Shown piece by piece: positions 1 through 64,000 of a stretch of DNA of 64,000 bases. How positions within the stretch are numbered: the first letter of the stretch is position 1; the number at the start of each line of letters is the position of its first letter. Position numbers and translations under genes: made by a program. Under the pieces are notes generated by a model. That model saw only the letters and a program-made list of their open reading frames with translations, had not been told where the DNA came from and ran no database searches. Origin of the DNA: Pedobacter sp. Leaf170 (GTDB lineage Bacteria; Bacteroidota; Bacteroidia; Sphingobacteriales; Sphingobacteriaceae); the NCBI RefSeq assembly GCF_920984665.1, contig NZ_CAKLBP010000003.1, forward strand, positions 124,001 to 188,000, written 5' to 3'.

Positions 1-525
1 CAAAACCACTTCTAGGTTCAAAATATATTCGCGGATTGTACCATACTTTACCACTCTCGGGCCACCAGAACCATGTGCAACGTTGCCCCCAATAAAACAA
101 GAACCTTTACTACTCGGATCTACCGGATAGAGCAAACCTTTTTCTGCAACAGCGTTTATAAATTCTTCGGTAATTACACCTGGCTCAACCGTTGCCTGCA
201 AATTTTCGGTATCAATATCTAAAATGGCTTTAAATTTTTCCATTGATAAAGAAACACCACCATAAATTGGTAAGGCAGCACCGCTTAAACCTGTACCACC
301 ACCGCGTGGCGTTACCGGAATATGGTGTTGGTTACAAATCTTAAGTAATTTCGAAATATCTTCTGCAGATGTTGGTTTTACAACAACCTCTGGCTGGTAA
401 CGCAAATCTTCTGTTTCATCGTGACTGTAATTATCTAAACTTTCCACATCCGTAAAAACCTTTTCAGTGCCGATAGCGGCCTTAATTTCTTCTAAAATTT
501 CGGAATTAATTTTTGTAAAATTCAT
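1..525 (-). CDS. FAD-linked oxidase, GlcD type (N-terminal part, cut by window edge)
   Basis: The reading frame opens at an ATG whose complement lies at 523-525 and runs off the left edge, so 175 residues are visible. The protein looks like an FAD/FMN-containing dehydrogenase of the glycolate/lactate oxidase family (PCMH-type FAD domain). The signature is PRGGGTGLSGAALP at residues 73-86, the pyrophosphate-binding loop. It is followed by a VEPGV segment and by GGNVAHGSGGPR, typical of the same FAD fold. Such enzymes oxidise 2-hydroxy acids in the cytosol or at the inner membrane. The substrate cannot be told from this half. The start lies 2 nt downstream of the folB stop, so the two are probably co-transcribed. 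Confidence 0.8.
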   Translation of the reverse strand, partial: MNFTKINSEILEEIKAAIGTEKVFTDVESLDNYSHDETEDLRYQPEVVVKPTSAEDISKLLKICNQHHIPVTPRGGGTGLSGAALPIYGGVSLSMEKFKAILDIDTENLQATVEPGVITEEFINAVAEKGLLYPVDPSSKGSCFIGGNVAHGSGGPRVVKYGTIREYILNLEVVL

Positions 526-527
526 TT

Positions 528-896
528 TTATTTGACTGAGGTATAAGATAATTTAACAAATGAATGCCCGATTTGCCCTGGCATTGGTGGATTTAACTTT
601 TTAATGCTCACATTAACAGTTTCAACAAAGGGGTAAAGCTTAATTACTTTTGAAATAATGTTGTTTAAAACGGTTTCTAAAAGTTTTTGAGTTTTCTTCA
701 TTTCCTCGAGAATGATGGCATTTAAATCTTCGTAATTTACGGTTTGATTTAACTCATCATCAAAGCCCAACGGTAAAAATTCAGTTTCCAAATCGACAAC
801 AAAGTGATTGCCAATAAGTTGCTCTTCAGGATAAAAACCATGAAGTGCAAAACATTTTACATCTTTTAAGGCTACAGTTTGTTTAAAGTGATTCAT
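528..896 (-). CDS. folB: dihydroneopterin aldolase
   Basis: A 122-residue protein of the usual FolB length. It carries the family pattern around residues 10-30 (KDVKCFALHGFYPEEQ, then a Gly and a hydrophobic strand) and, near the C terminus, a lysine in SIKKLNPPMPG, equivalent to the catalytic lysine region of the family. FolB converts dihydroneopterin to 6-hydroxymethyl-dihydropterin and glycolaldehyde in folate synthesis, working as a cytosolic oligomer. The start is an ATG. The downstream oxidase gene follows after 2 nt, implying an operon. The spacer of about 110 nt to the divergent acyl-CoA dehydrogenase gene should hold promoters for both directions. Confidence 0.9.
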   Translation of the reverse strand: MNHFKQTVALKDVKCFALHGFYPEEQLIGNHFVVDLETEFLPLGFDDELNQTVNYEDLNAIILEEMKKTQKLLETVLNNIISKVIKLYPFVETVNVSIKKLNPPMPGQIGHSFVKLSYTSVK

Positions 897-961
897 TGAA
901 GTTTTGTATGGCTCAAAAATAATTTTTATTCGCGAATATAATGCCCATTGCCGTAAATTGT

Positions 962-969
962 TACCTTTG
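962..969 (+). promoter_or_regulatory. -7 promoter element (TAnnTTTG)
   Basis: TACCTTTG matches the Bacteroidota sigma-A -7 consensus TAnnTTTG and lies 38 nt before the ATG of the acyl-CoA dehydrogenase gene. No clear -33 TTTG is visible at the expected spacing, so the call rests on one box. Confidence 0.4.
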
Positions 970-1007
970 AAATGAACGCTTAAACCATAACCAAATTAGA
1001 ATAAGCA

Positions 1008-2198
1008 ATGAGCAAATCAGTGAAAAAAGACTTATACGAGGCCCCAGACTATTATTTGTTAGATGAATTGCTAACAGATGAGCATAAATTAATTCGTGCT
1101 ACAGCAAGGGAATGGGTTAAAAAGGAAGTTACTCCAATTATTGAAGATTATGCGCAAAAAGCAGAATTTCCTAAACATTTAATTAAAGGATTGGCAGATA
1201 TTGGAGCATTTGGCCCGACAATTCCGGTAGAATATGGTGGTGCTGGTTTAGATTATACTGCTTATGGCATTTTAATGCAGGAAATAGAAAGAGGCGATTC
1301 AGGAATTCGTTCAACAGCATCAGTACAAGGTTCCTTAGTTATGTATCCAATTTATGCATACGGTAGCGAGGAACAGCGTAAAAAATATTTACCAAAATTA
1401 GCGAGCGGAGAAATGATGGGCTGTTTTGGCTTAACTGAGCCAGATCATGGTTCTAATCCAGGTGGAATGGTGACTAATATAAAAGATGCAGGCTCACATT
1501 ACATCTTAAATGGTGCTAAAATGTGGATTAGTAATGCGCCATTTGCAGATATCGCCGTAGTATGGGCCAAAGATGAAGCCGGTAAAATACGTGGTATGGT
1601 AGTAGAACGCGGCATGCAAGGTTTTTCTACTCCAGAAACGCATAATAAATGGAGCTTAAGGGCATCAGCAACTGGAGAATTGGTTTTTGATAATGTTCAA
1701 ATCCCGAAAGAAAACGTTTTTCCAGAAATTAGTGGATTAAAAGGACCTTTAGGCTGCTTAAACCAAGCTCGTTATGGTATTGCCTGGGGTGCATTAGGTG
1801 CTGCAATGGATTGTTATGATACTGCACTTCGTTATTCAAAAGAGCGAATTCAATTTGGCAAACCAATTGGCGGTTTTCAATTGCAACAAAAAAAATTAGC
1901 AGAAATGGTTACCGAAATTACTAAAGGTCAGCTCCTGGTTTGGCGCTTGGGTGTTTTAAAAAGCGAAAACCGTGCAACTGCTGAGCAAATATCAATGGCA
2001 AAAAGAAACAGTGTAGAAATTGCATTGGATATTGCCAGAAATGCCCGCCAAATGTTAGGCGGAATGGGCATTACCGGCGAATATTCGATAATGCGCCACA
2101 TGATGAACCTTGAATCGGTAGTTACCTACGAAGGCACGCATGACATACATTTGCTTATTACAGGCATGGATGTGACGGGATTGAATGCATTTAAGTAA
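1008..2198 (+). CDS. acyl-CoA dehydrogenase, glutaryl-CoA dehydrogenase-like
   Basis: A 396-residue flavoenzyme of the acyl-CoA dehydrogenase superfamily. GCFGLTEPDHGSNPGGM (about residues 138-154) is the FAD-binding signature, and RIQFGKPIGGFQLQQKKLA is the second family signature. The C-terminal TYEGTHDIH places a glutamate near residue 375 where glutaryl-CoA dehydrogenases have their catalytic base. Overall resemblance to GcdH is stronger than to short-chain enzymes: it has the N-terminal EHKLIRATAREW helix and ends in ITGMDVTGLNAF. It would oxidise and decarboxylate glutaryl-CoA to crotonyl-CoA in lysine/tryptophan breakdown. Substrate choice is inferred from similarity only. It is transcribed alone or with the next gene, 45 nt downstream. 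Confidence 0.85.
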   Translation: MSKSVKKDLYEAPDYYLLDELLTDEHKLIRATAREWVKKEVTPIIEDYAQKAEFPKHLIKGLADIGAFGPTIPVEYGGAGLDYTAYGILMQEIERGDSGIRSTASVQGSLVMYPIYAYGSEEQRKKYLPKLASGEMMGCFGLTEPDHGSNPGGMVTNIKDAGSHYILNGAKMWISNAPFADIAVVWAKDEAGKIRGMVVERGMQGFSTPETHNKWSLRASATGELVFDNVQIPKENVFPEISGLKGPLGCLNQARYGIAWGALGAAMDCYDTALRYSKERIQFGKPIGGFQLQQKKLAEMVTEITKGQLLVWRLGVLKSENRATAEQISMAKRNSVEIALDIARNARQMLGGMGITGEYSIMRHMMNLESVVTYEGTHDIHLLITGMDVTGLNAFK

Positions 2199-2243
2199 GG
2201 AGCAGGAATTTAATAGATTTAAGGATTTTAAGATTAATAGTTG

Positions 2244-2624
2244 ATGAGAGACTATAAAAAATACACATACATACCCGCAACACCAGAAGAAGTTTATTTA
2301 GCGCTTACAAAAGATATTAGCATTAAACTTTGGACTGGTGCTGAAGTGGAGTTTGAAGAAAAACCAGAAACAGAATTTTCTTATTGGGATGGTGATATTG
2401 TTGGAAAAAACTTAGCGTTTGAAACCAATAAAAAAATTGTTCAGCAATGGTATTTTGGTGAAGAAGGTGAACCTTCAATTGTTACGATTAAACTTCATGA
2501 GGATAAAAAAGGAACTTCGTTAGAGTTTAAACAAACCAATATACCTGACGAGGATTATAAAGACTTTACCGAAGGAATAGAAGAATATTTTATAGGAGGA
2601 TTAGTGGATTTCTTTGAAGAATAA
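2244..2624 (+). CDS. START-like / SRPBCC (AHSA1-type) domain protein
   Basis: A 126-residue protein of the helix-grip SRPBCC fold. It opens with KYTYIPATPEEVYLALT, the usual first strand and helix. It continues with a KLWTG loop, alternating strands and WYFGEEGEPSIVTIKL, and ends in an amphipathic helix (EGIEEYFIGGLVDFFEE). The ATG at 2244 is preferred over the TTG just before it. Members of the fold bind hydrophobic ligands or assist Hsp90; Bacteroidota carry many without known function. It lies 45 nt after the acyl-CoA dehydrogenase gene and may be co-transcribed. Confidence 0.7.
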   Translation: MRDYKKYTYIPATPEEVYLALTKDISIKLWTGAEVEFEEKPETEFSYWDGDIVGKNLAFETNKKIVQQWYFGEEGEPSIVTIKLHEDKKGTSLEFKQTNIPDEDYKDFTEGIEEYFIGGLVDFFEE

Positions 2625-2673
2625 AACATAATTATGCTTACGGCTGTTTAAATTCAAATCAAAATTTAAAATT

Positions 2674-2886
2674 ATGAATAAAACCGTTGGACTCGTACTA
2701 ATAATTGTTGGAATTGTAATGCTGGTTTGGACAGGCTTTACTTACACTAAAAAGGAAAAAGTTGTTGATGCTGGTCCGATACAAATATCGGCTGATAAAG
2801 AAAAATCAGTAAACTGGCCGCCTTATGTTGGTGGCATTGTTTTAGTTGCTGGCGTGGTTGTTTTTGTAGCATCTAAAAGAAAATAG
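2674..2886 (+). CDS. small two-segment membrane protein, unknown function
   Basis: A 70-residue protein with two hydrophobic helices (about residues 5-24 and 49-66), separated by a charged loop (KKEKVVDAGPIQISADKEK) and ending in a basic tail SKRK. The pattern suggests both termini on one side of the inner membrane with the loop on the other. I do not recognise a characterised family. Starts at ATG. The 3' end is followed at once by a palindromic repeat that separates it from the convergent lysA. Confidence 0.6.
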   Translation: MNKTVGLVLIIVGIVMLVWTGFTYTKKEKVVDAGPIQISADKEKSVNWPPYVGGIVLVAGVVVFVASKRK

Positions 2887-2890
2887 AAAA

Positions 2891-2950
2891 TTTGTCATTC
2901 TGAGCTTGTCGAAGAACAATAAAGTACTTCGGCAAGCTCGATGTGACAAA
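2891..2950. repeat. palindromic repeat, TTCTGAGCTTGTCGAAG family
   Basis: The left arm TTTGTCATTCTGAGCTTGTC is mirrored by a right arm ending GACAAA, with AGCTTG/CAAGCT inside, forming a hairpin of about 60 nt. It fills the gap between two convergent genes and could terminate both. A half copy of the same sequence is at 16886-16910, and a decayed one seems to lie at about 22490-22514. Confidence 0.75.
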
Positions 2951-2953
2951 GTT

Positions 2954-4126
2954 CTAAATCTCGTTACTGTAAACCGTTCTTATTGCGTCTCTCAAATTGT
3001 ATTTTGATGCCATAACTTCTCCGTAAGCACCTGCGCTACGAATTGCAAAAACATCTCCTCTAAAAGATTCAGGTTGTTCTACTTCTTTGCCAAAGCAATC
3101 TGTACTTTCGCAAATCGGTCCAACAATATCATATTTAATAACTTCAGTAGTCTGACTTCCGTTTTCTGACTTCTTACTTAAATTTTCAATTTTATGGTAA
3201 GCCTGATATAATGCCGGACGCATCAATTCTGTCATGCCTGCATCCAATACTACAAAATTTTTCTTCTTGCCTTTTTTAATGTATAAAGCTCTGGTAATTA
3301 ATGATGCAGATTGTCCAACCAAGGCTCTTCCTAATTCAAAATGAACCTCTTGGTTTGGTTTAATCTCTAAAAAATCTTTAAATATTTTAAAGTAAGATTT
3401 AAAGTCGGGTATTTGATTGTCTGGATTGTAATAATCGATACCTAAGCCACCACCAACATTTAAAATTTCAACAACGAATCCTTTTTCCTCAAACCATGTA
3501 CAAAATTCATTAACACGAACGCAAAGATTTTTGTAAACATCTAAATTTGTAATTTGAGAACCAATGTGAAAATGTATGCCAATAAATTTAAGGCTTTTGG
3601 ATGCCTTTAAAGTTTCGGCACATTCTGGTAAATCCCATGAATTGATGCCGAATTTATTTTCATCTAAACCTGTTGTAATGTTGTGGTGCGTGTGTGCATC
3701 AACATTTGGATTTATACGTATAGCAACTTGCGCAGTTTTACCTTTAGCCGAAGCCAATTCATTTAAAACTTCTAACTCCTGAATAGACTCTACATTAAAG
3801 CAGAAAATATCTAAATCCAGTGCTTCATTTATTTCTTTATCGGATTTACCTACTCCGGCAAAAACAATTTTCTTATTATCGAAACCAACTTCTACAGCTC
3901 TTCTTACCTCTCCGGCACTTACACAATCGGCACCAAAGCCTATGTTTTTAATTTGCTCCAGCAAAACTGAATTGAAGTTTGCTTTTAGTGCATAATGTAT
4001 GTGAAACTGATATGGAGCTGCAGCTTCAGCACAAGTGCTTAAAGTTCTTTGCAGTAATTCTGTATCGTAATAATAGAATGGCGTTTCAATATTGTTAAAC
4101 TTTGATATATCTTTATCGGCGAACAT
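2954..4126 (-). CDS. lysA: diaminopimelate decarboxylase
   Basis: PLP-dependent fold-III decarboxylase that converts meso-diaminopimelate to lysine, the last step of lysine synthesis, in the cytosol. Starting at the ATG at 4126 gives 390 residues, a normal LysA length; the TTG two codons upstream is less likely. Visible motifs are HYALKANFN, with the PLP-binding lysine near residue 50, the HIGSQ motif, a glycine-rich GGGLGIDY phosphate loop, and the C-terminal ICESTDCFG, whose cysteine comes from the partner subunit in known enzymes. AAGGAA sits 9-14 nt before the ATG, a rare Shine-Dalgarno-like site here. Aspartokinase lies upstream on the same strand, so two steps of the aspartate-lysine pathway are adjacent. 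The start codon overlaps that of a small gene on the other strand. Confidence 0.92.
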   Translation of the reverse strand: MFADKDISKFNNIETPFYYYDTELLQRTLSTCAEAAAPYQFHIHYALKANFNSVLLEQIKNIGFGADCVSAGEVRRAVEVGFDNKKIVFAGVGKSDKEINEALDLDIFCFNVESIQELEVLNELASAKGKTAQVAIRINPNVDAHTHHNITTGLDENKFGINSWDLPECAETLKASKSLKFIGIHFHIGSQITNLDVYKNLCVRVNEFCTWFEEKGFVVEILNVGGGLGIDYYNPDNQIPDFKSYFKIFKDFLEIKPNQEVHFELGRALVGQSASLITRALYIKKGKKKNFVVLDAGMTELMRPALYQAYHKIENLSKKSENGSQTTEVIKYDIVGPICESTDCFGKEVEQPESFRGDVFAIRSAGAYGEVMASKYNLRDAIRTVYSNEI

Positions 4127-4295
4127 GTTCAAATTCCTTATTATAATTTTAATTTTATTCTTTGGGCTTATTTATTGGGGTAACTATCTCGACTTAAAGC
4201 ATGGAAGAATTAACCAAAAACAATACAACGGTAAGATTCGATTTTTCATCGTTTTACTTCTTATCGTATTATTCCTCTTTTTTATCAGAAAATGA
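4125..4295 (+). CDS. 56-residue putative membrane micro-protein
   Basis: ATG at 4125 gives two strongly hydrophobic helices (about residues 3-18 and 36-53). They flank a polar loop GNYLDLKHGRINQKQYNGK, and the end is basic (FFIRK). The start shares the CATG tetranucleotide with the lysA start on the opposite strand. Its stop TGA overlaps the ATG of the next small gene (ATGA), an arrangement normally under selection in real operons. A longer in-frame version from 4092 would run into lysA and is less likely. No family recognised. Both small genes occupy the whole 318-nt gap between lysC and lysA, antisense to both. Confidence 0.5.
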   Translation: MFKFLIIILILFFGLIYWGNYLDLKHGRINQKQYNGKIRFFIVLLLIVLFLFFIRK

Positions 4296-4456
4296 AGATA
4301 GTTGCAGCCATATTTATAGCTCTTATTATTTCTTTAGGATTATTTAATTCTTACAGGAAATACAAAAATGAATTATTACCAGCAAACTTTTTAGCTTTTC
4401 ACATGATTTTGGGTTTGCTGATAATTATTGGATGTTTGTATCTCCTATTCGAATAA
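4292..4456 (+). CDS. 54-residue putative membrane micro-protein
   Basis: Reading from ATG at 4292 to TAA at 4454-4456 gives 54 residues with two hydrophobic segments (about residues 4-18 and 34-53) around a polar SYRKYKNELLPAN loop. The ATG overlaps the preceding stop by the ATGA arrangement, so the two are probably translationally coupled. The 3' end overlaps the 3' end of lysC by 12 nt, tail to tail. Unknown function. It could form a two-component membrane complex with its neighbour; this is inference from layout and topology only. Confidence 0.45.
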   Translation: MKIVAAIFIALIISLGLFNSYRKYKNELLPANFLAFHMILGLLIIIGCLYLLFE

Positions 4457-5758
4457 CCTGTTGTGCAAACTTCTTAAAGCTTCCGTTTTATATTCACTTA
4501 AAATTAATAAAGAAACATTGTAATTGCTTCCGCCGTATGAAATCATACGGATTGGAATGTGTTTCAATCCCTCTAAAACTCTACTTGCAAAACCATGTTT
4601 TTCTGAGCCAAAATCTCCAACAACACATACGATACTGTGATCTGTATCAACTTCTACAGTTCCGAAGCTTTCTAATTCTTCAATAATTTTTGAAAGATTT
4701 CCGGTTTCATCAATAGTTAATGAAACAGCAACTTCTGAAGTGGTAATCATATCAATTGGTGTTTTATAACGCTCAAAAACTTCGAAAACACGACGTAAGA
4801 AACCATAAGCTAATAACATTCGGCTCGATTGAATGCGAATAGCCGTGATGCCATCCTTAGCCGCAATTGATTTAATTTTTCCTTTCTCGCTATCGTGTGT
4901 AATTAAAGTTCCAGAAGCACTTGGTTCCATAGTATTTAGCAAGCGAACAGGAATTTTGTATTTCTGCGCAGGAAAAACTGATTGTGGATGCAAAATTTTT
5001 GCTCCAAAATACGCCAACTCGGCAGCCTCATCAAAAGATAATTGAGCAATCGGCTTGGTTCCTTTAACAATACGAGGGTCGTTATTATGCATACCGTCTA
5101 TATCCGTCCAGATTTGAACTTCCTCAGCAAGAATTGCAGCACCCAATAAAGATGCTGTATAATCACTTCCTCCGCGGCGTAAATTATCAACTTCACCAAA
5201 ACTATTACGACAAATATATCCTTGTGTAATGAAGAGTTTATTGTTTTTATGTTCCTCCAACAAAGGCATTAAATGTTTCGTTGTAAAAGCAATGTCTGGT
5301 TCACTGTCTTCATCAGTTTTCATAAAATCTAACGCAGGTAGCAAAACTGAATCTACACCAATAGATTTTAAATAAATGTGATATAAAGTTGTAGATAATA
5401 ACTCACCTTGTGCCAATACAACTTTTTCTTCAATTGGCGTAAAAATATCATTTGCCAGGCCGGCTAAGAAACCGAAATGATAATCAATCACTTCGTTTCC
5501 CTGATCTTGAAATTCTGCAGACGGCAATAATTCTACTACAAAGGTTTTATATTTTTGATATAAGTTTTCTATACACTCGCTACCCTTCTTCTTATCACCA
5601 GCTAAAAAATAATTTGCAATTTCTACTAAACTATTTGTTGTACCAGACACGGCTGATAATACTACAATCTGTTCTTCATTTGGATTAATAATATCCAATA
5701 ACTTCGTCATGCGCTCAGGACTACCTACAGAAGTACCCCCAAATTTTAATATTTTCAT
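4445..5758 (-). CDS. lysC: aspartate kinase
   Basis: A 437-residue monofunctional aspartokinase that phosphorylates aspartate at the head of the lysine/threonine/methionine/diaminopimelate pathway. MKILKFGGTSVGSPER at the N terminus is the kinase signature. RRGGSDYTASLLGAA and WTDIDGMHNNDPRIV follow in the catalytic domain. The last 140 residues hold two ACT-type regulatory segments, for example around ITAIRIQSSRMLL and SIVCVVGDFG, where an amino acid, likely lysine, would act as feedback inhibitor. It lacks a homoserine dehydrogenase part. lysA is next downstream on the same strand, and a 23-codon reading frame lies just upstream. Confidence 0.92.
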   Translation of the reverse strand: MKILKFGGTSVGSPERMTKLLDIINPNEEQIVVLSAVSGTTNSLVEIANYFLAGDKKKGSECIENLYQKYKTFVVELLPSAEFQDQGNEVIDYHFGFLAGLANDIFTPIEEKVVLAQGELLSTTLYHIYLKSIGVDSVLLPALDFMKTDEDSEPDIAFTTKHLMPLLEEHKNNKLFITQGYICRNSFGEVDNLRRGGSDYTASLLGAAILAEEVQIWTDIDGMHNNDPRIVKGTKPIAQLSFDEAAELAYFGAKILHPQSVFPAQKYKIPVRLLNTMEPSASGTLITHDSEKGKIKSIAAKDGITAIRIQSSRMLLAYGFLRRVFEVFERYKTPIDMITTSEVAVSLTIDETGNLSKIIEELESFGTVEVDTDHSIVCVVGDFGSEKHGFASRVLEGLKHIPIRMISYGGSNYNVSLLILSEYKTEALRSLHNRLFE

Positions 5759-5769
5759 CTAGTTAATAA

Positions 5770-5841
5770 TTATTTTAGCTGTAATAAGAAGAACACAATT
5801 TCTATTGTGCCTACCAGAATATAAAAATGCAATTCAATCAT
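5770..5841 (-). CDS. possible 23-codon leader reading frame before lysC
   Basis: ATG (complement of 5839-5841) to TAA (5770-5772) encodes 23 residues beginning MIELHFYILVG and ending FFLLQLK, mostly hydrophobic. It ends 11 nt before the lysC ATG. It has no run of lysine, threonine or methionine codons, so it does not look like a classical attenuator peptide. It may be a small membrane peptide, a translational coupler or chance. Confidence 0.25.
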   Translation of the reverse strand: MIELHFYILVGTIEIVFFLLQLK

Positions 5842-5937
5842 TTTTAATACTGGATTTTCTTTATTATTGTATCGGGGCGTGAAATTAAGCAAAAGCTACT
5901 TAAAAGCAACAACCTCAACAAAATAAAATTTGGAACG

Positions 5938-5954
5938 GTTGAAAATATTTCAAC
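5938..5954. promoter_or_regulatory. inverted repeat between lysC and phosphohexomutase
   Basis: GTTGAAA-ATA-TTTCAAC has perfect 7-nt arms around a 3-nt centre. It lies in the 259-nt divergent spacer, about 64 nt before the mutase ATG and 180 nt before the lysC ATG. It is a candidate operator; nothing identifies the regulator. The rest of the spacer shows nothing I can name. Confidence 0.25.
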
Positions 5955-6017
5955 AATACCAAACTTCATGAATTAAATTTTGTTCAACACCAGATATTAA
6001 ATTAAAAATACAGCTCA

Positions 6018-7754
6018 ATGCAATCAATTGACCAATCAACACAGGCCACAATTAATCAGTGGTTAAGTGGAAATTACGACGAAAAAACTAAGTCTGAAAT
6101 CCAAGCGCTTGTAGATAAAGAAGCAACTACAGAACTTGTAGATTCATTTTATAAAAGTTTAGAGTTTGGTACTGGCGGTTTACGCGGTATAATGGGCGCC
6201 GGTTCTAACCGTATTAACAAATATACAATTGGAACGGCAACTCAAGGTTTAGCAAATTATCTGAATAATAAATATCCAGGTGAAAAAATCAGTGTTGCCA
6301 TAGCTCACGATAGCAGAAACAATTCTGATTATTTCGCAAAAATTACCGCTGATGTTTTCTCGGCAAACGGTATTCATGTGTACTTTTTCGAAGCATTAAG
6401 ACCAACCCCTGAGTTGTCTTTTGCTGTCCGTCATTTTGGCTGCAAAAGTGGAGTAATGTTAACGGCATCGCATAATCCAAAAGAATATAATGGTTATAAA
6501 GCCTATGGAGCCGATGGTGGTCAGTTTACATCACCAGATGATAAATTAGTGATTGATGAAGTAAACAAAATTCAAAGTATTGATGAAGTTAAGTTTAACA
6601 GAGTTGATGCAAACGTTGAATTAATCGGCGAGGCAGTTGATAAATTGTATTTAGATGGAATTACTGAACTTTCAATTTCTCCTGATGCGATTAAAAGACA
6701 GCACGATTTAAAAATTGTTTATTCACCAATTCATGGAACAGGCATAACTTTGGTACCAAAAGCGCTTGAGCAGTTTGGTTTTACTAATGTTACTGTTGTT
6801 GAAGAGCAAAGCAAACCTGATGGTAATTTCCCAACTGTTGTTTATCCAAATCCAGAAGAAAAAGATGCTTTAACTCTGGCTATGAATAAGGCTAAAGAAA
6901 TTGATGCTGATTTGGTTTTAGCAACTGACCCAGATGCCGACCGTGTTGGTATTGCCGTTAAAGATAATAATGGCGAATGGGTATTGTTAAATGGTAACCA
7001 AACCGGAAGTTTACTAATTAACTACATTGTTTCAGCTTGGGAAGAAAAAGGAAAACTTACCGGAAAAGAATATGTGGTTTCTACAATTGTAACCACGAGT
7101 TTAATCAAAGCCATCTGTGATGCTAAAAACGTTGAATATTTTAACACCTTAACCGGTTTTAAATGGATTGGTCAAATTATAACTCAGCTACAAGGTGAAA
7201 AAACTTTTATAGCTGGTGGCGAGGAAAGTTATGGTTATTTGGTTGGCGAACTAGTTCGCGATAAAGATGCGGTTGTTTCAGCTGCTTTTATTTCTGAAAT
7301 GACTGCCTACTACAAGGATAAAGGTGCGAGTTTGTATAATGCGCTTTTAGACATGTATGTTGATTATGGCTTATACAAAGAAGACTTAGTTTCTCTAACC
7401 AAAAAAGGCAAAACCGGAGCTGAAGAAATTAAGGCAATGATGGAGAAATTTAGAAATAATCCGCCAGCATCATTAGGCGGTTCTAAAGTTGCTATATTGA
7501 AAGATTACGAGTTAAGCCAGGAGACAGATTTAGCAACCGGAAAAGTTACCAAATTAGATTATCCGGCTTCTGACGTATTGCAATTTATTACAGAAGATGG
7601 AAGTATTGTTTCTGCCCGCCCGAGTGGTACAGAACCGAAAATTAAATTTTATTGCAGTGTAAATGCGCCATTGGCAGATAGAGCAGATTTTTCAAAAGTA
7701 AATGCAGCGTTAGGCGATAAAATTAATGCTGTAATGGCCGATCTGCAAGCGTAA
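6018..7754 (+). CDS. phosphoglucomutase/phosphomannomutase family phosphohexomutase
   Basis: A 578-residue alpha-D-phosphohexomutase, of the length seen in the PGM2-like bacterial group. The phosphoserine loop TASHNPKEYNGYK puts the active serine at about residue 151. The metal-binding loop is DPDADRVGIAV, the sugar-recognition loop GGEESYGY, and the C-terminal phosphate-binding loop RPSGTEPKIKFY; all four active-site elements are intact. It interconverts glucose-1-phosphate and glucose-6-phosphate (or mannose or pentose equivalents) for glycogen, envelope sugar or nucleotide-sugar metabolism. A strong terminator follows, so it is probably monocistronic. Confidence 0.9.
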   Translation: MQSIDQSTQATINQWLSGNYDEKTKSEIQALVDKEATTELVDSFYKSLEFGTGGLRGIMGAGSNRINKYTIGTATQGLANYLNNKYPGEKISVAIAHDSRNNSDYFAKITADVFSANGIHVYFFEALRPTPELSFAVRHFGCKSGVMLTASHNPKEYNGYKAYGADGGQFTSPDDKLVIDEVNKIQSIDEVKFNRVDANVELIGEAVDKLYLDGITELSISPDAIKRQHDLKIVYSPIHGTGITLVPKALEQFGFTNVTVVEEQSKPDGNFPTVVYPNPEEKDALTLAMNKAKEIDADLVLATDPDADRVGIAVKDNNGEWVLLNGNQTGSLLINYIVSAWEEKGKLTGKEYVVSTIVTTSLIKAICDAKNVEYFNTLTGFKWIGQIITQLQGEKTFIAGGEESYGYLVGELVRDKDAVVSAAFISEMTAYYKDKGASLYNALLDMYVDYGLYKEDLVSLTKKGKTGAEEIKAMMEKFRNNPPASLGGSKVAILKDYELSQETDLATGKVTKLDYPASDVLQFITEDGSIVSARPSGTEPKIKFYCSVNAPLADRADFSKVNAALGDKINAVMADLQA

Positions 7755-7775
7755 TTCACTTCACAATTAATGATG

Positions 7776-7814
7776 AAAATCCCTGATAATTATTTTTGTC
7801 AGGGATTTTTTTTT
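7776..7814 (+). terminator. rho-independent terminator after the phosphohexomutase gene
   Basis: Stem AAATCCCTGA / TCAGGGATTT with an AT-rich loop, followed by a run of Ts. It begins 22 nt after the stop codon. Confidence 0.85.
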
Positions 7815-7836
7815 AAAAATTACTAGATATAATTTG

Positions 7837-7858
7837 AAAGATAAGATTTCTTATCTTT
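7837..7858. promoter_or_regulatory. palindromic operator of the toxin-antitoxin pair
   Basis: AAAGATAAG-ATTT-CTTATCTTT has perfect 9-nt arms around a 4-nt centre and ends 19 nt before the antitoxin ATG. The right arm overlaps TATCTTTA, a near match to the TAnnTTTG -7 box, so bound antitoxin would block transcription. Autoregulation through such palindromes is the rule for vapBC operons. Confidence 0.6.
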
Positions 7859-7877
7859 ACACTAAGAAAATTAAACT

Positions 7878-8090
7878 ATGATGGAGATAATTTTAAATGA
7901 CGATATAGAGCAGGATAAAATTGATGCATTGTTACATTTTTTAAAGTCACGAAATATAAAGGCTGAATTAAGAACAACAAAGGCTAATGTAAAAAAACAA
8001 CCATCAGATTTTTCTTTGTCAGAAGGAATTTGGAGTGATTACTCCATTTCACCAAATGAACTCAGGACTAAAGCCTGGAAGAAATCATGA
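7878..8090 (+). CDS. type II antitoxin, VapB-like
   Basis: A 70-residue protein directly upstream of a PIN-domain toxin and overlapping it by 4 nt (ATGA). It has a mixed charged N-terminal half (LNDDIEQDKIDALLHFLKSR, probable helix). The C-terminal half contains SLSEGIWSDYSISPNELRTKAWKK, of the kind that wraps around and neutralises the toxin. It would bind the toxin and the palindrome upstream. The translation start is one of two consecutive ATGs (7878 or 7881). Assignment is by position and length; the DNA-binding class is not clear from sequence. Confidence 0.7.
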   Translation: MMEIILNDDIEQDKIDALLHFLKSRNIKAELRTTKANVKKQPSDFSLSEGIWSDYSISPNELRTKAWKKS

Positions 8091-8455
8091 TTCTCTGCGA
8101 TACAAATATCTTTATAGAAGTTTACAAAGGTAATTTAGATGTTATCAATACTTTTAAAAATATAGGCCAGAGTAATGTAGCCATTTCTGATGTTTCATGT
8201 GCAGAATTATTGTATGGAGCCAGAAACAAAAATGAACTGAAATTAATTAGGACAGATCTTGATAAATTGGTTGTATTGCCAATTTCGTCGACAATTTCTA
8301 CTTATGCAGTCAATTTAGTCGAAGAATTTTCTTTATCTCACAACCTAAATTTACCAGATGCATTAATTGCATCAACAGCTATAATACATAATATTAAGCT
8401 TTATACATTAAATCTAAAAGATTTTAAATTTTTAAAAGATATTGAATTGTACTAA
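8087..8455 (+). CDS. vapC: PIN-domain ribonuclease toxin, VapC-like
   Basis: A 122-residue protein with the PIN-domain acidic residues in place: Asp5 (MILCDTNIF), Glu40 (SCAELLYGA), Asp91 (LPDALIAST) and Asp112 in the TLNLKDF segment. These coordinate the metal ions for endoribonuclease action on RNA, in known VapC toxins often tRNA or rRNA loops. The start overlaps the antitoxin stop, so translation is coupled. The catalytic residues look intact, so this is probably an active module. Upstream and downstream genes are unrelated housekeeping genes, consistent with a small horizontally acquired cassette. Confidence 0.88.
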   Translation: MILCDTNIFIEVYKGNLDVINTFKNIGQSNVAISDVSCAELLYGARNKNELKLIRTDLDKLVVLPISSTISTYAVNLVEEFSLSHNLNLPDALIASTAIIHNIKLYTLNLKDFKFLKDIELY

Positions 8456-8594
8456 ATAAAATTTCTAATAAAATCTACTTTCCAAAATTAGATTACAAAT
8501 TAATCTCTATTGAAACTTACAGCATTGAATTAAAGAGCACATAGCAGATGCTTTCTAAATATTTTCTTTTTAAATCATGTTTTGTATTCATTGT

Positions 8595-8612
8595 CGTTGA
8601 CTTTAATCAACG
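8595..8612. repeat. short hairpin, CGTTGA/TCAACG family
   Basis: CGTTGA-N6-TCAACG followed by GTTAAC. A near-identical hairpin, CCGTTGA-N6-TCAACGG followed by GTTACC, is at 32093-32112, which suggests a dispersed family. The rest of 8456-8644 shows no gene. Confidence 0.5.
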
Positions 8613-8644
8613 GTTAACAAAAGAATTCAAATTTCTCTTTTAAG

Positions 8645-8675
8645 TTTGCCATCCTCGATTTCGTTTGTACATTTG
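8645..8675 (+). promoter_or_regulatory. Bacteroidota-type promoter (TTTG-N19-TAnnTTTG)
   Basis: TTTG at 8645-8648 and TACATTTG at 8668-8675 are separated by exactly 19 nt, the canonical -33/-7 layout of this phylum. Transcription would start near 8682, only a few nt before the ATG at 8689, which rules out the in-frame TTG at 8665 as start. Confidence 0.65.
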
Positions 8676-8688
8676 CAGCGAAATACAA

Positions 8689-9060
8689 ATGTTAAAGCGA
8701 GCCCTAATATTTCTTTTAGTAATCTGTACAATTTCTAATTGTTACATGCAATTAATTGTGTATTCAGGTTACAAAATGAATAAGGAATACATCACTTCAG
8801 TATTTTGTATTAATAATGCGCACCCAGAATTACATTGCGACGGACAATGTTTCTTAGCCAAAAAATTGAAAGATTTAGATGGTAAAAACAAACAAACTCA
8901 AGATAACTTAAAAAGAGTAATTGAATCTGAGGCTAAATTCAAACAGCTAAGCGTTAACCATCAAATCCCATACTTCATTATAAAATCAGAAAGTGGTTAT
9001 TTAGAAAAACCTATCAAAGACCTTTCTATTTCAATTTTTCATCCACCGAAAACGGTTTAA
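8689..9060 (+). CDS. small secreted/membrane protein with HCDGQC motif, unknown function
   Basis: A 123-residue protein from ATG 8689. It has an N-terminal hydrophobic segment (about residues 3-24, signal peptide or anchor). A conserved-looking cluster follows, VFCINNAHPELHCDGQCFLAKKL, where HCDGQC offers a His and a CxxxC pair suited to binding a metal or forming a disulfide. The remainder is charged and probably helical, then IPYFIIK and an FHPPKT end. It stands just upstream of MbnP and di-heme peroxidase genes, suggesting a role in copper or heme handling; that role is inference. The start is fixed by the promoter immediately upstream. Confidence 0.65.
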   Translation: MLKRALIFLLVICTISNCYMQLIVYSGYKMNKEYITSVFCINNAHPELHCDGQCFLAKKLKDLDGKNKQTQDNLKRVIESEAKFKQLSVNHQIPYFIIKSESGYLEKPIKDLSISIFHPPKTV

Positions 9061-9164
9061 GTATTTTTTTTATTAATGGCTTTGCTATTGATTGTTTTGG
9101 CTATTTGTTATGCTGAAGGTTATTTTATTTCATAAAAATCGAAATAGATAACATTTCTAAGACG

Positions 9165-9230
9165 GTCGTCATTGCGAGGTACGAAGTAATCTCATAACAA
9201 ATAGATTGCTTCGTGCCTCGCAATGACGAC
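9165..9230. repeat. REP-like hairpin, full copy (GTCATTGCGAGG family)
   Basis: Left arm GTCGTCATTGCGAGGTACGA and its near-perfect reverse complement ending CGCAATGACGAC surround a short loop. The same arms recur at 49829-49901 and 50790-50854 as full hairpins, at 22392-22420 as a half copy and at 29448-29510 in rearranged order. The remaining bases of the 346-nt gap 9061-9406 contain no gene I can support. Confidence 0.85.
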
Positions 9231-9406
9231 AAGAGGTAAAAAACGTCAACGGTATTACAGCGAAGCAGTTACAAAGTAAACATCATTGCTAAAAACCACT
9301 ATTCTGTTTTCCGCTGTAATGTTAATTTCCCCTAAAAGGCTAGAGATTCTTCATTGCATTCAGAATAACAGAAGACTAAAAATTCACTTATCCAATTTTC
9401 AAAAAA

Positions 9407-10177
9407 ATGAAATTATCACAATACTTATTGGCATTGTTATGCCCTATTATACTTTTAACATCATGCAAAAAAGATGGAGATATAATCTCAGCAGATACAA
9501 AATCTAGTTTTACATTGGAATTCGAACACCAGGTTAATGGTGCTTCATTAGCGCTAAACACATCAACATATAAAAATGCCAAAGGCGAAGATTACAAAAT
9601 CAACGTGTTCAAATATTACGTAAGCAATATTAAATTAAGCAAAGCTGATGGAACTTCCTATTTAATCCCAGAGAGTTACTTTCTGGTTGATGAATCTAAA
9701 TCCGCGTCAAAATTACTAACGATTAACGATGTACCAATCGGCGATTATACCAAAATTGAATATACAATTGGTGTAGATTACGCCCGAAACTTTGCAGGTG
9801 CTCAAACGGGCGCTCTCGACCCAATAAATGGTATGTTCTGGACATGGAATAGTGGCTACATCTTCGTAAAACTCGAAGGAACTTCGCCACAATCTACAGC
9901 CACCAATAATGCCCTAACTTTTCATATTGGAGGCGTTTTGGATCCGAACAATACCATCCGAACATTTTCAGCCGAAATTAATGCTGCAAATCCGCTGAGA
10001 ATAAGAACTGATGCTAAACCAAATATGCATTTTATTGTAAATGCAGCATCTTTATTTACAGGTACAACCGATGTAAGTTTTACTAATTTAAATTTTACGA
10101 TGGGCGGTGCTAATTCGGTGCTCGTAGCCAATAATTATGCAAAAGGACTATTCCGTTTAGATCATATCCACAATTAA
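9407..10177 (+). CDS. MbnP family copper-binding lipoprotein
   Basis: A 256-residue lipoprotein: the signal peptide ends in the lipobox LLTSC (Cys20). The body matches the MbnP family seen with di-heme MbnH enzymes. It has FEHQVNG near the N terminus, FKYYVSNIKL, then YFLVDESKS, GDYTKIEYTIGVD and the tryptophan-rich GMFWTWNSGYIFVKLEG, ending in HIHN. In methanotrophs the partner enzyme MbnH oxidises a tryptophan of MbnP to kynurenine, which takes part in copper binding; the WTW segment here is the natural candidate, but which Trp reacts is unknown. The peroxidase gene starts 1 nt after the stop, strong support for a functional pair. No methanobactin synthesis genes are near. Confidence 0.8.
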   Translation: MKLSQYLLALLCPIILLTSCKKDGDIISADTKSSFTLEFEHQVNGASLALNTSTYKNAKGEDYKINVFKYYVSNIKLSKADGTSYLIPESYFLVDESKSASKLLTINDVPIGDYTKIEYTIGVDYARNFAGAQTGALDPINGMFWTWNSGYIFVKLEGTSPQSTATNNALTFHIGGVLDPNNTIRTFSAEINAANPLRIRTDAKPNMHFIVNAASLFTGTTDVSFTNLNFTMGGANSVLVANNYAKGLFRLDHIHN

Positions 10178-10178
10178 T

Positions 10179-11216
10179 ATGTGGAGAAAACTAATCGTCT
10201 TCGCAATGCTTTTCTTAAGCATTGCGTTGATGTATGCTTGTAGCAAAAACGAGGATGAGATTACACCAGATGAAGAAAATGTCACTTTTGCAATTCCATC
10301 AAATTTTCCAAAACCGGCATACAGCTTCGAAAACAATAAACTAACAAATGCTGGTTTTGCATTGGGTAAAAAGCTTTTCTACGAAGCTCGTTTATCGGCT
10401 GATAAAAGTGTTTCGTGCGGTAGCTGCCATCAGCAATTTGCTGCCTTTGCAAACCTCGATCATAGCGTTAGTCATGGTGTAGATAATTGCCAGGGAAAAC
10501 GCAATGCTCCTCCCCTTTTTAATTTAGCTTGGCAGCAGGCCTTTTTTTGGGATGGCGGCGTAAAAAACCTGGAAACATCACCATTAAATGCGCTTACGGA
10601 CGTTTGCGAAATGAAAACAGATATAGAAACCGTTGTAAAGTTCTTAAAAAATACAGCGCCATATCCTGAAATGTTTAAACGGGCTTTTGGTTCGTCAGAA
10701 ATAAATTCTCAAACAGTATTAAAATCAATTACTCAATTTATGGGTGTTCTTGTTTCAGGAAATTCTAAATACGATAAAGTAATGCGAAAAGAAAGTGGAA
10801 TTTCTTTTACTTCAGATGAACAGCTTGGCTACAATTTATTTAAAGAGAAATGTGCTTCATGTCATGCTGAACCTTTTTTTTCAGATTTTTCTTACCGAAG
10901 TAATGGTTTGGATTTGGTAAGTACAGATGAAGGGCGATCGCACATATCGGGTGTACAAAGCGATTTTGGAAAATTTAGAGTACCAAGCCTACGAAACATT
11001 GAGTACACTGGTCCGTACATGCACGATGGGCGATTCTATAATCTGGATGAAGTTTTAGAACACTATAATTCAGGCGTTAAAGCATCAGAGAATTTAGACT
11101 CTTCTCTAAGAAATGGCATATCATTAAGCAGTTCAGAAAGAACACAAATCAAAGCATTTTTAAAAACATTAACCGACAATGAGTTTATCAAAAATAAATT
11201 ATATAGCGAATCGTAA
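10179..11216 (+). CDS. di-heme cytochrome c peroxidase family (MbnH/MauG-like)
   Basis: A 345-residue lipoprotein (lipobox MYACS, Cys21) with two heme c sites: CGSCH at residues 80-84 and CASCH at 225-229. The distal segment GPYMHDGRFYNLDEVLEHY carries the methionine typical of bacterial cytochrome c peroxidases. LFNLAWQQAFFWDGG near residue 115 is the linker conserved in the MauG/CcpA superfamily. Known members reduce H2O2 or use it to modify a protein partner. Because MbnP is immediately upstream, protein-modifying MbnH-type activity is the better guess. It sits in the periplasm, membrane-tethered. Its last 38 nt overlap the next gene. Confidence 0.85.
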   Translation: MWRKLIVFAMLFLSIALMYACSKNEDEITPDEENVTFAIPSNFPKPAYSFENNKLTNAGFALGKKLFYEARLSADKSVSCGSCHQQFAAFANLDHSVSHGVDNCQGKRNAPPLFNLAWQQAFFWDGGVKNLETSPLNALTDVCEMKTDIETVVKFLKNTAPYPEMFKRAFGSSEINSQTVLKSITQFMGVLVSGNSKYDKVMRKESGISFTSDEQLGYNLFKEKCASCHAEPFFSDFSYRSNGLDLVSTDEGRSHISGVQSDFGKFRVPSLRNIEYTGPYMHDGRFYNLDEVLEHYNSGVKASENLDSSLRNGISLSSSERTQIKAFLKTLTDNEFIKNKLYSES

Positions 11217-12156
11217 ATTATTAGTTATCACTTTTATATTATTAAGCAGCAATGTTTTTGCCTGTGATATTTGCGGGTGTTTTATGGGCATAACACCATA
11301 TTTTAATCGAAATAGCATAAGCCTACTTTACCGTTACCGTTCTTTTAACGGCTACAACGGTCAATCACACTCCTTATTCCCAAATGGAGGAAATTTCTTT
11401 ATTCCATCAAATAGTCAACCCCACCCAATAACAGGTCATGCGGGTAATGCAGAAGACTATGAATTGTATCGTTCGCTTGAAATCAGAGGTAAATATTTCA
11501 TTAACAGCAAAATTGAAATAAATGTAATTCTGCCTTATGTTTCTAACAGCGAACGTTACAACAGCAATACCTCTACCGTTGGTGGTGTTGGCGATGTAAA
11601 TTTGTATGCAGGATATCACATTGTGCAAAAATTAGATGATAATTTTAGACAACAGCTTGTGGCAGGTGCAGGAATTAAACTCCCGACAGGGAAAAATGAT
11701 TTCAAAAATACTGCTGGTATTCGCTATTCTTCATTACAACAAGCTGGAACAGGAAGCACTGATGGCTTTGTTTACCTTAACTATATGGTTGGTTTAGGTA
11801 AATTCGGCGCAAGTTTAAATACATCATACAAAGCAAACGGAACCAATAAACGCGATGAAGGAATTGCAAACAGTACAACAAGTTTTTTAAATATTTTTTA
11901 CACTCAACGAATTGGCAAAGATGTGCAGTTGATGCCTTCTGCTCAGTTTTTTTATGAATATTCTGGCGGAGAGAAGTACAACGGTGGTAAAACCGGAGAA
12001 CATGTTATGAATAATTTAATGGGTGGTGTTGGTGCAGATATATTCTACAAAAATATAGCACTTAATGCTGGCATCCAGAAAAATATTTGGGAAGCAGAAA
12101 CCGACCACCCAATGAGTGCCGGCAAAATTTATATTGGTTTAACTTATAATTTTTAA
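11179..12156 (+). CDS. outer-membrane barrel-like protein with CDICGC motif
   Basis: A 325-residue protein with a signal peptide ending NVFA, so that the mature chain begins CDICGCFMG, a cysteine cluster suited to metal binding. The rest is rich in alternating beta strands with aromatic and glycine turns (RYRSFNGYN, GVGDVNLYAGYHI, GAGIKLPTGKNDF) and ends in IYIGLTYNF with a terminal Phe, the classical outer-membrane barrel signature. Likely an outer-membrane transporter or sensor working with MbnP and the di-heme enzyme. The start lies inside the preceding gene (38-nt overlap), so translation is probably coupled. Substrate unknown; copper is a guess from context. Confidence 0.7.
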   Translation: MSLSKINYIANRKLLVITFILLSSNVFACDICGCFMGITPYFNRNSISLLYRYRSFNGYNGQSHSLFPNGGNFFIPSNSQPHPITGHAGNAEDYELYRSLEIRGKYFINSKIEINVILPYVSNSERYNSNTSTVGGVGDVNLYAGYHIVQKLDDNFRQQLVAGAGIKLPTGKNDFKNTAGIRYSSLQQAGTGSTDGFVYLNYMVGLGKFGASLNTSYKANGTNKRDEGIANSTTSFLNIFYTQRIGKDVQLMPSAQFFYEYSGGEKYNGGKTGEHVMNNLMGGVGADIFYKNIALNAGIQKNIWEAETDHPMSAGKIYIGLTYNF

Positions 12157-12160
12157 TAAA

Positions 12161-12616
12161 ATGAAAAATAAAATAACATTAATTTTTTCAACGCTGATAT
12201 TAATTTTTAGTGCCTGTAAAACAGAGGCAGATTCAAAAGCAATACGTAAAGAAGTTTTAAATATCCATGATAAGTTGATGGTTGACGGCGAAAAAGTTAT
12301 CAAAAACAGAATGAAATTGGATACACTATTAGTTAAATTAGAGGCTAAATCATCAGCAGATACAATTAAAATGAGTAACCTAATTACAAAGCTGAATAAA
12401 GCCGATGAAAACATGATGGATTGGATGCATTTCTTTAAAGATGATTTTAAAGGAAAAAACGAGCAGGAAGATTTAGCATATTACCAATCGCAAATGATTA
12501 AGATTCGTGGTGTTGAAGATAGCTACATTAAGGTTACGAAAGAATCAGATTCGGTGCTTAAAATTTATAATATATTGCCAGCTACTAAGATGCAAATGAA
12601 ACAACATAAGCATTAA
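12161..12616 (+). CDS. lipoprotein with coiled-coil region and Met/His-rich tail
   Basis: A 151-residue protein with signal peptide and lipobox IFSAC (Cys19), followed by mostly charged heptad-like helix (about residues 25-140). MMDWMHFFKDD in the middle and the terminal MQMKQHKH are rich in methionine and histidine, residues that favour Cu(I)/Cu(II). It starts 5 nt after the CDICGC barrel gene and closes the operon. Homologues in Bacteroidota are annotated only by weak similarity to viral inclusion proteins, which says nothing about function. A periplasmic copper-binding role is inference. Confidence 0.6.
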   Translation: MKNKITLIFSTLILIFSACKTEADSKAIRKEVLNIHDKLMVDGEKVIKNRMKLDTLLVKLEAKSSADTIKMSNLITKLNKADENMMDWMHFFKDDFKGKNEQEDLAYYQSQMIKIRGVEDSYIKVTKESDSVLKIYNILPATKMQMKQHKH

Positions 12617-12661
12617 AAGCCTCTCCCTATGAATGTTTGAAGTTTGGCTAATGTTAGTCCG

Positions 12662-12984
12662 CCCTCTCCAGAAGAGAGGGTTTTAACAGGCAGTATTTTA
12701 AACCCTAGCAATAAAAACCGTTCTACGTTCCCCTCACTTTTTGGGGGAGACTTAAAAAAAAACATAATTCTGCCAAATCCAGTTTAGAGTGTTTTAACGG
12801 GCAATATTTTAAATGCTATGTGTAAAACCGCTGTTTTTTATTTCCCGCACTCTTTTAGGGAGACTTAAAGAAAACAGAATGCTGCCAAGCCCAGTAGAGG
12901 GTAACGGGCAATATTTTAAATACAATGTATAAAACTACTGTTCTGTATTTCCCTCTCTTCTGGAGAGGGACTTGCAGAAAAACT
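12662..12984. repeat. three imperfect tandem units of about 100-110 nt
   Basis: Units begin TTTTAACAGGCAGTATTTTA (12681), TTTTAACGGGCAATATTTTA (12792) and GTAACGGGCAATATTTTAAA (12901). Each unit continues with ATAAAAC(C/T) and a C-rich/G-rich inverted segment such as CCCTCTC-N5-GAGAGGG (12951-12969), or its relatives near 12730 and 12840, then ends CTTAAA or CTTGCAGAAAA. Another CCCTCTC/GAGAGGG pair stands at 12662-12680. This fills most of the 443-nt gap 12617-13059. No open frame there looks coding. Confidence 0.7.
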
Positions 12985-13059
12985 AAAATTACCACAAACG
13001 TTCACAGGGTGAAGGCTTTCCCAAACTAGAGGCGTATATTTACATTTTAAAATAAAATC

Positions 13060-13710
13060 ATGAATAAAATTATTTTTTCGATAGCCATTTTCATGCTATC
13101 AACAGCTATACTTTCATCTTGTCAGCAAGAAAAAAAATTGCCAATTTATGGCGAGCGCCATACCGAAACCGTTAGAGATGCAGCTGGTATAGAAAAGATA
13201 GACACCGTCTATCAAACCATCCCAAATTGGGCATTTTTAAACCAAGACAGCGTTTTAACAACAAATAAGTTAACGGATGGAAAAATCTACGTTACAGATT
13301 TCTTTTTCACCTCTTGTACAACCATCTGCCCAACCATGCACCGCAATTTAATGACGGTTTATAATGAATTTAAAAGCAATCCGGATGTGATGTTTGTATC
13401 TCATACCATAGATTTTAAATACGACAAACCATCAGTATTGAAAAAATATGCCCAAAAACTTGGAGTTGATGTTAATAAATGGCAATTTCTGTATGGAAGT
13501 AAAGATAGCGTGTACACCCTTGCAGAAAAAAACTATTTGGTAGCTGTTGGCGAAGATAGCGCTGCTAAAGATGGTTACATTCATCAGGGCTATTTAGTTT
13601 TGGTTGATAAAGACCGAAGAATTCGTGGTGCTTATGATGGCACAAAAGAAGACCAGGTTGCTCAACTTAAAAAAGATATTCCGGTTTTATTGGCAGAATA
13701 TAAAAAATAG
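13060..13710 (+). CDS. SCO family protein (copper delivery to cytochrome oxidase)
   Basis: A 216-residue lipoprotein (lipobox LSSC, Cys21) with a thioredoxin-like SCO/SenC domain. TSCTTICPTMHRN carries the CxxxC copper site (Cys86 and Cys90). The third ligand is the histidine in YIHQGYLVLVD near residue 173. VMFVSHTIDFKYDKPSVLKKYA is typical of the family. SCO proteins deliver copper to, or reduce, the CuA site of cytochrome c oxidase from the periplasm. A -7-like TATATTTA is at 13035-13042, giving it its own promoter. It is next to the MbnP/peroxidase operon and to a cytochrome c gene, which supports a copper/respiration theme. Confidence 0.9.
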   Translation: MNKIIFSIAIFMLSTAILSSCQQEKKLPIYGERHTETVRDAAGIEKIDTVYQTIPNWAFLNQDSVLTTNKLTDGKIYVTDFFFTSCTTICPTMHRNLMTVYNEFKSNPDVMFVSHTIDFKYDKPSVLKKYAQKLGVDVNKWQFLYGSKDSVYTLAEKNYLVAVGEDSAAKDGYIHQGYLVLVDKDRRIRGAYDGTKEDQVAQLKKDIPVLLAEYKK

Positions 13711-13717
13711 ATTCTAA

Positions 13718-13796
13718 GCCACGGAAACACTCTAGCCTACGGTAGGGAGAGATTAATACGGAATTTTATTTTCTGTGCTTTCAGTGGTTCCGTGGC
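13718..13796. repeat. long-loop inverted repeat GCCACGGAA...TTCCGTGGC
   Basis: GCCACGGAAACACT (13718-13731) and AGTGGTTCCGTGGC (13783-13796) are complementary apart from one bulge and enclose about 50 nt. It almost fills the gap between the SCO and cytochrome c genes. No second copy was seen in the window. Confidence 0.6.
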
Positions 13797-13814
13797 AATA
13801 TTAATAAAACATAA

Positions 13815-14237
13815 ATGCGCAAATACATCATCAATTCTATTTTTTTCTGCTCAATTGTCGCCATCATCGTTTCTTGCCAAAATCAAGAAACTATTGATTT
13901 GCAAAATTATATGTCGAACGGAAAAGATATTTACAAAGCCAAATGTCAAAACTGCCATGGCGAAAACGGCGAAGGTTTAGGTCAGCTTGCACCTCCACTA
14001 ACCGATTCTGTTTTTTTGAAAAACAATAAAGACAATTTAGCTTGCATGATTAAGAATGGAATAAGCGAAAAAATTGTCATTCATGGAAAAGAATACAATG
14101 AAAAAATGCCAGGTTTCCCTGAATTAGCAGATATTGATGTAGCTCAGGTTATGGTTTATGTTACCAATTCATTTGGTAATAATCAAGGTTTTGTTCCTTA
14201 TTCAAAGGTTTCTACACAGTTACAAAACTGTAAATAA
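13815..14237 (+). CDS. single-heme cytochrome c lipoprotein
   Basis: A 140-residue protein with lipobox IIVSC (Cys21), so it is tethered to a membrane facing the periplasm. The single heme site is CQNCH (residues 44-48) in KDIYKAKCQNCHGENGEG, followed by LGQLAPPLTDS and a methionine ligand candidate in the EKMPGFPEL segment. This is the class I small cytochrome c pattern. It probably shuttles electrons to a terminal oxidase or to the di-heme enzyme upstream. It lies about 100 nt after SCO and may be in the same transcript. Confidence 0.88.
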   Translation: MRKYIINSIFFCSIVAIIVSCQNQETIDLQNYMSNGKDIYKAKCQNCHGENGEGLGQLAPPLTDSVFLKNNKDNLACMIKNGISEKIVIHGKEYNEKMPGFPELADIDVAQVMVYVTNSFGNNQGFVPYSKVSTQLQNCK

Positions 14238-14297
14238 GCATAAAAACTTCTGATGTTTTGCTGTCTTTATGGTTAAAATAATCCATCTTTGCGCAAA

Positions 14298-14668
14298 ATG
14301 CAGGTTGTTCTATCGCTGTCCCGATTTATCGGGAGAGAGGAAAGTCCGGGCAACATAGGGCATCTCGCTTTCTAACGGAAAGGGATTCAGGAATGAAAAC
14401 CTGGATTACGGATTAGTGCAACAGAAAATATACCACCCAATGCAAATTGGGAAAGGGTGAAAACGTGCGGTAAGAGCGCACGAGCATTGCAGGCGACTGC
14501 AGTGTTTGTAAACCCCGAGAGTTGAAAGACCAAATAGGCTAACGCACGTAGGGCTGCCCGTCCGATGTTAGTGGGTAGGTCGTTAGAGGTAAATGGCAAC
14601 ATTTACAGTGGATTAATGATAGAAGTTCTAAGCAATTAGAAAACAGAACCCGGCTTACAGACCTGCAT
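14298..14668 (+). ncRNA. rnpB: RNase P RNA, bacterial type A-like
   Basis: The conserved core is all present in order: GAGAGGAAAGTCCGGGC (from about 14334), ACAGAAAATATACC (from about 14421), GGTAAGAGCGCACGAGC, GTAAACCCCGAGAG, GAGGTAAATGGCAACATTTA, and ACAGAACCCGGCTTACAGACC at the end (cut here into two overlapping statements of the same 3' core). P1 pairs TGCAGGT (14299-14305) with ACCTGCA (14661-14667). A T-rich stretch follows. It is the ribozyme that matures tRNA 5' ends. Ends are estimated from P1, within a few nt. Confidence 0.95.
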
Positions 14669-14675
14669 TTTTTAT

Positions 14676-14736
14676 TTTTTGGAAAGGCAAAACAGTACTT
14701 CGTGGGTCACCTCAGCCCTGCTTTTCATTACAATCT
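14676..14736 (-). repeat. partial copy of the AGCAGG(A/G)CTG element, reversed
   Basis: Read on the minus strand it contains AAAAGCAGGGCTGAGG and later GCCTTTCCAAA, matching the second half of the elements at 15094-15194 and 32151-32248 (AGCAGGACTG ... TTTCCAAA). It directly follows rnpB in the opposite sense. Confidence 0.5.
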
Positions 14737-14952
14737 TTTTGCATTCTTTTTAATGCGATCTGGTCGTCATTGCCTGCGTTAGGCAGGCTAGGAAAAACAA
14801 CGTGGCAATCTTCTTAATTTAAGCAACAAAAAGTATTTTCATTTCAATCAGGCTTATTAAACAAAAACCTGTAACGTCGAATTTAAAACCTACCCAGTGC
14901 TCTAGTTAACTGGAAATTCCATTTTCCGTTTGCCACGGAAATTATTGGTCCT

Positions 14953-15043
14953 CCGTCATTTCAATTGGAGCGCAGCGGAATAGAGAAATCTTTGGACCAA
15001 GAAATACGTATTCAAAGATTTCTAGCTTCGTTCGAAATGACGG
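14953..15043. repeat. palindromic repeat CCGTCATTTC...GAAATGACGG
   Basis: The arms CCGTCATTTCAATTGGAGCG and the complementary GCTTCGTTCGAAATGACGG, together with inner AGAAATCTTTG/CAAAGATTTCT, form a hairpin of about 90 nt. It resembles the other families in its GTCATT ends but has a different interior. It belongs to the 706-nt gap 14669-15374, which is made of repeats and contains no supportable gene. A further decayed GTCATTGC-type piece is at about 14764-14812. Confidence 0.7.
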
Positions 15044-15093
15044 TTTAATGTAGAATTAGGCAATTCAAATTAAGTTTCTTGCACAAAATTTCG

Positions 15094-15194
15094 TTAAATA
15101 AACCTGATGGAAATGGCATCCCGAATTTCTCGGGATAAAATGTACAGCAGGACTGAATAATCCGATGGAATTATATCCATTGTTTTCCAAATAA
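15094..15194 (+). repeat. 100-nt dispersed element, copy 1 (TTAAATAAACCTGAT...)
   Basis: Begins TTAAATAAACCTGAT, has a small hairpin ATCCCGA/TCGGGAT, then AGCAGGACTG, CCGAT and ends ATTGTTTTCCAAA. The same blocks in the same order and nearly the same spacing occur at 32151-32248. A more diverged member is at 47936-48049. Confidence 0.75.
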
Positions 15195-15374
15195 ATTACA
15201 AACGTTTTATCAAGAGAGAATAAACTACATGATGGATTTTCTGTACTTTATTTTCCAAATAAAAAATAAAACCTTTTTATCAATTTCTCGTTTATAGCCA
15301 TAACTATGTATAAAAAACTATACATTAACTAAAAAATAATATATTCGTAGCTGAATTAGAATAAACAAAACTGA

Positions 15375-16781
15375 ATGGCCAAACTATTAATTATTGATGA
15401 TGAGCGGGCGATAAGGAGTACCTTACGCGAAATCTTAGAGTACGAAAATTACGATGTTGAAGACATTGATAATGGTATCGACGGACTCGAAATGATAAAA
15501 AAAGGGAATTTCGACCTTGTACTTTGCGATATCAAAATGAATAAAATGGACGGTATGGAAGTGCTTGAGCAAGCGCAACTTATCAAACCAGATTTGCCTT
15601 TTATTATGATTTCTGGTCACGGTACGGTAGAAACCGCTATTGAGGCAAGTAAAAAAGGAGCTTTCGATTTTATTTCAAAACCACCAGATTTAAATCGTTT
15701 ATTAATTACTGTACGTAATGGTTTAGACCGCGGTACTTTAGTTACCGAAACAAAAGTTTTAAAACGTAAAGTAAGTAAAACACGTGAAATTTTAGGTGAA
15801 TCTGAAAGCATCTCTAAAATTAAAGAAACCATAGAACGTGTTGCACCTACCGAAGCCCGAGTTTTAATTACTGGCGCAAATGGTAGCGGTAAAGAACTAG
15901 TTGCCCGTTGGTTACACGAAAAATCGAACCGTGCCGATAGCCCTCTTGTTGAAGTAAATTGTGCGGCAATTCCATCAGAATTAATTGAAAGCGAATTATT
16001 CGGACACGAAAAAGGCTCATTTACTTCGGCCGTCAAACAGCGCATTGGTAAATTTGAGTTGGCAAACGGCGGAACGCTGTTTTTAGATGAAATTGGCGAC
16101 ATGAGCCTTTCTGCGCAAGCAAAAGTTTTAAGAGCTTTACAAGAACACAAAATATCTCGAGTTGGTGGCGAAAAGGAAATTGATGTAAATGTTCGTGTTT
16201 TAGCCGCAACCAATAAAGATTTATTAAAAGAGATTGAAGATGGTAATTTCCGTATGGATTTGTACCACCGATTGAATGTAATTAATATTCACGTACCACA
16301 TTTAACAGAAAGAATAGATGATATTCCGGTAATTGCACAAAACTTTTTAGAAAACATTTGTAGCGATTACGGCATGCCGGTTAAGAGAATTAATGAAGGT
16401 GGAATGGCTGCTTTGCAAGCCCTGCCTTGGACTGGTAACGTTCGTGAGCTTCACAACATGATAGAGCGTTTGATTATTTTGAGTGATAAGGTTATTACTG
16501 AGAATGATGTTCGTGCTTTCGCAAATCCGGGTGGTGGAACCAATATTGGAGCTGCAACCAGTGCACAGATTGCAAATCCTTCAGGTGCTTCAGGTATGTC
16601 TTCGTCATTTGATAGTTTTAATAATTTTCAAGACTATAAAGACCACGCAGAGAAAGAATTTATCAAATTTAAGCTGGAAAAAAACAACTGGAATGTTTCA
16701 AAAACCGCTGATGAAATTGATATTCAAAGAAGTCATTTATACAGTAAAATAGAAAAATTTGGCTTGAAGAGAACAGAGTAA
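15375..16781 (+). CDS. NtrC-family sigma-54-type response regulator
   Basis: A 468-residue protein with three domains. A receiver (residues 1-120) has DD at 8-9, phospho-acceptor Asp52 and Lys in FISKP. An AAA+ domain (about 140-370) has Walker A GANGSGKE, Walker B GGTLFLDEIGD and an R-finger region. A Fis-type helix-turn-helix sits at the C terminus (NNWNVSKTADEIDIQRSHLYSKI). It should bind an enhancer and drive open-complex formation by sigma-54 RNA polymerase. The sigma-54 contact loop reads GSFTSA (residues 214-219), not the consensus GAFTGA. A low-complexity Gly/Ser/Ala linker precedes the HTH. No histidine kinase gene is adjacent, so the partner is elsewhere. Confidence 0.9.
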   Translation: MAKLLIIDDERAIRSTLREILEYENYDVEDIDNGIDGLEMIKKGNFDLVLCDIKMNKMDGMEVLEQAQLIKPDLPFIMISGHGTVETAIEASKKGAFDFISKPPDLNRLLITVRNGLDRGTLVTETKVLKRKVSKTREILGESESISKIKETIERVAPTEARVLITGANGSGKELVARWLHEKSNRADSPLVEVNCAAIPSELIESELFGHEKGSFTSAVKQRIGKFELANGGTLFLDEIGDMSLSAQAKVLRALQEHKISRVGGEKEIDVNVRVLAATNKDLLKEIEDGNFRMDLYHRLNVINIHVPHLTERIDDIPVIAQNFLENICSDYGMPVKRINEGGMAALQALPWTGNVRELHNMIERLIILSDKVITENDVRAFANPGGGTNIGAATSAQIANPSGASGMSSSFDSFNNFQDYKDHAEKEFIKFKLEKNNWNVSKTADEIDIQRSHLYSKIEKFGLKRTE

Positions 16782-16796
16782 TCTTTTTTTAATATA

Positions 16797-16835
16797 GAAA
16801 AAAGGTATATTGAGTTAACTCGATATACCTTTTTC
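16797..16835. terminator. terminator hairpin after the NtrC-family gene
   Basis: AAAAAGGTATATTGAG-TTAA-CTCGATATACCTTTTT is a 15-bp stem with one G-U type mismatch. It is flanked by As before and Ts after, so it can work in both directions. Confidence 0.8.
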
Positions 16836-16885
16836 TTTTTATGCAAACTTGTTACCTTGAACTCGTTGAAACGCAATCTCTAAAA

Positions 16886-16910
16886 GTTCTTCGACATGCT
16901 CAGAATGACG
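16886..16910. repeat. half copy of the TTCTGAGC...TCGAAGAAC repeat
   Basis: GTTCTTCGACATGCTCAGAA followed by TGACG is the reverse complement of the left arm at 2891-2917, with one or two changes. The other arm is missing. Confidence 0.6.
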
Positions 16911-16923
16911 TTATTCAAAAGGT

Positions 16924-18714
16924 TTAACCCATATAATCATTCTGCCTCATTAACAATGCCCTATACTTATTAAATATCGCGGTTTTAGATACAAACCCTT
17001 TATAAATATTGTTTTCATCAACTACCGGTAAAATCCAAACATTGTCTGCTTCCATCTTTCTCAAAACATCTTTTAAATCATCATGCTCCATAATGGTATT
17101 TGGTGCAGCATGAACCAGATTTGTAGCTTTTAAATTTTCCTTATCAGGATTACTAACCATTTCGCCGAACAATTCTTCAATATAAATAATGCCTTTAAAA
17201 TCTCCTATTTCATCGGTAACGGAGCAAATATTCTTACGTGAATTAACTATCTCAGTCATTTTTAGAGCAATTAAATCTTCCATGTACAATTGAGGATAGG
17301 TTTTCTCAATCAAATATTTCAGCTTCATTTGATTTAATACTGTTGAGTCTTTGTCTTCATGAGATAATAACTCACCTTTATCGGCAAGTACCTTTGTATA
17401 AATAGAATGCTTCTGCGAACTACGATTAATTGCATAAGATATTGCCGTAGTTATCATTAAAGGAACCATCAAAATATATCCACCTGTTATCTCTGCAATT
17501 AAAAAAATACCAGTTAGCGGTGCATGCATTATCGAACCCAAAGCAGCTGCCATGCCTGCAACAATAAAATTTGGAACATTTAATTGAGCTAAACCCAAAA
17601 GGTTAACGGTGTAAGCAAAAATAAACCCGATTAAGCCACCCATAATTAAACTTGGTGCAAAAGTTCCTCCATTACCTCCAGCACCTAAAGTAATCAGCGT
17701 AGCCAGCGATTTCATAAAAATTGTGACCACCGTAAACAGCACAACCATTGCCGGAATGCTGTTATAGTCTTCAAAAATACTGTTATTGATTACGGCCAGA
17801 TAATCGCCTCTTAGCAAATTTTTCATGGTAATGTAACCTTCACCATAAAGCGTTGGAAAGAGAAACACTAAAAAACCAAGCATTAAACCACCAACAACTA
17901 CCTTTGCATAGGGATGCTTAATTTTATAAAACAACCCTTTTACTGCGTAATTTGCTTTTGTAAAATAGATGGAAAATAAACCGATACAACCAGCAAGTAA
18001 TATGTAATAACCTAAAGCATTGATTTGCCAGCCTTCTGTTACCAGAAAAAATAATTGTTGTGTATAAAAAATCCGGGCAACTACTGCTGCTGTAGCGGCT
18101 GATAGTAAAAGTGGAATAAATGCAGGTATGGTAAATTCTGGCAATAAAATTTCTATGGCAAATACAATACCGGCAACCGGACTATTAAAAGCTCCTGCAA
18201 TACCTGCGGCTGCACCGCAAGCCACAAGCATAGTGATTTCACGATAAGATAAACCTAAAAACCGCCCTAGGTTTGAACCAATAGCGGAGCCACTGGTTAC
18301 AATTGGCGCTTCCAAACCTGTAGAACCTCCAAAACCAACGGTAATTGCCGCGGTTATAATTTGTGAATAGATATTGTGGGGTTCTACCCTGCTTGATTTT
18401 TTTGAAATTGCATAAAGCAATGGCGTTAAACCAGTTTCAAACTTACTTTTACGAATAAAATATTTGATGTACAAAACGGTAAAGAATATACCAAACATCG
18501 GAAAAATGAAGTACAGATAATATTTATATTTCCAATGCCAATCTGATTGAAGAAACTCTTCTATATGATGCGTTAAACTTTTTAAAGCAGCAGCAGCTAG
18601 CCCGGCCAAAATGCCAACAATAACAGCAAGAATAACGAGGAAATTACGGTTTGATATCTTTGATTTTCGGTATTGGTTAATCTTATCTACGTAATTTACA
18701 AATCGGATATACAT
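16924..18714 (-). CDS. ClC-family chloride channel/antiporter with CBS domains
   Basis: A 596-residue membrane protein. A transport domain with about ten or more hydrophobic helices (residues 20-430) precedes a cytosolic part with two CBS-like segments (about 450-590). The conserved ClC loops are present in variant form: GFGGSTGLEAPIV, with the gating glutamate at residue 135 kept, and GAGGNGGTFAPSL for the GxFxP loop. The retained gating Glu is seen in both H+/Cl- exchangers and gated channels, so mode is open. The CBS tail usually senses adenine nucleotides. Convergent with the regulator gene; a short spacer separates it from rluA-like, which is transcribed the same way. Confidence 0.9.
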   Translation of the reverse strand: MYIRFVNYVDKINQYRKSKISNRNFLVILAVIVGILAGLAAAALKSLTHHIEEFLQSDWHWKYKYYLYFIFPMFGIFFTVLYIKYFIRKSKFETGLTPLLYAISKKSSRVEPHNIYSQIITAAITVGFGGSTGLEAPIVTSGSAIGSNLGRFLGLSYREITMLVACGAAAGIAGAFNSPVAGIVFAIEILLPEFTIPAFIPLLLSAATAAVVARIFYTQQLFFLVTEGWQINALGYYILLAGCIGLFSIYFTKANYAVKGLFYKIKHPYAKVVVGGLMLGFLVFLFPTLYGEGYITMKNLLRGDYLAVINNSIFEDYNSIPAMVVLFTVVTIFMKSLATLITLGAGGNGGTFAPSLIMGGLIGFIFAYTVNLLGLAQLNVPNFIVAGMAAALGSIMHAPLTGIFLIAEITGGYILMVPLMITTAISYAINRSSQKHSIYTKVLADKGELLSHEDKDSTVLNQMKLKYLIEKTYPQLYMEDLIALKMTEIVNSRKNICSVTDEIGDFKGIIYIEELFGEMVSNPDKENLKATNLVHAAPNTIMEHDDLKDVLRKMEADNVWILPVVDENNIYKGFVSKTAIFNKYRALLMRQNDYMG

Positions 18715-18791
18715 TCTATTGAGGTTTAACAGAGAGCGAACCTTCCAAATGTAAGAAAAACTGAAGGGTTAGGCAATTCTAAACCCAGCCA

Positions 18792-19514
18792 TTAAGCATC
18801 AAACTTATCCAAAAGCTTAATTAAAGTAGCAAAATCTTTCGGATATGGCGCATCTATAACAATATCTTTATCATCCAATCCTTTAAAAACCAAATGTTTT
18901 GCATGTAGCGCAAAACGTTTCATAATAGGCTGTTCTTCTTCGCCTTTGGTTAGTTTATAGCCACGCTTAATTGATGATAAAAAGACAGGTTTACCTTTGT
19001 ACATATCATCGCCAACAATTGCAGCACGTTGAGTTGCCAAATGGATACGAATCTGGTGCATTCTACCTGTAATTGGTTTACATTCAACCAAAGTATAATG
19101 TTTATAGTATTTTAAAGAGTTAAAAATAGTTTCTGCTCTTTTTCCTTCCGCCCTATCAATAGTTACGTTTTTATTGCCATCATTTAAAATTGGCAAATCA
19201 ACGGTTAAATCATCAAAAATAACATGACCATCTACTACAGCATGATAAGTTTTATTTACTTTTCTACGCTCAAACTGCATGGAAGCATGACGATAACCTT
19301 CAGGATTTTTAGCAATAATTAAAGCACCAGAAGTTTCCTTATCCAAACGGTGACAAACCTGTGCATCATCGCTATATTGTTTCGCTAAACGCAATACATT
19401 AGTTTCACCAGAGCCACCTCGCTCATCTAGCGAAGCTAAAAAAGGCGGTTTGTTAATTACGATAAAATCGTTGTCTTCGAAAAGAATAAGGTCTTTAAAA
19501 TTTGGATACTTCAA
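18792..19514 (-). CDS. RluA-family pseudouridine synthase
   Basis: A 240-residue single-domain enzyme. The catalytic motif is CHRLDKETSGALI, with Asp58 the nucleophile, and the family C-terminal motif GRMHQIRIHLA is intact. It isomerises specific uridines of rRNA or tRNA. The S4 domain found in RluC/RluD is absent, so it is nearer to the short RluA/TruC type. The only in-frame start near the right place is TTG (complement of 19512-19514). An in-frame stop lies 6 nt further upstream and no ATG occurs before the catalytic region, so a TTG start is required. Its target uridine cannot be deduced. Confidence 0.88.
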   Translation of the reverse strand: MKYPNFKDLILFEDNDFIVINKPPFLASLDERGGSGETNVLRLAKQYSDDAQVCHRLDKETSGALIIAKNPEGYRHASMQFERRKVNKTYHAVVDGHVIFDDLTVDLPILNDGNKNVTIDRAEGKRAETIFNSLKYYKHYTLVECKPITGRMHQIRIHLATQRAAIVGDDMYKGKPVFLSSIKRGYKLTKGEEEQPIMKRFALHAKHLVFKGLDDKDIVIDAPYPKDFATLIKLLDKFDA

Positions 19515-19716
19515 GCTATGCTATTATTAATGGATTGCAAAAATACAGATTTTATTTTCAAAGCATTGATTAAAGTGCTTCAATTATAGCTCATGTAGCT
19601 ATTGAAATGTCAAAAGATTAGGCTGTATTATAACATGCAAAATTTAATTATTTCACACAAAAGCTGGATTTTATATTCCTAAATTCATAAAAAAGTTGTA
19701 TAAAATTAAGCACATG

Positions 19717-19749
19717 TTTGGTTTTATAGGTTTATTATAGCTTTATTTG
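19717..19749 (+). promoter_or_regulatory. probable topA promoter
   Basis: TTTG at 19717-19720 and TTTATTTG at 19742-19749 (one mismatch to TAnnTTTG) are 21 nt apart, close to the usual 19. The -7 box ends 16 nt before the topA ATG. Confidence 0.35.
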
Positions 19750-19765
19750 CACAAAAACGTATTTC

Positions 19766-22330
19766 ATGGCCAAAAATTTATTAATCGTTGAGTCACCCGC
19801 TAAAGCTAAAACCATTGAAGGCTATTTAGGTAAAGATTTTCTAGTAAAATCTAGCTATGGCCACATTCGTGATTTAGCCAAAGGCGATATGGCTATTGAT
19901 ATCGAAAATGATTTTGCCCAGAAATATGAAGTTCCGGCCGATAAAAAAGCTTTGGTTGCCGAACTAAAAAAACTTGCTAAGGATGCCGAAATGGTATGGC
20001 TAGCATCCGATGAGGACCGCGAAGGAGAAGCAATTTCATGGCATTTATTTGAAACATTAGGTTTAAAAGAAGAGAAAACTAAACGTATTGTTTTTCATGA
20101 AATTACTAAACCGGCAATTTTAAAAGCAATTGATAGTCCGAGAAGTATTGATTACAACTTAGTTAATGCACAGCAAGCACGCCGCGTTTTAGATAGATTA
20201 GTAGGCTTCGAACTTTCTCCTGTTTTATGGAAAAAGGTTAAGCCATCCTTATCTGCAGGCCGTGTACAATCTGTTGCTGTACGTTTAATTGTTGATAGAG
20301 AAAGAGAAGTTCAAAACTTTAATGCGGCAGCCGCCTTTAAAATAACGGCACAGTTTTCTACAGGGAAAGGAAAAGAGCTGGTTAAAGCAGAATTGCCGCA
20401 ACGTTTTGAAAGCGAAGCTGATGCTGAGCAATATTTGCAAGATTGTGCTTCGGCGAAATTTGACATTACAAGTTTAGAAACTAAACCAGCAAAACGTAAT
20501 CCAGCTGCTCCATTTACAACATCTACTTTGCAACAGGAAGCCTCACGAAAATTAGGATTCTCAGTAGCAAGGACCATGCAGGTAGCGCAACGCCTGTATG
20601 AGGCGGGTAAGATAACCTACATGAGAACGGATTCGGTAAACTTATCTGAAACTGCTGTTAACGCTGCCGCTGCTGAGATCAAATCAGCTTATGGCGATAA
20701 ATATCATCAACCAAGAGTTTACAAAACAAAATCGGCAGGTGCACAGGAAGCTCACGAAGCCATCCGCCCGACGTATTTTGACCGACATACGGTTGATGGT
20801 GATATCTCTGAAAAACGTTTATACGAATTGATCTGGAAACGTTCAATTGCATCGCAAATGAGTGAAGCTTTATTTGAAAAAACTACCGCTCAAATTACAG
20901 CATCAACCAGAAAAGAACATTTAGTTGCCGAAGGTGAAGTATTAAAATTTGATGGCTTCTTAAAAGTTTATTTGGAATCAACAGATGATGAAGAAGCTGA
21001 AGAAAAAGAAGGTGGTTCAATTTTACCACCACTAGCCAAAGGACAAGAATTATTTTTAAATGAAATGCAGGCAACAGAGCGTTACTCTCGTCCGCCGGCT
21101 AGATATACAGAGGCCAGTTTAGTTAAAAAACTGGAAGAATTAGGCATCGGTCGTCCATCTACTTACGCACCAACAATTTCTACGGTACAAAATCGTGGTT
21201 ATGTGGTTAAAGAAGATAGAGATGGCAAGCAAAGAAACTTTACTGCAATTGTTTTGGCTGATGGTAAAGTAACAAAAAATACAAAATCAGAGATTACGGG
21301 TGCAGAGAAATCAAAACTCTTCCCTACTGATATTGGCGAGGTGGTAAATGATTTCCTGGTTGAACACTTCAAGGGAATTGTAGACTTTAATTTCACCGCA
21401 AAAGTTGAGAAAGAATTTGATGAAATTGCACAAGGTTTACAAGAGTGGACCAAAATGTTGCACTCCTTTTATAACCCGTTCCACACAGAAGTTGAAACCA
21501 CTTTAGAAACAGCTGAACGTGCTACTGGTGAGCGATTGTTAGGTATAGACCCTGCCAGCGGCAAAAACGTTTATACAAAGGTTGGCAAATTTGGTCCGTT
21601 GGTTCAAATTGGTGAGCTAGATGAGGAGGAAAAACCACGTTATGCAAGTTTAATGCGCAATCAATCTGTTGCAACAATTACTTTAGATGATGCACTTGAA
21701 CTGTTTAAACTTCCTTTTTCATTACCAGATTTTGAAGGAAAAGAGGTTTTAGTTGGCGTTGGAAGATTTGGACCCTATGTTAAATGGGGAGAAGCTTTTA
21801 TTTCACTTCCTAAAAATGAAGAGCCGCTTTCTGTTAACTACGAAAGAGCTGTTCAGATTATCCAGGAGAAAATGGATGCTGATGCGCCAATTGCTTATTA
21901 CGAAGGTTTAGGCGTTACCAAAGGTAAAGGTCGTTTTGGGCCATTTATCAAGTGGAACGATTTATTTATTAATATCCCTGCTAAAGGTTATGATTTTGAT
22001 AATTTAACGCAAGACGATATTGATGCATTGATTAGTAAAAAAGTAGAAAAAGAAGCTAATCGTTTCATAAAAGTTTGGGATGCGGAGAAGATTTCAATTG
22101 AAAATGGTCGTTGGGGACCATTCATCCGCTTCGGTAAATTAATGTTGAAATTGCGAAATAACGAAGCTACTAAGCAAAAATATACTCCTGAAGAATTAGC
22201 CGATGTTGATTTGGAAGTGATTAAGAAAATGATTGTGGAGCAAGTTCCAAATGCTTTTGAAACCAAGAAAAAAGCACCGGCGAAAAAGAAAGCTCCAGCA
22301 GCTAAAAAAGCTGTGGCGAAGAAAAAATAG
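19766..22330 (+). CDS. topA: DNA topoisomerase I
   Basis: An 854-residue type IA topoisomerase that relaxes negative supercoils. TOPRIM domain: NLLIVESPAKAKTIEGYL at the N terminus and SDEDREGEAISWH with the acidic metal ligands. The catalytic tyrosine is Tyr285 in ITYMRTDSVNLS, and GRPSTYAPTISTVQNRGYV is the conserved domain III/IV strand. The C-terminal region carries several GRFGP(Y/F)(V/I)KW-type repeats (about 580-800) in place of the four-cysteine zinc fingers of E. coli, and a Lys/Ala/Pro tail (KKAPAKKKAPAAKKAVAKKK) that would bind DNA nonspecifically. Both features are usual in Bacteroidota. Monocistronic by spacing. Confidence 0.96.
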   Translation: MAKNLLIVESPAKAKTIEGYLGKDFLVKSSYGHIRDLAKGDMAIDIENDFAQKYEVPADKKALVAELKKLAKDAEMVWLASDEDREGEAISWHLFETLGLKEEKTKRIVFHEITKPAILKAIDSPRSIDYNLVNAQQARRVLDRLVGFELSPVLWKKVKPSLSAGRVQSVAVRLIVDREREVQNFNAAAAFKITAQFSTGKGKELVKAELPQRFESEADAEQYLQDCASAKFDITSLETKPAKRNPAAPFTTSTLQQEASRKLGFSVARTMQVAQRLYEAGKITYMRTDSVNLSETAVNAAAAEIKSAYGDKYHQPRVYKTKSAGAQEAHEAIRPTYFDRHTVDGDISEKRLYELIWKRSIASQMSEALFEKTTAQITASTRKEHLVAEGEVLKFDGFLKVYLESTDDEEAEEKEGGSILPPLAKGQELFLNEMQATERYSRPPARYTEASLVKKLEELGIGRPSTYAPTISTVQNRGYVVKEDRDGKQRNFTAIVLADGKVTKNTKSEITGAEKSKLFPTDIGEVVNDFLVEHFKGIVDFNFTAKVEKEFDEIAQGLQEWTKMLHSFYNPFHTEVETTLETAERATGERLLGIDPASGKNVYTKVGKFGPLVQIGELDEEEKPRYASLMRNQSVATITLDDALELFKLPFSLPDFEGKEVLVGVGRFGPYVKWGEAFISLPKNEEPLSVNYERAVQIIQEKMDADAPIAYYEGLGVTKGKGRFGPFIKWNDLFINIPAKGYDFDNLTQDDIDALISKKVEKEANRFIKVWDAEKISIENGRWGPFIRFGKLMLKLRNNEATKQKYTPEELADVDLEVIKKMIVEQVPNAFETKKKAPAKKKAPAAKKAVAKKK

Positions 22331-22391
22331 ACCAGGATTTTAGGATTCCCATAATAATGGAGATAAGCTTGGAATTTAATGATTTAAGTCG

Positions 22392-22420
22392 GTCGTCATT
22401 GCGAGGCACGAAGCAATCTA
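22392..22420. repeat. REP-like element, half copy
   Basis: GTCGTCATTGCGAGGCACGA followed by AGCAATCT is one arm of the hairpin seen in full at 9165, 49829 and 50790. The mirror arm is absent. A decayed piece related to the TTCGACATGCTCAGAATGAC family follows at about 22490-22514. Confidence 0.7.
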
Positions 22421-22528
22421 TTTATTAAAATAATATCAAAGAACGAATATGAAAGTGTCAATATTAGTTTGTTCAAAGTCTCTAATATTTGTGTTTCGAC
22501 AGTCTGAACATGACAACTTGATTAAAAT

Positions 22529-22933
22529 ATGAAAGCCGATTTACCAGAAAATACAGTTGAAGATATCGCGATGGCGGTTGTGTTGATGAGCGAAACGCCT
22601 GAGGTAAAAAACTGGACTGTTTACATTGTTAACTTAAAAAATGAGCCGATTACCAATGTTTTAATCAGTTCAAAAGGTTATGGTGAAAAAGATGGTAAAC
22701 AAGTGAAAACATCTGTTTTAAGACATTTCATTGGCGACATGAACGCTAACGATTTTAAAGGCGTTGAAGCCATCGACCCCGAAGTTTTTGGTTTAACAAA
22801 TGAATATTGGTTGAGTTATTACATCGGTTCTACCATTTACGATAAGAAATTCATCTTCCTACCCGAAAGCATTATCGATACAAATTTAATTAAAATCCCT
22901 TTGGTAAACAGGCCTGGGGTGATGATAAGATAA
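22529..22933 (+). CDS. conserved hypothetical protein
   Basis: A 134-residue soluble, acidic protein beginning MKADLPENTVEDIAMAVVLM, with alternating strands (WTVYIVNLKNEPITNVLISSKGYG) and a C-terminal KIPLVNRPGVMIR. There is no signal peptide or membrane segment. I do not recognise a named domain; the composition and clean start argue it is real. It lies 200 nt after topA with repeat sequence between, so independent expression is likely. Confidence 0.6.
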   Translation: MKADLPENTVEDIAMAVVLMSETPEVKNWTVYIVNLKNEPITNVLISSKGYGEKDGKQVKTSVLRHFIGDMNANDFKGVEAIDPEVFGLTNEYWLSYYIGSTIYDKKFIFLPESIIDTNLIKIPLVNRPGVMIR

Positions 22934-22998
22934 GTTGTACAGTATGAGTTTTACGTTGTAGCCATGAGAAAGTAAACCTTATACAAAACGCTTTAGAA

Positions 22999-23068
22999 CG
23001 AACAACGTAAAACTTAAAACGTATAACTTACAACGTATAACGTAAAACTTACAACGTAAAACGTATAA
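22999..23068. repeat. short tandem ACGTA(A/T)AACTT repeats
   Basis: About six imperfect copies of a 10-13 nt unit (AACGTAAAACTT, AACGTATAACTT) in direct order. They end where the minus-strand gene ends. Similar wording occurs as an inverted repeat at 45903-45966. Confidence 0.7.
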
Positions 23069-23070
23069 CG

Positions 23071-23490
23071 TTAAAGCACCTTAACAGCCTGTCTGCCTAG
23101 TAACTTCCATTCTGTTTTCTCTTTGCTCCAGATAAGCAAAATATTAAGTTTCACACTTCCCGGAATATTTTTATCATTCGTTTTAGCATTCAATGTATGG
23201 CGCACCAAAGCAGTTTTATTTTGAATAACGATAGTTTGATCGGTTAAATTTATTTCAACAAAATCAGAATTCCCTGATAACAGAGAATGCATAAATTGCT
23301 GCTTGGTTTCCACTTTTCCACTAGAATGGCCGTAGCTTAAATTACTTAAAATCAGCTTATCTAAAGCACTACTATCTGGTTGAATCATTAAGTTTTTAAG
23401 CTTTTCCACAGCTGCTTCAATTTTAACATTTTGAGCCATGGCTAAGTTTACCGCGAAAACTAAGCTCAAACACATCAATATTTTTTTCAT
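23071..23490 (-). CDS. secreted DUF4440/NTF2-like protein
   Basis: A 139-residue protein with a clear signal peptide (MKKILMCLSLVFAVNLAMAQ, cleavage after MAQ or nearby). The mature part of about 115 residues shows the NTF2-like helix-then-sheet order: KIEAAVEKLKNLMIQPDSSALDKLI, then SYGHSSGKVETKQQFMHSL, and a final sheet ending WKLLGRQAVKVL. Such SnoaL/DUF4440 proteins bind small ligands or act as isomerase-like folds; Bacteroidota secrete many of unknown role. Stands alone, divergent from the macroglobulin gene. Confidence 0.7.
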   Translation of the reverse strand: MKKILMCLSLVFAVNLAMAQNVKIEAAVEKLKNLMIQPDSSALDKLILSNLSYGHSSGKVETKQQFMHSLLSGNSDFVEINLTDQTIVIQNKTALVRHTLNAKTNDKNIPGSVKLNILLIWSKEKTEWKLLGRQAVKVL

Positions 23491-23759
23491 CGTATATAAT
23501 TTAATTGGGTTGATGTGGTAAACTTATCCAAAGAATAGCAAAGGAACAAATGGAATGTAGTTTTTTAAAAGGCAAATAATAATTGATTCTGCACAAAAAA
23601 CAAGAAATTTCATACAGATATACAGTAGACAAAAAACATATCGGCCAAATACTATAGTTTTGAATATTAACTAAATCCTCACAAATCTTAGTTTTTCAAC
23701 ATAATTAATTTTAACGAGAATTTTAGTTTATTTTGGTATATCTAATAACGATTTCAAAA

Positions 23760-26700
23760 ATGGAACAACCATCTACCTACCAGTCATCATCCAAAAAGAA
23801 ATTTATTTTTATCGGTCTTTTAGCCATTTCAATCGCCTCAATTTTTATCTTCTACTTCAACAGGAAAAAGAAAACAAGTGAGGATAATCAGGCATACGCC
23901 AAATACATAGAAGCATATACTTCAGGAACCATCTCAAAAAAGAGTTTTATTCGTGTTCATTTAGCCAATGCTGCTACGGGAATGCAAGATTTAGGCAAAG
24001 CCGATTTTCGGGATTTATTCGATTTCTCTCCATCAATCTCTGGTAAAACGTACTGGATTGACCCGCAAACAGTAGAATTTAGGCCAGATGAAAATCTGAA
24101 ACCGGGTAAAGAATATGAAGCGACTTTTAAATTATCAGAAGTTTCTGCTACCGAAAAAGGATTAGAGGATTTCGACTTCGAGTTTAAGGTAATTACACCT
24201 GGGGTGATGTTATCTCAAAATGGGTTAATCTCTCAAAATAATACCTCATTAGATTTTATGAAACTAACCGGTGAAGTAGCCACTGCAGATGCCGAAGAAA
24301 CTTCCAAAATCGAGAAAATAATCGAGTTAGATTTTGACCAGAAACTAAAAATAAAGTGGCAACATGATCCCGCTAAAAATACTTCAAAATTTACTATCGA
24401 TAGTATTAAGAAAAAAAGTAGTGACCAAACTTTAAAAATTAACTGGGATGGTGATGCAATTGATGCAGACCAAAAAGGTGCTGAAGAAATTAGAATTCCT
24501 GCGTTAAACAAATTTGAAATTCTGGATATGAAAGCCATACAAGGCGAAGAAGACTACGCTTTAGTTCAGTTTTCTGAACCTATTGGTGTGGGCCAGGATT
24601 TAACGGGAATGATTACCCTTGGCAATTTAGGCGATTTACGTTTTACAATAGATGCAAGTCAGGTCAAAGTTTATGCATCCGAAGAGCTAAAAGGTAATTA
24701 CACGCTAAATGTAAATAATGGAATAGAAAACATTAATGGTAAAGTTTTATCAGGCGGTAAAACTGCCAGTTTAACTTTCGAGGATAAATTACCCAGTGTA
24801 ACCATCGCTGGTGCGGGAACCATATTGCCAAATTCCGGCAAGTTAGTTCTGCCATTTGAAGCGATAAACCTAAAAGCTGTTGATGTTACGGTCATCAAAA
24901 TTTATGAAAACAATATCCCGCAGTTTTTCCAAACAAATAGTTATAAAGATGGGAATGAATTGCGTAGAGTTGCCAAACCTATTTTGCAGAAAACGGTGCG
25001 TTTGGATGAAGATAAAGGGCTAAACCTCCATAAAAAGAATCGTTTTACGCTTGATTTAGATAAAATGATTCGCACTGAACCTGGGGCAATGTATCGGGTT
25101 ACGATTGCTTTCAGGCAAGAATATAACGCCTATAATTGCAAGGAAAATGCTGGCTCCACTGATGAAAATAGTGGAGAATATTATGATGAAGAAGGTGGTT
25201 ATTATGGAGAAAAAATTGATGAAGACGATGAATTCTGGCAGCGTTACAATAACTATTATCCATCAAACTATCGTTGGAATGATAAGGATAATCCATGTAC
25301 ACCTTCGTTCTACACAAACCAGCGTTGGGCAAGTCGTAATTTAATTGCCTCTAATATTGGTTTAGTTGCTAAACGAGGAAACGACAACAGTATGCTTATT
25401 GTTGCAACTGATTTATTAACCGCTAAAGCTTTAAGCGGAGTAAGTTTAGAATTAATGGATTATCAACGGCAAACCATATTTACCACTAAAACCGATGGAG
25501 ATGGTTTTGCGAAATTTGATTTAAAACGTCAACCATTTTTACTGACAGCAAAAAATGGTTCGGAACGTGGATATTTGAAATTAGATGATGGAAGCTCTTT
25601 GCCTTTAAGCAGGTTTGATGTTGGTGGCGATGTTGTTCAAAGTGGATTAAAAGGTTTTATATATGGTGAGCGTGGCGTTTGGCGACCAGGTGATAGTTTG
25701 TTTGTTTCTTTTGTTTTGGAAGATAAACTGAAGAAACTTCCAGCTAATTATCCGGTTACGATGGAGTTTTATAATCCAAAAGGGCAACTCTACAAACGTT
25801 TAATTAATGGCAAACCTGTAAATGGATTTTACACTTTTAAAACGGTAACAGAAAATACTTCGCCTACCGGAAACTGGATGGCAAAGGTTAAGGCTGGTGG
25901 CGCAACTTTTACTAAAACTTTAAAGATAGAAACGGTAATGCCAAACCGTTTAAAAATTGATTTCAACGTTGGAAACAGAACATATTTAACCGCAGGTACA
26001 TCTGCTTCTACCCTATCTGCAAAATGGTTATTTGGCACTCCGGCTCAAAATTTAAAAGCTAAGGTTGATGTAAATTTGAATACTACAGAAACTAAGTTTA
26101 AAGGCTATGATGGGTTTAGCTTTGATAATCCAACAGTTAATTTTGAATCGCAGGTAAAAACCATTTTTGAAGGCACATTAAATGCTGCAGGAACAGCCCA
26201 GATTAATACAAACTTAAATGAAAATAATACTGCTCCTGGTGTTTTAAGAGCCAATTTCACTACAAAGGTATTTGAACCCGGAGGAAATTTCAGCATTGAT
26301 AACTTCAGTATTCCTTATCATGTTTATAGTAATTATTTAGGTATCCGCCCAGAAAAAGGAGATAAATTAAGCGGCATGTTGGTTACCGGAAAAGACCATA
26401 AAATTGAGATTGTAAATGTAAATACCGATGGAAAATTACTTTCAGGAAGTAAAACTGTACAAGTTGAGGTTTACAAAACCCAATGGCGCTGGTGGTGGGA
26501 ACAGGATAATCAATACACTTACGCCAATTTTACTCAAAACCAATACAATAAACTTGTAGAAACGCATCAGGTAACTTTAACAAATGGTAAAGGAAGTTAT
26601 AAATTAAGAATTGATGAGCCGGAATGGGGCCGTTATTTAATTTTAGTTCGCGATTTAAACGGTGGCCATATTACCGGCAAATCTGTTTATGTAGATTGGC

Positions 26701-29351
26701 CAGGTTGGGCACAACGTGAGCAAGGCACCAATCCTACTGAAGCTTCGATGTTATCTTTTACCGCAAACAAAGAAAAATTTACGGTTGGTGAAGACATTAC
26801 TTTAACCATTCCAACTGCAAAAAATGGCAGAGCATTAATTTCAATCGAAAATGGTAGTCGTGTTTTAAAAACCTTTTGGGTTGATACCAAAGCAGGACAA
26901 ACACAATATTCATTTAAAGCTGAAAAAGAAATGGCGCCAAATGTTTTTGCAAACATTACCTTATTACAGCCTCATGCGCAAACCATTAACGATTTGCCAA
27001 TTAGAATGTATGGGGCAATTCCACTTTCTGTTGAAGACCCACAAACCATTTTAAAACCAATAATTAAAATGTTGGATAAAATTAAGCCAGAAACAGAAAA
27101 TACGATTACGGTTGGTGAACAAAACGGCAAAGCAATGAGCTATACCATTGCATTGGTTGATGAAGGATTATTAGACTTAACACGATTTAAAACACCTGAC
27201 CCACACGGTGCATTTTATGCCCGCGAAGGATTAGGCGTTAAAACTTGGGATTTATTCGATTACGTTTTAGGTGCATGGGGTGGAAATTTAGAACGTATTT
27301 TAAGCATTGGTGGCGATGGAAGCATCAATAAAAACCTTAATCCTGCCAAGGCAAACCGTTTTAAAGCCGTAGTTAAATTTATGGGTCCGTTTACTATTGG
27401 AAAAGGTGAAAGCAAAACGCATAAATTTAAACTTCCACAGTATATTGGTGCCGTTAGGGCAATGGTTGTTGCCGGACAGGATGCGGCTTATGGTTTTGCA
27501 GAAAAATCGGTTCAGGTTAAAAAACCTTTGATGGTTTTAGCAACGTTGCCGCGTGTTATCGGTCCGGGTGAAACATTTACCTTACCTGTAACTGTTTTCG
27601 CTACAGAAAACAATTTGAAAAATGTATCTGTACACATCAATACAAATAATTTAATTGTTCAAGGCACCAATAAACAACAGCTTTATTACGCCAAAACTGG
27701 CGAGCAAATGGCTTACTTTGAGGTTAAGGCGCCGAATACGGTGGGAATCGCTAAAGTAAAAGTTACAGCTCAAAGCGGTGGCGAAAAAACAGATTACGAT
27801 GTTGAAATGGACATCAGAAATCCAAATCCTTATGTTACTAATGTGGTATCGGCAACAGTACAGCCAGGCCAAAAATGGGCGGTAAATTATTTACCTATCG
27901 GGATGGCCGGAACAAATTCCGGAACGCTAGAGGTATCCTCTATTCCTGCCATAAACCTTAAAAAACGCTTGAGTTATTTAATTCAATATCCGCATGGATG
28001 TATTGAGCAAACTACATCAGGCATTTTCCCTCAGTTGTATTTAGATAGATTAAGTCCGCTAAATGAGCAGCAAAAAGCCATGACAGAGAAAAACATAAAA
28101 GCTGGAATTACAAGATTAAAAGGCTTTCAAACAACAGATGGAGGTCTATCATACTGGCCAGGAGAAGGAAGCGCTGACGAATGGGGAAGCAATTATGCCG
28201 GTCATTTCTTAGTAGAAGCGCAAAATGCGGGTTATACTTTACCAGTTGGTTTACTGGATGAATTATTGCGTTACCAAAAAACTAAAGCGGCGAACTGGGC
28301 ACCAAACAGTAATAACTTCTATGGCGGAGATTTATCTCAGGCATACAGATTATACATGCTCGCATTAGCTAAAAAACCAGAAATGGCAGCTATGAACAGG
28401 CTTAAGGCGTTTGAGTATTTATCTGTAGCTGCAAAATGGCGTTTAGCTGCAGCTTATAAACTAGCCGGACAAGCAAATGTTGCACAACAGATGATTAAAG
28501 GTTTAGATGCTTCGATTCAACCTTATAAACAGATGGGCGGAACTTATGGCTCTGACGTACGTGATGAAGCGATGATTTTAGAAACCTTAACATTGCTCGG
28601 ACAGAAAGCGAAGGCAGCGAGTTTATTACAACCTTTAGCGGCTAAATTAGGCGAAAACACTTGGTACAGCACGCAAACAACTGCGTACAGCTTGCTGGCA
28701 ATTGCAAAATTCTGTGGCTCAAACCAATCCTCAAATAAACTGCAATACCAATACCTTTTAGATGGAAAAACAGCTCCGGTAAATTCTGGTCAGTACATTA
28801 GCAGCACAGCCGTAAACTTTAAGGGAAATACGGCATCCATCACCAATAAAGGGAATAATGTTTTATTTGTAAGATTGGTTTTAGAAGGTCAGCCAGTTGC
28901 TGGACAGAATAATTTCTTGCTAAACCGCCCAGATGTGTTAGACATGAATGTAGTTTACAAACGTTTAAACGGAACGCCGCTAGACCCAACTACATTGAAA
29001 CAAGGAACTGATTTTTATGCCGAGGTTACCGTTAAAAATCCGGGTAGAATGGGTTATTACGAGCAAATGGCCTTAACTCAAATCTTCCCATCTGGTTGGG
29101 AAATTATAAATACCCGAGTTAATGATAATCAAAGTATGTTAGCATCTTCGCCATTTACTTATCAGGATATAAGAGATGATAGAGTTTTCACTTATTTCAA
29201 TATTCGTGAAAACGAAAGTTTGGTTTACAAGGTATTGCTTAATGCATCTTACACCGGTAAATATTATTTATCGGCAATACAGTGCGAAGCGATGTATAAC
29301 AACGAAATTTCTGCTACGCAAGATGGTAAATGGGTTCAGGTGGTGAAGTAA
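23760..29351 (+). CDS. bacterial alpha-2-macroglobulin, membrane anchored
   Basis: From ATG 23760 the protein has 1863 residues. One N-terminal membrane helix (about residues 15-32) sits between basic patches and replaces the lipobox of many homologues. Many MG-type beta domains follow, then GVWRPGDSLFVSFVLEDK (an MG-domain signature) and a bait/alpha-2-M region. The thioester motif GCIEQ has its cysteine near residue 1414 (preceded by LIQYPH), then an alpha-toroid and a receptor-binding-like C terminus. An intact CxEQ indicates it can trap a protease covalently. It stands 225 nt before pbpC, the standard pairing in which the macroglobulin guards the envelope when peptidoglycan is damaged. 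Located in the periplasm, anchored to the inner membrane. Confidence 0.93.
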   Translation: MEQPSTYQSSSKKKFIFIGLLAISIASIFIFYFNRKKKTSEDNQAYAKYIEAYTSGTISKKSFIRVHLANAATGMQDLGKADFRDLFDFSPSISGKTYWIDPQTVEFRPDENLKPGKEYEATFKLSEVSATEKGLEDFDFEFKVITPGVMLSQNGLISQNNTSLDFMKLTGEVATADAEETSKIEKIIELDFDQKLKIKWQHDPAKNTSKFTIDSIKKKSSDQTLKINWDGDAIDADQKGAEEIRIPALNKFEILDMKAIQGEEDYALVQFSEPIGVGQDLTGMITLGNLGDLRFTIDASQVKVYASEELKGNYTLNVNNGIENINGKVLSGGKTASLTFEDKLPSVTIAGAGTILPNSGKLVLPFEAINLKAVDVTVIKIYENNIPQFFQTNSYKDGNELRRVAKPILQKTVRLDEDKGLNLHKKNRFTLDLDKMIRTEPGAMYRVTIAFRQEYNAYNCKENAGSTDENSGEYYDEEGGYYGEKIDEDDEFWQRYNNYYPSNYRWNDKDNPCTPSFYTNQRWASRNLIASNIGLVAKRGNDNSMLIVATDLLTAKALSGVSLELMDYQRQTIFTTKTDGDGFAKFDLKRQPFLLTAKNGSERGYLKLDDGSSLPLSRFDVGGDVVQSGLKGFIYGERGVWRPGDSLFVSFVLEDKLKKLPANYPVTMEFYNPKGQLYKRLINGKPVNGFYTFKTVTENTSPTGNWMAKVKAGGATFTKTLKIETVMPNRLKIDFNVGNRTYLTAGTSASTLSAKWLFGTPAQNLKAKVDVNLNTTETKFKGYDGFSFDNPTVNFESQVKTIFEGTLNAAGTAQINTNLNENNTAPGVLRANFTTKVFEPGGNFSIDNFSIPYHVYSNYLGIRPEKGDKLSGMLVTGKDHKIEIVNVNTDGKLLSGSKTVQVEVYKTQWRWWWEQDNQYTYANFTQNQYNKLVETHQVTLTNGKGSYKLRIDEPEWGRYLILVRDLNGGHITGKSVYVDWPGWAQREQGTNPTEASMLSFTANKEKFTVGEDITLTIPTAKNGRALISIENGSRVLKTFWVDTKAGQTQYSFKAEKEMAPNVFANITLLQPHAQTINDLPIRMYGAIPLSVEDPQTILKPIIKMLDKIKPETENTITVGEQNGKAMSYTIALVDEGLLDLTRFKTPDPHGAFYAREGLGVKTWDLFDYVLGAWGGNLERILSIGGDGSINKNLNPAKANRFKAVVKFMGPFTIGKGESKTHKFKLPQYIGAVRAMVVAGQDAAYGFAEKSVQVKKPLMVLATLPRVIGPGETFTLPVTVFATENNLKNVSVHINTNNLIVQGTNKQQLYYAKTGEQMAYFEVKAPNTVGIAKVKVTAQSGGEKTDYDVEMDIRNPNPYVTNVVSATVQPGQKWAVNYLPIGMAGTNSGTLEVSSIPAINLKKRLSYLIQYPHGCIEQTTSGIFPQLYLDRLSPLNEQQKAMTEKNIKAGITRLKGFQTTDGGLSYWPGEGSADEWGSNYAGHFLVEAQNAGYTLPVGLLDELLRYQKTKAANWAPNSNNFYGGDLSQAYRLYMLALAKKPEMAAMNRLKAFEYLSVAAKWRLAAAYKLAGQANVAQQMIKGLDASIQPYKQMGGTYGSDVRDEAMILETLTLLGQKAKAASLLQPLAAKLGENTWYSTQTTAYSLLAIAKFCGSNQSSNKLQYQYLLDGKTAPVNSGQYISSTAVNFKGNTASITNKGNNVLFVRLVLEGQPVAGQNNFLLNRPDVLDMNVVYKRLNGTPLDPTTLKQGTDFYAEVTVKNPGRMGYYEQMALTQIFPSGWEIINTRVNDNQSMLASSPFTYQDIRDDRVFTYFNIRENESLVYKVLLNASYTGKYYLSAIQCEAMYNNEISATQDGKWVQVVK

Positions 29352-29447
29352 ATGCGTTTAACTTACGAAGTTTAATGGCAAAAGGCTGTACAGACTTTGT
29401 AAGTTTATCTCGGCATCAAAACAATATTCAAGCCTGAAATGAGCATA

Positions 29448-29510
29448 CATTGCTTCATTCCTCGCATTGATGACCACCATGTACGTCATTGCGAGGCACG
29501 AAGCAATCTT
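29448..29510. repeat. REP-like element, arms in reversed order
   Basis: A decayed ATTGCTTCATTCCTCGCATT arm precedes an intact CGTCATTGCGAGGCACGAAG arm, so the arms face outwards compared with the full hairpins elsewhere. It may be two adjacent half copies. It sits in the spacer between the macroglobulin and pbpC genes. Confidence 0.65.
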
Positions 29511-29576
29511 AAGCAAACAATCTAAATTTTTAGTTGCGATAGCCTAAAGAAAATATAAGATTGAAGAACAAAATCA

Positions 29577-31955
29577 ATGAATAGAACACCAAAAGCATTC
29601 CTTACTTCAGATATTTCTTGCATTGTTTTGCTTTTGGTATTTTTATTTTTGCTTCCAGCGAAGCTTTTTAAATCGCCTACATCTTTTGTAATCGAAGCTA
29701 ACAATGGAAACTTACTTAGCGCAGCTATTGCCAGTGATGGCCAATGGCGATTTCCAGTAGCCGATTCGGTACCTGTAAAATTTAAAGATTGTATTATTGC
29801 TTTTGAAGATAGAAGATTCTACAATCACTTTGGAGTTGATTTCCTGGCAATGAGCCGGGCAATGAGGCAAAACTTCAAAGCAAAAAGTGTGGTGAGTGGT
29901 GGTAGTACCTTATCGATGCAGGTCATTCGTTTATCTCGAAAACAAGACAGAACTATCTGGCAAAAGATTTATGAAATTGTTTTAGCATTTAGACTTGAAT
30001 TAAAATATTCAAAGGAAGAAATTTTAGGCTTATATGCTGCAAATGCACCGTTTGGAAGTAATGTTGTTGGTTTGGAAGCTGCGAGCTGGCGCTATTATGG
30101 TCGGGATGCAAAAACGCTTTCGTGGGGTGAAATGGCAACATTAGCTGTTTTACCAAATAGCCCATCCTTGGTTCATCCTGGTAAAAACTCTACCCGACTT
30201 ATAAAAAAGCGAAATGATTTACTTGATAAACTTGCAAAACTAAAATACATCGACCAGGCAACAGCAAATCTTTCCAAACTAGAGCCCATTCCGGGTAAGC
30301 CTTTGCCACTTCCCCAAAATGCACCACACTTACTCAATCGCTTTAAAGCAGAAAGGGCGAATCTTGAAGTTAAATCGACAAGAATTAAATCAACAGTTAA
30401 TGAAGATATTCAGCTGAAAATAAATTCCATTTTAAAAAGATATAATAACAGATATAGAGCCAATGATATAAATAACATATCTGCATTGGTTTTGGATGCT
30501 AAAACCAAACAAGTTGTAAGTTATGTCGGGAATATCTATCAGCCCGAAAATGCAGATTTGCAAAGTCATGTTGATATGATTAAAGCACCCAGAAGCCCGG
30601 GCAGCACACTTAAACCTTTACTTTATGCAAGCATGTTGAATGATGGTTTTATTTTACCACATACTTTAATTCCTGATGTACCAACACAAATAGCTGGCTA
30701 TTCGCCTCAAAATTATGATTTGGGTTATGATGGTGCAATTGCTGCAGATAAAGCATTAAGTCGCTCATTAAACATACCCGCAGTTAAAATGCTGCAACAA
30801 TATAAATACGAACGTTTCTATGATAAACTCAAAAAACTTGGCATTGGAACTTTAAACCAACCTGCCGACCATTATGGGTTATCCTTAATTTTAGGAGGAA
30901 GCGAAGTAACTATGTGGGATTTGGCAAATACATACATGGGAATGGTAAGAACACTAAATCATTTTAATACCTACAAAGGTTTATACAATCCTAACGATTA
31001 CAAGCAAGCTACTTATTTTACAAATGATAAACCAGAGCATAAAGATTATGAACGCAATTCTTTTTTAGAGCATGGTTCTATTTGGGCAACGTTTAATGCA
31101 ATGGAAGAAGTGATGCGGCCTGGAGATGAAGGTTTATGGGAACAATTTTCATCATCCCAGCGTGTTGCCTGGAAAACCGGAACTAGTTTTGGCTTTCGCG
31201 ATGCCTGGGCAATAGGTTTAACGCCTGATTATGTGGTTTGTGTTTGGGTTGGAAATGCCGATGGTGAGGGCCGACCGGGTTTAGTTGGTATTGAAGCTGC
31301 TGCACCCGTTCTGTTTGATATTTTTAAACTTTTACCCAAAGGAAAATGGTTTGAAACACCAACTACAAAGTTAAAAAAGATTAAAGTTTGTAAACAAAGT
31401 GGATACAAAGCTGGTGAGTATTGTACAAATGTTGTGGATGAGTGGATTCCAACCGCAGGAGAAAAAACAACGGTTTGTCCGTTTCATAAATTAATACACT
31501 TAGATAGAACCGGAACTTACCGCGTTACCGACCAATGCGAAAGTGTTACGAATATGCAACATCTAAATTGGTTTATTTTACCGCCGGCGATGGAATATTA
31601 CTATAAAATAAAAAATAGCGATTACAAAACCTTGCCGCCCTTTAAAACAGGTTGCGATGTTGATGGTGGCAATAATGTTATGGAGCTTATATATCCAAAA
31701 AATGGCGCATCGGTTTATATTCCTTTAGAATTAGATGGTAACAGAGGCAAAATTGTTTTAAATGCAGCACATCGAAATCAAAGCAGTAAAATTTACTGGC
31801 ATATTGACAACGAATTTATTTCCACCACTACAAACTATCATCAACTGGCAGTTAGTCCGGCCGCGGGCAAGCATACTTTAACTCTTGTTGATGAAAACGG
31901 AGAAAGGTTAGTACAGACTTTTACAGTTTTGGATAAAGATAAAAAGAAGGATTAG
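29577..31955 (+). CDS. pbpC: penicillin-binding protein 1C
   Basis: A 792-residue bifunctional peptidoglycan synthase with an N-terminal membrane anchor (residues about 14-31). The GT51 transglycosylase has the catalytic Glu77 in FEDRRFYNHFGVD and GGSTLSMQVIRL. The transpeptidase active serine is Ser343 in SPGSTLKP (SxxK), with SLNIPA as SxN and KTGTSFGFRDAWA as KTG. A C-terminal BiPBP_C-type beta domain with several cysteines (CKQSGYKAGEYC) completes the 1C architecture. It polymerises and crosslinks glycan strands on the outer face of the inner membrane. The macroglobulin partner is upstream. The sequence gives no evidence of defects. Confidence 0.95.
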   Translation: MNRTPKAFLTSDISCIVLLLVFLFLLPAKLFKSPTSFVIEANNGNLLSAAIASDGQWRFPVADSVPVKFKDCIIAFEDRRFYNHFGVDFLAMSRAMRQNFKAKSVVSGGSTLSMQVIRLSRKQDRTIWQKIYEIVLAFRLELKYSKEEILGLYAANAPFGSNVVGLEAASWRYYGRDAKTLSWGEMATLAVLPNSPSLVHPGKNSTRLIKKRNDLLDKLAKLKYIDQATANLSKLEPIPGKPLPLPQNAPHLLNRFKAERANLEVKSTRIKSTVNEDIQLKINSILKRYNNRYRANDINNISALVLDAKTKQVVSYVGNIYQPENADLQSHVDMIKAPRSPGSTLKPLLYASMLNDGFILPHTLIPDVPTQIAGYSPQNYDLGYDGAIAADKALSRSLNIPAVKMLQQYKYERFYDKLKKLGIGTLNQPADHYGLSLILGGSEVTMWDLANTYMGMVRTLNHFNTYKGLYNPNDYKQATYFTNDKPEHKDYERNSFLEHGSIWATFNAMEEVMRPGDEGLWEQFSSSQRVAWKTGTSFGFRDAWAIGLTPDYVVCVWVGNADGEGRPGLVGIEAAAPVLFDIFKLLPKGKWFETPTTKLKKIKVCKQSGYKAGEYCTNVVDEWIPTAGEKTTVCPFHKLIHLDRTGTYRVTDQCESVTNMQHLNWFILPPAMEYYYKIKNSDYKTLPPFKTGCDVDGGNNVMELIYPKNGASVYIPLELDGNRGKIVLNAAHRNQSSKIYWHIDNEFISTTTNYHQLAVSPAAGKHTLTLVDENGERLVQTFTVLDKDKKKD

Positions 31956-32003
31956 CGGGGCAGATATTAGTTTTCATTGCAATTCTAGTTAAATGCCTGG
32001 ATA

Positions 32004-32023
32004 CCGTCGGTTGAAACCGACGG
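32004..32023. repeat. perfect hairpin CCGTCGGT-TGAA-ACCGACGG
   Basis: An 8-bp perfect stem with a TGAA loop, 49 nt after the pbpC stop. It may act as an mRNA-end structure, though it has no T run. Part of the 296-nt spacer 31956-32251, which holds only repeats. Confidence 0.6.
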
Positions 32024-32092
32024 CAATGAAATGGATAATACGTAATCCGCAATAATTACGGCGAATTGCTTAACACAAAATGCAATTTATTG

Positions 32093-32112
32093 CCGTTGAA
32101 TTCAGTCAACGG
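32093..32112. repeat. hairpin CCGTTGA...TCAACGG
   Basis: A 7-bp perfect stem, 6-nt loop, followed by GTTACC. A sister of the hairpin at 8595-8612 (CGTTGA/TCAACG followed by GTTAAC). Confidence 0.5.
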
Positions 32113-32150
32113 TTACCCAAATAGTATTAAATTTATTGCAATATCCTAAG

Positions 32151-32248
32151 TTAAATAAACCTGATAAAGTGAATCCCGATTCTTCATCGGGAGTAACGAT
32201 AGCAGGACTGCTACAACCGATTAGCATTGAACATTGCTTTCCAAAAAA
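32151..32248 (+). repeat. 100-nt dispersed element, copy 2 (TTAAATAAACCTGAT...)
   Basis: Shares with 15094-15194 the start TTAAATAAACCTGAT, a CCCGA/TCGGG hairpin, AGCAGGACTG, CCGAT and the end ATTGCTTTCCAAA. It ends 4 nt before the stop of the minus-strand gene, so it could also serve as its 3' structure. Confidence 0.75.
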
Positions 32249-32251
32249 AAC

Positions 32252-32944
32252 TTAAATCTCTGTTTTCGTCACCACCAGCTTGCGCTCAACCGTACCGTAA
32301 ACAATTAAATACTGCGCCATCATGTAGCTTGCCATAATTAATATGCCACTTTGAGGTATCGGAAATGCAAATTTATTTACAGCTAATACACTATCTGATA
32401 GAAGAAAAAATAATGCACCGTACAAAATAACTTTGTAGCTAAGAAAATTAACCTTTGCATACCTATTTACAGCCATAATTGCCATAAATGTGATAATGAT
32501 GGCATAAAACAATACGGCAAATTGCATGGCTCCAAGGTGTGGTTGCAGGTAAAAAAACAAGCCAACGCAAAAAATTATCAGCGCACCTACTGCCCATAAA
32601 AAAAAGGGATTTTTAAGATTAGGGTTTGATTTATGATCGAGCGTAAAAGCCCTGATGTAGAAAATATGGCAAAGTAAAAATGCAACCAAACCGTAAATAA
32701 AATAGCCAGAATTATTTGCCTGATACATTAAAAAAACATCGCCAGCCATGGCAAAAATTAAACCTGTAAAAATGCGTTTATGAAATTTACCTTTAAGATT
32801 TGTGGCAGTAAAAAGCCAAACCAAAAGTGTTAAAACAATTAATGGCTTAGAAAAATTGCGAACTGGGATATTACCAGAAATTTCAGCATATAACTGAATG
32901 ATAAATATAATGGCAAAAATAAAGGAAAACAGCTTAGTCTTCAT
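32252..32944 (-). CDS. lysoplasmalogenase, YhhN/TMEM86 family
   Basis: A 230-residue integral membrane protein with about eight hydrophobic helices and short loops. Conserved-looking sites are RIFTGLIFAMAGDVFLMY, YFIYGLVAFLLCHIFYIRAF and FLLSDSVLAVNKF, whose Asp, His and Ser/Asp positions match the YhhN/TMEM86 pattern. These enzymes hydrolyse the vinyl-ether bond of lysoplasmalogens, giving a fatty aldehyde and a glycerophospho-base. The start overlaps the end of the upstream hydroxylase-like gene by 11 nt, so they are co-translated. That neighbour also resembles an ether-lipid enzyme, which strengthens the call. Activity is inferred. Confidence 0.8.
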   Translation of the reverse strand: MKTKLFSFIFAIIFIIQLYAEISGNIPVRNFSKPLIVLTLLVWLFTATNLKGKFHKRIFTGLIFAMAGDVFLMYQANNSGYFIYGLVAFLLCHIFYIRAFTLDHKSNPNLKNPFFLWAVGALIIFCVGLFFYLQPHLGAMQFAVLFYAIIITFMAIMAVNRYAKVNFLSYKVILYGALFFLLSDSVLAVNKFAFPIPQSGILIMASYMMAQYLIVYGTVERKLVVTKTEI

Positions 32945-34151
32945 CAGCGTTACGGTTTGCTTTTTGCAAATTGAAGAACCAAATTACGGATATTAACTGT
33001 ATGCCTGCAAATATAAGCTGATATTCGGTTGGAAATTTTAAAATCAAAACCATTACGAAGCCAAAAACCAATCTGATGTATTCAAATTTTACCAACCAAT
33101 TTTTCTGCTCTAATAACGCACCACAGGTGATAAGGGTGCAAATGGTAAAAAATGCCCCGGAAATTAGCAATAAGTTATCCATTTTGTGGTAGGAAAATAA
33201 TATTGCAGAACCTGCTGCCAGGGCGATTATAAATTGCACCAAAACATATCCAGTTAATTTAGAATGATATGCTGGATTATACTTTTGATAACGGGTCGTA
33301 TCAATTTCTGGCGCATGCTTAAAGCCTCCTAAATGTTCCGGAAACCAGCCCGGAGGTTTTAAAAATACATTGATTTTGTCGCTAAGCTTTGGAGATTGCC
33401 GAGCTGTATTTATTAAATCATCCCAATAATGTAAGTTAGCCCATACCGGATTCCAACTGGCTAGAGGTTTCGTAATTCCAAAATATACCTCTTCTTCTTC
33501 TTTTTGAAAAGTACCAAATAGTCTATCCCAAATAATTAATGTTCCGGCGTGATTTTTATCGATGTATTTTGGGTTAGAACCATGATGAACCCTGTGATGA
33601 GAAGGTGTGTTTAAAATGTATTCTAAAAAACCCATCGATTTAATGGCTCGGGTATGAATCCAGAATTGATAAAGTGTGTTAAAAGAACTTAAAGTTAAAA
33701 ACATAATCGGGTCGAAACCTGCAAAAGCTAAGGGCAAATAAAACACCCAGCTAAACCATCCCTGAAACCAACTTTGACGTAAAGCAACAGTTAAATTATA
33801 CTCTTCAGATTGGTGGTGAACAATATGGGCAGCCCATAGCGCATTAACCTGATGACTCATGCGATGAAACCAATAGTAAAAGAAATCAACACCAATAAAT
33901 AGAATTATCCAAGCCCAAATGGTTTTGGGCATTTCTAAAAGTCGCCAATGTTCGAAAATGTATTTATAACCAAAAAATAATGCGGTTTTCATAAAAATTC
34001 CGGTAAGCTGTTGCCCTATCCCCTGACTTAGATTTGAAATACTATCATTTAGACGATAGTAATTAAGCTTTTTGTAAAAATTATAAGCGAGTTCAACACC
34101 TATCAATATAAAAAATATAGGTACAGATAACGCAATGTAATCCACTTTCAT
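32934..34151 (-). CDS. fatty acid hydroxylase superfamily, alkylglycerol monooxygenase-like
   Basis: A 405-residue membrane di-iron enzyme of the sterol desaturase family. The histidine boxes are HRMSH (His96/His100), HIVHH (His109-His113) and SHHRVHH (around 185-190). The stretch around the second box (HHQSEEYNLTVALRQSW) resembles TMEM195/alkylglycerol monooxygenase more than sterol desaturases. That enzyme cleaves the ether bond of alkylglycerols by hydroxylation and needs tetrahydrobiopterin in animals. About seven hydrophobic segments flank the boxes, with extra helices in the last 120 residues. Its 3' end overlaps the lysoplasmalogenase gene by 11 nt. Alternative: a sterol or carotenoid hydroxylase. 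Confidence 0.75.
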   Translation of the reverse strand: MKVDYIALSVPIFFILIGVELAYNFYKKLNYYRLNDSISNLSQGIGQQLTGIFMKTALFFGYKYIFEHWRLLEMPKTIWAWIILFIGVDFFYYWFHRMSHQVNALWAAHIVHHQSEEYNLTVALRQSWFQGWFSWVFYLPLAFAGFDPIMFLTLSSFNTLYQFWIHTRAIKSMGFLEYILNTPSHHRVHHGSNPKYIDKNHAGTLIIWDRLFGTFQKEEEEVYFGITKPLASWNPVWANLHYWDDLINTARQSPKLSDKINVFLKPPGWFPEHLGGFKHAPEIDTTRYQKYNPAYHSKLTGYVLVQFIIALAAGSAILFSYHKMDNLLLISGAFFTICTLITCGALLEQKNWLVKFEYIRLVFGFVMVLILKFPTEYQLIFAGIQLISVIWFFNLQKANRNADED

Positions 34152-34258
34152 AAAGAAGAAAAATATATTTGGTTAGAAATATTAAGCTACAAATTAATCA
34201 TAAAATGGAATATTTGCCTCATTTTTTAATCGATTTTGTAAATCATCATTTATTAAAA

Positions 34259-34945
34259 TTAGGTTACCCGCGTTTCTTTTATAGATTTTACCCACTTAGT
34301 TTTTTCACATGTTTTACAAATGTGCTTAGGGCTGGGTTTTAATTCTTCTGTAAACCCACAGAAACTGCACGAATAATAACCATACTCAGAAATCACATCT
34401 GCTCTTTCGTCAAAATTATCCGGTAATATTGGCAAGCCGTATTTCACATCCTCGTCTTTATAAAAGAAGATGCTCAATTCCCCCGATGTTTCGATGATGG
34501 TTAATTCTACTTGCCCCAAATGTGTAATATGCTGTTGCCTAAGTTCTGCGAAGAATTCATCCTGCGCCATTTGTTCTTTTTTAAAATTTTCTATCGAAAA
34601 TCTCCCATCTCTTATTAAATAAATTGATTTTCCTTCTACAATTTCTTCAATCTTCTTGCTTTTACCAACCAGATACGCCGTAATTTTGTATGCGCTAACC
34701 ACAACTGCAAACACAAAGAGTGCCGAGCCTAAGCCTACTTCTTTATAAAACATGGGGTCGCCGGCAGCAGAACCTAAACTGATGATTACAACAAGCTCGA
34801 AAACAGAAAGTTGTTTTACACCTCGTTTGCCGAGTAAACGTAAGCTGATTAAAATGATAAGGTACATCAAGAATGTTCTAATCATAATTTCCGGGATGAA
34901 ATTCCAGTTTTCATCTCCAAATAACATTTTTTCGAAATCGGGCAT
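34259..34945 (-). CDS. DUF421 (YetF-like) membrane protein with zinc-ribbon tail
   Basis: A 228-residue protein with three N-terminal membrane helices (about residues 18-85), including RLLGKRGVKQLSVFELVVIISLGSAAGD, the YcaP/YetF family core. A cytosolic DUF421 beta domain follows (GKSIYLIRDGRFSIENFKKEQMAQDEF). The last 40 residues carry CSFCGF...HICKTCEK, two CxxC pairs that look like a small zinc or rubredoxin-like knuckle, an addition not present in the short family members I know. Function of the family is unsettled. No operon partner; the gene diverges from the receiver gene. Confidence 0.75.
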   Translation of the reverse strand: MPDFEKMLFGDENWNFIPEIMIRTFLMYLIILISLRLLGKRGVKQLSVFELVVIISLGSAAGDPMFYKEVGLGSALFVFAVVVSAYKITAYLVGKSKKIEEIVEGKSIYLIRDGRFSIENFKKEQMAQDEFFAELRQQHITHLGQVELTIIETSGELSIFFYKDEDVKYGLPILPDNFDERADVISEYGYYSCSFCGFTEELKPSPKHICKTCEKTKWVKSIKETRVT

Positions 34946-35077
34946 AAATAGCTTTGCTTTTTATAATAAACCCTTTTTTCTTTGCTAATGTTTAAATCTT
35001 ATCAAAATACTGTTTGGTTAAAACATTATCACTAAAACATTGTATTAGGAGAGTATTTACAATAAAAATTATTCCCT

Positions 35078-35440
35078 TTGAAAAGAGTACTGGTTGTTGA
35101 TGATGATCCTGACATTTTAGAAGTTTTTCAGCTGGCCTTAGAGGCCGAACATTATAGCGTTTATCCACTATTATCACCTCGTTACATTTTTAAAACTGTA
35201 AAAGATTTTAATCCTGATTTGATTATTTTAGATATTATGTTAAATGGAATGGATGGACGAGCGGTATTTAAACAATTGAAATTAAATCCAGAAACAGAAA
35301 ATATACCTGTAATTATGGCCTCTGCCAGATATGATGAAAGCTATATTGCATCTCAGGAATATCATCCAGATGATTATTTAGAGAAACCCTTTAACGTTTA
35401 TACAATGCTTAAAAAAGTAAGTGCATTAACCCAAAACTAA
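35078..35440 (+). CDS. single-domain response regulator (TTG start)
   Basis: A 120-residue stand-alone receiver with no output domain. DDD at 8-10 and Asp52 (DLIILDIML) form the acidic pocket, with Lys in LEKPFNVYTM as the conserved lysine. The only usable start is TTG at 35078: an in-frame TAA stands 13-15 nt upstream, and no ATG or GTG occurs before the acidic pocket. It would relay phosphate from a histidine kinase elsewhere or act by protein binding. The barrel gene follows 5 nt after the stop and may be co-transcribed. Confidence 0.85.
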   Translation: MKRVLVVDDDPDILEVFQLALEAEHYSVYPLLSPRYIFKTVKDFNPDLIILDIMLNGMDGRAVFKQLKLNPETENIPVIMASARYDESYIASQEYHPDDYLEKPFNVYTMLKKVSALTQN

Positions 35441-35445
35441 CAAAT

Positions 35446-36075
35446 ATGAATTTTAAAATCCCTAGCCTTTTAGCAATATGTTTAATGGCTGTTTCAATCA
35501 ACATTAAAGCACAAACTGGCAGACCAGACAAGCTTTATTCTATGAGTGGTATCGGCTTTGCTTTTCCTGTTGGAGAAACTGCCGATTATTTAAAACCTAA
35601 ATTTTCGACTTCGCTGGGTTTAAATCTAGGTTTAGGAAATGGCGGACTGTTTTTATATCCAAAAGTTAGTTTACATGCTTTTGAATTTAACCAAATTACT
35701 CCTGATGCAGGATTTAATTACACCCTTCAAAAAGGTCGTTCAACTACATATCTTTTAAATGTTGCCTTAGGTTATCGAAAAATAGTAGATAAATGGGCTT
35801 TTTATGGTTTCGCCGGTGGCGGTGGCGGCTTTATTCTCACTCCACAAGCCGCGGTAAATGCTCAAAACTTACAAGTAACAATGAGTAATAAATCAAACAC
35901 AACCGGAATTATTGAAGCTGGTGGAGGTATTGAGTACAATTTGGGTGGTGCAGCTTTCTTTGTTGAAACGAGTTACATGTACGGCACAAGTAAAATACAA
36001 AACAGAACTTTTAATACTGTTCCTATTGCAATTGGTATAAAACCAAATTTGAGCAAATTATTAAATAAACTATAA
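35446..36075 (+). CDS. outer-membrane beta-barrel protein
   Basis: A 209-residue protein with signal peptide (cleavage after INIKAQ). The body is of alternating hydrophobic strands with glycine-rich turns (GFAFPVGETADYL, LNLGLGNGGLFLYPKVSLHAF, YGFAGGGGGFIL, IIEAGGGIEYNLGGAAFFVETSYMYG), consistent with an eight-stranded porin-like or OmpW/OmpX-like fold. It lacks the final aromatic residue (it ends LSKLLNKL), so the last strand may be IAIGIKPNL. The ligand is unknown. Starts 5 nt after the receiver gene. Confidence 0.7.
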   Translation: MNFKIPSLLAICLMAVSINIKAQTGRPDKLYSMSGIGFAFPVGETADYLKPKFSTSLGLNLGLGNGGLFLYPKVSLHAFEFNQITPDAGFNYTLQKGRSTTYLLNVALGYRKIVDKWAFYGFAGGGGGFILTPQAAVNAQNLQVTMSNKSNTTGIIEAGGGIEYNLGGAAFFVETSYMYGTSKIQNRTFNTVPIAIGIKPNLSKLLNKL

Positions 36076-36096
36076 GTTTTAAGCATACAAAAGTGT

Positions 36097-36130
36097 AGAG
36101 CGACTACGTTAATACGTTAGTCGCTTTTTT
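36097..36130 (+). terminator. rho-independent terminator after barrel gene
   Basis: AGCGACTA...TAGTCGCT with a short middle section, followed by seven Ts. Confidence 0.8.
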
Positions 36131-36197
36131 TCTATCCAAATTTTAAAAGCTAAAAAATTTATCTTGAAAAGCATTTTTATTACTAAATATTTTAGTA

Positions 36198-36205
36198 TAA
36201 ATTTG
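36198..36205 (+). promoter_or_regulatory. -7 promoter element (TAAATTTG)
   Basis: Exact match to TAnnTTTG, 16 nt before the ATG of the exonuclease/GIY-YIG gene. A T-rich stretch lies at the -33 distance but has no exact TTTG. Confidence 0.45.
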
Positions 36206-36221
36206 TGTTCAAATCAATTCA

Positions 36222-37595
36222 ATGTTATACGCAATTGTAGATATAGAAACTACCGGAGGTCATGCATCAGCTAATGGAATAACTGAAGTTGCCATAAACA
36301 TCCATGATGGCAATGAGATTGTCGAGTCTTTTTCAACGCTCATCAATCCGAAACAACATATACCCGATTACATTACAGCATTAACCGGCATTGATAATAA
36401 TATGCTGGCCAATTCGCCTTATTTTGAAGATGTTGCCTTTCAAATTTATCAGCTACTTAATGATAAAGTTTTTGTGGCACACAATGTAAATTTCGATTAT
36501 TCTTTCTTAAAATATCATTTGGGCTACGCTGGTTATGATTTGCAGTGTAAAAAGCTTTGTACAGTTAGGTTAAGTAGGAAACTGATTCCCGGCAAAGCCT
36601 CCTATAGTTTAGGTAAATTATGTAGCAGCTTGCAAATACCTATAGAAAACCGCCACCGTGCTGCAGGTGATGCAAATGCAACCAGTATTTTATTTAACAT
36701 GCTTTTGCTTGCCGATGAAGAGGGTTACATTGCAGAAATGCTTAAAAAGACTTCAAAAGAGCAGGTTTTACCTCCAAATCTTGATAAAGCTGCAATAATA
36801 AAATTACCAAATAAACCTGGTGTATATTATTTTAAAGATAGCAAAGGCAAAATAATATATGTTGGCAAAGCCAAGGATTTAAAAAAACGTGTAACGAGTC
36901 ATTTTACCGGCAATAGACCAAATAAGCAGCGGCAAGATTTTTTGAAGAGCATTTACGATGTTGATTATGTAACCTGTGGAACAGAATTGATGGCGCTAAT
37001 TCTGGAAGCTAATGAAATTAAACGCTTATGGCCAGAAAATAATCGGGCAATGAAGCGCTATGAACATAAATACGACCTATATATTTTCGAAGATCAGAAT
37101 GGCTATTTGCGTTTGGCAATTGATAAGCACAAGAAAAATAATAATCCACTACAAAGTTTTAATAACCTGCTGGAAGGTTATAATTTTTTAAATGCTTTGG
37201 TTGATAAATACCAGCTTTGTGCTAAATTATGTTATCTGCAAAAAACAGCCACTAAATGTGCTGCTCATGAAAACGGACAATGTTTTGGTGCATGCAGCGG
37301 TATAGAAACCGTAGCAATTTATAACAAGAGGTTAAACAAAGCGTTAGAAGAAATCCAAAATTTACAACCCACTTTCGCCTTGGTGGATGAGGGAAGAATG
37401 GACAATGAATTAAGTTGCCTGGTTGTTGAAAAAGGTAAATTTTATGGCATGGGCTATTTTACAGAAAAAAATTATCTGGAAGATGGTTTAGCCCCATTAA
37501 AGAATGATTTATCAGTTTACCAATCAAATAGTTATATTCTTAATTTAATACTAAATCACGCAGAGCAGCATCCTCAAAAGTTATATAAACTTTAA
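36222..37595 (+). CDS. DnaQ-type exonuclease fused to GIY-YIG nuclease
   Basis: A 457-residue fusion. Residues 1-170 are a DEDDh 3'-5' exonuclease: VDIETTG with Asp7 and Glu9, HNVNFDYSFL, and HRAAGDANAT. Residues about 195-290 are a GIY-YIG endonuclease like the UvrC N-terminal domain: PGVYYFKDSKGKIIYVGKAK, KKRVTSHF and the metal-binding glutamate in LILEANEIKRLWPENN. The last 170 residues resemble the UvrC-like linker with CAKLCYLQ...CFGACSG cysteines but have no helix-hairpin-helix. Such Cho-like fusions occur in Bacteroidota and actinobacteria and are thought to act in DNA repair alongside UvrABC. All catalytic residues I can place are present. Confidence 0.88.
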   Translation: MLYAIVDIETTGGHASANGITEVAINIHDGNEIVESFSTLINPKQHIPDYITALTGIDNNMLANSPYFEDVAFQIYQLLNDKVFVAHNVNFDYSFLKYHLGYAGYDLQCKKLCTVRLSRKLIPGKASYSLGKLCSSLQIPIENRHRAAGDANATSILFNMLLLADEEGYIAEMLKKTSKEQVLPPNLDKAAIIKLPNKPGVYYFKDSKGKIIYVGKAKDLKKRVTSHFTGNRPNKQRQDFLKSIYDVDYVTCGTELMALILEANEIKRLWPENNRAMKRYEHKYDLYIFEDQNGYLRLAIDKHKKNNNPLQSFNNLLEGYNFLNALVDKYQLCAKLCYLQKTATKCAAHENGQCFGACSGIETVAIYNKRLNKALEEIQNLQPTFALVDEGRMDNELSCLVVEKGKFYGMGYFTEKNYLEDGLAPLKNDLSVYQSNSYILNLILNHAEQHPQKLYKL

Positions 37596-37692
37596 AAAGG
37601 CAAAATAAAACCTGCATAAATGCGCTTTTTACTTCGTTTTTATCTATTTTGAACAAGCTATTTAGCATTTAATTTTAATCAAATATAAAATC

Positions 37693-38109
37693 ATGATAAA
37701 ATCAATCTGGATAAATCTTCCTGTTAAAGATGTTAGTAAATCGAAAGATTTTTTTACAAAACTTGGCTTCAGCCAAAATTTGCAATATGGTGTAAGGGAA
37801 GATTCAGCCTCTTTTTTTATGGGCGAAAGTAATCTTGTATTAATGCTTTTTGAAAAATCATTATATGAAAGTTTTGCAGATAGCGATGTGGCAGATAACA
37901 TTTCTGGAAATGAGGTATTGTTCTCGTTTGATGCCGAAAGCCCTGAGGAAGTTGACGAATTAGCTCAAAAAGTTTTAAATGCCGGTGGCACATTGTATGC
38001 TAAACCAGGTTATAAAGATGGCTGGATGTATGGGTGCGGTTTTGTTGATTTAGATGGACAACGCTGGAATATTTTATACATGGACATTAGTAAGATGCCA
38101 TTAGGGTAA
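37693..38109 (+). CDS. VOC-fold (glyoxalase/bleomycin-resistance type) protein
   Basis: A 138-residue protein with two beta-alpha-beta-beta-beta modules. The first is IKSIWINLPVKDVSKSKDFFTKLGF. The second ends GYKDGWMYGCGFVDLDGQRWNILYMD, where GxGFxDxDGxxW is the usual VOC C-terminal motif. The glutamate/histidine metal ligands of true glyoxalase I are not obvious, so substrate and metal are unknown. Possibly a cytosolic resistance or dioxygenase-like protein. It is the first of two small proteins, with the SRPBCC gene 70 nt downstream. Confidence 0.8.
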   Translation: MIKSIWINLPVKDVSKSKDFFTKLGFSQNLQYGVREDSASFFMGESNLVLMLFEKSLYESFADSDVADNISGNEVLFSFDAESPEEVDELAQKVLNAGGTLYAKPGYKDGWMYGCGFVDLDGQRWNILYMDISKMPLG

Positions 38110-38179
38110 TCTTACATAACAAATTGAAAAATAACACTTTATTAATACTTAATTAAATAATTAAGTAAAATTTATCATC

Positions 38180-38614
38180 ATGAATAAAGAACCTTTAATT
38201 GTAGAAAAAGTGTACAATGTACCAGCTGTAAAAGTTTGGGATGCATTAACTAACATCGAAAAAATTAAAAAGTGGTACTTTCAGATAGATGATTTTAAAG
38301 CTAAAGTTGGTTTTAAATTTGATTTTGTTGGCGGTCCGGATGATGGTCCGCAATATTTGCATCTTTGCGAAATCACAAAGGTTGAGGAAAAAAAATTAAT
38401 TGCCTACACCTGGAGGTATGATAATTATCCTGGTAATTCAGAAATCACCTGGCAATTATTTGATAATGGCGATACTACCCAGTTAAAATTAACGCATGTG
38501 GGTTTAGAAACCTTTAAAGAAAACGGAAAAGATTTTGTAAAAGAAAACTTTAAAAGTGGTTGGTCTTATTTTTTAAACGATGCATTACAGGCATATTTAG
38601 AACCAACAGCATAA
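38180..38614 (+). CDS. SRPBCC/AHSA1-type protein
   Basis: A 144-residue helix-grip protein beginning KEPLIVEKVYNVPAVKVWDALTNIEKIKKWYF, the standard first strand, helix and tryptophan loop of activator-of-Hsp90 type domains. ITWQLFDNGDTTQLKLTHVGLE and a long C-terminal helix GWSYFLNDALQAYL follow. Homologous proteins often sit next to ArsR regulators or VOC proteins, and here a VOC gene precedes. A ligand-binding or chaperone-like role is likely but undetermined. Confidence 0.8.
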   Translation: MNKEPLIVEKVYNVPAVKVWDALTNIEKIKKWYFQIDDFKAKVGFKFDFVGGPDDGPQYLHLCEITKVEEKKLIAYTWRYDNYPGNSEITWQLFDNGDTTQLKLTHVGLETFKENGKDFVKENFKSGWSYFLNDALQAYLEPTA

Positions 38615-38655
38615 AAAAAGGCAGTGTCAACGATAATTTGATGCTGCTTTTTAGA

Positions 38656-39102
38656 TTATGCTAAATTATATTTTTTTAAAAGTTCAGCTACAGTTTTATC
38701 CGTTTTAAAGGTTATTTCTTCAATATTTAAGTTTTCAATTTTCACCCATCTAAAAGCTTGTAAAACCTCCCCTTCTGAATCAAAATCGTATATTTTAGTT
38801 TTAAATGCCAGTTCTAATGGTGCCTTTTCTTTTACTAAATAATATACGCTAATCACCTGACTATCATTAAATGATGATTTTTCAAAAAAATCGGTGGTAT
38901 AAAAATGAGAGATAACATCGATTTCTGCATTGCATTCCTCCATAAATTCTCTTTTCAAGCCATCAATTAATCCTTCGCCAAACTCTAAACCACCTCCTGG
39001 AAACTTGCTAAATCTAAAGCCATACTCCTCCTCATCGCTAACCAAAACCTCGTTATTTTGATTAATCAATAAGCCGTAAACTCTAACGTTAAAGTAACTC
39101 AT
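38656..39102 (-). CDS. Nudix hydrolase
   Basis: A 148-residue Nudix domain. The box reads GGGLEFGEGLIDGLKREFMEE, cut here to the spacing G-x5-E-x7-REFMEE, with the metal-binding glutamates intact; the consensus final G is Asn. It would hydrolyse a nucleoside diphosphate linked to another moiety, substrate unknown. The ATG overlaps the 3' end of the upstream CDF transporter gene by 14 nt, so the two are co-translated. The 3' end is followed by a weak inverted repeat shared with the convergent SRPBCC gene. Confidence 0.88.
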   Translation of the reverse strand: MSYFNVRVYGLLINQNNEVLVSDEEEYGFRFSKFPGGGLEFGEGLIDGLKREFMEECNAEIDVISHFYTTDFFEKSSFNDSQVISVYYLVKEKAPLELAFKTKIYDFDSEGEVLQAFRWVKIENLNIEEITFKTDKTVAELLKKYNLA

Positions 39103-40075
39103 TCTCGAAATGCTTTTTATTTTTTATCACAATTTCTGGTGTCCAAACAATTTCTTTATTAAAAGCTTCCTTTCTAACCGGGCACTCGCTCATGTGGCAA
39201 TAATTGCAACACTCGGGTAAACATGGGTCTGCGTGTATAAAAAGCTCTGCCTTTCTTACGCCACTTTTATTAATGAGTTCGTCTATTTGCGATATTTCCC
39301 TATGCACCTGGTTTAAATCGAAATAGTAAGGCAACGTTACATGACAATCGATATGAAATTCATGACCGTATTGCTGCGTTCTCAGATTATGAACATCTAT
39401 CCATGGATTATGTCTGTTTTTTTGTAAAACATCAACAACTTCTTCAACCAAAGTAAAATCACTTTCATCCATTAAACCACCAACCGAGCCACGGGTTAAT
39501 TTATAACCAGAATAAACAATGTATAAACCAGCCAAAACAGAAAGTAAACTATCTAACCAAATTATATTTGTCAGTTGAATTAATATTAAACCAACCACAA
39601 GCGCAATACTTGTGTAAGTATCTGTTAGTAAATGCTTTCCGTCAGCTTCGAGCGTTATAGAGTGTTCATTTTTACCTACCTTAATCAGGTACAAACCAAC
39701 AACCATATTGATAAATCCGGTAACACCGATAATTATTGTACCCTGTAATAACTGCTCAATTGGGTGCGGATAAATTAAATTGTAAGAAGATTTAAAAATA
39801 ATTATCACACCGGCAATAAGTATCAAAATACCTTCTACAAAGGCAGAAAAAAATTCAACCTTACCATGCCCGTAAGGATGGTTTTCATCGCGAGGCTGAG
39901 TGCTTAAATAGATGCTATAAAAGGCAAAACTGCCTGCAATAACGTTTACAATACTTTCGGCGGCATCTGTTAATATAGCATTAGAGTTTGTTATAAAATA
40001 TGCCGTAAACTTGGCAAGCATTAAAACAACACTTACTACAAGAGATAAAATTATAGCTTTCTTCTTTACCGTCAC
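39089..40075 (-). CDS. cation diffusion facilitator (CDF) transporter
   Basis: A 328-residue protein with about five to six membrane helices (residues 8-190) and a C-terminal cytosolic domain. Helix 2 contains SNAILTDAAESIVNVIAG, where the first metal-site residue is Asn and Asp/Glu follow. HPYGHGKVEFFSAF is the family signature. The soluble part carries IDCHVTLPYYFDL and a terminal CLPECCNYCHMSECPVR cluster with six cysteines, likely a metal-binding tail. CDF proteins export Zn, Co, Fe or Mn against protons; the ion is unknown. The start codon is GTG (complement of 40073-40075), as no ATG is near. Overlaps the Nudix gene. Confidence 0.88.
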   Translation of the reverse strand: MTVKKKAIILSLVVSVVLMLAKFTAYFITNSNAILTDAAESIVNVIAGSFAFYSIYLSTQPRDENHPYGHGKVEFFSAFVEGILILIAGVIIIFKSSYNLIYPHPIEQLLQGTIIIGVTGFINMVVGLYLIKVGKNEHSITLEADGKHLLTDTYTSIALVVGLILIQLTNIIWLDSLLSVLAGLYIVYSGYKLTRGSVGGLMDESDFTLVEEVVDVLQKNRHNPWIDVHNLRTQQYGHEFHIDCHVTLPYYFDLNQVHREISQIDELINKSGVRKAELFIHADPCLPECCNYCHMSECPVRKEAFNKEIVWTPEIVIKNKKHFENELL

Positions 40076-40161
40076 AAGGATTTTTTTTCAAATTTACGCT
40101 TAATGGTACAATTTAGTTGATAAAAAAAACTGTTTTTTAGTGCAGAATAATATTTGGTTTA

Positions 40162-40169
40162 TATATTTG
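40162..40169 (+). promoter_or_regulatory. -7 promoter element (TATATTTG)
   Basis: Exact TAnnTTTG followed by CG, 19 nt before the ATG of the aminotransferase gene. No TTTG at the -33 position. Confidence 0.45.
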
Positions 40170-40187
40170 CGTTCAAAGTAATTATCC

Positions 40188-41384
40188 ATGAGCATCTTAT
40201 CAAATAGAATCAATAGTTTATCAGAATCTGCAACGCTTAAAATGACTAAGCTTGGACGCGAACTTGCATCTAAAGGTATTAACATTATCAGCTTAAGTGT
40301 TGGCGAACCAGATTTTAATACTCCAGACCACGTTAAAAATGCTGCAAAAACAGCTTTAGACGAAAATTACACGAGATATTCTCCTGTACCGGGCTATCCA
40401 GATTTACGTCAGGCGATTGTGAACAAACTTAAAACTGAGAATAATTTAGATTACGATGTTGCTCAAATTGTAGTATCTACAGGTGCAAAGCAGTCTTTAT
40501 CAAACGTTATTCTTACCTTAATAAACCCAGGCGATCAGGTAATTATTCCCACACCATATTGGGTGTCGTATTCTGAAATGGTAACGTTAGCAGAAGGTGA
40601 ATCGGTTTTTATTGATACAGACCTGGAAAGTAATTTCAAAATTACACCCGAACAATTAGAAGCAGCAATTACACCAAAAACTAAGCTTTTTATGTTTTCT
40701 TCGCCATGTAATCCTACTGGTTCGGTTTACAATAAGGCAGAGCTCGAGGCATTGGCAAAGGTTTTCGAAAAGCATCCTAATATTTTTATCCTATCGGATG
40801 AAATTTACGAACATATTAATTTTGTGGATAGACACGAATCTATTGCGCAATTTGATAGCATTAAAGACCGTGTAATTATTGTTAATGGTTTCTCCAAGGC
40901 ATTTGCAATGACGGGTTGGAGATTGGGTTACATCGCAGCAAATAAAGAAATTGCAGCAGCAAACGATAAACTACAAGGTCAAACAACTTCAGGAACTTGT
41001 TCTATAGCGCAAAGAGCTGGTATAGTAGCTTATGAGCAAGGTTTAGAAAGTGTTTTAAAAATGAAAGAAGCATTTCTTCGCCGTCGTGAGCTTGTATATA
41101 ATTTATTAAATGAAATACCTGGTGTTAAAACAAACCTGCCAGATGGAGCATTTTATTTCTTTCCGGAAATTAGTTCATTTTTCGGCAAAAAGGATGCTGA
41201 TGGGAATGTGATTAAAGATTCATCAGATTTAGCCTTATACTTATTAAACGTGGGCCATGTTGCAACTGTTGGAGGTGACTCTTTCGGAAACAATAACTAC
41301 ATCCGTTTATCATACGCGGCATCAGATGAAAGTTTGGTTGAAGCGCTTAGAAGAATCAAGGAAGCTTTAGGAAAATTAAACTAG
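40188..41384 (+). CDS. class I/II pyridoxal-phosphate aminotransferase (AspC-like)
   Basis: A 398-residue fold-I enzyme. SVGEPDFNTPDHVKNAA at the N terminus, SSPCNPTGSVYN, LSDEIYEHI and NGFSKAFAMTGWRLGYIA, with the PLP-binding lysine in SKAFAMTG, are the family landmarks. A terminal FGNNNYIRLSYAAS carries the substrate-carboxylate arginine. This is the aspartate/aromatic aminotransferase Ib subgroup; exact substrate is not fixed by motifs. Cytosolic. A strong terminator follows. Confidence 0.92.
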   Translation: MSILSNRINSLSESATLKMTKLGRELASKGINIISLSVGEPDFNTPDHVKNAAKTALDENYTRYSPVPGYPDLRQAIVNKLKTENNLDYDVAQIVVSTGAKQSLSNVILTLINPGDQVIIPTPYWVSYSEMVTLAEGESVFIDTDLESNFKITPEQLEAAITPKTKLFMFSSPCNPTGSVYNKAELEALAKVFEKHPNIFILSDEIYEHINFVDRHESIAQFDSIKDRVIIVNGFSKAFAMTGWRLGYIAANKEIAAANDKLQGQTTSGTCSIAQRAGIVAYEQGLESVLKMKEAFLRRRELVYNLLNEIPGVKTNLPDGAFYFFPEISSFFGKKDADGNVIKDSSDLALYLLNVGHVATVGGDSFGNNNYIRLSYAASDESLVEALRRIKEALGKLN

Positions 41385-41398
41385 GAATGCCTTCAAAC

Positions 41399-41434
41399 AA
41401 AAAAACTCTGCTAAAAATTAGCAGAGTTTTTTTT
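41399..41434. terminator. bidirectional terminator
   Basis: AAAAAACTCTGCTAAAAATT continues to AGCAGAGTTTTTTTT. A perfect stem with As before and Ts after, placed between two convergent genes. Confidence 0.9.
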
Positions 41435-41448
41435 ATGTCCTAAAATTC

Positions 41449-42693
41449 TTAACTTCTTATGGCTTCTACAGGATCTAACCTGGATGCTGAAAAGGCTGGC
41501 CAAAAACCTGATATTGTTCCTATGATTACTGATATGCCAATACCAAGAACAATATTATTTAAACCTAATATGATGTGAAAATCAGTGATTGCACCAATGG
41601 CCAGGGCAAGTAAATAAACCAGCAACAAACCTAACAATCCGCCTAAAATACAAAGTAAAATTGCTTCGAAAATAAACTGTAAGAGAATGAAATATCGCTT
41701 TGCGCCTAAAGATTTTTGAATGCCAATAATATTTGTTCTTTCCTTTACCGAAACAAACATAATGTTAGCGATACTGAAACCACCTACGAGAATAGAAAAA
41801 CCACCGATAACCCAACCCGCTAACTTTACAACATCAAACATTTTATCAAGTTGGTTAGATAAAATTGTTGTTTTATTCAACGCAAAATCATCTTCCTGAT
41901 TCGGTCTTATTCTGTGGATGGAGCGCATCACCCCTCTCAATTCGCTCTCCACTTCTTCTAATGATACATTTTCTGAACCTCTTACTGTGATTTGTGGGTC
42001 GTACCTATCGTTTTGAATATCCAGAATACCTTTTGCAAAATTTATTGGAATGTTTACATTTTTATCTAATGAGGTTCCAAGCATATCTTCACCTTCTTTT
42101 AAAAATACACCAATAACAGTTACTCTTCTACCTAAAATCTGAACTTGTTTACCAATCGGATTGTCGCTTCCAAATAAACCTTCGGCAATTTCAGACCCGA
42201 TTAAACAAACGGGTGAACCATTATTACTTTCATTATCGGTAAAGTATCTTCCAGATTGTAATTCAAAGTTCCAGGTTTTATTAAAATCATGTGAAACTGC
42301 AGATACAGAAATCCCTTCTACTGAGCCGCTTCTATATTTTATGGTACGGTTTGTTGTAGACATTTCAAAAGTAATACCATCAGCATTTTCCATACGCTCT
42401 TTTAGCGATTGAAAATCACGAATAGATGGTTGTGGACGGTTTACATACTTCCACCAAGGATAATTATCGCCAAAACTCCATGGCCATTTTTGTACATAAA
42501 TTGTATTTGAACCCAATTTATCTACGCTAGACTGCAATTTTGCTCTAAAGGTATCAACCCCTGAAAACACAAAAATGATTACAAAAATACCAATGGTTAT
42601 TGCCAGCAGCGATAACATTGTACGTAATTTATTTTGTCGCAGAGCATCTAAAGCAAAACGAAAACTCTCACCAATTAGCCTGAAGATTATCAT
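41449..42693 (-). CDS. MacB/FtsX-type ABC transporter permease
   Basis: A 414-residue protein with one N-terminal helix (TMLSLLAITIGIFVIIFVFSG), a periplasmic MacB_PCD domain (residues 45-270, including YVNRPQPSIRDFQ) and three helices of an FtsX domain (about 285-405). The end reads GFWPAFSASRLDPVEAIRS, the classical MacB/LolC-like C terminus. It needs an ATPase; the nearest candidate is at 45971-46729, about 3.3 kb away and in the same direction, with unrelated genes between. Substrate could be a lipoprotein, peptide or small toxin; it is not deducible. Confidence 0.9.
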   Translation of the reverse strand: MIIFRLIGESFRFALDALRQNKLRTMLSLLAITIGIFVIIFVFSGVDTFRAKLQSSVDKLGSNTIYVQKWPWSFGDNYPWWKYVNRPQPSIRDFQSLKERMENADGITFEMSTTNRTIKYRSGSVEGISVSAVSHDFNKTWNFELQSGRYFTDNESNNGSPVCLIGSEIAEGLFGSDNPIGKQVQILGRRVTVIGVFLKEGEDMLGTSLDKNVNIPINFAKGILDIQNDRYDPQITVRGSENVSLEEVESELRGVMRSIHRIRPNQEDDFALNKTTILSNQLDKMFDVVKLAGWVIGGFSILVGGFSIANIMFVSVKERTNIIGIQKSLGAKRYFILLQFIFEAILLCILGGLLGLLLVYLLALAIGAITDFHIILGLNNIVLGIGISVIIGTISGFWPAFSASRLDPVEAIRS

Positions 42694-42873
42694 AATTAAA
42701 GGTTAGACACAAAGATGTATAAAAGGTTACAGCTATTTAAAACTTATAAATACTTTATTCAAAATTTTCATAAAAACTAAGTTAATCAATGCCTATATAC
42801 AATAAAATATTAATTAAAACATAAATTAAGCAAATGAGGTTGCTTAAAATACTAAAAAGAAAAATTAAATTCG

Positions 42874-42881
42874 TATTTTTG
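42874..42881 (+). promoter_or_regulatory. -7 promoter element (TATTTTTG)
   Basis: Exact TAnnTTTG followed by CAC, 22 nt before the queA ATG. No -33 box identified. Confidence 0.45.
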
Positions 42882-42903
42882 CACCTCAAAAAATTCATCA
42901 AGA

Positions 42904-43953
42904 ATGAAATTATCACAATTCAAATTTAACCTACCAGAGTCGCTAATTGCACATAATCCATCCGAAGAACGTGATGAAGCACGTTTAATGGTATTGCACA
43001 AAGACAGCGGTAAAATTGAACATAAAATATTTAAAGACGTTTTAGGTTATTTCGATGACAAGGACGTTATGATTTTGAACAACACGAAAGTGTTTCCTGC
43101 TCGTTTATATGGTAATAAAGAGAAAACAGGTGCTACTATCGAGGTTTTCTTATTAAGAGAATTAAACAAAGAATTACGTTTATGGGATGTTTTAGTAGAT
43201 CCTGCCCGTAAAATCCGTGTTGGTAATAAATTATACTTCGGAGACGATGATTTATTGGTTGCTGAAGTTGTAGACAATACTACTTCTCGCGGTCGTACCA
43301 TTCGCTTCTTATTTGAAGGAACTGATGAAGAGTTTAGAAGAAATGTTGAAATTTTAGGGGAAACGCCACTTCCAAAATACATTAAGCGTAAAGCAACTGC
43401 TGAAGATAAGGAACGTTACCAAACCATTTTTGCTAAGCATGAAGGTGCGGTTGCAGCTCCAACGGCAGGTTTACATTTTAGCCGCGAATTAATGAAACGC
43501 CTTGAGCTTAAAGGCGTTGAGTTTGCTGAGGTAACTTTACACGTAGGTTTAGGAACTTTCAGAACTGTTGAAGTTGAAGATTTAACTAAACATAAAATGG
43601 ATTCTGAACAGTTTATCATCGAGCAAAAAGATGCTAACCTGGTAAATAAAGCGCTTGAAGAAAAGAGAAAAATCTGTGCTGTTGGCACAACATCAATGCG
43701 GGCAATAGAATCTGCTGTTTCTGCAAACAGAACACTAAAAGCTGCTAACGACTGGACAAGTAAATTTATTTTCCCGCCATACGAATTCAGTATTGCAAAC
43801 TCAATGATAACTAATTTCCATACTCCAGAATCGACATTATTAATGATGATTAGTGCTTTTGGAGGCTATGAAAATGTGATGAATGCCTACGAAGTTGCAG
43901 TAAAAGAAAAATATAAATTCTATAGCTACGGCGATGCCATGCTAATTATCTAG
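42904..43953 (+). CDS. queA: S-adenosylmethionine:tRNA ribosyltransferase-isomerase
   Basis: A 349-residue protein of normal QueA length, which builds epoxyqueuosine in the anticodon wobble position of tRNA. Starts [30 protein letters not shown]. It contains [28 protein letters not shown] and the C-terminal [20 protein letters not shown], all characteristic of the family. No other queuosine genes are in the window. It is followed by a long inverted repeat before ispD. Confidence 0.95.
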
Positions 43954-43961
43954 AATAGATT

Positions 43962-44017
43962 CAAGTATTTAGTATGAAGTACCTAGACAAGCTCTTTTAC
44001 TTTATACTAAATACTTG
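43962..44017. repeat. 14-bp perfect inverted repeat between queA and ispD
   Basis: CAAGTATTTAGTAT (43962-43975) and ATACTAAATACTTG (44004-44017) are exact reverse complements, loop 28 nt. It sits 9 nt after the queA stop and 13 nt before the ispD ATG. No T-run follows, so it is not a plain terminator; it may be an mRNA structure or a miniature element. Confidence 0.65.
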
Positions 44018-44029
44018 ATATTTTTGAAG

Positions 44030-44704
44030 ATGAAATATTACGCTATAATTGTAGCAGGAGGTTCCGGGAACCGGATGCAAACCGAAACGCCTAAACAATT
44101 TTTATTGCTTAATAACCTCCCGGTTTTAATGCATACCGTAAAAGCTTTTGCTTTAAGCGAATTACAGCCCAAAATTCTAGTTGTATTAAATCAACAACAA
44201 CATTCTTATTGGAATAGACTATGCTTAGAATTTAATTTCAACATACCGCATGAAGTTATTACTGGTGGAGCAGAAAGATTCCACTCTGTAAAAAATGCAA
44301 TTGATACCATTTCTGAGGAATCAATAATTTCAATACACGATGCCGTGCGACCTGTAATCAGTAAAAATTTAATTGATACAACTTTCCGTTATGCCCTAAA
44401 GAATGGAAATGCAATTGCAGCGATAAAACCTATTGATAGTATTAGAAAGAAAAATGGAGAAGAAACTGAAGCGGTAAATCGCGAAGATTTTTTTCTGGTT
44501 CAAACGCCTCAAGTTTTTAATTCTGTAATACTAAAGAAAGCTTATGATTTGCCGTTCAGCAATAATTTCACCGATGATGCAAGTGTTGTTGAAACAAATG
44601 GTACTAAGATTAATTTAGTAGAAGGCGAACGAAATAATATAAAAATAACCTATCCTATAGATTTAGATATTGCAGAATGGTTTTTAAACAAAAATGCCCT
44701 CTAA
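44030..44704 (+). CDS. ispD: 2-C-methyl-D-erythritol 4-phosphate cytidylyltransferase
   Basis: From ATG 44030 the protein has 224 residues, the usual IspD length; the in-frame TTG at 44015 would add only five residues inside a repeat arm. IIVAGGSGNRMQTETPKQF is the CTP-binding signature. ISIHDAVRPVIS and the acidic FTDDASVVE motif are also typical. It makes CDP-ME in the non-mevalonate isoprenoid pathway. A terminator overlaps its last codons. Confidence 0.93.
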   Translation: MKYYAIIVAGGSGNRMQTETPKQFLLLNNLPVLMHTVKAFALSELQPKILVVLNQQQHSYWNRLCLEFNFNIPHEVITGGAERFHSVKNAIDTISEESIISIHDAVRPVISKNLIDTTFRYALKNGNAIAAIKPIDSIRKKNGEETEAVNREDFFLVQTPQVFNSVILKKAYDLPFSNNFTDDASVVETNGTKINLVEGERNNIKITYPIDLDIAEWFLNKNAL

Positions 44705-44722
44705 AATTTAAAGGGCATTTTT
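44690..44722 (+). terminator. terminator overlapping the end of ispD
   Basis: AAAATGCCCT...AGGGCATTTTT: 10-bp stem, AT-rich loop, then a T-rich stretch. The left arm is inside the last codons of ispD. Confidence 0.75.
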
Positions 44723-44731
44723 ATTTCTTTT

Positions 44732-44890
44732 TTAGGATGCTCTACCTATAACTTTAAGTAAAATTGCAATAACTGCTATTACTAATAAAACATGGATAAT
44801 GTTACCTACATCGCCGAAGCCATGAAATAAAAATCCTATAACCCATAGTATTACTAATACCACTGCGACTAAATACAATAAATTTCCCAT
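44732..44890 (-). CDS. lmo0937-type small membrane protein
   Basis: A 52-residue frame from ATG (complement of 44888-44890) to TAA (44732-44734). Two hydrophobic helices (MGNLLYLVAVVLVILWVIGF and NIIHVLLVIAVIAILLKVIG) flank a short FHGFGDVG turn. This matches the common short membrane family named after Listeria lmo0937, present in many Bacteroidota and often stress-induced. Function unknown. Convergent to ispD, with the terminator between. Confidence 0.75.
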   Translation of the reverse strand: MGNLLYLVAVVLVILWVIGFLFHGFGDVGNIIHVLLVIAVIAILLKVIGRAS

Positions 44891-44992
44891 CGTGTTAATT
44901 TTTTTAAGTTCGTAAATGTTGAAGTAGTAACAACGGTAGATTTACTTTTGTTTAGAAATTGTAAATATTTATTCTAAAAGGCTATAAATTAG

Positions 44993-45030
44993 CTCAAAAA
45001 AAATCTCCTAAAGGTTATTTAGGAGATTTA
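44993..45030 (-). terminator. terminator for the DUF2795 gene
   Basis: AAATCTCCTAAAGGTTATTT with its mirror AGGAGATTT forms an 11-bp stem. On the minus strand it is followed by eight Ts, 4 nt after the stop of the gene it serves. Confidence 0.8.
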
Positions 45031-45034
45031 TAAT

Positions 45035-45256
45035 TTAGTATTCATCTTCATTAAAGAAGAAATCTTCTTTAGTTGGGTAATCTGGCCAAATTTCTTCAAT
45101 CGTTTCATAAGGCTCGCCATCGTCTTCTAAAGCCTGTAAGTTTTCAATAACCTCAACAGGAGCACCCGAACGGATACCGTAGTCGATTAATTCATCTTTA
45201 GTTGCTGGCCATGGTGCATCTTCCAAGTGGGAAGCTAATTCTAGTGTCCAATACAT
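45035..45256 (-). CDS. DUF2795 domain protein
   Basis: A 73-residue, strongly acidic protein beginning MYWTLELASHLEDAPWPATKDELIDYGIRSG. It continues with PVEVIENLQALEDDGEPYETIEEIWPDYPTKEDFF and ends FFFNEDEY. This is the compact DUF2795 helical domain seen in single copy across Bacteroidota; its role is unknown. Monocistronic, with its own terminator. Confidence 0.8.
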   Translation of the reverse strand: MYWTLELASHLEDAPWPATKDELIDYGIRSGAPVEVIENLQALEDDGEPYETIEEIWPDYPTKEDFFFNEDEY

Positions 45257-45340
45257 ATCTTTATTCAGTTAATTCTCGTTTCGTAATTATGCGCAAAGTA
45301 TATTAAAATTTTCGAGCAAAACAAACTTATTTTTCCACTA

Positions 45341-45889
45341 TTAAACACGCGGTATCCAAATGTTTTCTTCTGCCTCAAAATCCATATTCAGTTTTCGTGC
45401 CAAAACAAATAAATAATCACTTAAACGGTTTAAGTAAACGGTTACATGCTCATTTACAAAGCTCTGCTCTGCTAATTCAACTGCCAAACGTTCTGCCCTT
45501 CTACAAACGCAGCGGGCAATATGGCAGTAAGAAACCACTGTATTTCCTCCCGGTAAAACGAAATGCTTTAATTCTGGCAAAACTTCGTTCATCGCATCCA
45601 TTTCTTTTTCCAGCAATACAATATCACTATCAAGCAAATCAGGTATTTTCATTTTAGATTTTTCAGGATCTGCTGCTAAAGATGCACCGATGGTAAATAA
45701 TCTGTCCTGAATTTCTTTTAGTAGCCGTTTATGATTAACATCAATATCCTGGCACATTATTAAACCTATGTACGAGTTTAATTCATCAACAGTTCCGTAA
45801 GTATCAATGCGAAGGTGATATTTTGGCACTCGAGTACCGCCAATTAAAGAGGTTTGCCCCTTATCTCCTGTTTTAGTGTAGATTTTCAT
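45341..45889 (-). CDS. ATP:cob(I)alamin adenosyltransferase (PduO type)
   Basis: A 182-residue protein with YTKTGDKGQTSLIGGTRVPK at the N terminus (ATP-binding segment), TYGTVDELNSYIG and RCVCRRAERLAVELAE with the substrate arginines, then YLNRLSDYLFVLARKLN. It transfers the adenosyl group from ATP to reduced cobalamin to make coenzyme B12. I searched by eye for a cobalamin riboswitch upstream and saw none; the spacer to the next gene is only a repeat. Its partner B12 enzymes are not in the window. Confidence 0.92.
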   Translation of the reverse strand: MKIYTKTGDKGQTSLIGGTRVPKYHLRIDTYGTVDELNSYIGLIMCQDIDVNHKRLLKEIQDRLFTIGASLAADPEKSKMKIPDLLDSDIVLLEKEMDAMNEVLPELKHFVLPGGNTVVSYCHIARCVCRRAERLAVELAEQSFVNEHVTVYLNRLSDYLFVLARKLNMDFEAEENIWIPRV

Positions 45890-45902
45890 TTTGAAAAGTA
45901 TT

Positions 45903-45966
45903 AAGTTGTAAGTTATACGTTTTAAGTATATCCAAACCGTATAACTTATAACCTACAACTTAAAAC
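45903..45966. repeat. inverted repeat AAGTTGTAAGTTATACG...
   Basis: AAGTTGTAAGTTATACG is mirrored by CGTATAACTTATAACCTACAACTT with a short insertion. Same vocabulary as the direct repeats at 22999-23068. It occupies the space between the adenosyltransferase and ABC ATPase genes. Confidence 0.65.
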
Positions 45967-45970
45967 TTCA

Positions 45971-46729
45971 TTAGTTTATTTTCTCCCAATCGCTACCACT
46001 ATCTTTTAGCGCCTGTAAACGTGGAGAAACATTTTTAATATCAGTATTTACGTAATCATTTTCAATTAATCCATCACGCATACGTACAATTCTGTGTGCA
46101 TGTTGGGCAATATCTTCCTCATGTGTTACTAAAATAATAGTATTTCCTTTACTATGAATTTCTTCCAATAAACCCATAATTTCGATTGAAGTTTTAGTAT
46201 CGAGGTTACCTGTTGGCTCATCGGCAAGGATTATTGATGGATCATTTATTAATGCTCTAGCTACAGCAACACGTTGGCGTTGACCACCAGATAGTTCATT
46301 AGGCTTATGGTCCATACGATTACCTAGACCAACGTTTTCTAAAGCCTTGGCAGCTCTTGCATCGCGGTCTTTTTTACTATTGCCAGCGTAAATTAATGGC
46401 AAAGCCACGTTATCTAATGATGTTGAGCGTGGCAAAAGGTTAAACGTTTGGAAAACGAAACCAATTTCCTGGTTACGAACTTCTGCCAAGGCATCATCCG
46501 TCATGTGGCTTACATCTGTACCATTTAATATATAGCTTCCGCTTGATGGTGTATCTAAACAACCTAAAATATTCATCAAAGTAGATTTACCTGAACCAGA
46601 AGGCCCCATTAAAGCCACGAATTCGCCCTTGTCAATATCTAAACTAACGGATTTTAAAGCGTGGATAACCTCTGAACCGATAACGTATTTACGGCCAATT
46701 TCTTTAATGGTGATGAGTGGTTGCGACAT
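45971..46729 (-). CDS. ABC transporter ATP-binding protein, LolD/MacB-like
   Basis: A 252-residue ATPase with Walker [11 protein letters not shown]-loop region [12 protein letters not shown], signature [15 protein letters not shown], Walker [13 protein letters not shown] and H-loop [15 protein letters not shown]-type sequence [11 protein letters not shown]. It belongs to the MacB/LolD class that energises FtsX-type permeases. The permease at 41449-42693 is a plausible partner although distant. A short charged tail (about residues 225-252) is not in the core domain. Confidence 0.92.
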
Positions 46730-46794
46730 AGTTTTTATTTTTTAGACAAGCGTAATGGTTAAGATGTTACAAGAGATTAAAAATTTCCAAAAAT

Positions 46795-47085
46795 CTACTT
46801 TTCAATAATTTTTGGAACCATAAAAAATTGATCGCTGTGTTTTGCTGCGTTTTTCAAACCATCAGCAGTCGAAATTTCTTGCTTAATTACATCTTCACGC
46901 CAAACATTAGACGCCTCATTCATGTAAACTAAAGGCTTTACCGAAGAAGTATCAAGCTCGTTTAATTTCTCCATAAATGATAAAATTTTGTTCATTTCAG
47001 GAATTAAGGTTTCAACTTCTTTATCATTTACATGAATCCGGGCGAGGTCGGCAATTTTATGTATCGTTTTTTCGTCTAAATTCAT
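46795..47085 (-). CDS. gatC: aspartyl/glutamyl-tRNA amidotransferase subunit C
   Basis: A 96-residue protein with HKIADLARIHVNDKEVETLIPEMNKILSFMEKLNELDTSSVKPL, the belt-like GatC sequence, and a C-terminal HSDQFFMVPKIIEK, the conserved end that wraps GatA and GatB. It is needed for amidation of misacylated Glu-tRNA(Gln) or Asp-tRNA(Asn). The plsC stop precedes its ATG by 1 nt, so both are in one transcript. Confidence 0.9.
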   Translation of the reverse strand: MNLDEKTIHKIADLARIHVNDKEVETLIPEMNKILSFMEKLNELDTSSVKPLVYMNEASNVWREDVIKQEISTADGLKNAAKHSDQFFMVPKIIEK

Positions 47086-47086
47086 T

Positions 47087-47812
47087 TTATACTAATTTAC
47101 TTTCTATCAGTTTAAAAACCTTTTCTTTCAAAGCATCGCTATCCAAATCAGTTAGTGTTTGCGTTTCTATAGGTTTGTGGACGTAAATATCGCAAATTCC
47201 GGGCTTACTTCCATACCTAGCGCCATCATCCCAGTTAATTTTCCAAACATTTGTTATGCTTACGGGTACTAATGGAATATTTTTTTCTATGGCTAAACGG
47301 AAAGGCCCATTCTTAAATTCTCCAAGTTTTGGAGGATATTCATCATCAATTTTACCTTCCGGAAAAATAATTAAGCTCATCCCCATCTCTAAATTTTCGC
47401 CAGCTTTTTTAAATGCCCTGAAAGCTGAAATTTTACTGTCGCGATTTACAGAGATATCAATCGTTTTAAAAAATATACCTAAGACCGGGTTATTTAACAA
47501 TTCATCTTTCCCCATAAAATGATAACGGCCTTTAGCTAAAATGCAAAAAATCATTATATCCAAGTTGGAGGTATGGTTAGCGCAATAAACATAAGTTTGT
47601 TTATCAGTTAGCGGCTGCTCGAATTTATAAGAGAAAAAAACACCTGCAAACATACTGCAAAGGAAACTATTTGCCATTCGGCAAAAATTTAATATTCCGT
47701 AATATTTTGGGTTTTTAGATGTTAGGTAGTAGATTGGATAAAATAAGGCAAAGAAAAAAAGAATCCAAAACAGGTACCAAACCCGGTGTATTTGCCTCAA
47801 GAATTTTATCAT
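47087..47812 (-). CDS. plsC: 1-acyl-glycerol-3-phosphate acyltransferase family
   Basis: A 241-residue membrane-bound acyltransferase with one or two hydrophobic helices near the N terminus (residues 11-32). The HX4D catalytic motif is in CANHTSNLDIM, the glycerol-phosphate-binding motif in FPEGKIDDEYPPKLGEFK, and the hydrophobic VPVSITNVW motif follows. It acylates lysophosphatidate to phosphatidate in phospholipid synthesis. gatC follows after 1 nt. Confidence 0.88.
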   Translation of the reverse strand: MIKFLRQIHRVWYLFWILFFFALFYPIYYLTSKNPKYYGILNFCRMANSFLCSMFAGVFFSYKFEQPLTDKQTYVYCANHTSNLDIMIFCILAKGRYHFMGKDELLNNPVLGIFFKTIDISVNRDSKISAFRAFKKAGENLEMGMSLIIFPEGKIDDEYPPKLGEFKNGPFRLAIEKNIPLVPVSITNVWKINWDDGARYGSKPGICDIYVHKPIETQTLTDLDSDALKEKVFKLIESKLV

Positions 47813-47935
47813 AGATTATCAAAAATATAAATTAACAGCGTATTACATAACAATAAATCTTTTTTGTTAAACCTTTTCGCTTTTGGCCTTTTGTATACTG
47901 ATATATAGACAAACCAAAGTTTTTAAACCCTTGCA

Positions 47936-48049
47936 TCAGGCAGGCAGGCAATATAAGCGAGCACGAATCCCGATTTGTATCGGGAGAAGTAAAGCGGTTT
48001 GCGGGGCTAACTTTAATAAAGGTTAGGCCAATTGCTTTTCAAAAAAAAA
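47936..48049 (+). repeat. diverged member of the 100-nt dispersed element
   Basis: Contains AATCCCGATTTGTATCGGGA, then GCGGGGCTAAC and ATTGCTTTTCAAAAAAAA, echoing the hairpin and the end of the elements at 15094 and 32151; a small CAGGCAGGCAGGCAAT stretch precedes. Lies in the 306-nt gap 47813-48118, which shows no gene. Confidence 0.45.
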
Positions 48050-48118
48050 TATAACTTAAAATTTAAATTGAATTGAGACTATAGATTGATGGCATTTTAT
48101 TTTTAATTTCGTGCCATT

Positions 48119-49117
48119 ATGAAAGAAACAGTGGTGAGCGGCATCAGGCCGACAGGAAAGCTACATTTAGGAAATTATTTTGGTGCGGTAACCAATTTTG
48201 TTAAGATGCAGTACGATTACAACTGCTATTTTTTTATTGCCGATTTGCACTCGTTAACCACTCACCCAACCCCTGCCGATTTAAACGGATATGTTCGCCA
48301 TGTATTAGTAGAATATTTAGCTTGCGGAATTAATCCGGAAGAAACAACGATATATATTCAATCGGATGTACCCGAAGTATCTGAACTTTATTTGTATCTG
48401 AATATGAATGCCTATTTGGGTGAGCTTGAAAGAAGCGCATCATTCAAAGAAAAAATTAGAGCCAATCCAGATAATGTTAATGCAGGTTTATTAACCTACC
48501 CTACTTTAATGGCTGCAGATATTTTAATTCACCGTGCAACAAAAGTGCCTGTTGGAAAAGACCAGGAGCAGCATTTGGAAATGACCAGAAACTTCAGTAA
48601 TCGTTTTAACAGAATGTATAACGCCGATTTTTTCCCGGAATCTTTCGCTTTTAATTATGCTGAAAATCTGGTTAAAGTACCCGGTTTGGAAGGTAAAGGT
48701 AAAATGAGTAAATCTGATGGCGATGGCAACTGCATCTATTTATCTGATAGTCCGGAAATTATCCGTAAAAAAGTAGCCAGAGCTGTTAGTGATAGCGGAC
48801 CAACCGAAGAGAATCAGGAGAAACCAGAAGCGATTCAAAACCTTTTCGATTTGATGAAAATTGTTTCGACACCTGATACAATTGAGCATTTTGATGGTTT
48901 ATATAATAAAATGCAAATTCGCTATGGCGATATGAAGAAACAATTGGCAGAAGATATGATTGTTTTTAATTCGCCAATTAGAGAGAGGATTGAAGAACTT
49001 TCTAAAGATGATTTGTATTTAAGACAGGTTGCAAAACACGGCGCTTTAAAAGCAAGAGAAAGTGCTCAAAAAACCATTAAGGAAGTACGCAACTTAATCG
49101 GATTTAAAAGTTTTTAA
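48119..49117 (+). CDS. trpS: tryptophanyl-tRNA synthetase
   Basis: A 332-residue class I synthetase of normal size. SGIRPTGKLHLGNYFGA is the HIGH-type motif and GKGKMSKSDGDGNCIYL the KMSKS motif. FFIADLHSLTTHPTP, GKDQEQHLEMTRNFSNRFN and the Trp-binding sites are in order. Near-consensus TAATTTCG lies about 20 nt before the start. Followed closely by the deoxynucleoside kinase gene, with an inverted repeat between. Confidence 0.95.
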   Translation: MKETVVSGIRPTGKLHLGNYFGAVTNFVKMQYDYNCYFFIADLHSLTTHPTPADLNGYVRHVLVEYLACGINPEETTIYIQSDVPEVSELYLYLNMNAYLGELERSASFKEKIRANPDNVNAGLLTYPTLMAADILIHRATKVPVGKDQEQHLEMTRNFSNRFNRMYNADFFPESFAFNYAENLVKVPGLEGKGKMSKSDGDGNCIYLSDSPEIIRKKVARAVSDSGPTEENQEKPEAIQNLFDLMKIVSTPDTIEHFDGLYNKMQIRYGDMKKQLAEDMIVFNSPIRERIEELSKDDLYLRQVAKHGALKARESAQKTIKEVRNLIGFKSF

Positions 49118-49127
49118 TTAATTAGCT

Positions 49128-49169
49128 TTAAGGTTTAGATGCAAAAACTAACCTTAGCCTAAACCTTAA
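49128..49169. repeat. 11-bp inverted repeat between trpS and kinase gene
   Basis: TTAAGGTTTAG (49128-49138) and CTAAACCTTAA (49159-49169) are exact complements around a 20-nt loop containing CTAACCTTAG. No T-run follows. Confidence 0.55.
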
Positions 49170-49186
49170 TCTATAAAAGAAAAAAG

Positions 49187-49801
49187 ATGCATATAGCAAT
49201 TGTAGGAAACATTGGTGCCGGAAAAACTACTTTGACGGGTTTATTAGCTAAAAATTATGGATGGGAAGCGCTTTACGAAGCCGTAGATAATAATCCGTAT
49301 TTGGAAGATTTTTACAGCGACATGAAAAGATGGAGCTTTAACCTACAGATATATTTTTTAAACAGTCGTTTTCAACAAATTACAGATATTGAGGTAAACA
49401 AACGTAATGTAATTCAGGATAGAACGATTTACGAGGATGCACATATTTTTGCAGAGAATTTACACGATATGGCTTTAATGACCACTCGCGATCATGATAA
49501 CTATCGTGCAATTTTTGATAATATTACTTCGTTTATAAAACCACCAGATTTGTTGGTGTATTTGCGTGCTTCTGTGCCAACTTTGGTAAATAATATTCAA
49601 CGTAGAGGGAGAGAATATGAAGCCGGTATTCGTATAGATTATCTTTCTAAACTAAATGAAAAATACGAAGCCTGGATTAAAGGTTACAACTTAGGTAAAT
49701 TATTAATTTTAGACAAGGATAAGTTAGATTTCACCAATAATCCGGAAGATTTAGGCACTGTGATTCAATCTATTGAAGCTGAAATTAATGGATTGTTTTA
49801 A
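49187..49801 (+). CDS. deoxynucleoside kinase
   Basis: A 204-residue kinase with the P-loop GNIGAGKTT, then the deoxynucleoside-kinase pattern WEALYEAVDNNPYLEDFY with the substrate glutamate, DRTIYEDAHIF (DRS-like motif) and RRGREYEAGIRIDYL (lid arginines). It phosphorylates purine or pyrimidine deoxynucleosides for salvage; the base specificity (dGuo/dAdo versus dCyd) cannot be told by eye. Cytosolic. Followed by a REP-like hairpin. Confidence 0.9.
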   Translation: MHIAIVGNIGAGKTTLTGLLAKNYGWEALYEAVDNNPYLEDFYSDMKRWSFNLQIYFLNSRFQQITDIEVNKRNVIQDRTIYEDAHIFAENLHDMALMTTRDHDNYRAIFDNITSFIKPPDLLVYLRASVPTLVNNIQRRGREYEAGIRIDYLSKLNEKYEAWIKGYNLGKLLILDKDKLDFTNNPEDLGTVIQSIEAEINGLF

Positions 49802-49828
49802 AATCTAGAAAGCTGTTTGTTCATTTCA

Positions 49829-49901
49829 CGTTGTTGTGAGGCACGAAGCAATTTCATTTGCACATTTTTTTTTAAAGATTGCTTCGTGCCTCGCAATGAC
49901 G
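49829..49901. repeat. REP-like hairpin, full copy
   Basis: Left arm CGTTGTTGTGAGGCACGAAG (two changes) and right arm CTTCGTGCCTCGCAATGACG form the same hairpin as at 9165 and 50790. A T-run in the loop lengthens it. Confidence 0.8.
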
Positions 49902-49945
49902 AAAGATTAAAATATTTCTAAAAACATCTATCTGTAAATCATAAC

Positions 49946-50725
49946 ATGAGCAATAAAAACCCTGAATCTTCAGCAAAATTAATAGGCATTATACCCGCAA
50001 GATATGCTTCAACTCGTTTTCCTGGTAAGCCATTAGTTGAAATTGCCGGAAAAACTATGATTCAGCGTGTTTATGAGCAGGCTGCAAAAGCAAAAAGCTT
50101 ATCTAAGGTGGTTATTGCTACAGATGATGATAGAATTGTTGAAGAAGTTAAAAGATTTGGCGGCGAATATGTGCTCACTTCATCAAACCATCAAAGCGGT
50201 ACAGATAGATGTGCGGAAGTAATTGAGCATCTCCCAAATTTTGATATCGTAATTAATATTCAAGGAGATGAACCTTTCATAGAGCCTGCTCAAATTGATT
50301 TGCTGGCCAGTTGCTTTGCCGAAGAAAAGGTACAATTAGCTACACTCATAAAATCCATAGAAAGCCAAGAAAGTATCTATAACCCCAACAGTCCGAAGGT
50401 AGTTATAGATGTAAATGGCAGAGCAATGTATTTTAGCAGAAGCCCGATTCCGTTTATAAGAAATGGCGAACCCGGTGTTTGGGCCGAAAAACACCAGTTT
50501 TACAAACATATAGGCATTTACGGCTACCGTACAGCATCACTTAAAGAAATTACCAAACTTCCGCCTTCTTCTTTAGAAATTGCAGAAAGTTTAGAGCAGC
50601 TTCGCTGGATAGAAAACGGTTATTATATTCAAACAAAAGTAACTGATTTGGAAACTGTTGCCATTGATACGCCAGAAGACCTTAAAAAGTTAAATAAACT
50701 ATTAAAGGCTTTAAAGTTGGAGTAA
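49946..50725 (+). CDS. kdsB: 3-deoxy-manno-octulosonate cytidylyltransferase
   Basis: A 259-residue enzyme activating Kdo as CMP-Kdo for lipid A/lipopolysaccharide assembly. GIIPARYASTRFPGKPL is the CTP-binding signature; VINIQGDEPFI is the metal/phosphate loop; SGTDRCAEVIEHL and IDTPEDLKKLN are also typical. Its presence supports a Gram-negative envelope. It lies between two REP-like hairpins. Confidence 0.95.
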   Translation: MSNKNPESSAKLIGIIPARYASTRFPGKPLVEIAGKTMIQRVYEQAAKAKSLSKVVIATDDDRIVEEVKRFGGEYVLTSSNHQSGTDRCAEVIEHLPNFDIVINIQGDEPFIEPAQIDLLASCFAEEKVQLATLIKSIESQESIYNPNSPKVVIDVNGRAMYFSRSPIPFIRNGEPGVWAEKHQFYKHIGIYGYRTASLKEITKLPPSSLEIAESLEQLRWIENGYYIQTKVTDLETVAIDTPEDLKKLNKLLKALKLE

Positions 50726-50789
50726 AATCATTCAGGCTACAGACATTTAATGTCAAATTAGTCTTGATAAGCATAAGTTTGGAAATCGT

Positions 50790-50854
50790 CGTCATTGCGA
50801 GGCACGAAGCAATCTTTTTCATTTAATAAGATTGCTTCGTACCTCGCAATGACG
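50790..50854. repeat. REP-like hairpin, full copy
   Basis: CGTCATTGCGAGGCACGAAG and its mirror CTTCGTACCTCGCAATGACG are nearly perfect complements with a short AT-rich loop. It is one of three full copies; with 49829 it brackets kdsB. Confidence 0.85.
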
Positions 50855-50921
50855 GTATAAATCAATCTGTACGTAACAATCCTTTAAAATTTTATTACTT
50901 TACAGGTATCTAATTAAGCTT

Positions 50922-51455
50922 ATGAAAAAATTATTTTACGGACTTGCATGTTGCATTATTTTATTGGCTTCTTGTCAAACAGAGAAGAAAGATTCATTAG
51001 AATTTAAAAACGTTAACCAGGTTTTGACAAAATCATTTTCAAATCTGAATACGCTGGATACTTTTAAAATTGAATTAACCGGCAGAAAAGCTGCTGACAT
51101 TGTTTTGCATTTTACTATTGTTAGTGCTGCCGGCAAAGAAATATTTGCTGAAAATTTAAAGGGCAAAGATTTAGTTAATAATACCGACCCAAACATAGAT
51201 TTATCTAAAGAGAAAGACCAGCTCATTTATCTGAAAACAATTGCTAATGATTTTTTTGCAGAAGATAATTTCCTTGAGCCAGCCGTAATGCCTGAAGATA
51301 AAGCAGATAACAATGCTCCAGACAAAGAACTTTACGAAGATTTAAAAAAATCGGGCTTAAATGGTTTTAAATACAGATTAGGAAAAGAAACTAATCTATA
51401 CATAGCCTGGGATGATAAAGAAAAAAAAGTAAAGGTTTATTATAAGTGCTGTTAA
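50922..51455 (+). CDS. lipoprotein of unknown function
   Basis: A 177-residue lipoprotein: signal peptide MKKLFYGLACCIILLASC with lipobox LASC (Cys18). The mature part is charged and hydrophilic. It has no recognised domain and ends VKVYYKCC, an unusual C-terminal cysteine pair. It is followed after 10 nt by the CrtO-like gene, so the two may be co-transcribed. Confidence 0.6.
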   Translation: MKKLFYGLACCIILLASCQTEKKDSLEFKNVNQVLTKSFSNLNTLDTFKIELTGRKAADIVLHFTIVSAAGKEIFAENLKGKDLVNNTDPNIDLSKEKDQLIYLKTIANDFFAEDNFLEPAVMPEDKADNNAPDKELYEDLKKSGLNGFKYRLGKETNLYIAWDDKEKKVKVYYKCC

Positions 51456-51465
51456 TACAATTAAA

Positions 51466-51930
51466 GTGATTAAATATTTTACTTACAGCATTTCTATAAC
51501 ATTTATATCCTGGATAATTGGGATGATAATTAATGCTTTCTTAGTTAAAACTGAGCTTTATAGAACCAACCTATCCAACTTGAACTTTATTAAAAGTAGA
51601 TTTATAAATAAAGCGATTGGTGTTACATTGATTAAGTGGGTTGTTAAAAACACTTTCTTCAAATATTTTAATCCTAAGCTTAGTATTAAAAACCAACCCA
51701 AACTTTCTGAGTTGGATAACCTTCGCAAAGAAATGACGATTGCCGAAGTGAGTCACTTAATTGCTTTTTTTGCAGTAATTATCTTTGCTGTTGTAACATT
51801 TTTTAAGGGCAAACACTTACTTGCTTTAGTAATGACCATCATTAATATTTTGATGAATTTATATCCATCTCTACTTCAGCAAGAAAATAAAAGACGAATA
51901 GATAAATTAATTGCCTTTTTTCAGAAATAA
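51466..51930 (+). CDS. membrane protein resembling CrtO-type acyltransferase
   Basis: A 154-residue protein starting with GTG at 51466. It has a hydrophobic N terminus (about residues 5-27), then VTLIKWVVKNTFFKYFNPKLSI, LDNLRKEMTIAEVSHLIAFFAVI and a final NILMNLYPSLLQQENKRRIDKL. The pattern E-x-SH and NxYPxLLQxxNxxR resembles glycosyl-diaponeurosporenoate acyltransferase (CrtO) of the staphyloxanthin pathway. No carotenoid genes are nearby, so a generic lipid-modifying role is possible. I am not certain of the family. Confidence 0.4.
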   Translation: MIKYFTYSISITFISWIIGMIINAFLVKTELYRTNLSNLNFIKSRFINKAIGVTLIKWVVKNTFFKYFNPKLSIKNQPKLSELDNLRKEMTIAEVSHLIAFFAVIIFAVVTFFKGKHLLALVMTIINILMNLYPSLLQQENKRRIDKLIAFFQK

Positions 51931-52078
51931 TGCAAATACCTCAAATTAAACAAGGCTTCAAGCTTGGTATCTGAATTGAATTTAAATTTTTTTATCGTAC
52001 TTTCGCGACATAATCTCCAATCTAAAATTTTAGATTTTCCCTATTGATGTAGTACGCAATCCCATTTTATAATTATTT

Positions 52079-52528
52079 ATGAAGTGGTTTTTTACTTACG
52101 CGTTATTATTTTCTACATTTTTATTTTCAGCTTCAAAAGCTTTAGCTCAACCTATTCCGGGCCAACCTTACAGCGGGTGCGTAGTTTTAAATACGAATAA
52201 CTCTGTACTTGGTGTAGGCTATATTTTTCAAAATCCAACGGGTTCAGAAGCAACGTTAAATGATTGTGGTGTACCTGGTGTCTCAGGAAATGCACCTATG
52301 TATAATACACCAACAAATTTTGGTGTAACAACATATAATTGTTATTCTCCTGCTTTAAATACTGGTACTAGAAATTGTACAGTAATTTCACCATCCTCAG
52401 GTGCTAAACTTTGCGGGGTACTTATTTCAAATGCAATTTTTTGCCCCTTAGATACATACGTTCCATTTCTGATTCTCTCAGTAGTTGGTTTAACTGGATA
52501 CAATAGCAAAAGAAAGTCATTCAACTAA
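52079..52528 (+). CDS. six-Cys secreted protein with sorting-like C-terminal tail, copy 1
   Basis: A 149-residue protein. The signal peptide ends AKALAQ-type (KALAQ), and the mature domain has six cysteines (CVVLN, DCGVPG, NCYSP, NCTVI, LCGVL, FC). The tail is CPLDTYVPFLILSVVGLTGYNSKRKSF: Pro-Leu-Asp, one hydrophobic helix of about 16 residues and a basic end. The same layout occurs in the next two genes. The tail resembles PID-type C-terminal sorting tails of Bacteroidota (as with exosortase-like systems); the family link is inference. Function is unknown. Composition is secreted, disulfide-like, low in charge. Confidence 0.75.
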   Translation: MKWFFTYALLFSTFLFSASKALAQPIPGQPYSGCVVLNTNNSVLGVGYIFQNPTGSEATLNDCGVPGVSGNAPMYNTPTNFGVTTYNCYSPALNTGTRNCTVISPSSGAKLCGVLISNAIFCPLDTYVPFLILSVVGLTGYNSKRKSFN

Positions 52529-52694
52529 TAATAAATATTTACATAACTATAATTTCTTCAATTTTATTCCGTTTAGGAGTAAGAAGCAGTTTCAGTATCG
52601 CTTCGTTTTCCTAAAAAGCAGATTGTTCCTCCATTTCATATAGCTGGTTCTCAGTAGACATAATAATTAATTGTATTTCATAAACATCCCAACT

Positions 52695-53135
52695 ATGAAA
52701 TCATACAATATTTTAGCATTGTTTTTAATTTTTGCATTGAAATTAAATGCACAAACGTATAATAATGCCTGTGTTATCGTTGTAAATACCGGAGTTTTCG
52801 GTACAACAATTTATACCAATCCAACTGGTGCTACTGTTCCGGGTGCATCAGGCGGTACATGTAATCCTGGTAATATTGGTAGTGCAGCCATCGCCACTTA
52901 CAATACACCGGTGTCATTTTCTAGTAGATGTTTAATCGTACCAATAAGCCCACCATATACCTACAGAAATTGTCATGTGGGTAGTAGCTGTGGTATAATT
53001 ATGAATGTTCAAATTGTTGATTGCCCTATTGATGGCTACATACCTTTTATCTTATCAATAATTGGGCCCGCTGGTTATTTTATAATTCGAAAGTATTTCA
53101 GGCAAAGATTAATACTATCGAAATCCACTTTATAA
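52695..53135 (+). CDS. six-Cys secreted protein with sorting-like C-terminal tail, copy 2
   Basis: From ATG 52695 the protein has 146 residues. Signal peptide ends LKLNAQ; a TTG start 24 nt earlier is unlikely. Cysteines: ACVIVVN, GTCNPG, RCLIV, NCHVG, SCGIIM, DC. The end is CPIDGYIPFILSIIGPAGYFIIRK with basic residues after, i.e. Cys-Pro-Ile-Asp-Gly, hydrophobic helix, basic tail. It has the best match of the three to a PID-type tail. The body carries NPTG and YNTPVSF segments shared with copy 1 (NPTG, YNTPTNF). No enzymatic motif recognised. Confidence 0.75.
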   Translation: MKSYNILALFLIFALKLNAQTYNNACVIVVNTGVFGTTIYTNPTGATVPGASGGTCNPGNIGSAAIATYNTPVSFSSRCLIVPISPPYTYRNCHVGSSCGIIMNVQIVDCPIDGYIPFILSIIGPAGYFIIRKYFRQRLILSKSTL

Positions 53136-53288
53136 ATTAACCACTATTATCTTAGTAAATCAGAATTTGCATTCCAAAAAAGAGTACGAATTATTCATAG
53201 AATCGCGATATAATAACACAAATGTGTTTGATTATCAGTAAATTAGATTAGGTAATCGAATTATTATGTTTCATTAAAGCGCCTTGCT

Positions 53289-53837
53289 ATGAAAGCATAC
53301 ATCATTTTTAAACCAGTCATTTTTTTAAATGATTTAAAATATTTCGCTAAAAAATTTTTTAATGAAAAATATGTTGCCCTCTTAATCATCGTATTTGGAA
53401 TTATCTCTATCAATAAGTCATTTTCAGCTCCTCCAACCGGAACATACAGCGGGTGTGTAATATTGAACAATAATACCACTGTAAGAACTGAATACATTTT
53501 TCAAACAATTGGTATTGGTAACTACCCAGCATCTAGTTGTGGTCTTGGATTTTCAGGTACGATACCTTATTATATTAATCCAACTTCATTTAAAATTAAT
53601 AATGCTGTAGACGAAACTCAATGTTTTATTCCTGGCATAGTTCCTGCAACAACCAGAACTTGCGCAGCAGTAGTAAATAATGCTATGGGCTTACCATTTA
53701 CAGCCTGTGGAGTTGTTATATCTAACATTCAATTTTTCAACTGCCCAATAGATGATTACATATCGCTACTTTTTTTAGTCGCTGGCGCACTTGGATTTCT
53801 CTATATCCGTAAATTTTCAATGCAAAGATTTATATAA
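53289..53837 (+). CDS. six-Cys secreted protein with sorting-like C-terminal tail, copy 3
   Basis: A 182-residue protein with a longer N-terminal extension (about 30 residues, basic, before the hydrophobic signal YVALLIIVFGIISI...SFSA). The mature domain carries SGCVILN, SCGLG, QCFIP, TCAAV, ACGVVISN and NC, all six cysteines in register with copies 1 and 2. The tail is CPIDDYISLLFLVAGALGFL followed by YIRKFSMQRF. SGCVILN is nearly identical to copy 1's SGCVVLN, and CGVVISN to its CGVLISN. Unknown function, presumably exposed at the cell surface or in the matrix. Confidence 0.75.
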   Translation: MKAYIIFKPVIFLNDLKYFAKKFFNEKYVALLIIVFGIISINKSFSAPPTGTYSGCVILNNNTTVRTEYIFQTIGIGNYPASSCGLGFSGTIPYYINPTSFKINNAVDETQCFIPGIVPATTRTCAAVVNNAMGLPFTACGVVISNIQFFNCPIDDYISLLFLVAGALGFLYIRKFSMQRFI

Positions 53838-53940
53838 TTCTTTCTTCTACATTATGCTTCTCTTCTAACTTATTCTTTCACATTACTTTATCATTTTTAA
53901 ATATTCTTCATTTTTAAGAAACAGAAACAAGTAATTTTCT

Positions 53941-53948
53941 TACCTTTG
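53941..53948 (+). promoter_or_regulatory. -7 promoter element (TACCTTTG) of pyrG
   Basis: Exact TAnnTTTG, 52 nt before the pyrG ATG. A T-rich block lies at the -33 distance. Its position favours the ATG at 54001 over the TTG at 53974. Confidence 0.45.
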
Positions 53949-54000
53949 TATCCCGTACAAAAAGCAACATTTTTTGCCTTTGTTGCATAAATTCACAATC

Positions 54001-55617
54001 ATGACTAAGTATATTTTTGTTACGGGCGGTGTTACTTCCTCTTTAGGTAAGGGCATCATCTCCGCTTCTTTAGCTAAACTTTTACAAGCACGAGGTTATC
54101 GTGTAACCATTCAAAAATTCGATCCTTATATTAATATCGATCCAGGAACTTTAAATCCTTATGAGCATGGCGAATGTTTTGTTACTGAAGATGGTGCTGA
54201 AACAGATTTAGATCTTGGTCACTATGAACGTTTTCTTAACGTTCCAACTTCACAAGCAAATAACATCACAACTGGTCGTATTTATCAAAACGTAATTAGT
54301 AAAGAGCGCAAAGGCGAATATTTAGGTAAAACTGTTCAGGTTGTTCCGCATATTACTGATGAAATTAAGCGTAACATGCGTATTCTTGGCGACAGCGGTG
54401 AATACGATATTGTTATAACAGAATTAGGTGGTACTGTTGGCGATATAGAATCTTTACCATTTATAGAAGCTGTTCGTCAGTTTAAATGGGAAGAAGGCAG
54501 TTCAAATGCGATTGTTATTCACTTAACTCTAGTGCCTTATTTGGCTGCCGCCGGAGAGTTAAAAACAAAACCTACACAACACTCTGTTAAAGCCTTATTG
54601 GAATATGGTATTCAACCAGATATTTTGGTTTGTAGAACCGAGCATCACCTAGGCGCCGATTTAAGAAAAAAAATCGCTTTATTTTGTAACGTTAACATCA
54701 ATGCAGTAGTCGAATCGATGGATGCATCTACAATTTATGATGTGCCCTTGTTGATGTTGAAAGAGCAATTAGATAAAACTGTTTTAGCAAAGCTGAAATT
54801 ACCAACTAAAAACGATCCGGATATGGAAAGCTGGAAAGATTTCCTCGGTCGCTTAAAAAACCCAACCGCTGAAGTTAAAATAGGTTTAATTGGTAAATAC
54901 GTAGAATTACCTGATGCATATAAATCAATTATTGAATCATTTGTACATGCTGGTTCAAAAAATGAATGTAAAGTAAAGGTAGAATATATTCACTCCGAAA
55001 GCATTTTTCCTGATAATGTGAAAGAGAAATTAGGGCATTTACAAGGTGTTTTAGTCGCTCCAGGTTTTGGAAGTCGTGGTATTGAAGGAAAAATCGATGC
55101 CATAAAATATGTTCGTGAGCATAATATTCCATTTTTCGGGATTTGCCTTGGCATGCAGTGTGCAGTTATCGAATACGGCCGCAACGTTTTGGGCTTGAAA
55201 GGTGCACACACTACAGAGATTGATGCTGAGGCTGTAAATCCGGTTATCAACATGATGGAGGAGCAGAAAAATATTGTAAACATGGGCGGCACTATGCGCT
55301 TAGGCTCTTACCCTTGCGATATTAAAAAAGGCACTAAAGCTTACGCTATTTACGGTAAACAACATATTAACGAGCGCCATCGCCATCGTTTTGAGTTTAA
55401 CAACGATTATTTAAAACAATACGAAGAAGCTGGAATGATTGCTTCTGGAATAAATCCTCAAACAAACTTAGTAGAGATTGTTGAGCTTAAAAATCACCCT
55501 TTCTTTGTTGGCGGACAATTTCACCCGGAATTAAAATCAACAGTAGCAAATCCTCACCCACTTTTTGTTAAATTTGTGGCCGCTGCAATGGAGTATGCTA
55601 AGAAAAAAACAAATTAA
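54001..55617 (+). CDS. pyrG: CTP synthase
   Basis: From ATG 54001 it has 538 residues. Synthetase half: [18 protein letters not shown] and [20 protein letters not shown]. The glutaminase half has the catalytic cysteine in [14 protein letters not shown] and the His/Glu pair in [10 protein letters not shown]. It makes CTP from UTP, ATP and glutamine. The yidC gene follows after 20 nt. Ordinary length and motifs. Confidence 0.97.
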
Positions 55618-55637
55618 CAGCAGCATAAATACAAATA

Positions 55638-57443
55638 ATGGATAGAAATACCTTTACAGGATTATTCCTGATTATGATCATTTTGGCAGGATCATTCTAC
55701 TTCTTCAAACCAAGTGAAGCGGAACTTAAAAAAGCCAAAGAAACCGAACAACAAGATTCTCTTAAAAAAGCCGGAGCTGTTGTAGCACCAAAAGATACTG
55801 TTAAAAATACTATAGCATCTACCCCGGCGGTTGATTCTTTAGCTTTAAAAGGTCCATTCGGAACAGCTTTGAATGGCAAAAAAGCAAATACAGTATTAGA
55901 TAATGAAAAACTATTAATTACATTAAGTAATAAAGGTGGTAAAATATCTTCGGTAGAAATTAAGGGCCAAAAAACTTTTGATGGCAAGCCTTCTATTTTA
56001 TTTCAAGGCGAGGCCAATAAATTTGGCTTAATCTTGAATGCTGCAGGTAAAACCATCAATACAAACGATTTATATTTTACACCTACAAAGGCAGGGAATA
56101 AAGTTACCATGCATGCTGATTATGGTGCAAATGCTTACGTTGAGTTTGTTTACGATTTAAAACCTGCAAGCAATAAAGTTAATTTTAATATTAATTTAGT
56201 TGGTTTACAACAAGTAATTGCTAACAATACCATTAACCTTAACTGGGATGCAACGCTTTTACAGCAAGAAAAATCATTAGAAAGCGAGCACCGTTATTCT
56301 GCACCTTATTACAAATATTTGGATGGTGATGTAGATCATTTAAGCGTTTCAAAAGATGAAAAAGAAGAACTTACCAAAGGTAAAATTCAGTGGATTTCGT
56401 TTAAACAACACTTTTTCTCGGCATCTTTAATTTCAAAACAAGCTTTTGATAAAGGTACATTAGAAGTTAAAGTTCCAACAACACCTGGTTTGGTTAAAAA
56501 CTACAGTGCTAATATGCAATTGCCTTATGCGCATCAGGCAAACCAGGTTTACGAAATGGAATTCTATTTCGGCACCAATAAATTCTCCGAACTTAAAGCT
56601 CAAGGTTACGATTTAGAGCAACAAGTTGATATGGGTTACTGGCCATTGAAATACATTAACCGTTTTATCGTATTACCGGTGTTTAATTTCTTAAACAGCT
56701 TTGGCTGGAATTATGGTTTAATCATTCTTGTTTTAACCATATTATTAAAAGTTGCTTTATCGCCATTAACATACAAGTCATATTTATCAATGGCTAAAAT
56801 GAGGGTTTTAAAGCCTGAAATGGATGAAATCAAGGAAAAAGTTGGCGAAGACAATCCAACTCTAGTTCAACAGGAGTATTTAAAACTTTACAAAAAAGCA
56901 GGTGTAAATCCGCTTGGTGGGTGTTTGCCAATGGTTTTACAATTGCCACTGGTAATGGCTTTCTTCTTTTTCTTCCCTAACCTTTTTGAGTTAAGGCAAG
57001 AAAGCTTCCTATGGATGAAAGATTTATCTACTTACGATGAATTTATCCGATTCGGTGTTAAATTACCGTTTATTGGCGACCACTTGAGTTTAATGTGTGT
57101 ATTGATGACCATCTCTACACTAATCATGACTTATTTTAACAACCAAGTTTCTGGTGCTACCGGCCAGATGAAATACATTGGTTACATTATGCCAATCATT
57201 TTCTTAGGTGTTTTAAATAGTTACCCAGCGGGATTAAATTACTATTATTTCTTGGCCAACTTAATGACTTTCGGTCAGCAGTTTTTAATTCGTAAAATGG
57301 TTGATGATGATAAAATTCACGCTTTAATTCAACAAAATAAAGCAAGACCAGCTGACGAGAAAAAGAAAAAATCTAAATTCCAACAACGTTTAGATGATTA
57401 CATGCGTCAGCAGCAACAAACTCAGGCAAAAGGAAAAAAATAA
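55638..57443 (+). CDS. yidC: membrane protein insertase
   Basis: A 601-residue protein of Gram-negative YidC type. One N-terminal helix (DRNTFTGLFLIMIILAGSFYFF), a large periplasmic beta domain (residues about 60-330) and a five-helix insertase core (about 345-575). Core landmarks are FNFLNSFGWNYGLIILVLTILLKVALSPLTYKSY, with the hydrophilic-groove positively charged residue, and the helix GGCLPMVLQLPLVMAFFFF. A Lys/Gln-rich cytosolic tail ends the protein. It helps insert membrane proteins with or without SecYEG. A strong terminator follows. Confidence 0.95.
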   Translation: MDRNTFTGLFLIMIILAGSFYFFKPSEAELKKAKETEQQDSLKKAGAVVAPKDTVKNTIASTPAVDSLALKGPFGTALNGKKANTVLDNEKLLITLSNKGGKISSVEIKGQKTFDGKPSILFQGEANKFGLILNAAGKTINTNDLYFTPTKAGNKVTMHADYGANAYVEFVYDLKPASNKVNFNINLVGLQQVIANNTINLNWDATLLQQEKSLESEHRYSAPYYKYLDGDVDHLSVSKDEKEELTKGKIQWISFKQHFFSASLISKQAFDKGTLEVKVPTTPGLVKNYSANMQLPYAHQANQVYEMEFYFGTNKFSELKAQGYDLEQQVDMGYWPLKYINRFIVLPVFNFLNSFGWNYGLIILVLTILLKVALSPLTYKSYLSMAKMRVLKPEMDEIKEKVGEDNPTLVQQEYLKLYKKAGVNPLGGCLPMVLQLPLVMAFFFFFPNLFELRQESFLWMKDLSTYDEFIRFGVKLPFIGDHLSLMCVLMTISTLIMTYFNNQVSGATGQMKYIGYIMPIIFLGVLNSYPAGLNYYYFLANLMTFGQQFLIRKMVDDDKIHALIQQNKARPADEKKKKSKFQQRLDDYMRQQQQTQAKGKK

Positions 57444-57460
57444 GTATTCCTAATATTGAT

Positions 57461-57498
57461 AAAAAACCCGATTGCGTGATTTGCAATCGGGTTTTTTG
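57461..57498 (+). terminator. terminator after yidC
   Basis: AAAAAACCCGATTGC-N7-GCAATCGGGTTTTTT, perfect 9-bp GC-rich stem and T-run. Confidence 0.92.
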
Positions 57499-57608
57499 TT
57501 ATAAAAGACATAGTTTTTGTAATATTTGGCGTACATCTTTCTTAATGAGCCAAAATTTTGCAATTTTTAAGAATTGAAATCTCAACCAACAAATTAATCA
57601 TTCATAAA

Positions 57609-60467
57609 ATGCAAAAAAAACTAACGATATTTTTTCTTTTCGTTGCCAGCTATACCTTTGCTCAAAAGAAACCGCTGGATCATAAAGTGTACGATACCTG
57701 GGAGGCTATTGGTACCAAGCAATTATCAAATAACGGACAATTAGCTTTGTATAGCGTTGCACAGCAAGAAGGTGATGCTACTTTATACATTACCAATCTA
57801 AAAAGCAACTCGAAATTAACCATTCCGAGGGCATCATTAGGTCAGTTTAGTAACGATTCTAAATTTGCTGCTTTTTTAATTAAACCAGCTTATAAAGCCT
57901 TACGCCAAGCGAAAATTAAAAAAACCAAACCCGACGCAATGCCTAAAGACACCTTAGGGATAGCCAACCTTACAACAAACGCAGTAACTAAAGTTGCCCG
58001 GGTAAAATCATACAAATTCCCTGAAAATGGAAGCGGTTTTTTAGCCTATCAATTAGATAAACTAGATACCACTAAAAAAGCTTCGGCTACAGTACCCAAA
58101 AAAGATTCAGCTTTTGATTTTGCTGATGATGAACCTGCAGGCGGAGCAAAAAAAGATGAAGGAACTGATTTAATCGTTAGAAATCTATTAACCGGAACAG
58201 AGCAGACTTACAAATTTGTAACAGAATATACATTTAGTAAAGATGGGAAGCAATTAGCTTTTGCCAGCGTGGGTTCTAAAAAAGACAAAACTGCACCACA
58301 AGGCGTATTTCTTTTAAATACGGAAAAAGGAACATTAAAAACGCTAATAAAAGGTAAAGGTACTTTTAAAGGCTTTACGTTCGATGAGGAGAGTGAACAT
58401 TTAGCATTCCTCGGAGAACAAAGCCCGGAGAAACAGGAAATTAAAGATTACAACGTTTATTATAACTCCCTATCTTTAGATACCGCACAAACGATTGTTG
58501 ATTTTGACATGCCAGGCTTGCCAACCAAATGGTCTGTTAGTGGCGATGGACGTGTTTCATTCAGCAAGGATGGCAAAAAATTATTCTTCGGCATTGCACC
58601 AGTTAAAAAAGCAAAGGATACAACTATTGTAGATTTTGAGGTTGCAAAAGTAGATATATGGAATTATAAAGACGATTATTTGCAACCTATGCAGTTAAAA
58701 AATGCAGATAGAGATGGCAAAAGAAGTTTCTTATCTGTAATTGATGTTTTTAGTAGCGATCCGAAGGTTATCCCATTAACAGATTTGAAATTGCCTGATG
58801 CAAATTTAGTTAAAGAAGGCGACGCAGATTTCGTTTTAGCTTCAACTGATTTTGGTAGAAGAATAGAATCGCAATGGAGTGGTTCAACAACAAAAGATTA
58901 CTATCTGGTAAATACAAAAACCGGCGAACGCAAAAAAATTATCGAGAAATTAAATGGTAATGCTATGGCTTCGCCTGGTGGCAATTATGTAATCTATTTT
59001 GATGAAAACACCTCAAACTGGTTTACGTATAATATTGCATCTGCTAAAGTTGTACAGTTAAATACTGGTATGACTGTTAAATTTGCCGATGAAGATAATG
59101 ATGTACCCGATAATGCAAGGGCTTATGGCGTTGCAACCTGGACCGAAGATGATAAAGCTGTATTAATTTATGATAAGTACGATATCTGGTCATTTTCACC
59201 AGATGGAAAATCTCCGGCTAAAAATATCACGAATAACTTTGGTCGTCAAAATAAAATCACACTTCGTTACCACAAAACACAACAAGATAATAGATTTGAG
59301 CGTGGTGCAGATACCAAATTTGTAAAATCAAATGAATTAGTTTGGTTAGATGGCTTTAATAATGCTACTAAAGAAAATGGTTTTTATCGCAAAAATGTTG
59401 GCGCTGTAAAAAATCCTGATTTGGTTGTGATGAGTAAAAACAAATACTCAAACTTATTAAAAGCAAAGGATGCTGATGTATATATTTTTGACAAAGGAAA
59501 CTACGTTGAATCGCCAAATGTATATGTTACAACCGATTTTAAAACAGAAACTAAATTAACTAATACAAATCCTCAACAGCAAAATTACAACTGGGGAACT
59601 GCAGAATTGGTAAAATGGACTACTCCGAAAGGATTTGAGTCTGAAGGGATTTTATACAAGCCAGAAAACTTCGACCCGAGTAAAAAATACCCGATGATTG
59701 TTTACTTCTACGAGAAATTATCAGATGGATTGTATAGTTACCAGGCTCCGGCCCCTACACCTTCCAGATTAAATATTTCTTTCTTCGTAAGTAATGGATA
59801 TTTAGTTTTTGCTCCGGATATTACTTACACAACTGGTCATCCTGGCCAATCGGCGGTAGAATTTATAAATTCTGGAGTAGAAAGTTTAAAGAAAAATACT
59901 TGGGTTGATGGAAATAAAATCGGTATTCAGGGACAAAGCTGGGGCGGTTACCAGGTTGCCTATCTAATCACTCAGAATGATATGTATGCAGCAGCTTGGG
60001 CAGGCGCACCTGTAGTAAATATGACCTCGGCTTATGGTGGTATTCGTTGGGAAAGTGGCATGAACCGCCAGTTCCAGTATGAAAAAACACAAAGCCGTAT
60101 TGGTGCAACACTTTGGGAAAAACCAGAGCTTTACACAGAAAACTCTCCATTATTTATGTTTCCTAAAGTAAATACTCCGGTTGTGGTAATGGCAAATGAT
60201 GCTGATGGAGCTGTGCCTTGGTATCAGGGTATTGAAATGTTTACAGGTTTACGTCGTTTAGGAAAGCCGGTTTGGATGTTAAATTATAATGGCGAAGCAC
60301 ATAATTTGGTTCAACGCCAAAATCGTAAAGATATTCAAATTCGTGAGCAGCAGTTTTTTGATCACTATTTAAAAGGTGCCAAAGCTCCAGCCTGGATGAC
60401 TAGCGGAGTACCAGCAACTGAAAAAGGTAAAACATGGGGCTTTGAATTAACTGATGATAAGCCTTAA
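57609..60467 (+). CDS. secreted S9 prolyl oligopeptidase family peptidase
   Basis: From ATG 57609 it has 952 residues with a signal peptide (MQKKLTIFFLFVASYTFAQ). The first 600 residues are a beta-propeller-like region with WD/PD-type blades; the last 260 form an alpha/beta hydrolase. Catalytic Ser lies near residue 777 in GIQGQSWGGYQV (GxSxGG), Asp in NDADGAVPWYQG and His in GEAHNLV. Such enzymes cleave peptides from a restricted entrance. It is longer than usual dipeptidyl peptidase IV-type enzymes and has an Ala/Lys/Asp-rich insert near 155-180. The TTG at 57558 is not the start because it would hide the signal peptide. Confidence 0.9.
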   Translation: MQKKLTIFFLFVASYTFAQKKPLDHKVYDTWEAIGTKQLSNNGQLALYSVAQQEGDATLYITNLKSNSKLTIPRASLGQFSNDSKFAAFLIKPAYKALRQAKIKKTKPDAMPKDTLGIANLTTNAVTKVARVKSYKFPENGSGFLAYQLDKLDTTKKASATVPKKDSAFDFADDEPAGGAKKDEGTDLIVRNLLTGTEQTYKFVTEYTFSKDGKQLAFASVGSKKDKTAPQGVFLLNTEKGTLKTLIKGKGTFKGFTFDEESEHLAFLGEQSPEKQEIKDYNVYYNSLSLDTAQTIVDFDMPGLPTKWSVSGDGRVSFSKDGKKLFFGIAPVKKAKDTTIVDFEVAKVDIWNYKDDYLQPMQLKNADRDGKRSFLSVIDVFSSDPKVIPLTDLKLPDANLVKEGDADFVLASTDFGRRIESQWSGSTTKDYYLVNTKTGERKKIIEKLNGNAMASPGGNYVIYFDENTSNWFTYNIASAKVVQLNTGMTVKFADEDNDVPDNARAYGVATWTEDDKAVLIYDKYDIWSFSPDGKSPAKNITNNFGRQNKITLRYHKTQQDNRFERGADTKFVKSNELVWLDGFNNATKENGFYRKNVGAVKNPDLVVMSKNKYSNLLKAKDADVYIFDKGNYVESPNVYVTTDFKTETKLTNTNPQQQNYNWGTAELVKWTTPKGFESEGILYKPENFDPSKKYPMIVYFYEKLSDGLYSYQAPAPTPSRLNISFFVSNGYLVFAPDITYTTGHPGQSAVEFINSGVESLKKNTWVDGNKIGIQGQSWGGYQVAYLITQNDMYAAAWAGAPVVNMTSAYGGIRWESGMNRQFQYEKTQSRIGATLWEKPELYTENSPLFMFPKVNTPVVVMANDADGAVPWYQGIEMFTGLRRLGKPVWMLNYNGEAHNLVQRQNRKDIQIREQQFFDHYLKGAKAPAWMTSGVPATEKGKTWGFELTDDKP

Positions 60468-60530
60468 TAGAGTTAAAAGTATAGAGTTGAAAGTATAGAG
60501 TTTAAAGTTAAAAGTGTAAAGTTTAAAAAC
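60468..60530. repeat. short tandem repeats (AGAGTT(T/A)AAAGTAT)
   Basis: Five or so imperfect copies of a 12-14 nt unit (AGAGTTAAAAGTAT, AGAGTTGAAAGTAT, AGAGTTTAAAGTT, AAAAGTGTAAAGTTT). They begin at the stop of the peptidase gene. Confidence 0.65.
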
Positions 60531-60542
60531 TAAGAATAAAGA

Positions 60543-60587
60543 TAAATCCGTAGTTGGTAGCATTGCTATTACTACGGATTTTTTGTT
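60543..60587 (+). terminator. terminator after the S9 peptidase gene
   Basis: AATCCGTAGT...ACTACGGATT with a T-run; 10-bp stem, loop about 18 nt. Confidence 0.85.
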
Positions 60588-60701
60588 CATTATTTTTAAA
60601 TATCTCGATGTAAGTTTCTTGCAATATTGCTTTTTGACTTATTATGTTTCTAAAGAAAAAAAATCTATTTTACACCTATCAAAAAAAACTAAACAACACA
60701 A

Positions 60702-61973
60702 ATGGCATTAAGTAGAATTTGGTCGGCATTTATAATTGTTGCGATTGTTGTGGCGGCTGTCAAATGCTTCTTCTTTGGGCAAAGTGATATTTTCAATTGG
60801 ATGGTAGTTGGAAAAGCAAGCGATGAGGCAAACCCACTTAAATTGGATGGAATCATAGAAACTTGCTGGGTTTCAGTTGAGCTGTGTTTCAAACTGGTTG
60901 GAATTTTAGCCTTATTTATGGGCTTTATGAGCATCGCCGAAAGAGCTGGAGGTATTCGCTTGTTATCCAGAATAGTTGGTCCTTTTTTTTCGAAATTATT
61001 TCCCGAAATCCCTAAAGGTCATCCTTCTATGGGACACATGATAATGAATTTTTCAGCTAATTTATTAGGCTTAGATAATGCAGCAACGCCGTTTGGGTTA
61101 AAAGCAATGGAAAGTTTACAGGAGTTGAATCCAAGTAAGGATACAGCATCAAACTCGCAAATAATGTTTTTGTGTTTGCATGCAGCAGGTTTAAGTTTAA
61201 TACCGGTAAGCGTAATTGCCATTCGTGCATCTCAAAATGCATCAAATCCAACCGATATATTCATTCCATGCTTAATTGTAACTTTTGTTGGCACCATTGC
61301 GGCTATGTTAATTGTTTCATTCAAACAAAAAATAAACTTACTACAACCTGTTGTAATCGGGTGGATTTTGGGTTTATCAACGATAATTGCAGCACTGGTG
61401 CTTTATATAACATCATTAGATGCAAATGGTATAAAATCATTCTCTGGCATATTAAGCAATGGATTAATTTTATTAGTGTTTTTGTTAATCATTCTTGGTG
61501 CTTTGTATAAAAAAATTGATGTATTTGATGCTTTTATCGATGGTGCTAAAAATGGTTTTGATACTGCAATTAAAATCATCCCCTATTTAGTTGGGATGTT
61601 GGTTGCAATAAGCATGCTGCGAACCAGCGGAACGTTTGAGGTAGTAATTTCAGGAATAAAAACGTTCTTTGCCTATTTAGGTGCAGATACGCGTTTTGTA
61701 GAAGGCTTACCAACCGCTTTAATAAGACCTTTAAGTGGCGGTGCTGCTCGGGGAATGATGGTGAGCACAATGGAAACTTATGGAGCAGATTCCTTTGCCA
61801 GTCGTTTATCTGGGATATTTCAAGGTGCATCTGATACAACCTTTTATGTAATTGCGGTATATTTTGGCTCAATAAGCATAAAAAACACCAGATATGCAAT
61901 TGGAGCAATGCTTTTGGCAGATTTAGTTGGCGTATGTACAGCAATAGCTTTGGCTTATCTATTTTTCGGATAG
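60702..61973 (+). CDS. SpmA-SpmB type fused nucleoside-recognition membrane protein
   Basis: A 423-residue membrane protein with about ten helices forming two tandem Gate (nucleoside-recognition) domains. The first half contains FSANLLGLDNAATPFGLKAM, the spore maturation protein A signature, and the second half ALIRPLSGGAARGMMVSTMETYG with QGASDTTFYVIAVYFGS, the SpmB signature. In sporulating Firmicutes these are separate genes; in Bacteroidota they are commonly fused and occur without sporulation. The transport substrate is unknown. Own terminator follows. Confidence 0.9.
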   Translation: MALSRIWSAFIIVAIVVAAVKCFFFGQSDIFNWMVVGKASDEANPLKLDGIIETCWVSVELCFKLVGILALFMGFMSIAERAGGIRLLSRIVGPFFSKLFPEIPKGHPSMGHMIMNFSANLLGLDNAATPFGLKAMESLQELNPSKDTASNSQIMFLCLHAAGLSLIPVSVIAIRASQNASNPTDIFIPCLIVTFVGTIAAMLIVSFKQKINLLQPVVIGWILGLSTIIAALVLYITSLDANGIKSFSGILSNGLILLVFLLIILGALYKKIDVFDAFIDGAKNGFDTAIKIIPYLVGMLVAISMLRTSGTFEVVISGIKTFFAYLGADTRFVEGLPTALIRPLSGGAARGMMVSTMETYGADSFASRLSGIFQGASDTTFYVIAVYFGSISIKNTRYAIGAMLLADLVGVCTAIALAYLFFG

Positions 61974-61985
61974 AAATAATAATCC

Positions 61986-62032
61986 AAAAAAAAAAGCTTG
62001 AATGTTTTCTATAACGCTCAAGCTTTTTTTTT
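61986..62032. terminator. bidirectional terminator
   Basis: AAAAAAAAGCTTGA...TCAAGCTTTTTTTT, with A- and T-runs on either side and convergent genes. Confidence 0.85.
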
Positions 62033-62044
62033 AAAATCAGATTT

Positions 62045-62287
62045 TTAAGAAACCTGAGGTGTTATTGAAATTCTACTAATGATTTCATCGAGTGCATCAG
62101 CCTCGATAGCTACATTTTTAGAAGCGCACCATTTTTCATTTTTATTATCTAGCCAGACACAAAAAGAATGGTAACCATCTAAAACAACAGCATAAGTTTC
62201 ATGAAAGTCGTCGTGTATTCGCATGCAAAAACCTTTAAAAATCTTGCCTCGAACAATAAATTGCAGAGTTGAATAATTTTCTAACAT
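62045..62287 (-). CDS. hypothetical 80-residue protein
   Basis: Begins MLENYSTLQFIVRGKIFKGFCMRIHDDF and ends EIISRISITPQVS. No signal peptide, membrane helix or known domain. Two cysteines, WCASKN and FCVW, may be chance. It is convergent to the SpmAB gene and upstream of nothing that clarifies it. Judged real because it is tidy, with ATG start and good codon composition. Confidence 0.5.
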   Translation of the reverse strand: MLENYSTLQFIVRGKIFKGFCMRIHDDFHETYAVVLDGYHSFCVWLDNKNEKWCASKNVAIEADALDEIISRISITPQVS

Positions 62288-62387
62288 GGCTCATTATATT
62301 TTTGGTTAATTTATAACATTGAGATAAGGAGAATGTTTTGTTAATTTAAAGGAATTGATAAATTTTCTCAAAACCAATAAGAATAGC

Positions 62388-62828
62388 TTAACCTATATTT
62401 AACATGTTAGAATAACCTTTAGCAATTAAGCGATTTTTTGAGGGCAAAAAAACTTCACATTGAAGATTTAAAATGGTTTTTCCCTTTTTTACGATAGCCG
62501 TTTCTGCAATAATTTCTTCACCTTCGTTTACCGGTGCAAAATAGTCGATGTAATTGTTTACGGTTGTAAAACGATCATTTAAACCCATTGTAAATACTGT
62601 GGCTCCTATTAAATCATCAATTATGCCAGCAGTAACACCGCCGTGCAAAATTTGAAAAGGATTTGTCATTTCCTTTCTAACCGTGTATTTACAAACAAGA
62701 ATGCCGTATTCTGCCTTTACCAAAACCGGCGCCAGCCAATTCATATAATTAGATGGCGAATTCGAAATCACTGCACCTATTGATGACCTTAAAAAATTAA
62801 GTCGCTGTTCGCTTAAAGATTCTTCCAT
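62388..62828 (-). CDS. PaaI-family hotdog-fold thioesterase
   Basis: A 146-residue hotdog protein. NPFQILHGGVTAGIIDDLIGATVF contains the HGG motif and catalytic-residue region of the PaaI/DUF4442 type, followed by a mixed sheet ending LQCEVFLPSKNRLIAKGYSNML. It would hydrolyse an acyl-CoA or acyl-ACP thioester, substrate unknown. Lies about 150 nt after the partial TonB receptor on the same strand. Confidence 0.85.
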   Translation of the reverse strand: MEESLSEQRLNFLRSSIGAVISNSPSNYMNWLAPVLVKAEYGILVCKYTVRKEMTNPFQILHGGVTAGIIDDLIGATVFTMGLNDRFTTVNNYIDYFAPVNEGEEIIAETAIVKKGKTILNLQCEVFLPSKNRLIAKGYSNMLNIG

Positions 62829-62975
62829 AAAGTAAAGATAATGAAAATGGATAAGGGATGATGTAAGAAGGATAATGAGAAGTGAATTAGGTGTAATTAG
62901 CTATTTAATCTCCCAATACCAGCAAAACATCAACCAGCTCAACTCGGTTACAGCTCATCCATCATCCACTTTACA

Positions 62976-64000
62976 TTAAAAAGGTATAATGGCTTTAAAA
63001 CTAAAATTTCTGCCCATGTTAAAAATACCGTTTTTATCATTTGGAGAATCCGTGTAATATTCAAAATATTTTAAGCGATTTAAATGAGCCTGGTAAGCTG
63101 TGTTAAAAATATTATCGCATTGAATGAAAACATCAAGAACTGTTTTATTAGACTTTGATTTTATCCCTGTGCCAATTCCGGCGTTAATTAAGGTATAGCC
63201 CGCAGTAAAACTTTCGGTATCATCTAAAGCATAAAATTTATTCTGATTCGCAGCAATAACGGCATCTATCTTAAAATAAGGTTTGCTAAATAAAATGTGC
63301 TGTGTTGTTGAAGTCAGCTTAATCTCCGATCGAATTTGCAATGGCGGAATAAATGGCAAATACTTAGCTTCATTGCCATATTGATTTAAAAGAGCTTCAT
63401 TTTTATTCAAACCAACTACGTAAGCAATGCTATTATTAAAACTTAGCCATTTTAAATTTGAAGGATGAATATTTGCACTAAACTCTGCACCATAAAGTCT
63501 GGCTTTAGATTGTTGATACTGATACGTTAAATTTCCAGGGACTACCACAACTGGATTTCCATTTTCATCAGTTAACCTGGATTGATAAATGTAATTTTGT
63601 ATATCATTATTAAAAACTTCAAGATTCAAATCTGCATCTTTAAAATAGCTGATAATGCCTAAATCTTGCTGAAGGTTAAATTCTGGTTTAAAAGTTCGGT
63701 TACCTAAATAAACGATGTGTGCTCCCGGATCTAAGCCATTAGATCCAATTTCTGTAATATTTGGCGCCCGATAACCCCTTGCAAGGTTCGCCTTGATTAA
63801 AAATTTTTCTGAAATATTGTAAGTTAAGCCCAAACTTCCCGATAGGCCATAATAATTTCTTTTAAAGTGAGGAAATTGCAGCGTTGCATTTGGCGCATTA
63901 GAATCAACTTTTTCACCAAAACCTGTTTGAGAATTTGTACCTACATAAAAATTATTCCAGCTAATGTTCCTCCTATCCAATCTTACGCCTCCAGATACAT
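62976..64000 (-). CDS. TonB-dependent outer-membrane receptor (C-terminal part, cut by window edge)
   Basis: The frame enters from the right edge (VSGGVRLDRRNISWNNFYVG) and ends at 62976; about 341 residues are visible, all from the C-terminal barrel. LRYSISLAYN-like strands alternate with loops, e.g. SGSLGLTYNISEKFLIKANLARGYRAPNITE, a hallmark of TonB-dependent receptors near the barrel middle. GIFNMGRNFSFKAIIPF is the classical C terminus with a final Phe. It imports an unknown ligand (siderophore, vitamin, metal or sugar). The plug domain and TonB box are outside the window. A remark for readers: the true start lies beyond 64000. Confidence 0.9.
   Translation of the reverse strand, partial: VSGGVRLDRRNISWNNFYVGTNSQTGFGEKVDSNAPNATLQFPHFKRNYYGLSGSLGLTYNISEKFLIKANLARGYRAPNITEIGSNGLDPGAHIVYLGNRTFKPEFNLQQDLGIISYFKDADLNLEVFNNDIQNYIYQSRLTDENGNPVVVVPGNLTYQYQQSKARLYGAEFSANIHPSNLKWLSFNNSIAYVVGLNKNEALLNQYGNEAKYLPFIPPLQIRSEIKLTSTTQHILFSKPYFKIDAVIAANQNKFYALDDTESFTAGYTLINAGIGTGIKSKSNKTVLDVFIQCDNIFNTAYQAHLNRLKYFEYYTDSPNDKNGIFNMGRNFSFKAIIPF

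Follow-up and report, generated by a model that had tools for sequence, protein, structure and literature searches.

Tandem genes for cysteine-rich exported proteins in Pedobacter encode predicted substrates of the exosortase XrtY

In Pedobacter sp. Leaf170, three neighbouring genes encode small exported proteins that end in a short motif, a hydrophobic helix and a few basic residues, which raises the question of what these proteins are and whether their C-termini are signals for a sorting enzyme. An earlier note, made from the 64,000-nucleotide stretch in which the genes lie (hereafter the window), had described them as a six-cysteine surface or matrix family with PID-type tails, cut by an exosortase-like enzyme and diverged as if under diversifying selection. 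Our analysis places the three genes, with a probability of roughly 0.78, as a satellite array of a large family of small, divergent exported proteins, the predicted substrates of the exosortase XrtY.

Three cysteine-rich genes among housekeeping neighbours

The genes of the array follow one another on the same strand (Table 1), and each product begins with a hydrophobic segment, preceded in copy 3 by a long n-region. Copy 2 also has a TTG frame start at 52671, but most plausibly begins at the ATG downstream of it (52695). Six cysteines are present in each protein, at residues 34, 63, 88, 100, 112 and 122 in copy 1, 26, 56, 79, 93, 99 and 110 in copy 2, and 56, 84, 112, 125, 140 and 152 in copy 3, in an order common to all three, while copies 2 and 3 are about 40% identical to copy 1. 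The motif SGCV(V/I)LN is found in copies 1 and 3, and CG(V/I) in all three (CGVLISN, CGIIMN and CGVVISN); the tails read CPLDTY, CPIDGY and CPIDDY, respectively, and each continues into a helix and basic residues. The earlier description of the array, with its gene order, common cysteine pattern, recurring motifs and shared CP(I/L)D ending, is accurate in these respects. The window contains 271 frames of at least 50 residues, and CP[IL]D at 18–45 residues from the end is confined to these three neighbours.

By inspection, the neighbours of the array are housekeeping-like genes resembling trpS, kdsB, pyrG and yidC. No sorting enzyme is found among them, and the earlier note was right to see none in the window, as the XrtY gene of this genome lies elsewhere, on another contig. 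In 18 congeners examined, the roughly 1.5 kb that we read upstream of pyrG contain no tail gene, and a search for plasmid spread of copy 3 gave no match. A promoter scan yielded 16 sites compared to 11.0 in shuffled sequences (s.d. 3.0), which is no clear excess. AlphaFold2, given the sequences of the three proteins, reached a mean pLDDT of 40.9 and a pTM of 0.22, values too low for the cysteines to be placed, and the prediction was discarded.

Table 1. Positions of the three genes and their signal regions, numbered from the first nucleotide of the window.
Feature	Positions	Strand	Remarks
Copy 1 gene	52079..52528	+	149-aa exported protein, six cysteines, tail CPLDTYVPFLILSVVGLTGYNSKRKSFN
Copy 1 probable Sec signal peptide	52079..52147	+	MKWFFTYALLFSTFLFSASKALA, assigned by eye; cleavage before QPIPG
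Copy 1 C-terminal sorting tail (putative), from CPLD	52442..52525	+	tail profile E 1.3e-9; tail in the profile's own build set
Copy 2 gene, from ATG	52695..53135	+	146 aa, six cysteines, tail CPIDGYIPFILSIIGPAGYFIIRKYFRQRLILSKSTL
Copy 2 probable signal peptide	52695..52751	+	MKSYNILALFLIFALKLNA; inferred by eye
Copy 2 C-terminal sorting tail (putative), from CPID	53022..53132	+	tail profile E 2.2e-14; tail in the profile's own build set
Copy 3 gene	53289..53837	+	182 aa, six cysteines, tail CPIDDYISLLFLVAGALGFLYIRKFSMQRFI
Copy 3 C-terminal sorting tail (putative)	53742..53834	+	tail profile E 2.9e-15; tail in the profile's own build set

A divergent family with a common tail

A search profile built from the three window proteins only, without reference to XrtY, detected relatives in 42 of the 121 congeneric genomes, a count that includes the genome of the strain itself, indicating that the array is not a chance resemblance. 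With a second profile, built from 50 tails, the number of positive genomes rose to 59 of 121. Homologues, for which the earlier note had advised a profile search, thus occur well beyond the strain, and also outside the genus.

From the window and 41 further stretches we collected 166 tail-matching frames, of which 153 were non-redundant and long enough to be scored. After approximate removal of the signal peptides, the number of cysteines is even in 140 of these 153 members and odd in 13, some of the odd counts being due to cysteines left behind by the rough cut or to truncated frames. Four cysteines are most common (91/153), followed by six (44/153); the six-cysteine pattern of the earlier note therefore holds for the three window copies, but is not the rule of the family. 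Even counts partly reflect common descent of the four core cysteines, which deprives a binomial value of its meaning as a probability, and the informative part is that additional cysteines come in twos. Within the subfamily of the window genes, for example, relatives with GG(V/L) lack both the cysteine of CG(V/I) and one more, and have four in total, although few distinct sequences show this.

The tails of 152 members were compared around the aspartate, which is invariant by construction. It is preceded by leucine (85) or isoleucine (63), and before this by proline (123/152) or asparagine (18/152); it is followed by aspartate (112/152) or asparagine (21/152), tyrosine (112/152), a variable residue and proline or tryptophan. 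Beyond the helix, the net charge averages +2.8 and is positive in 147 of 153 members. The family thereby shows the tripartite layout of an exosortase substrate, a short motif, a transmembrane stretch and a basic end, and from these tails we take (P/N)-(I/L)-D-(D/N)-Y with the helix and basic end as a putative sorting signal. Many arrays contain one member with the tail CNLDD(Y/H)SWxxGAAAGxFGxFxIRxRNK and a CxxC or similar pair (for example L050:7777-8232, L143:7004-7471, L145:7374-7784 and L177:5209-5673), and this protein may be a conserved core member of the arrays.

NCBIfam and Pfam label none of the 44 members that were scanned, and searches of PHROGs and of PDB sequences returned nothing usable for the protein bodies. 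Neither NCBIfam nor Pfam gave a match to a T9SS C-terminal domain, as would be expected of type IX secretion cargo.

XrtY and the distribution of the tail

The genome encodes exactly one exosortase-family enzyme, XrtY (C1:867114-867629), on a contig other than that of the window; an exosortase-like gene, which the earlier note had proposed to look for, is hence present. The enzyme scores 236.5 bits with the XrtY model NF046083 (cut-off 160) and 55.0–57.4 bits with the signature TIGR04178 (cut-off 23), while the next best model, XrtX, gives 64.6 bits against a cut-off of 170. The motifs NYSC, RIAGLG and HHEIFN, whose Cys, Arg and His we take to be the active-site residues of exosortases and archaeosortases, are intact in this XrtY and among the relatives listed. 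The gene is located among glycosyltransferases in an exopolysaccharide cluster, which also encodes the XrtY-associated Wzy-like protein NF046084 (648 bits, cut-off 420). XrtX (NF046081) was considered as an alternative partner and discarded, because it stays below its cut-off in all 121 congeners.

While the window array itself does not adjoin XrtY, the profile search revealed further family members elsewhere in this genome, at C1:826-828 kb and thus at a distance of 39 kb from XrtY. This second array is read in the opposite direction and lies at the far end of the XrtY cluster, next to genes for a Wza-like export lipoprotein, a Wzc-like kinase and an UpxY antiterminator. One of its members is degraded by two in-frame stops, with the tail intact (C1:827534-827641 in the own genome; L050:9538-9699). 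Near the edge of the second array (L050:5752-6397), two small adjacent genes resemble, by eye, a HEPN/MNT nucleotidyltransferase toxin-antitoxin pair.

Across the genus, tails are present in 51 of 51 congeners with a high-scoring XrtY, compared to 8 of 70 others (Fisher 5e-26, kinship ignored). High-scoring here means 209 bits or more, a line that was set after we had seen the gap in scores between 209.7 and 198.2, and the Fisher values given here overstate independence because the genomes are related. Among the eight exceptions, two (G015 and G063) are marginal tail matches, one (G076) has a frame-broken XrtY and another (G043) an XrtY fragment, and G037 is an 81%-complete draft; in G030 the array stops at a contig edge, and its flanking gene order is that of the cluster in the own genome. 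The remaining two, G049 and G025, have one tail each, and no XrtY was found in them. In a second, family-wide sample, nine of nine additional congeners with a high-scoring XrtY were tail-positive, and outside the genus XrtY is present in 13 of 14 tail-positive genomes (Fisher 1e-5, kinship ignored; totals by genus counted by eye). In 39 genomes an array and XrtY are 24.8 to 49.0 kb apart, with a median of 36 kb; for this and the genus-wide comparison, positions and genome sets were transcribed by hand from the search tables.

In G076 and G062, a frame change interrupts XrtY (L232:956-1565 and L233:1029-1660), due to either sequencing error or decay, and the arrays are kept. The orphan array protein of G049 (L231:8177-8656), where XrtY was not detected, sits among genes that look mobile.

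In a sister genus (g14), where XrtY is common, most XrtY-positive genomes lack such a tail, and a rough filter applied around six of its XrtY loci returned only noise and no convincing array. XrtY therefore likely reads another signal there, and its pairing with the tail described here is confined to a part of the bacterial family.

Predicted sorting by XrtY and competing explanations

Since the tail co-occurs with XrtY and in 39 genomes an array lies 25–49 kb from it, we favour the reading of these proteins as XrtY substrates. They would be exported by Sec with removal of the signal peptide and would fold in the periplasm, where four core cysteines, and extra cysteines in pairs, would form two or three disulfides. 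The C-terminal helix would then anchor them transiently in the inner membrane, with the basic end in the cytoplasm, until XrtY, as an enzyme of the Cys-Arg-His type, cuts at, or close to, the (P/N)-(I/L)-D-(D/N)-Y motif, upon which the proteins would be transferred or released to the cell surface or matrix along with the exopolysaccharide of the XrtY-linked cluster. Their destination at the surface or in the matrix, together with the polysaccharide, is a prediction by analogy with PEP-CTERM systems. Of the earlier proposal, exosortase-type sorting of an exported family is supported by the homologues, the enzyme, its co-occurrence with the tail and their proximity, while the six-cysteine rule, diversifying selection and a match to PID_CTERM are not.

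The PID_CTERM model of NCBIfam (NF046080) bears on how the tail is to be named. It shares with our family a P-I-D core, a helix, a basic end and its occurrence in Bacteroidota, and copy 3 touches it with 15.5–18.1 bits, so that the tails might be a divergent PID_CTERM branch, with XrtY and its relatives reading one P-(I/L)-D core. This would affect naming, not mechanism, and is compatible with the proteins being XrtY substrates; we nevertheless consider it somewhat doubtful. The score of copy 3 is below the cut-off of 26, copies 1 and 2 do not match, and neither does any of the 44 family members scanned at E 0.01. Where PID_CTERM proteins have PVPIDGG...AAGVAYG, our family has (C)P-(I/L)-D-(D/N)-Y-x-(P/W), and its members have cysteine-rich bodies of about 90 residues, whereas PID_CTERM signals are at least partly found on tiny proteins, in frames of about 55–135 residues. 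The two also differ in the XrtY subtype that they accompany. A lower-scoring XrtY (113–198 bits) is found in 24 congeners, and PID_CTERM is detected in 23 of these 24 genomes compared to 5 of 97 others, with matches taken at E 0.001 and some of them below the curated cut-off; tail type and XrtY subtype thus go together within a single genus. The earlier assignment to PID-type tails accordingly captures a relationship, but not membership by the curated cut-off. We find it rather probable that Pedobacter has disulfide-rich XrtY substrates with a so far unlabelled (P/N)(I/L)D(D/N)Y-CTERM, and that two XrtY subtypes have co-diverged, each with a tail of its own.

The tail could also be an ordinary C-terminal membrane anchor of exported proteins to which XrtY is unrelated, as it is short, hydrophobic and basic like any single-pass anchor and, in several orthologue pairs, more variable than the body. 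We regard this as unlikely, since a plain anchor would need neither a P-(I/L)-D-D-Y motif, nor presence in every one of the 51 XrtY genomes, nor a site beside the XrtY cluster.

Large, divergent and disulfide-rich arrays of paralogues in many species are likewise what one might see if selection had diversified contact-dependent toxins, adhesins or kin-recognition proteins. Between genomes, however, dN of orthologous bodies is far below dS (for example 0.02 vs 0.22, 0.03 vs 0.43 and 0.11 vs 0.56). The diversifying selection suggested in the earlier note is therefore not supported, and is contradicted by these pairs; the divergence between copies is old. As purifying selection acts on the orthologue bodies, as we noticed nothing like an immunity partner gene in the second array of the genome, and as Pfam and NCBIfam gave no match, we judge such a role very unlikely.

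Least probable of all is a tag like MYXO-CTERM, in which, as proposed for myxosortase, an invariant cysteine is lipidated and a CPBP-type protease removes the helix to leave a lipid anchor (PMC11980579): our tails have the same tripartite layout with basic end, and the last cysteine directly precedes the helix, three residues before the aspartate, in 123 of 152, but it lies 4–24 residues from the aspartate in the other 29, and in 25 of these the total remains even, as a disulfide partner and not a fixed lipidation site would, and the linked enzyme is an exosortase. Because its position moves while the total stays even, the tail cysteine would seem, from sequence, to belong to the body more than to the signal.

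XrtY as predicted partner of this family can be set against better-known systems. PEP-CTERM/XrtA (EpsH) systems of Proteobacteria have their exosortase among exopolysaccharide genes that include Wzc-, Wza- and Wzy-like ones, and their exported proteins carry a tripartite C-terminal tag. Both features have their counterpart here, and the matches to NF046083 and NF046084, which pass their cut-offs, fall within a single exopolysaccharide cluster; XrtY, however, is of another enzyme subfamily, the tails lack a PEP motif, and in the scanned proteins every model of an XrtA-system component stayed below its cut-off. XrtF of Flavobacterium johnsoniae is also a Bacteroidota exosortase, whose deletion affects surface colonisation and biofilm and whose substrates were named as future work by the authors (PMC10936215), whereas the enzyme here reaches only 52 bits with the XrtF model (cut-off 90). 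No NCBIfam model matches the proteins described here, and our literature search found no paper mentioning XrtY, although a description may exist elsewhere.

Exosortase substrates of Bacteroidota are little known, and the present family supplies candidates for XrtY. As these are small, expressible proteins with a clear motif, encoded near XrtY clusters, the question of the substrate is directly testable. If the pairing is true, two enzyme subtypes with two tails in one genus would form a natural set for studies of exosortase recognition.
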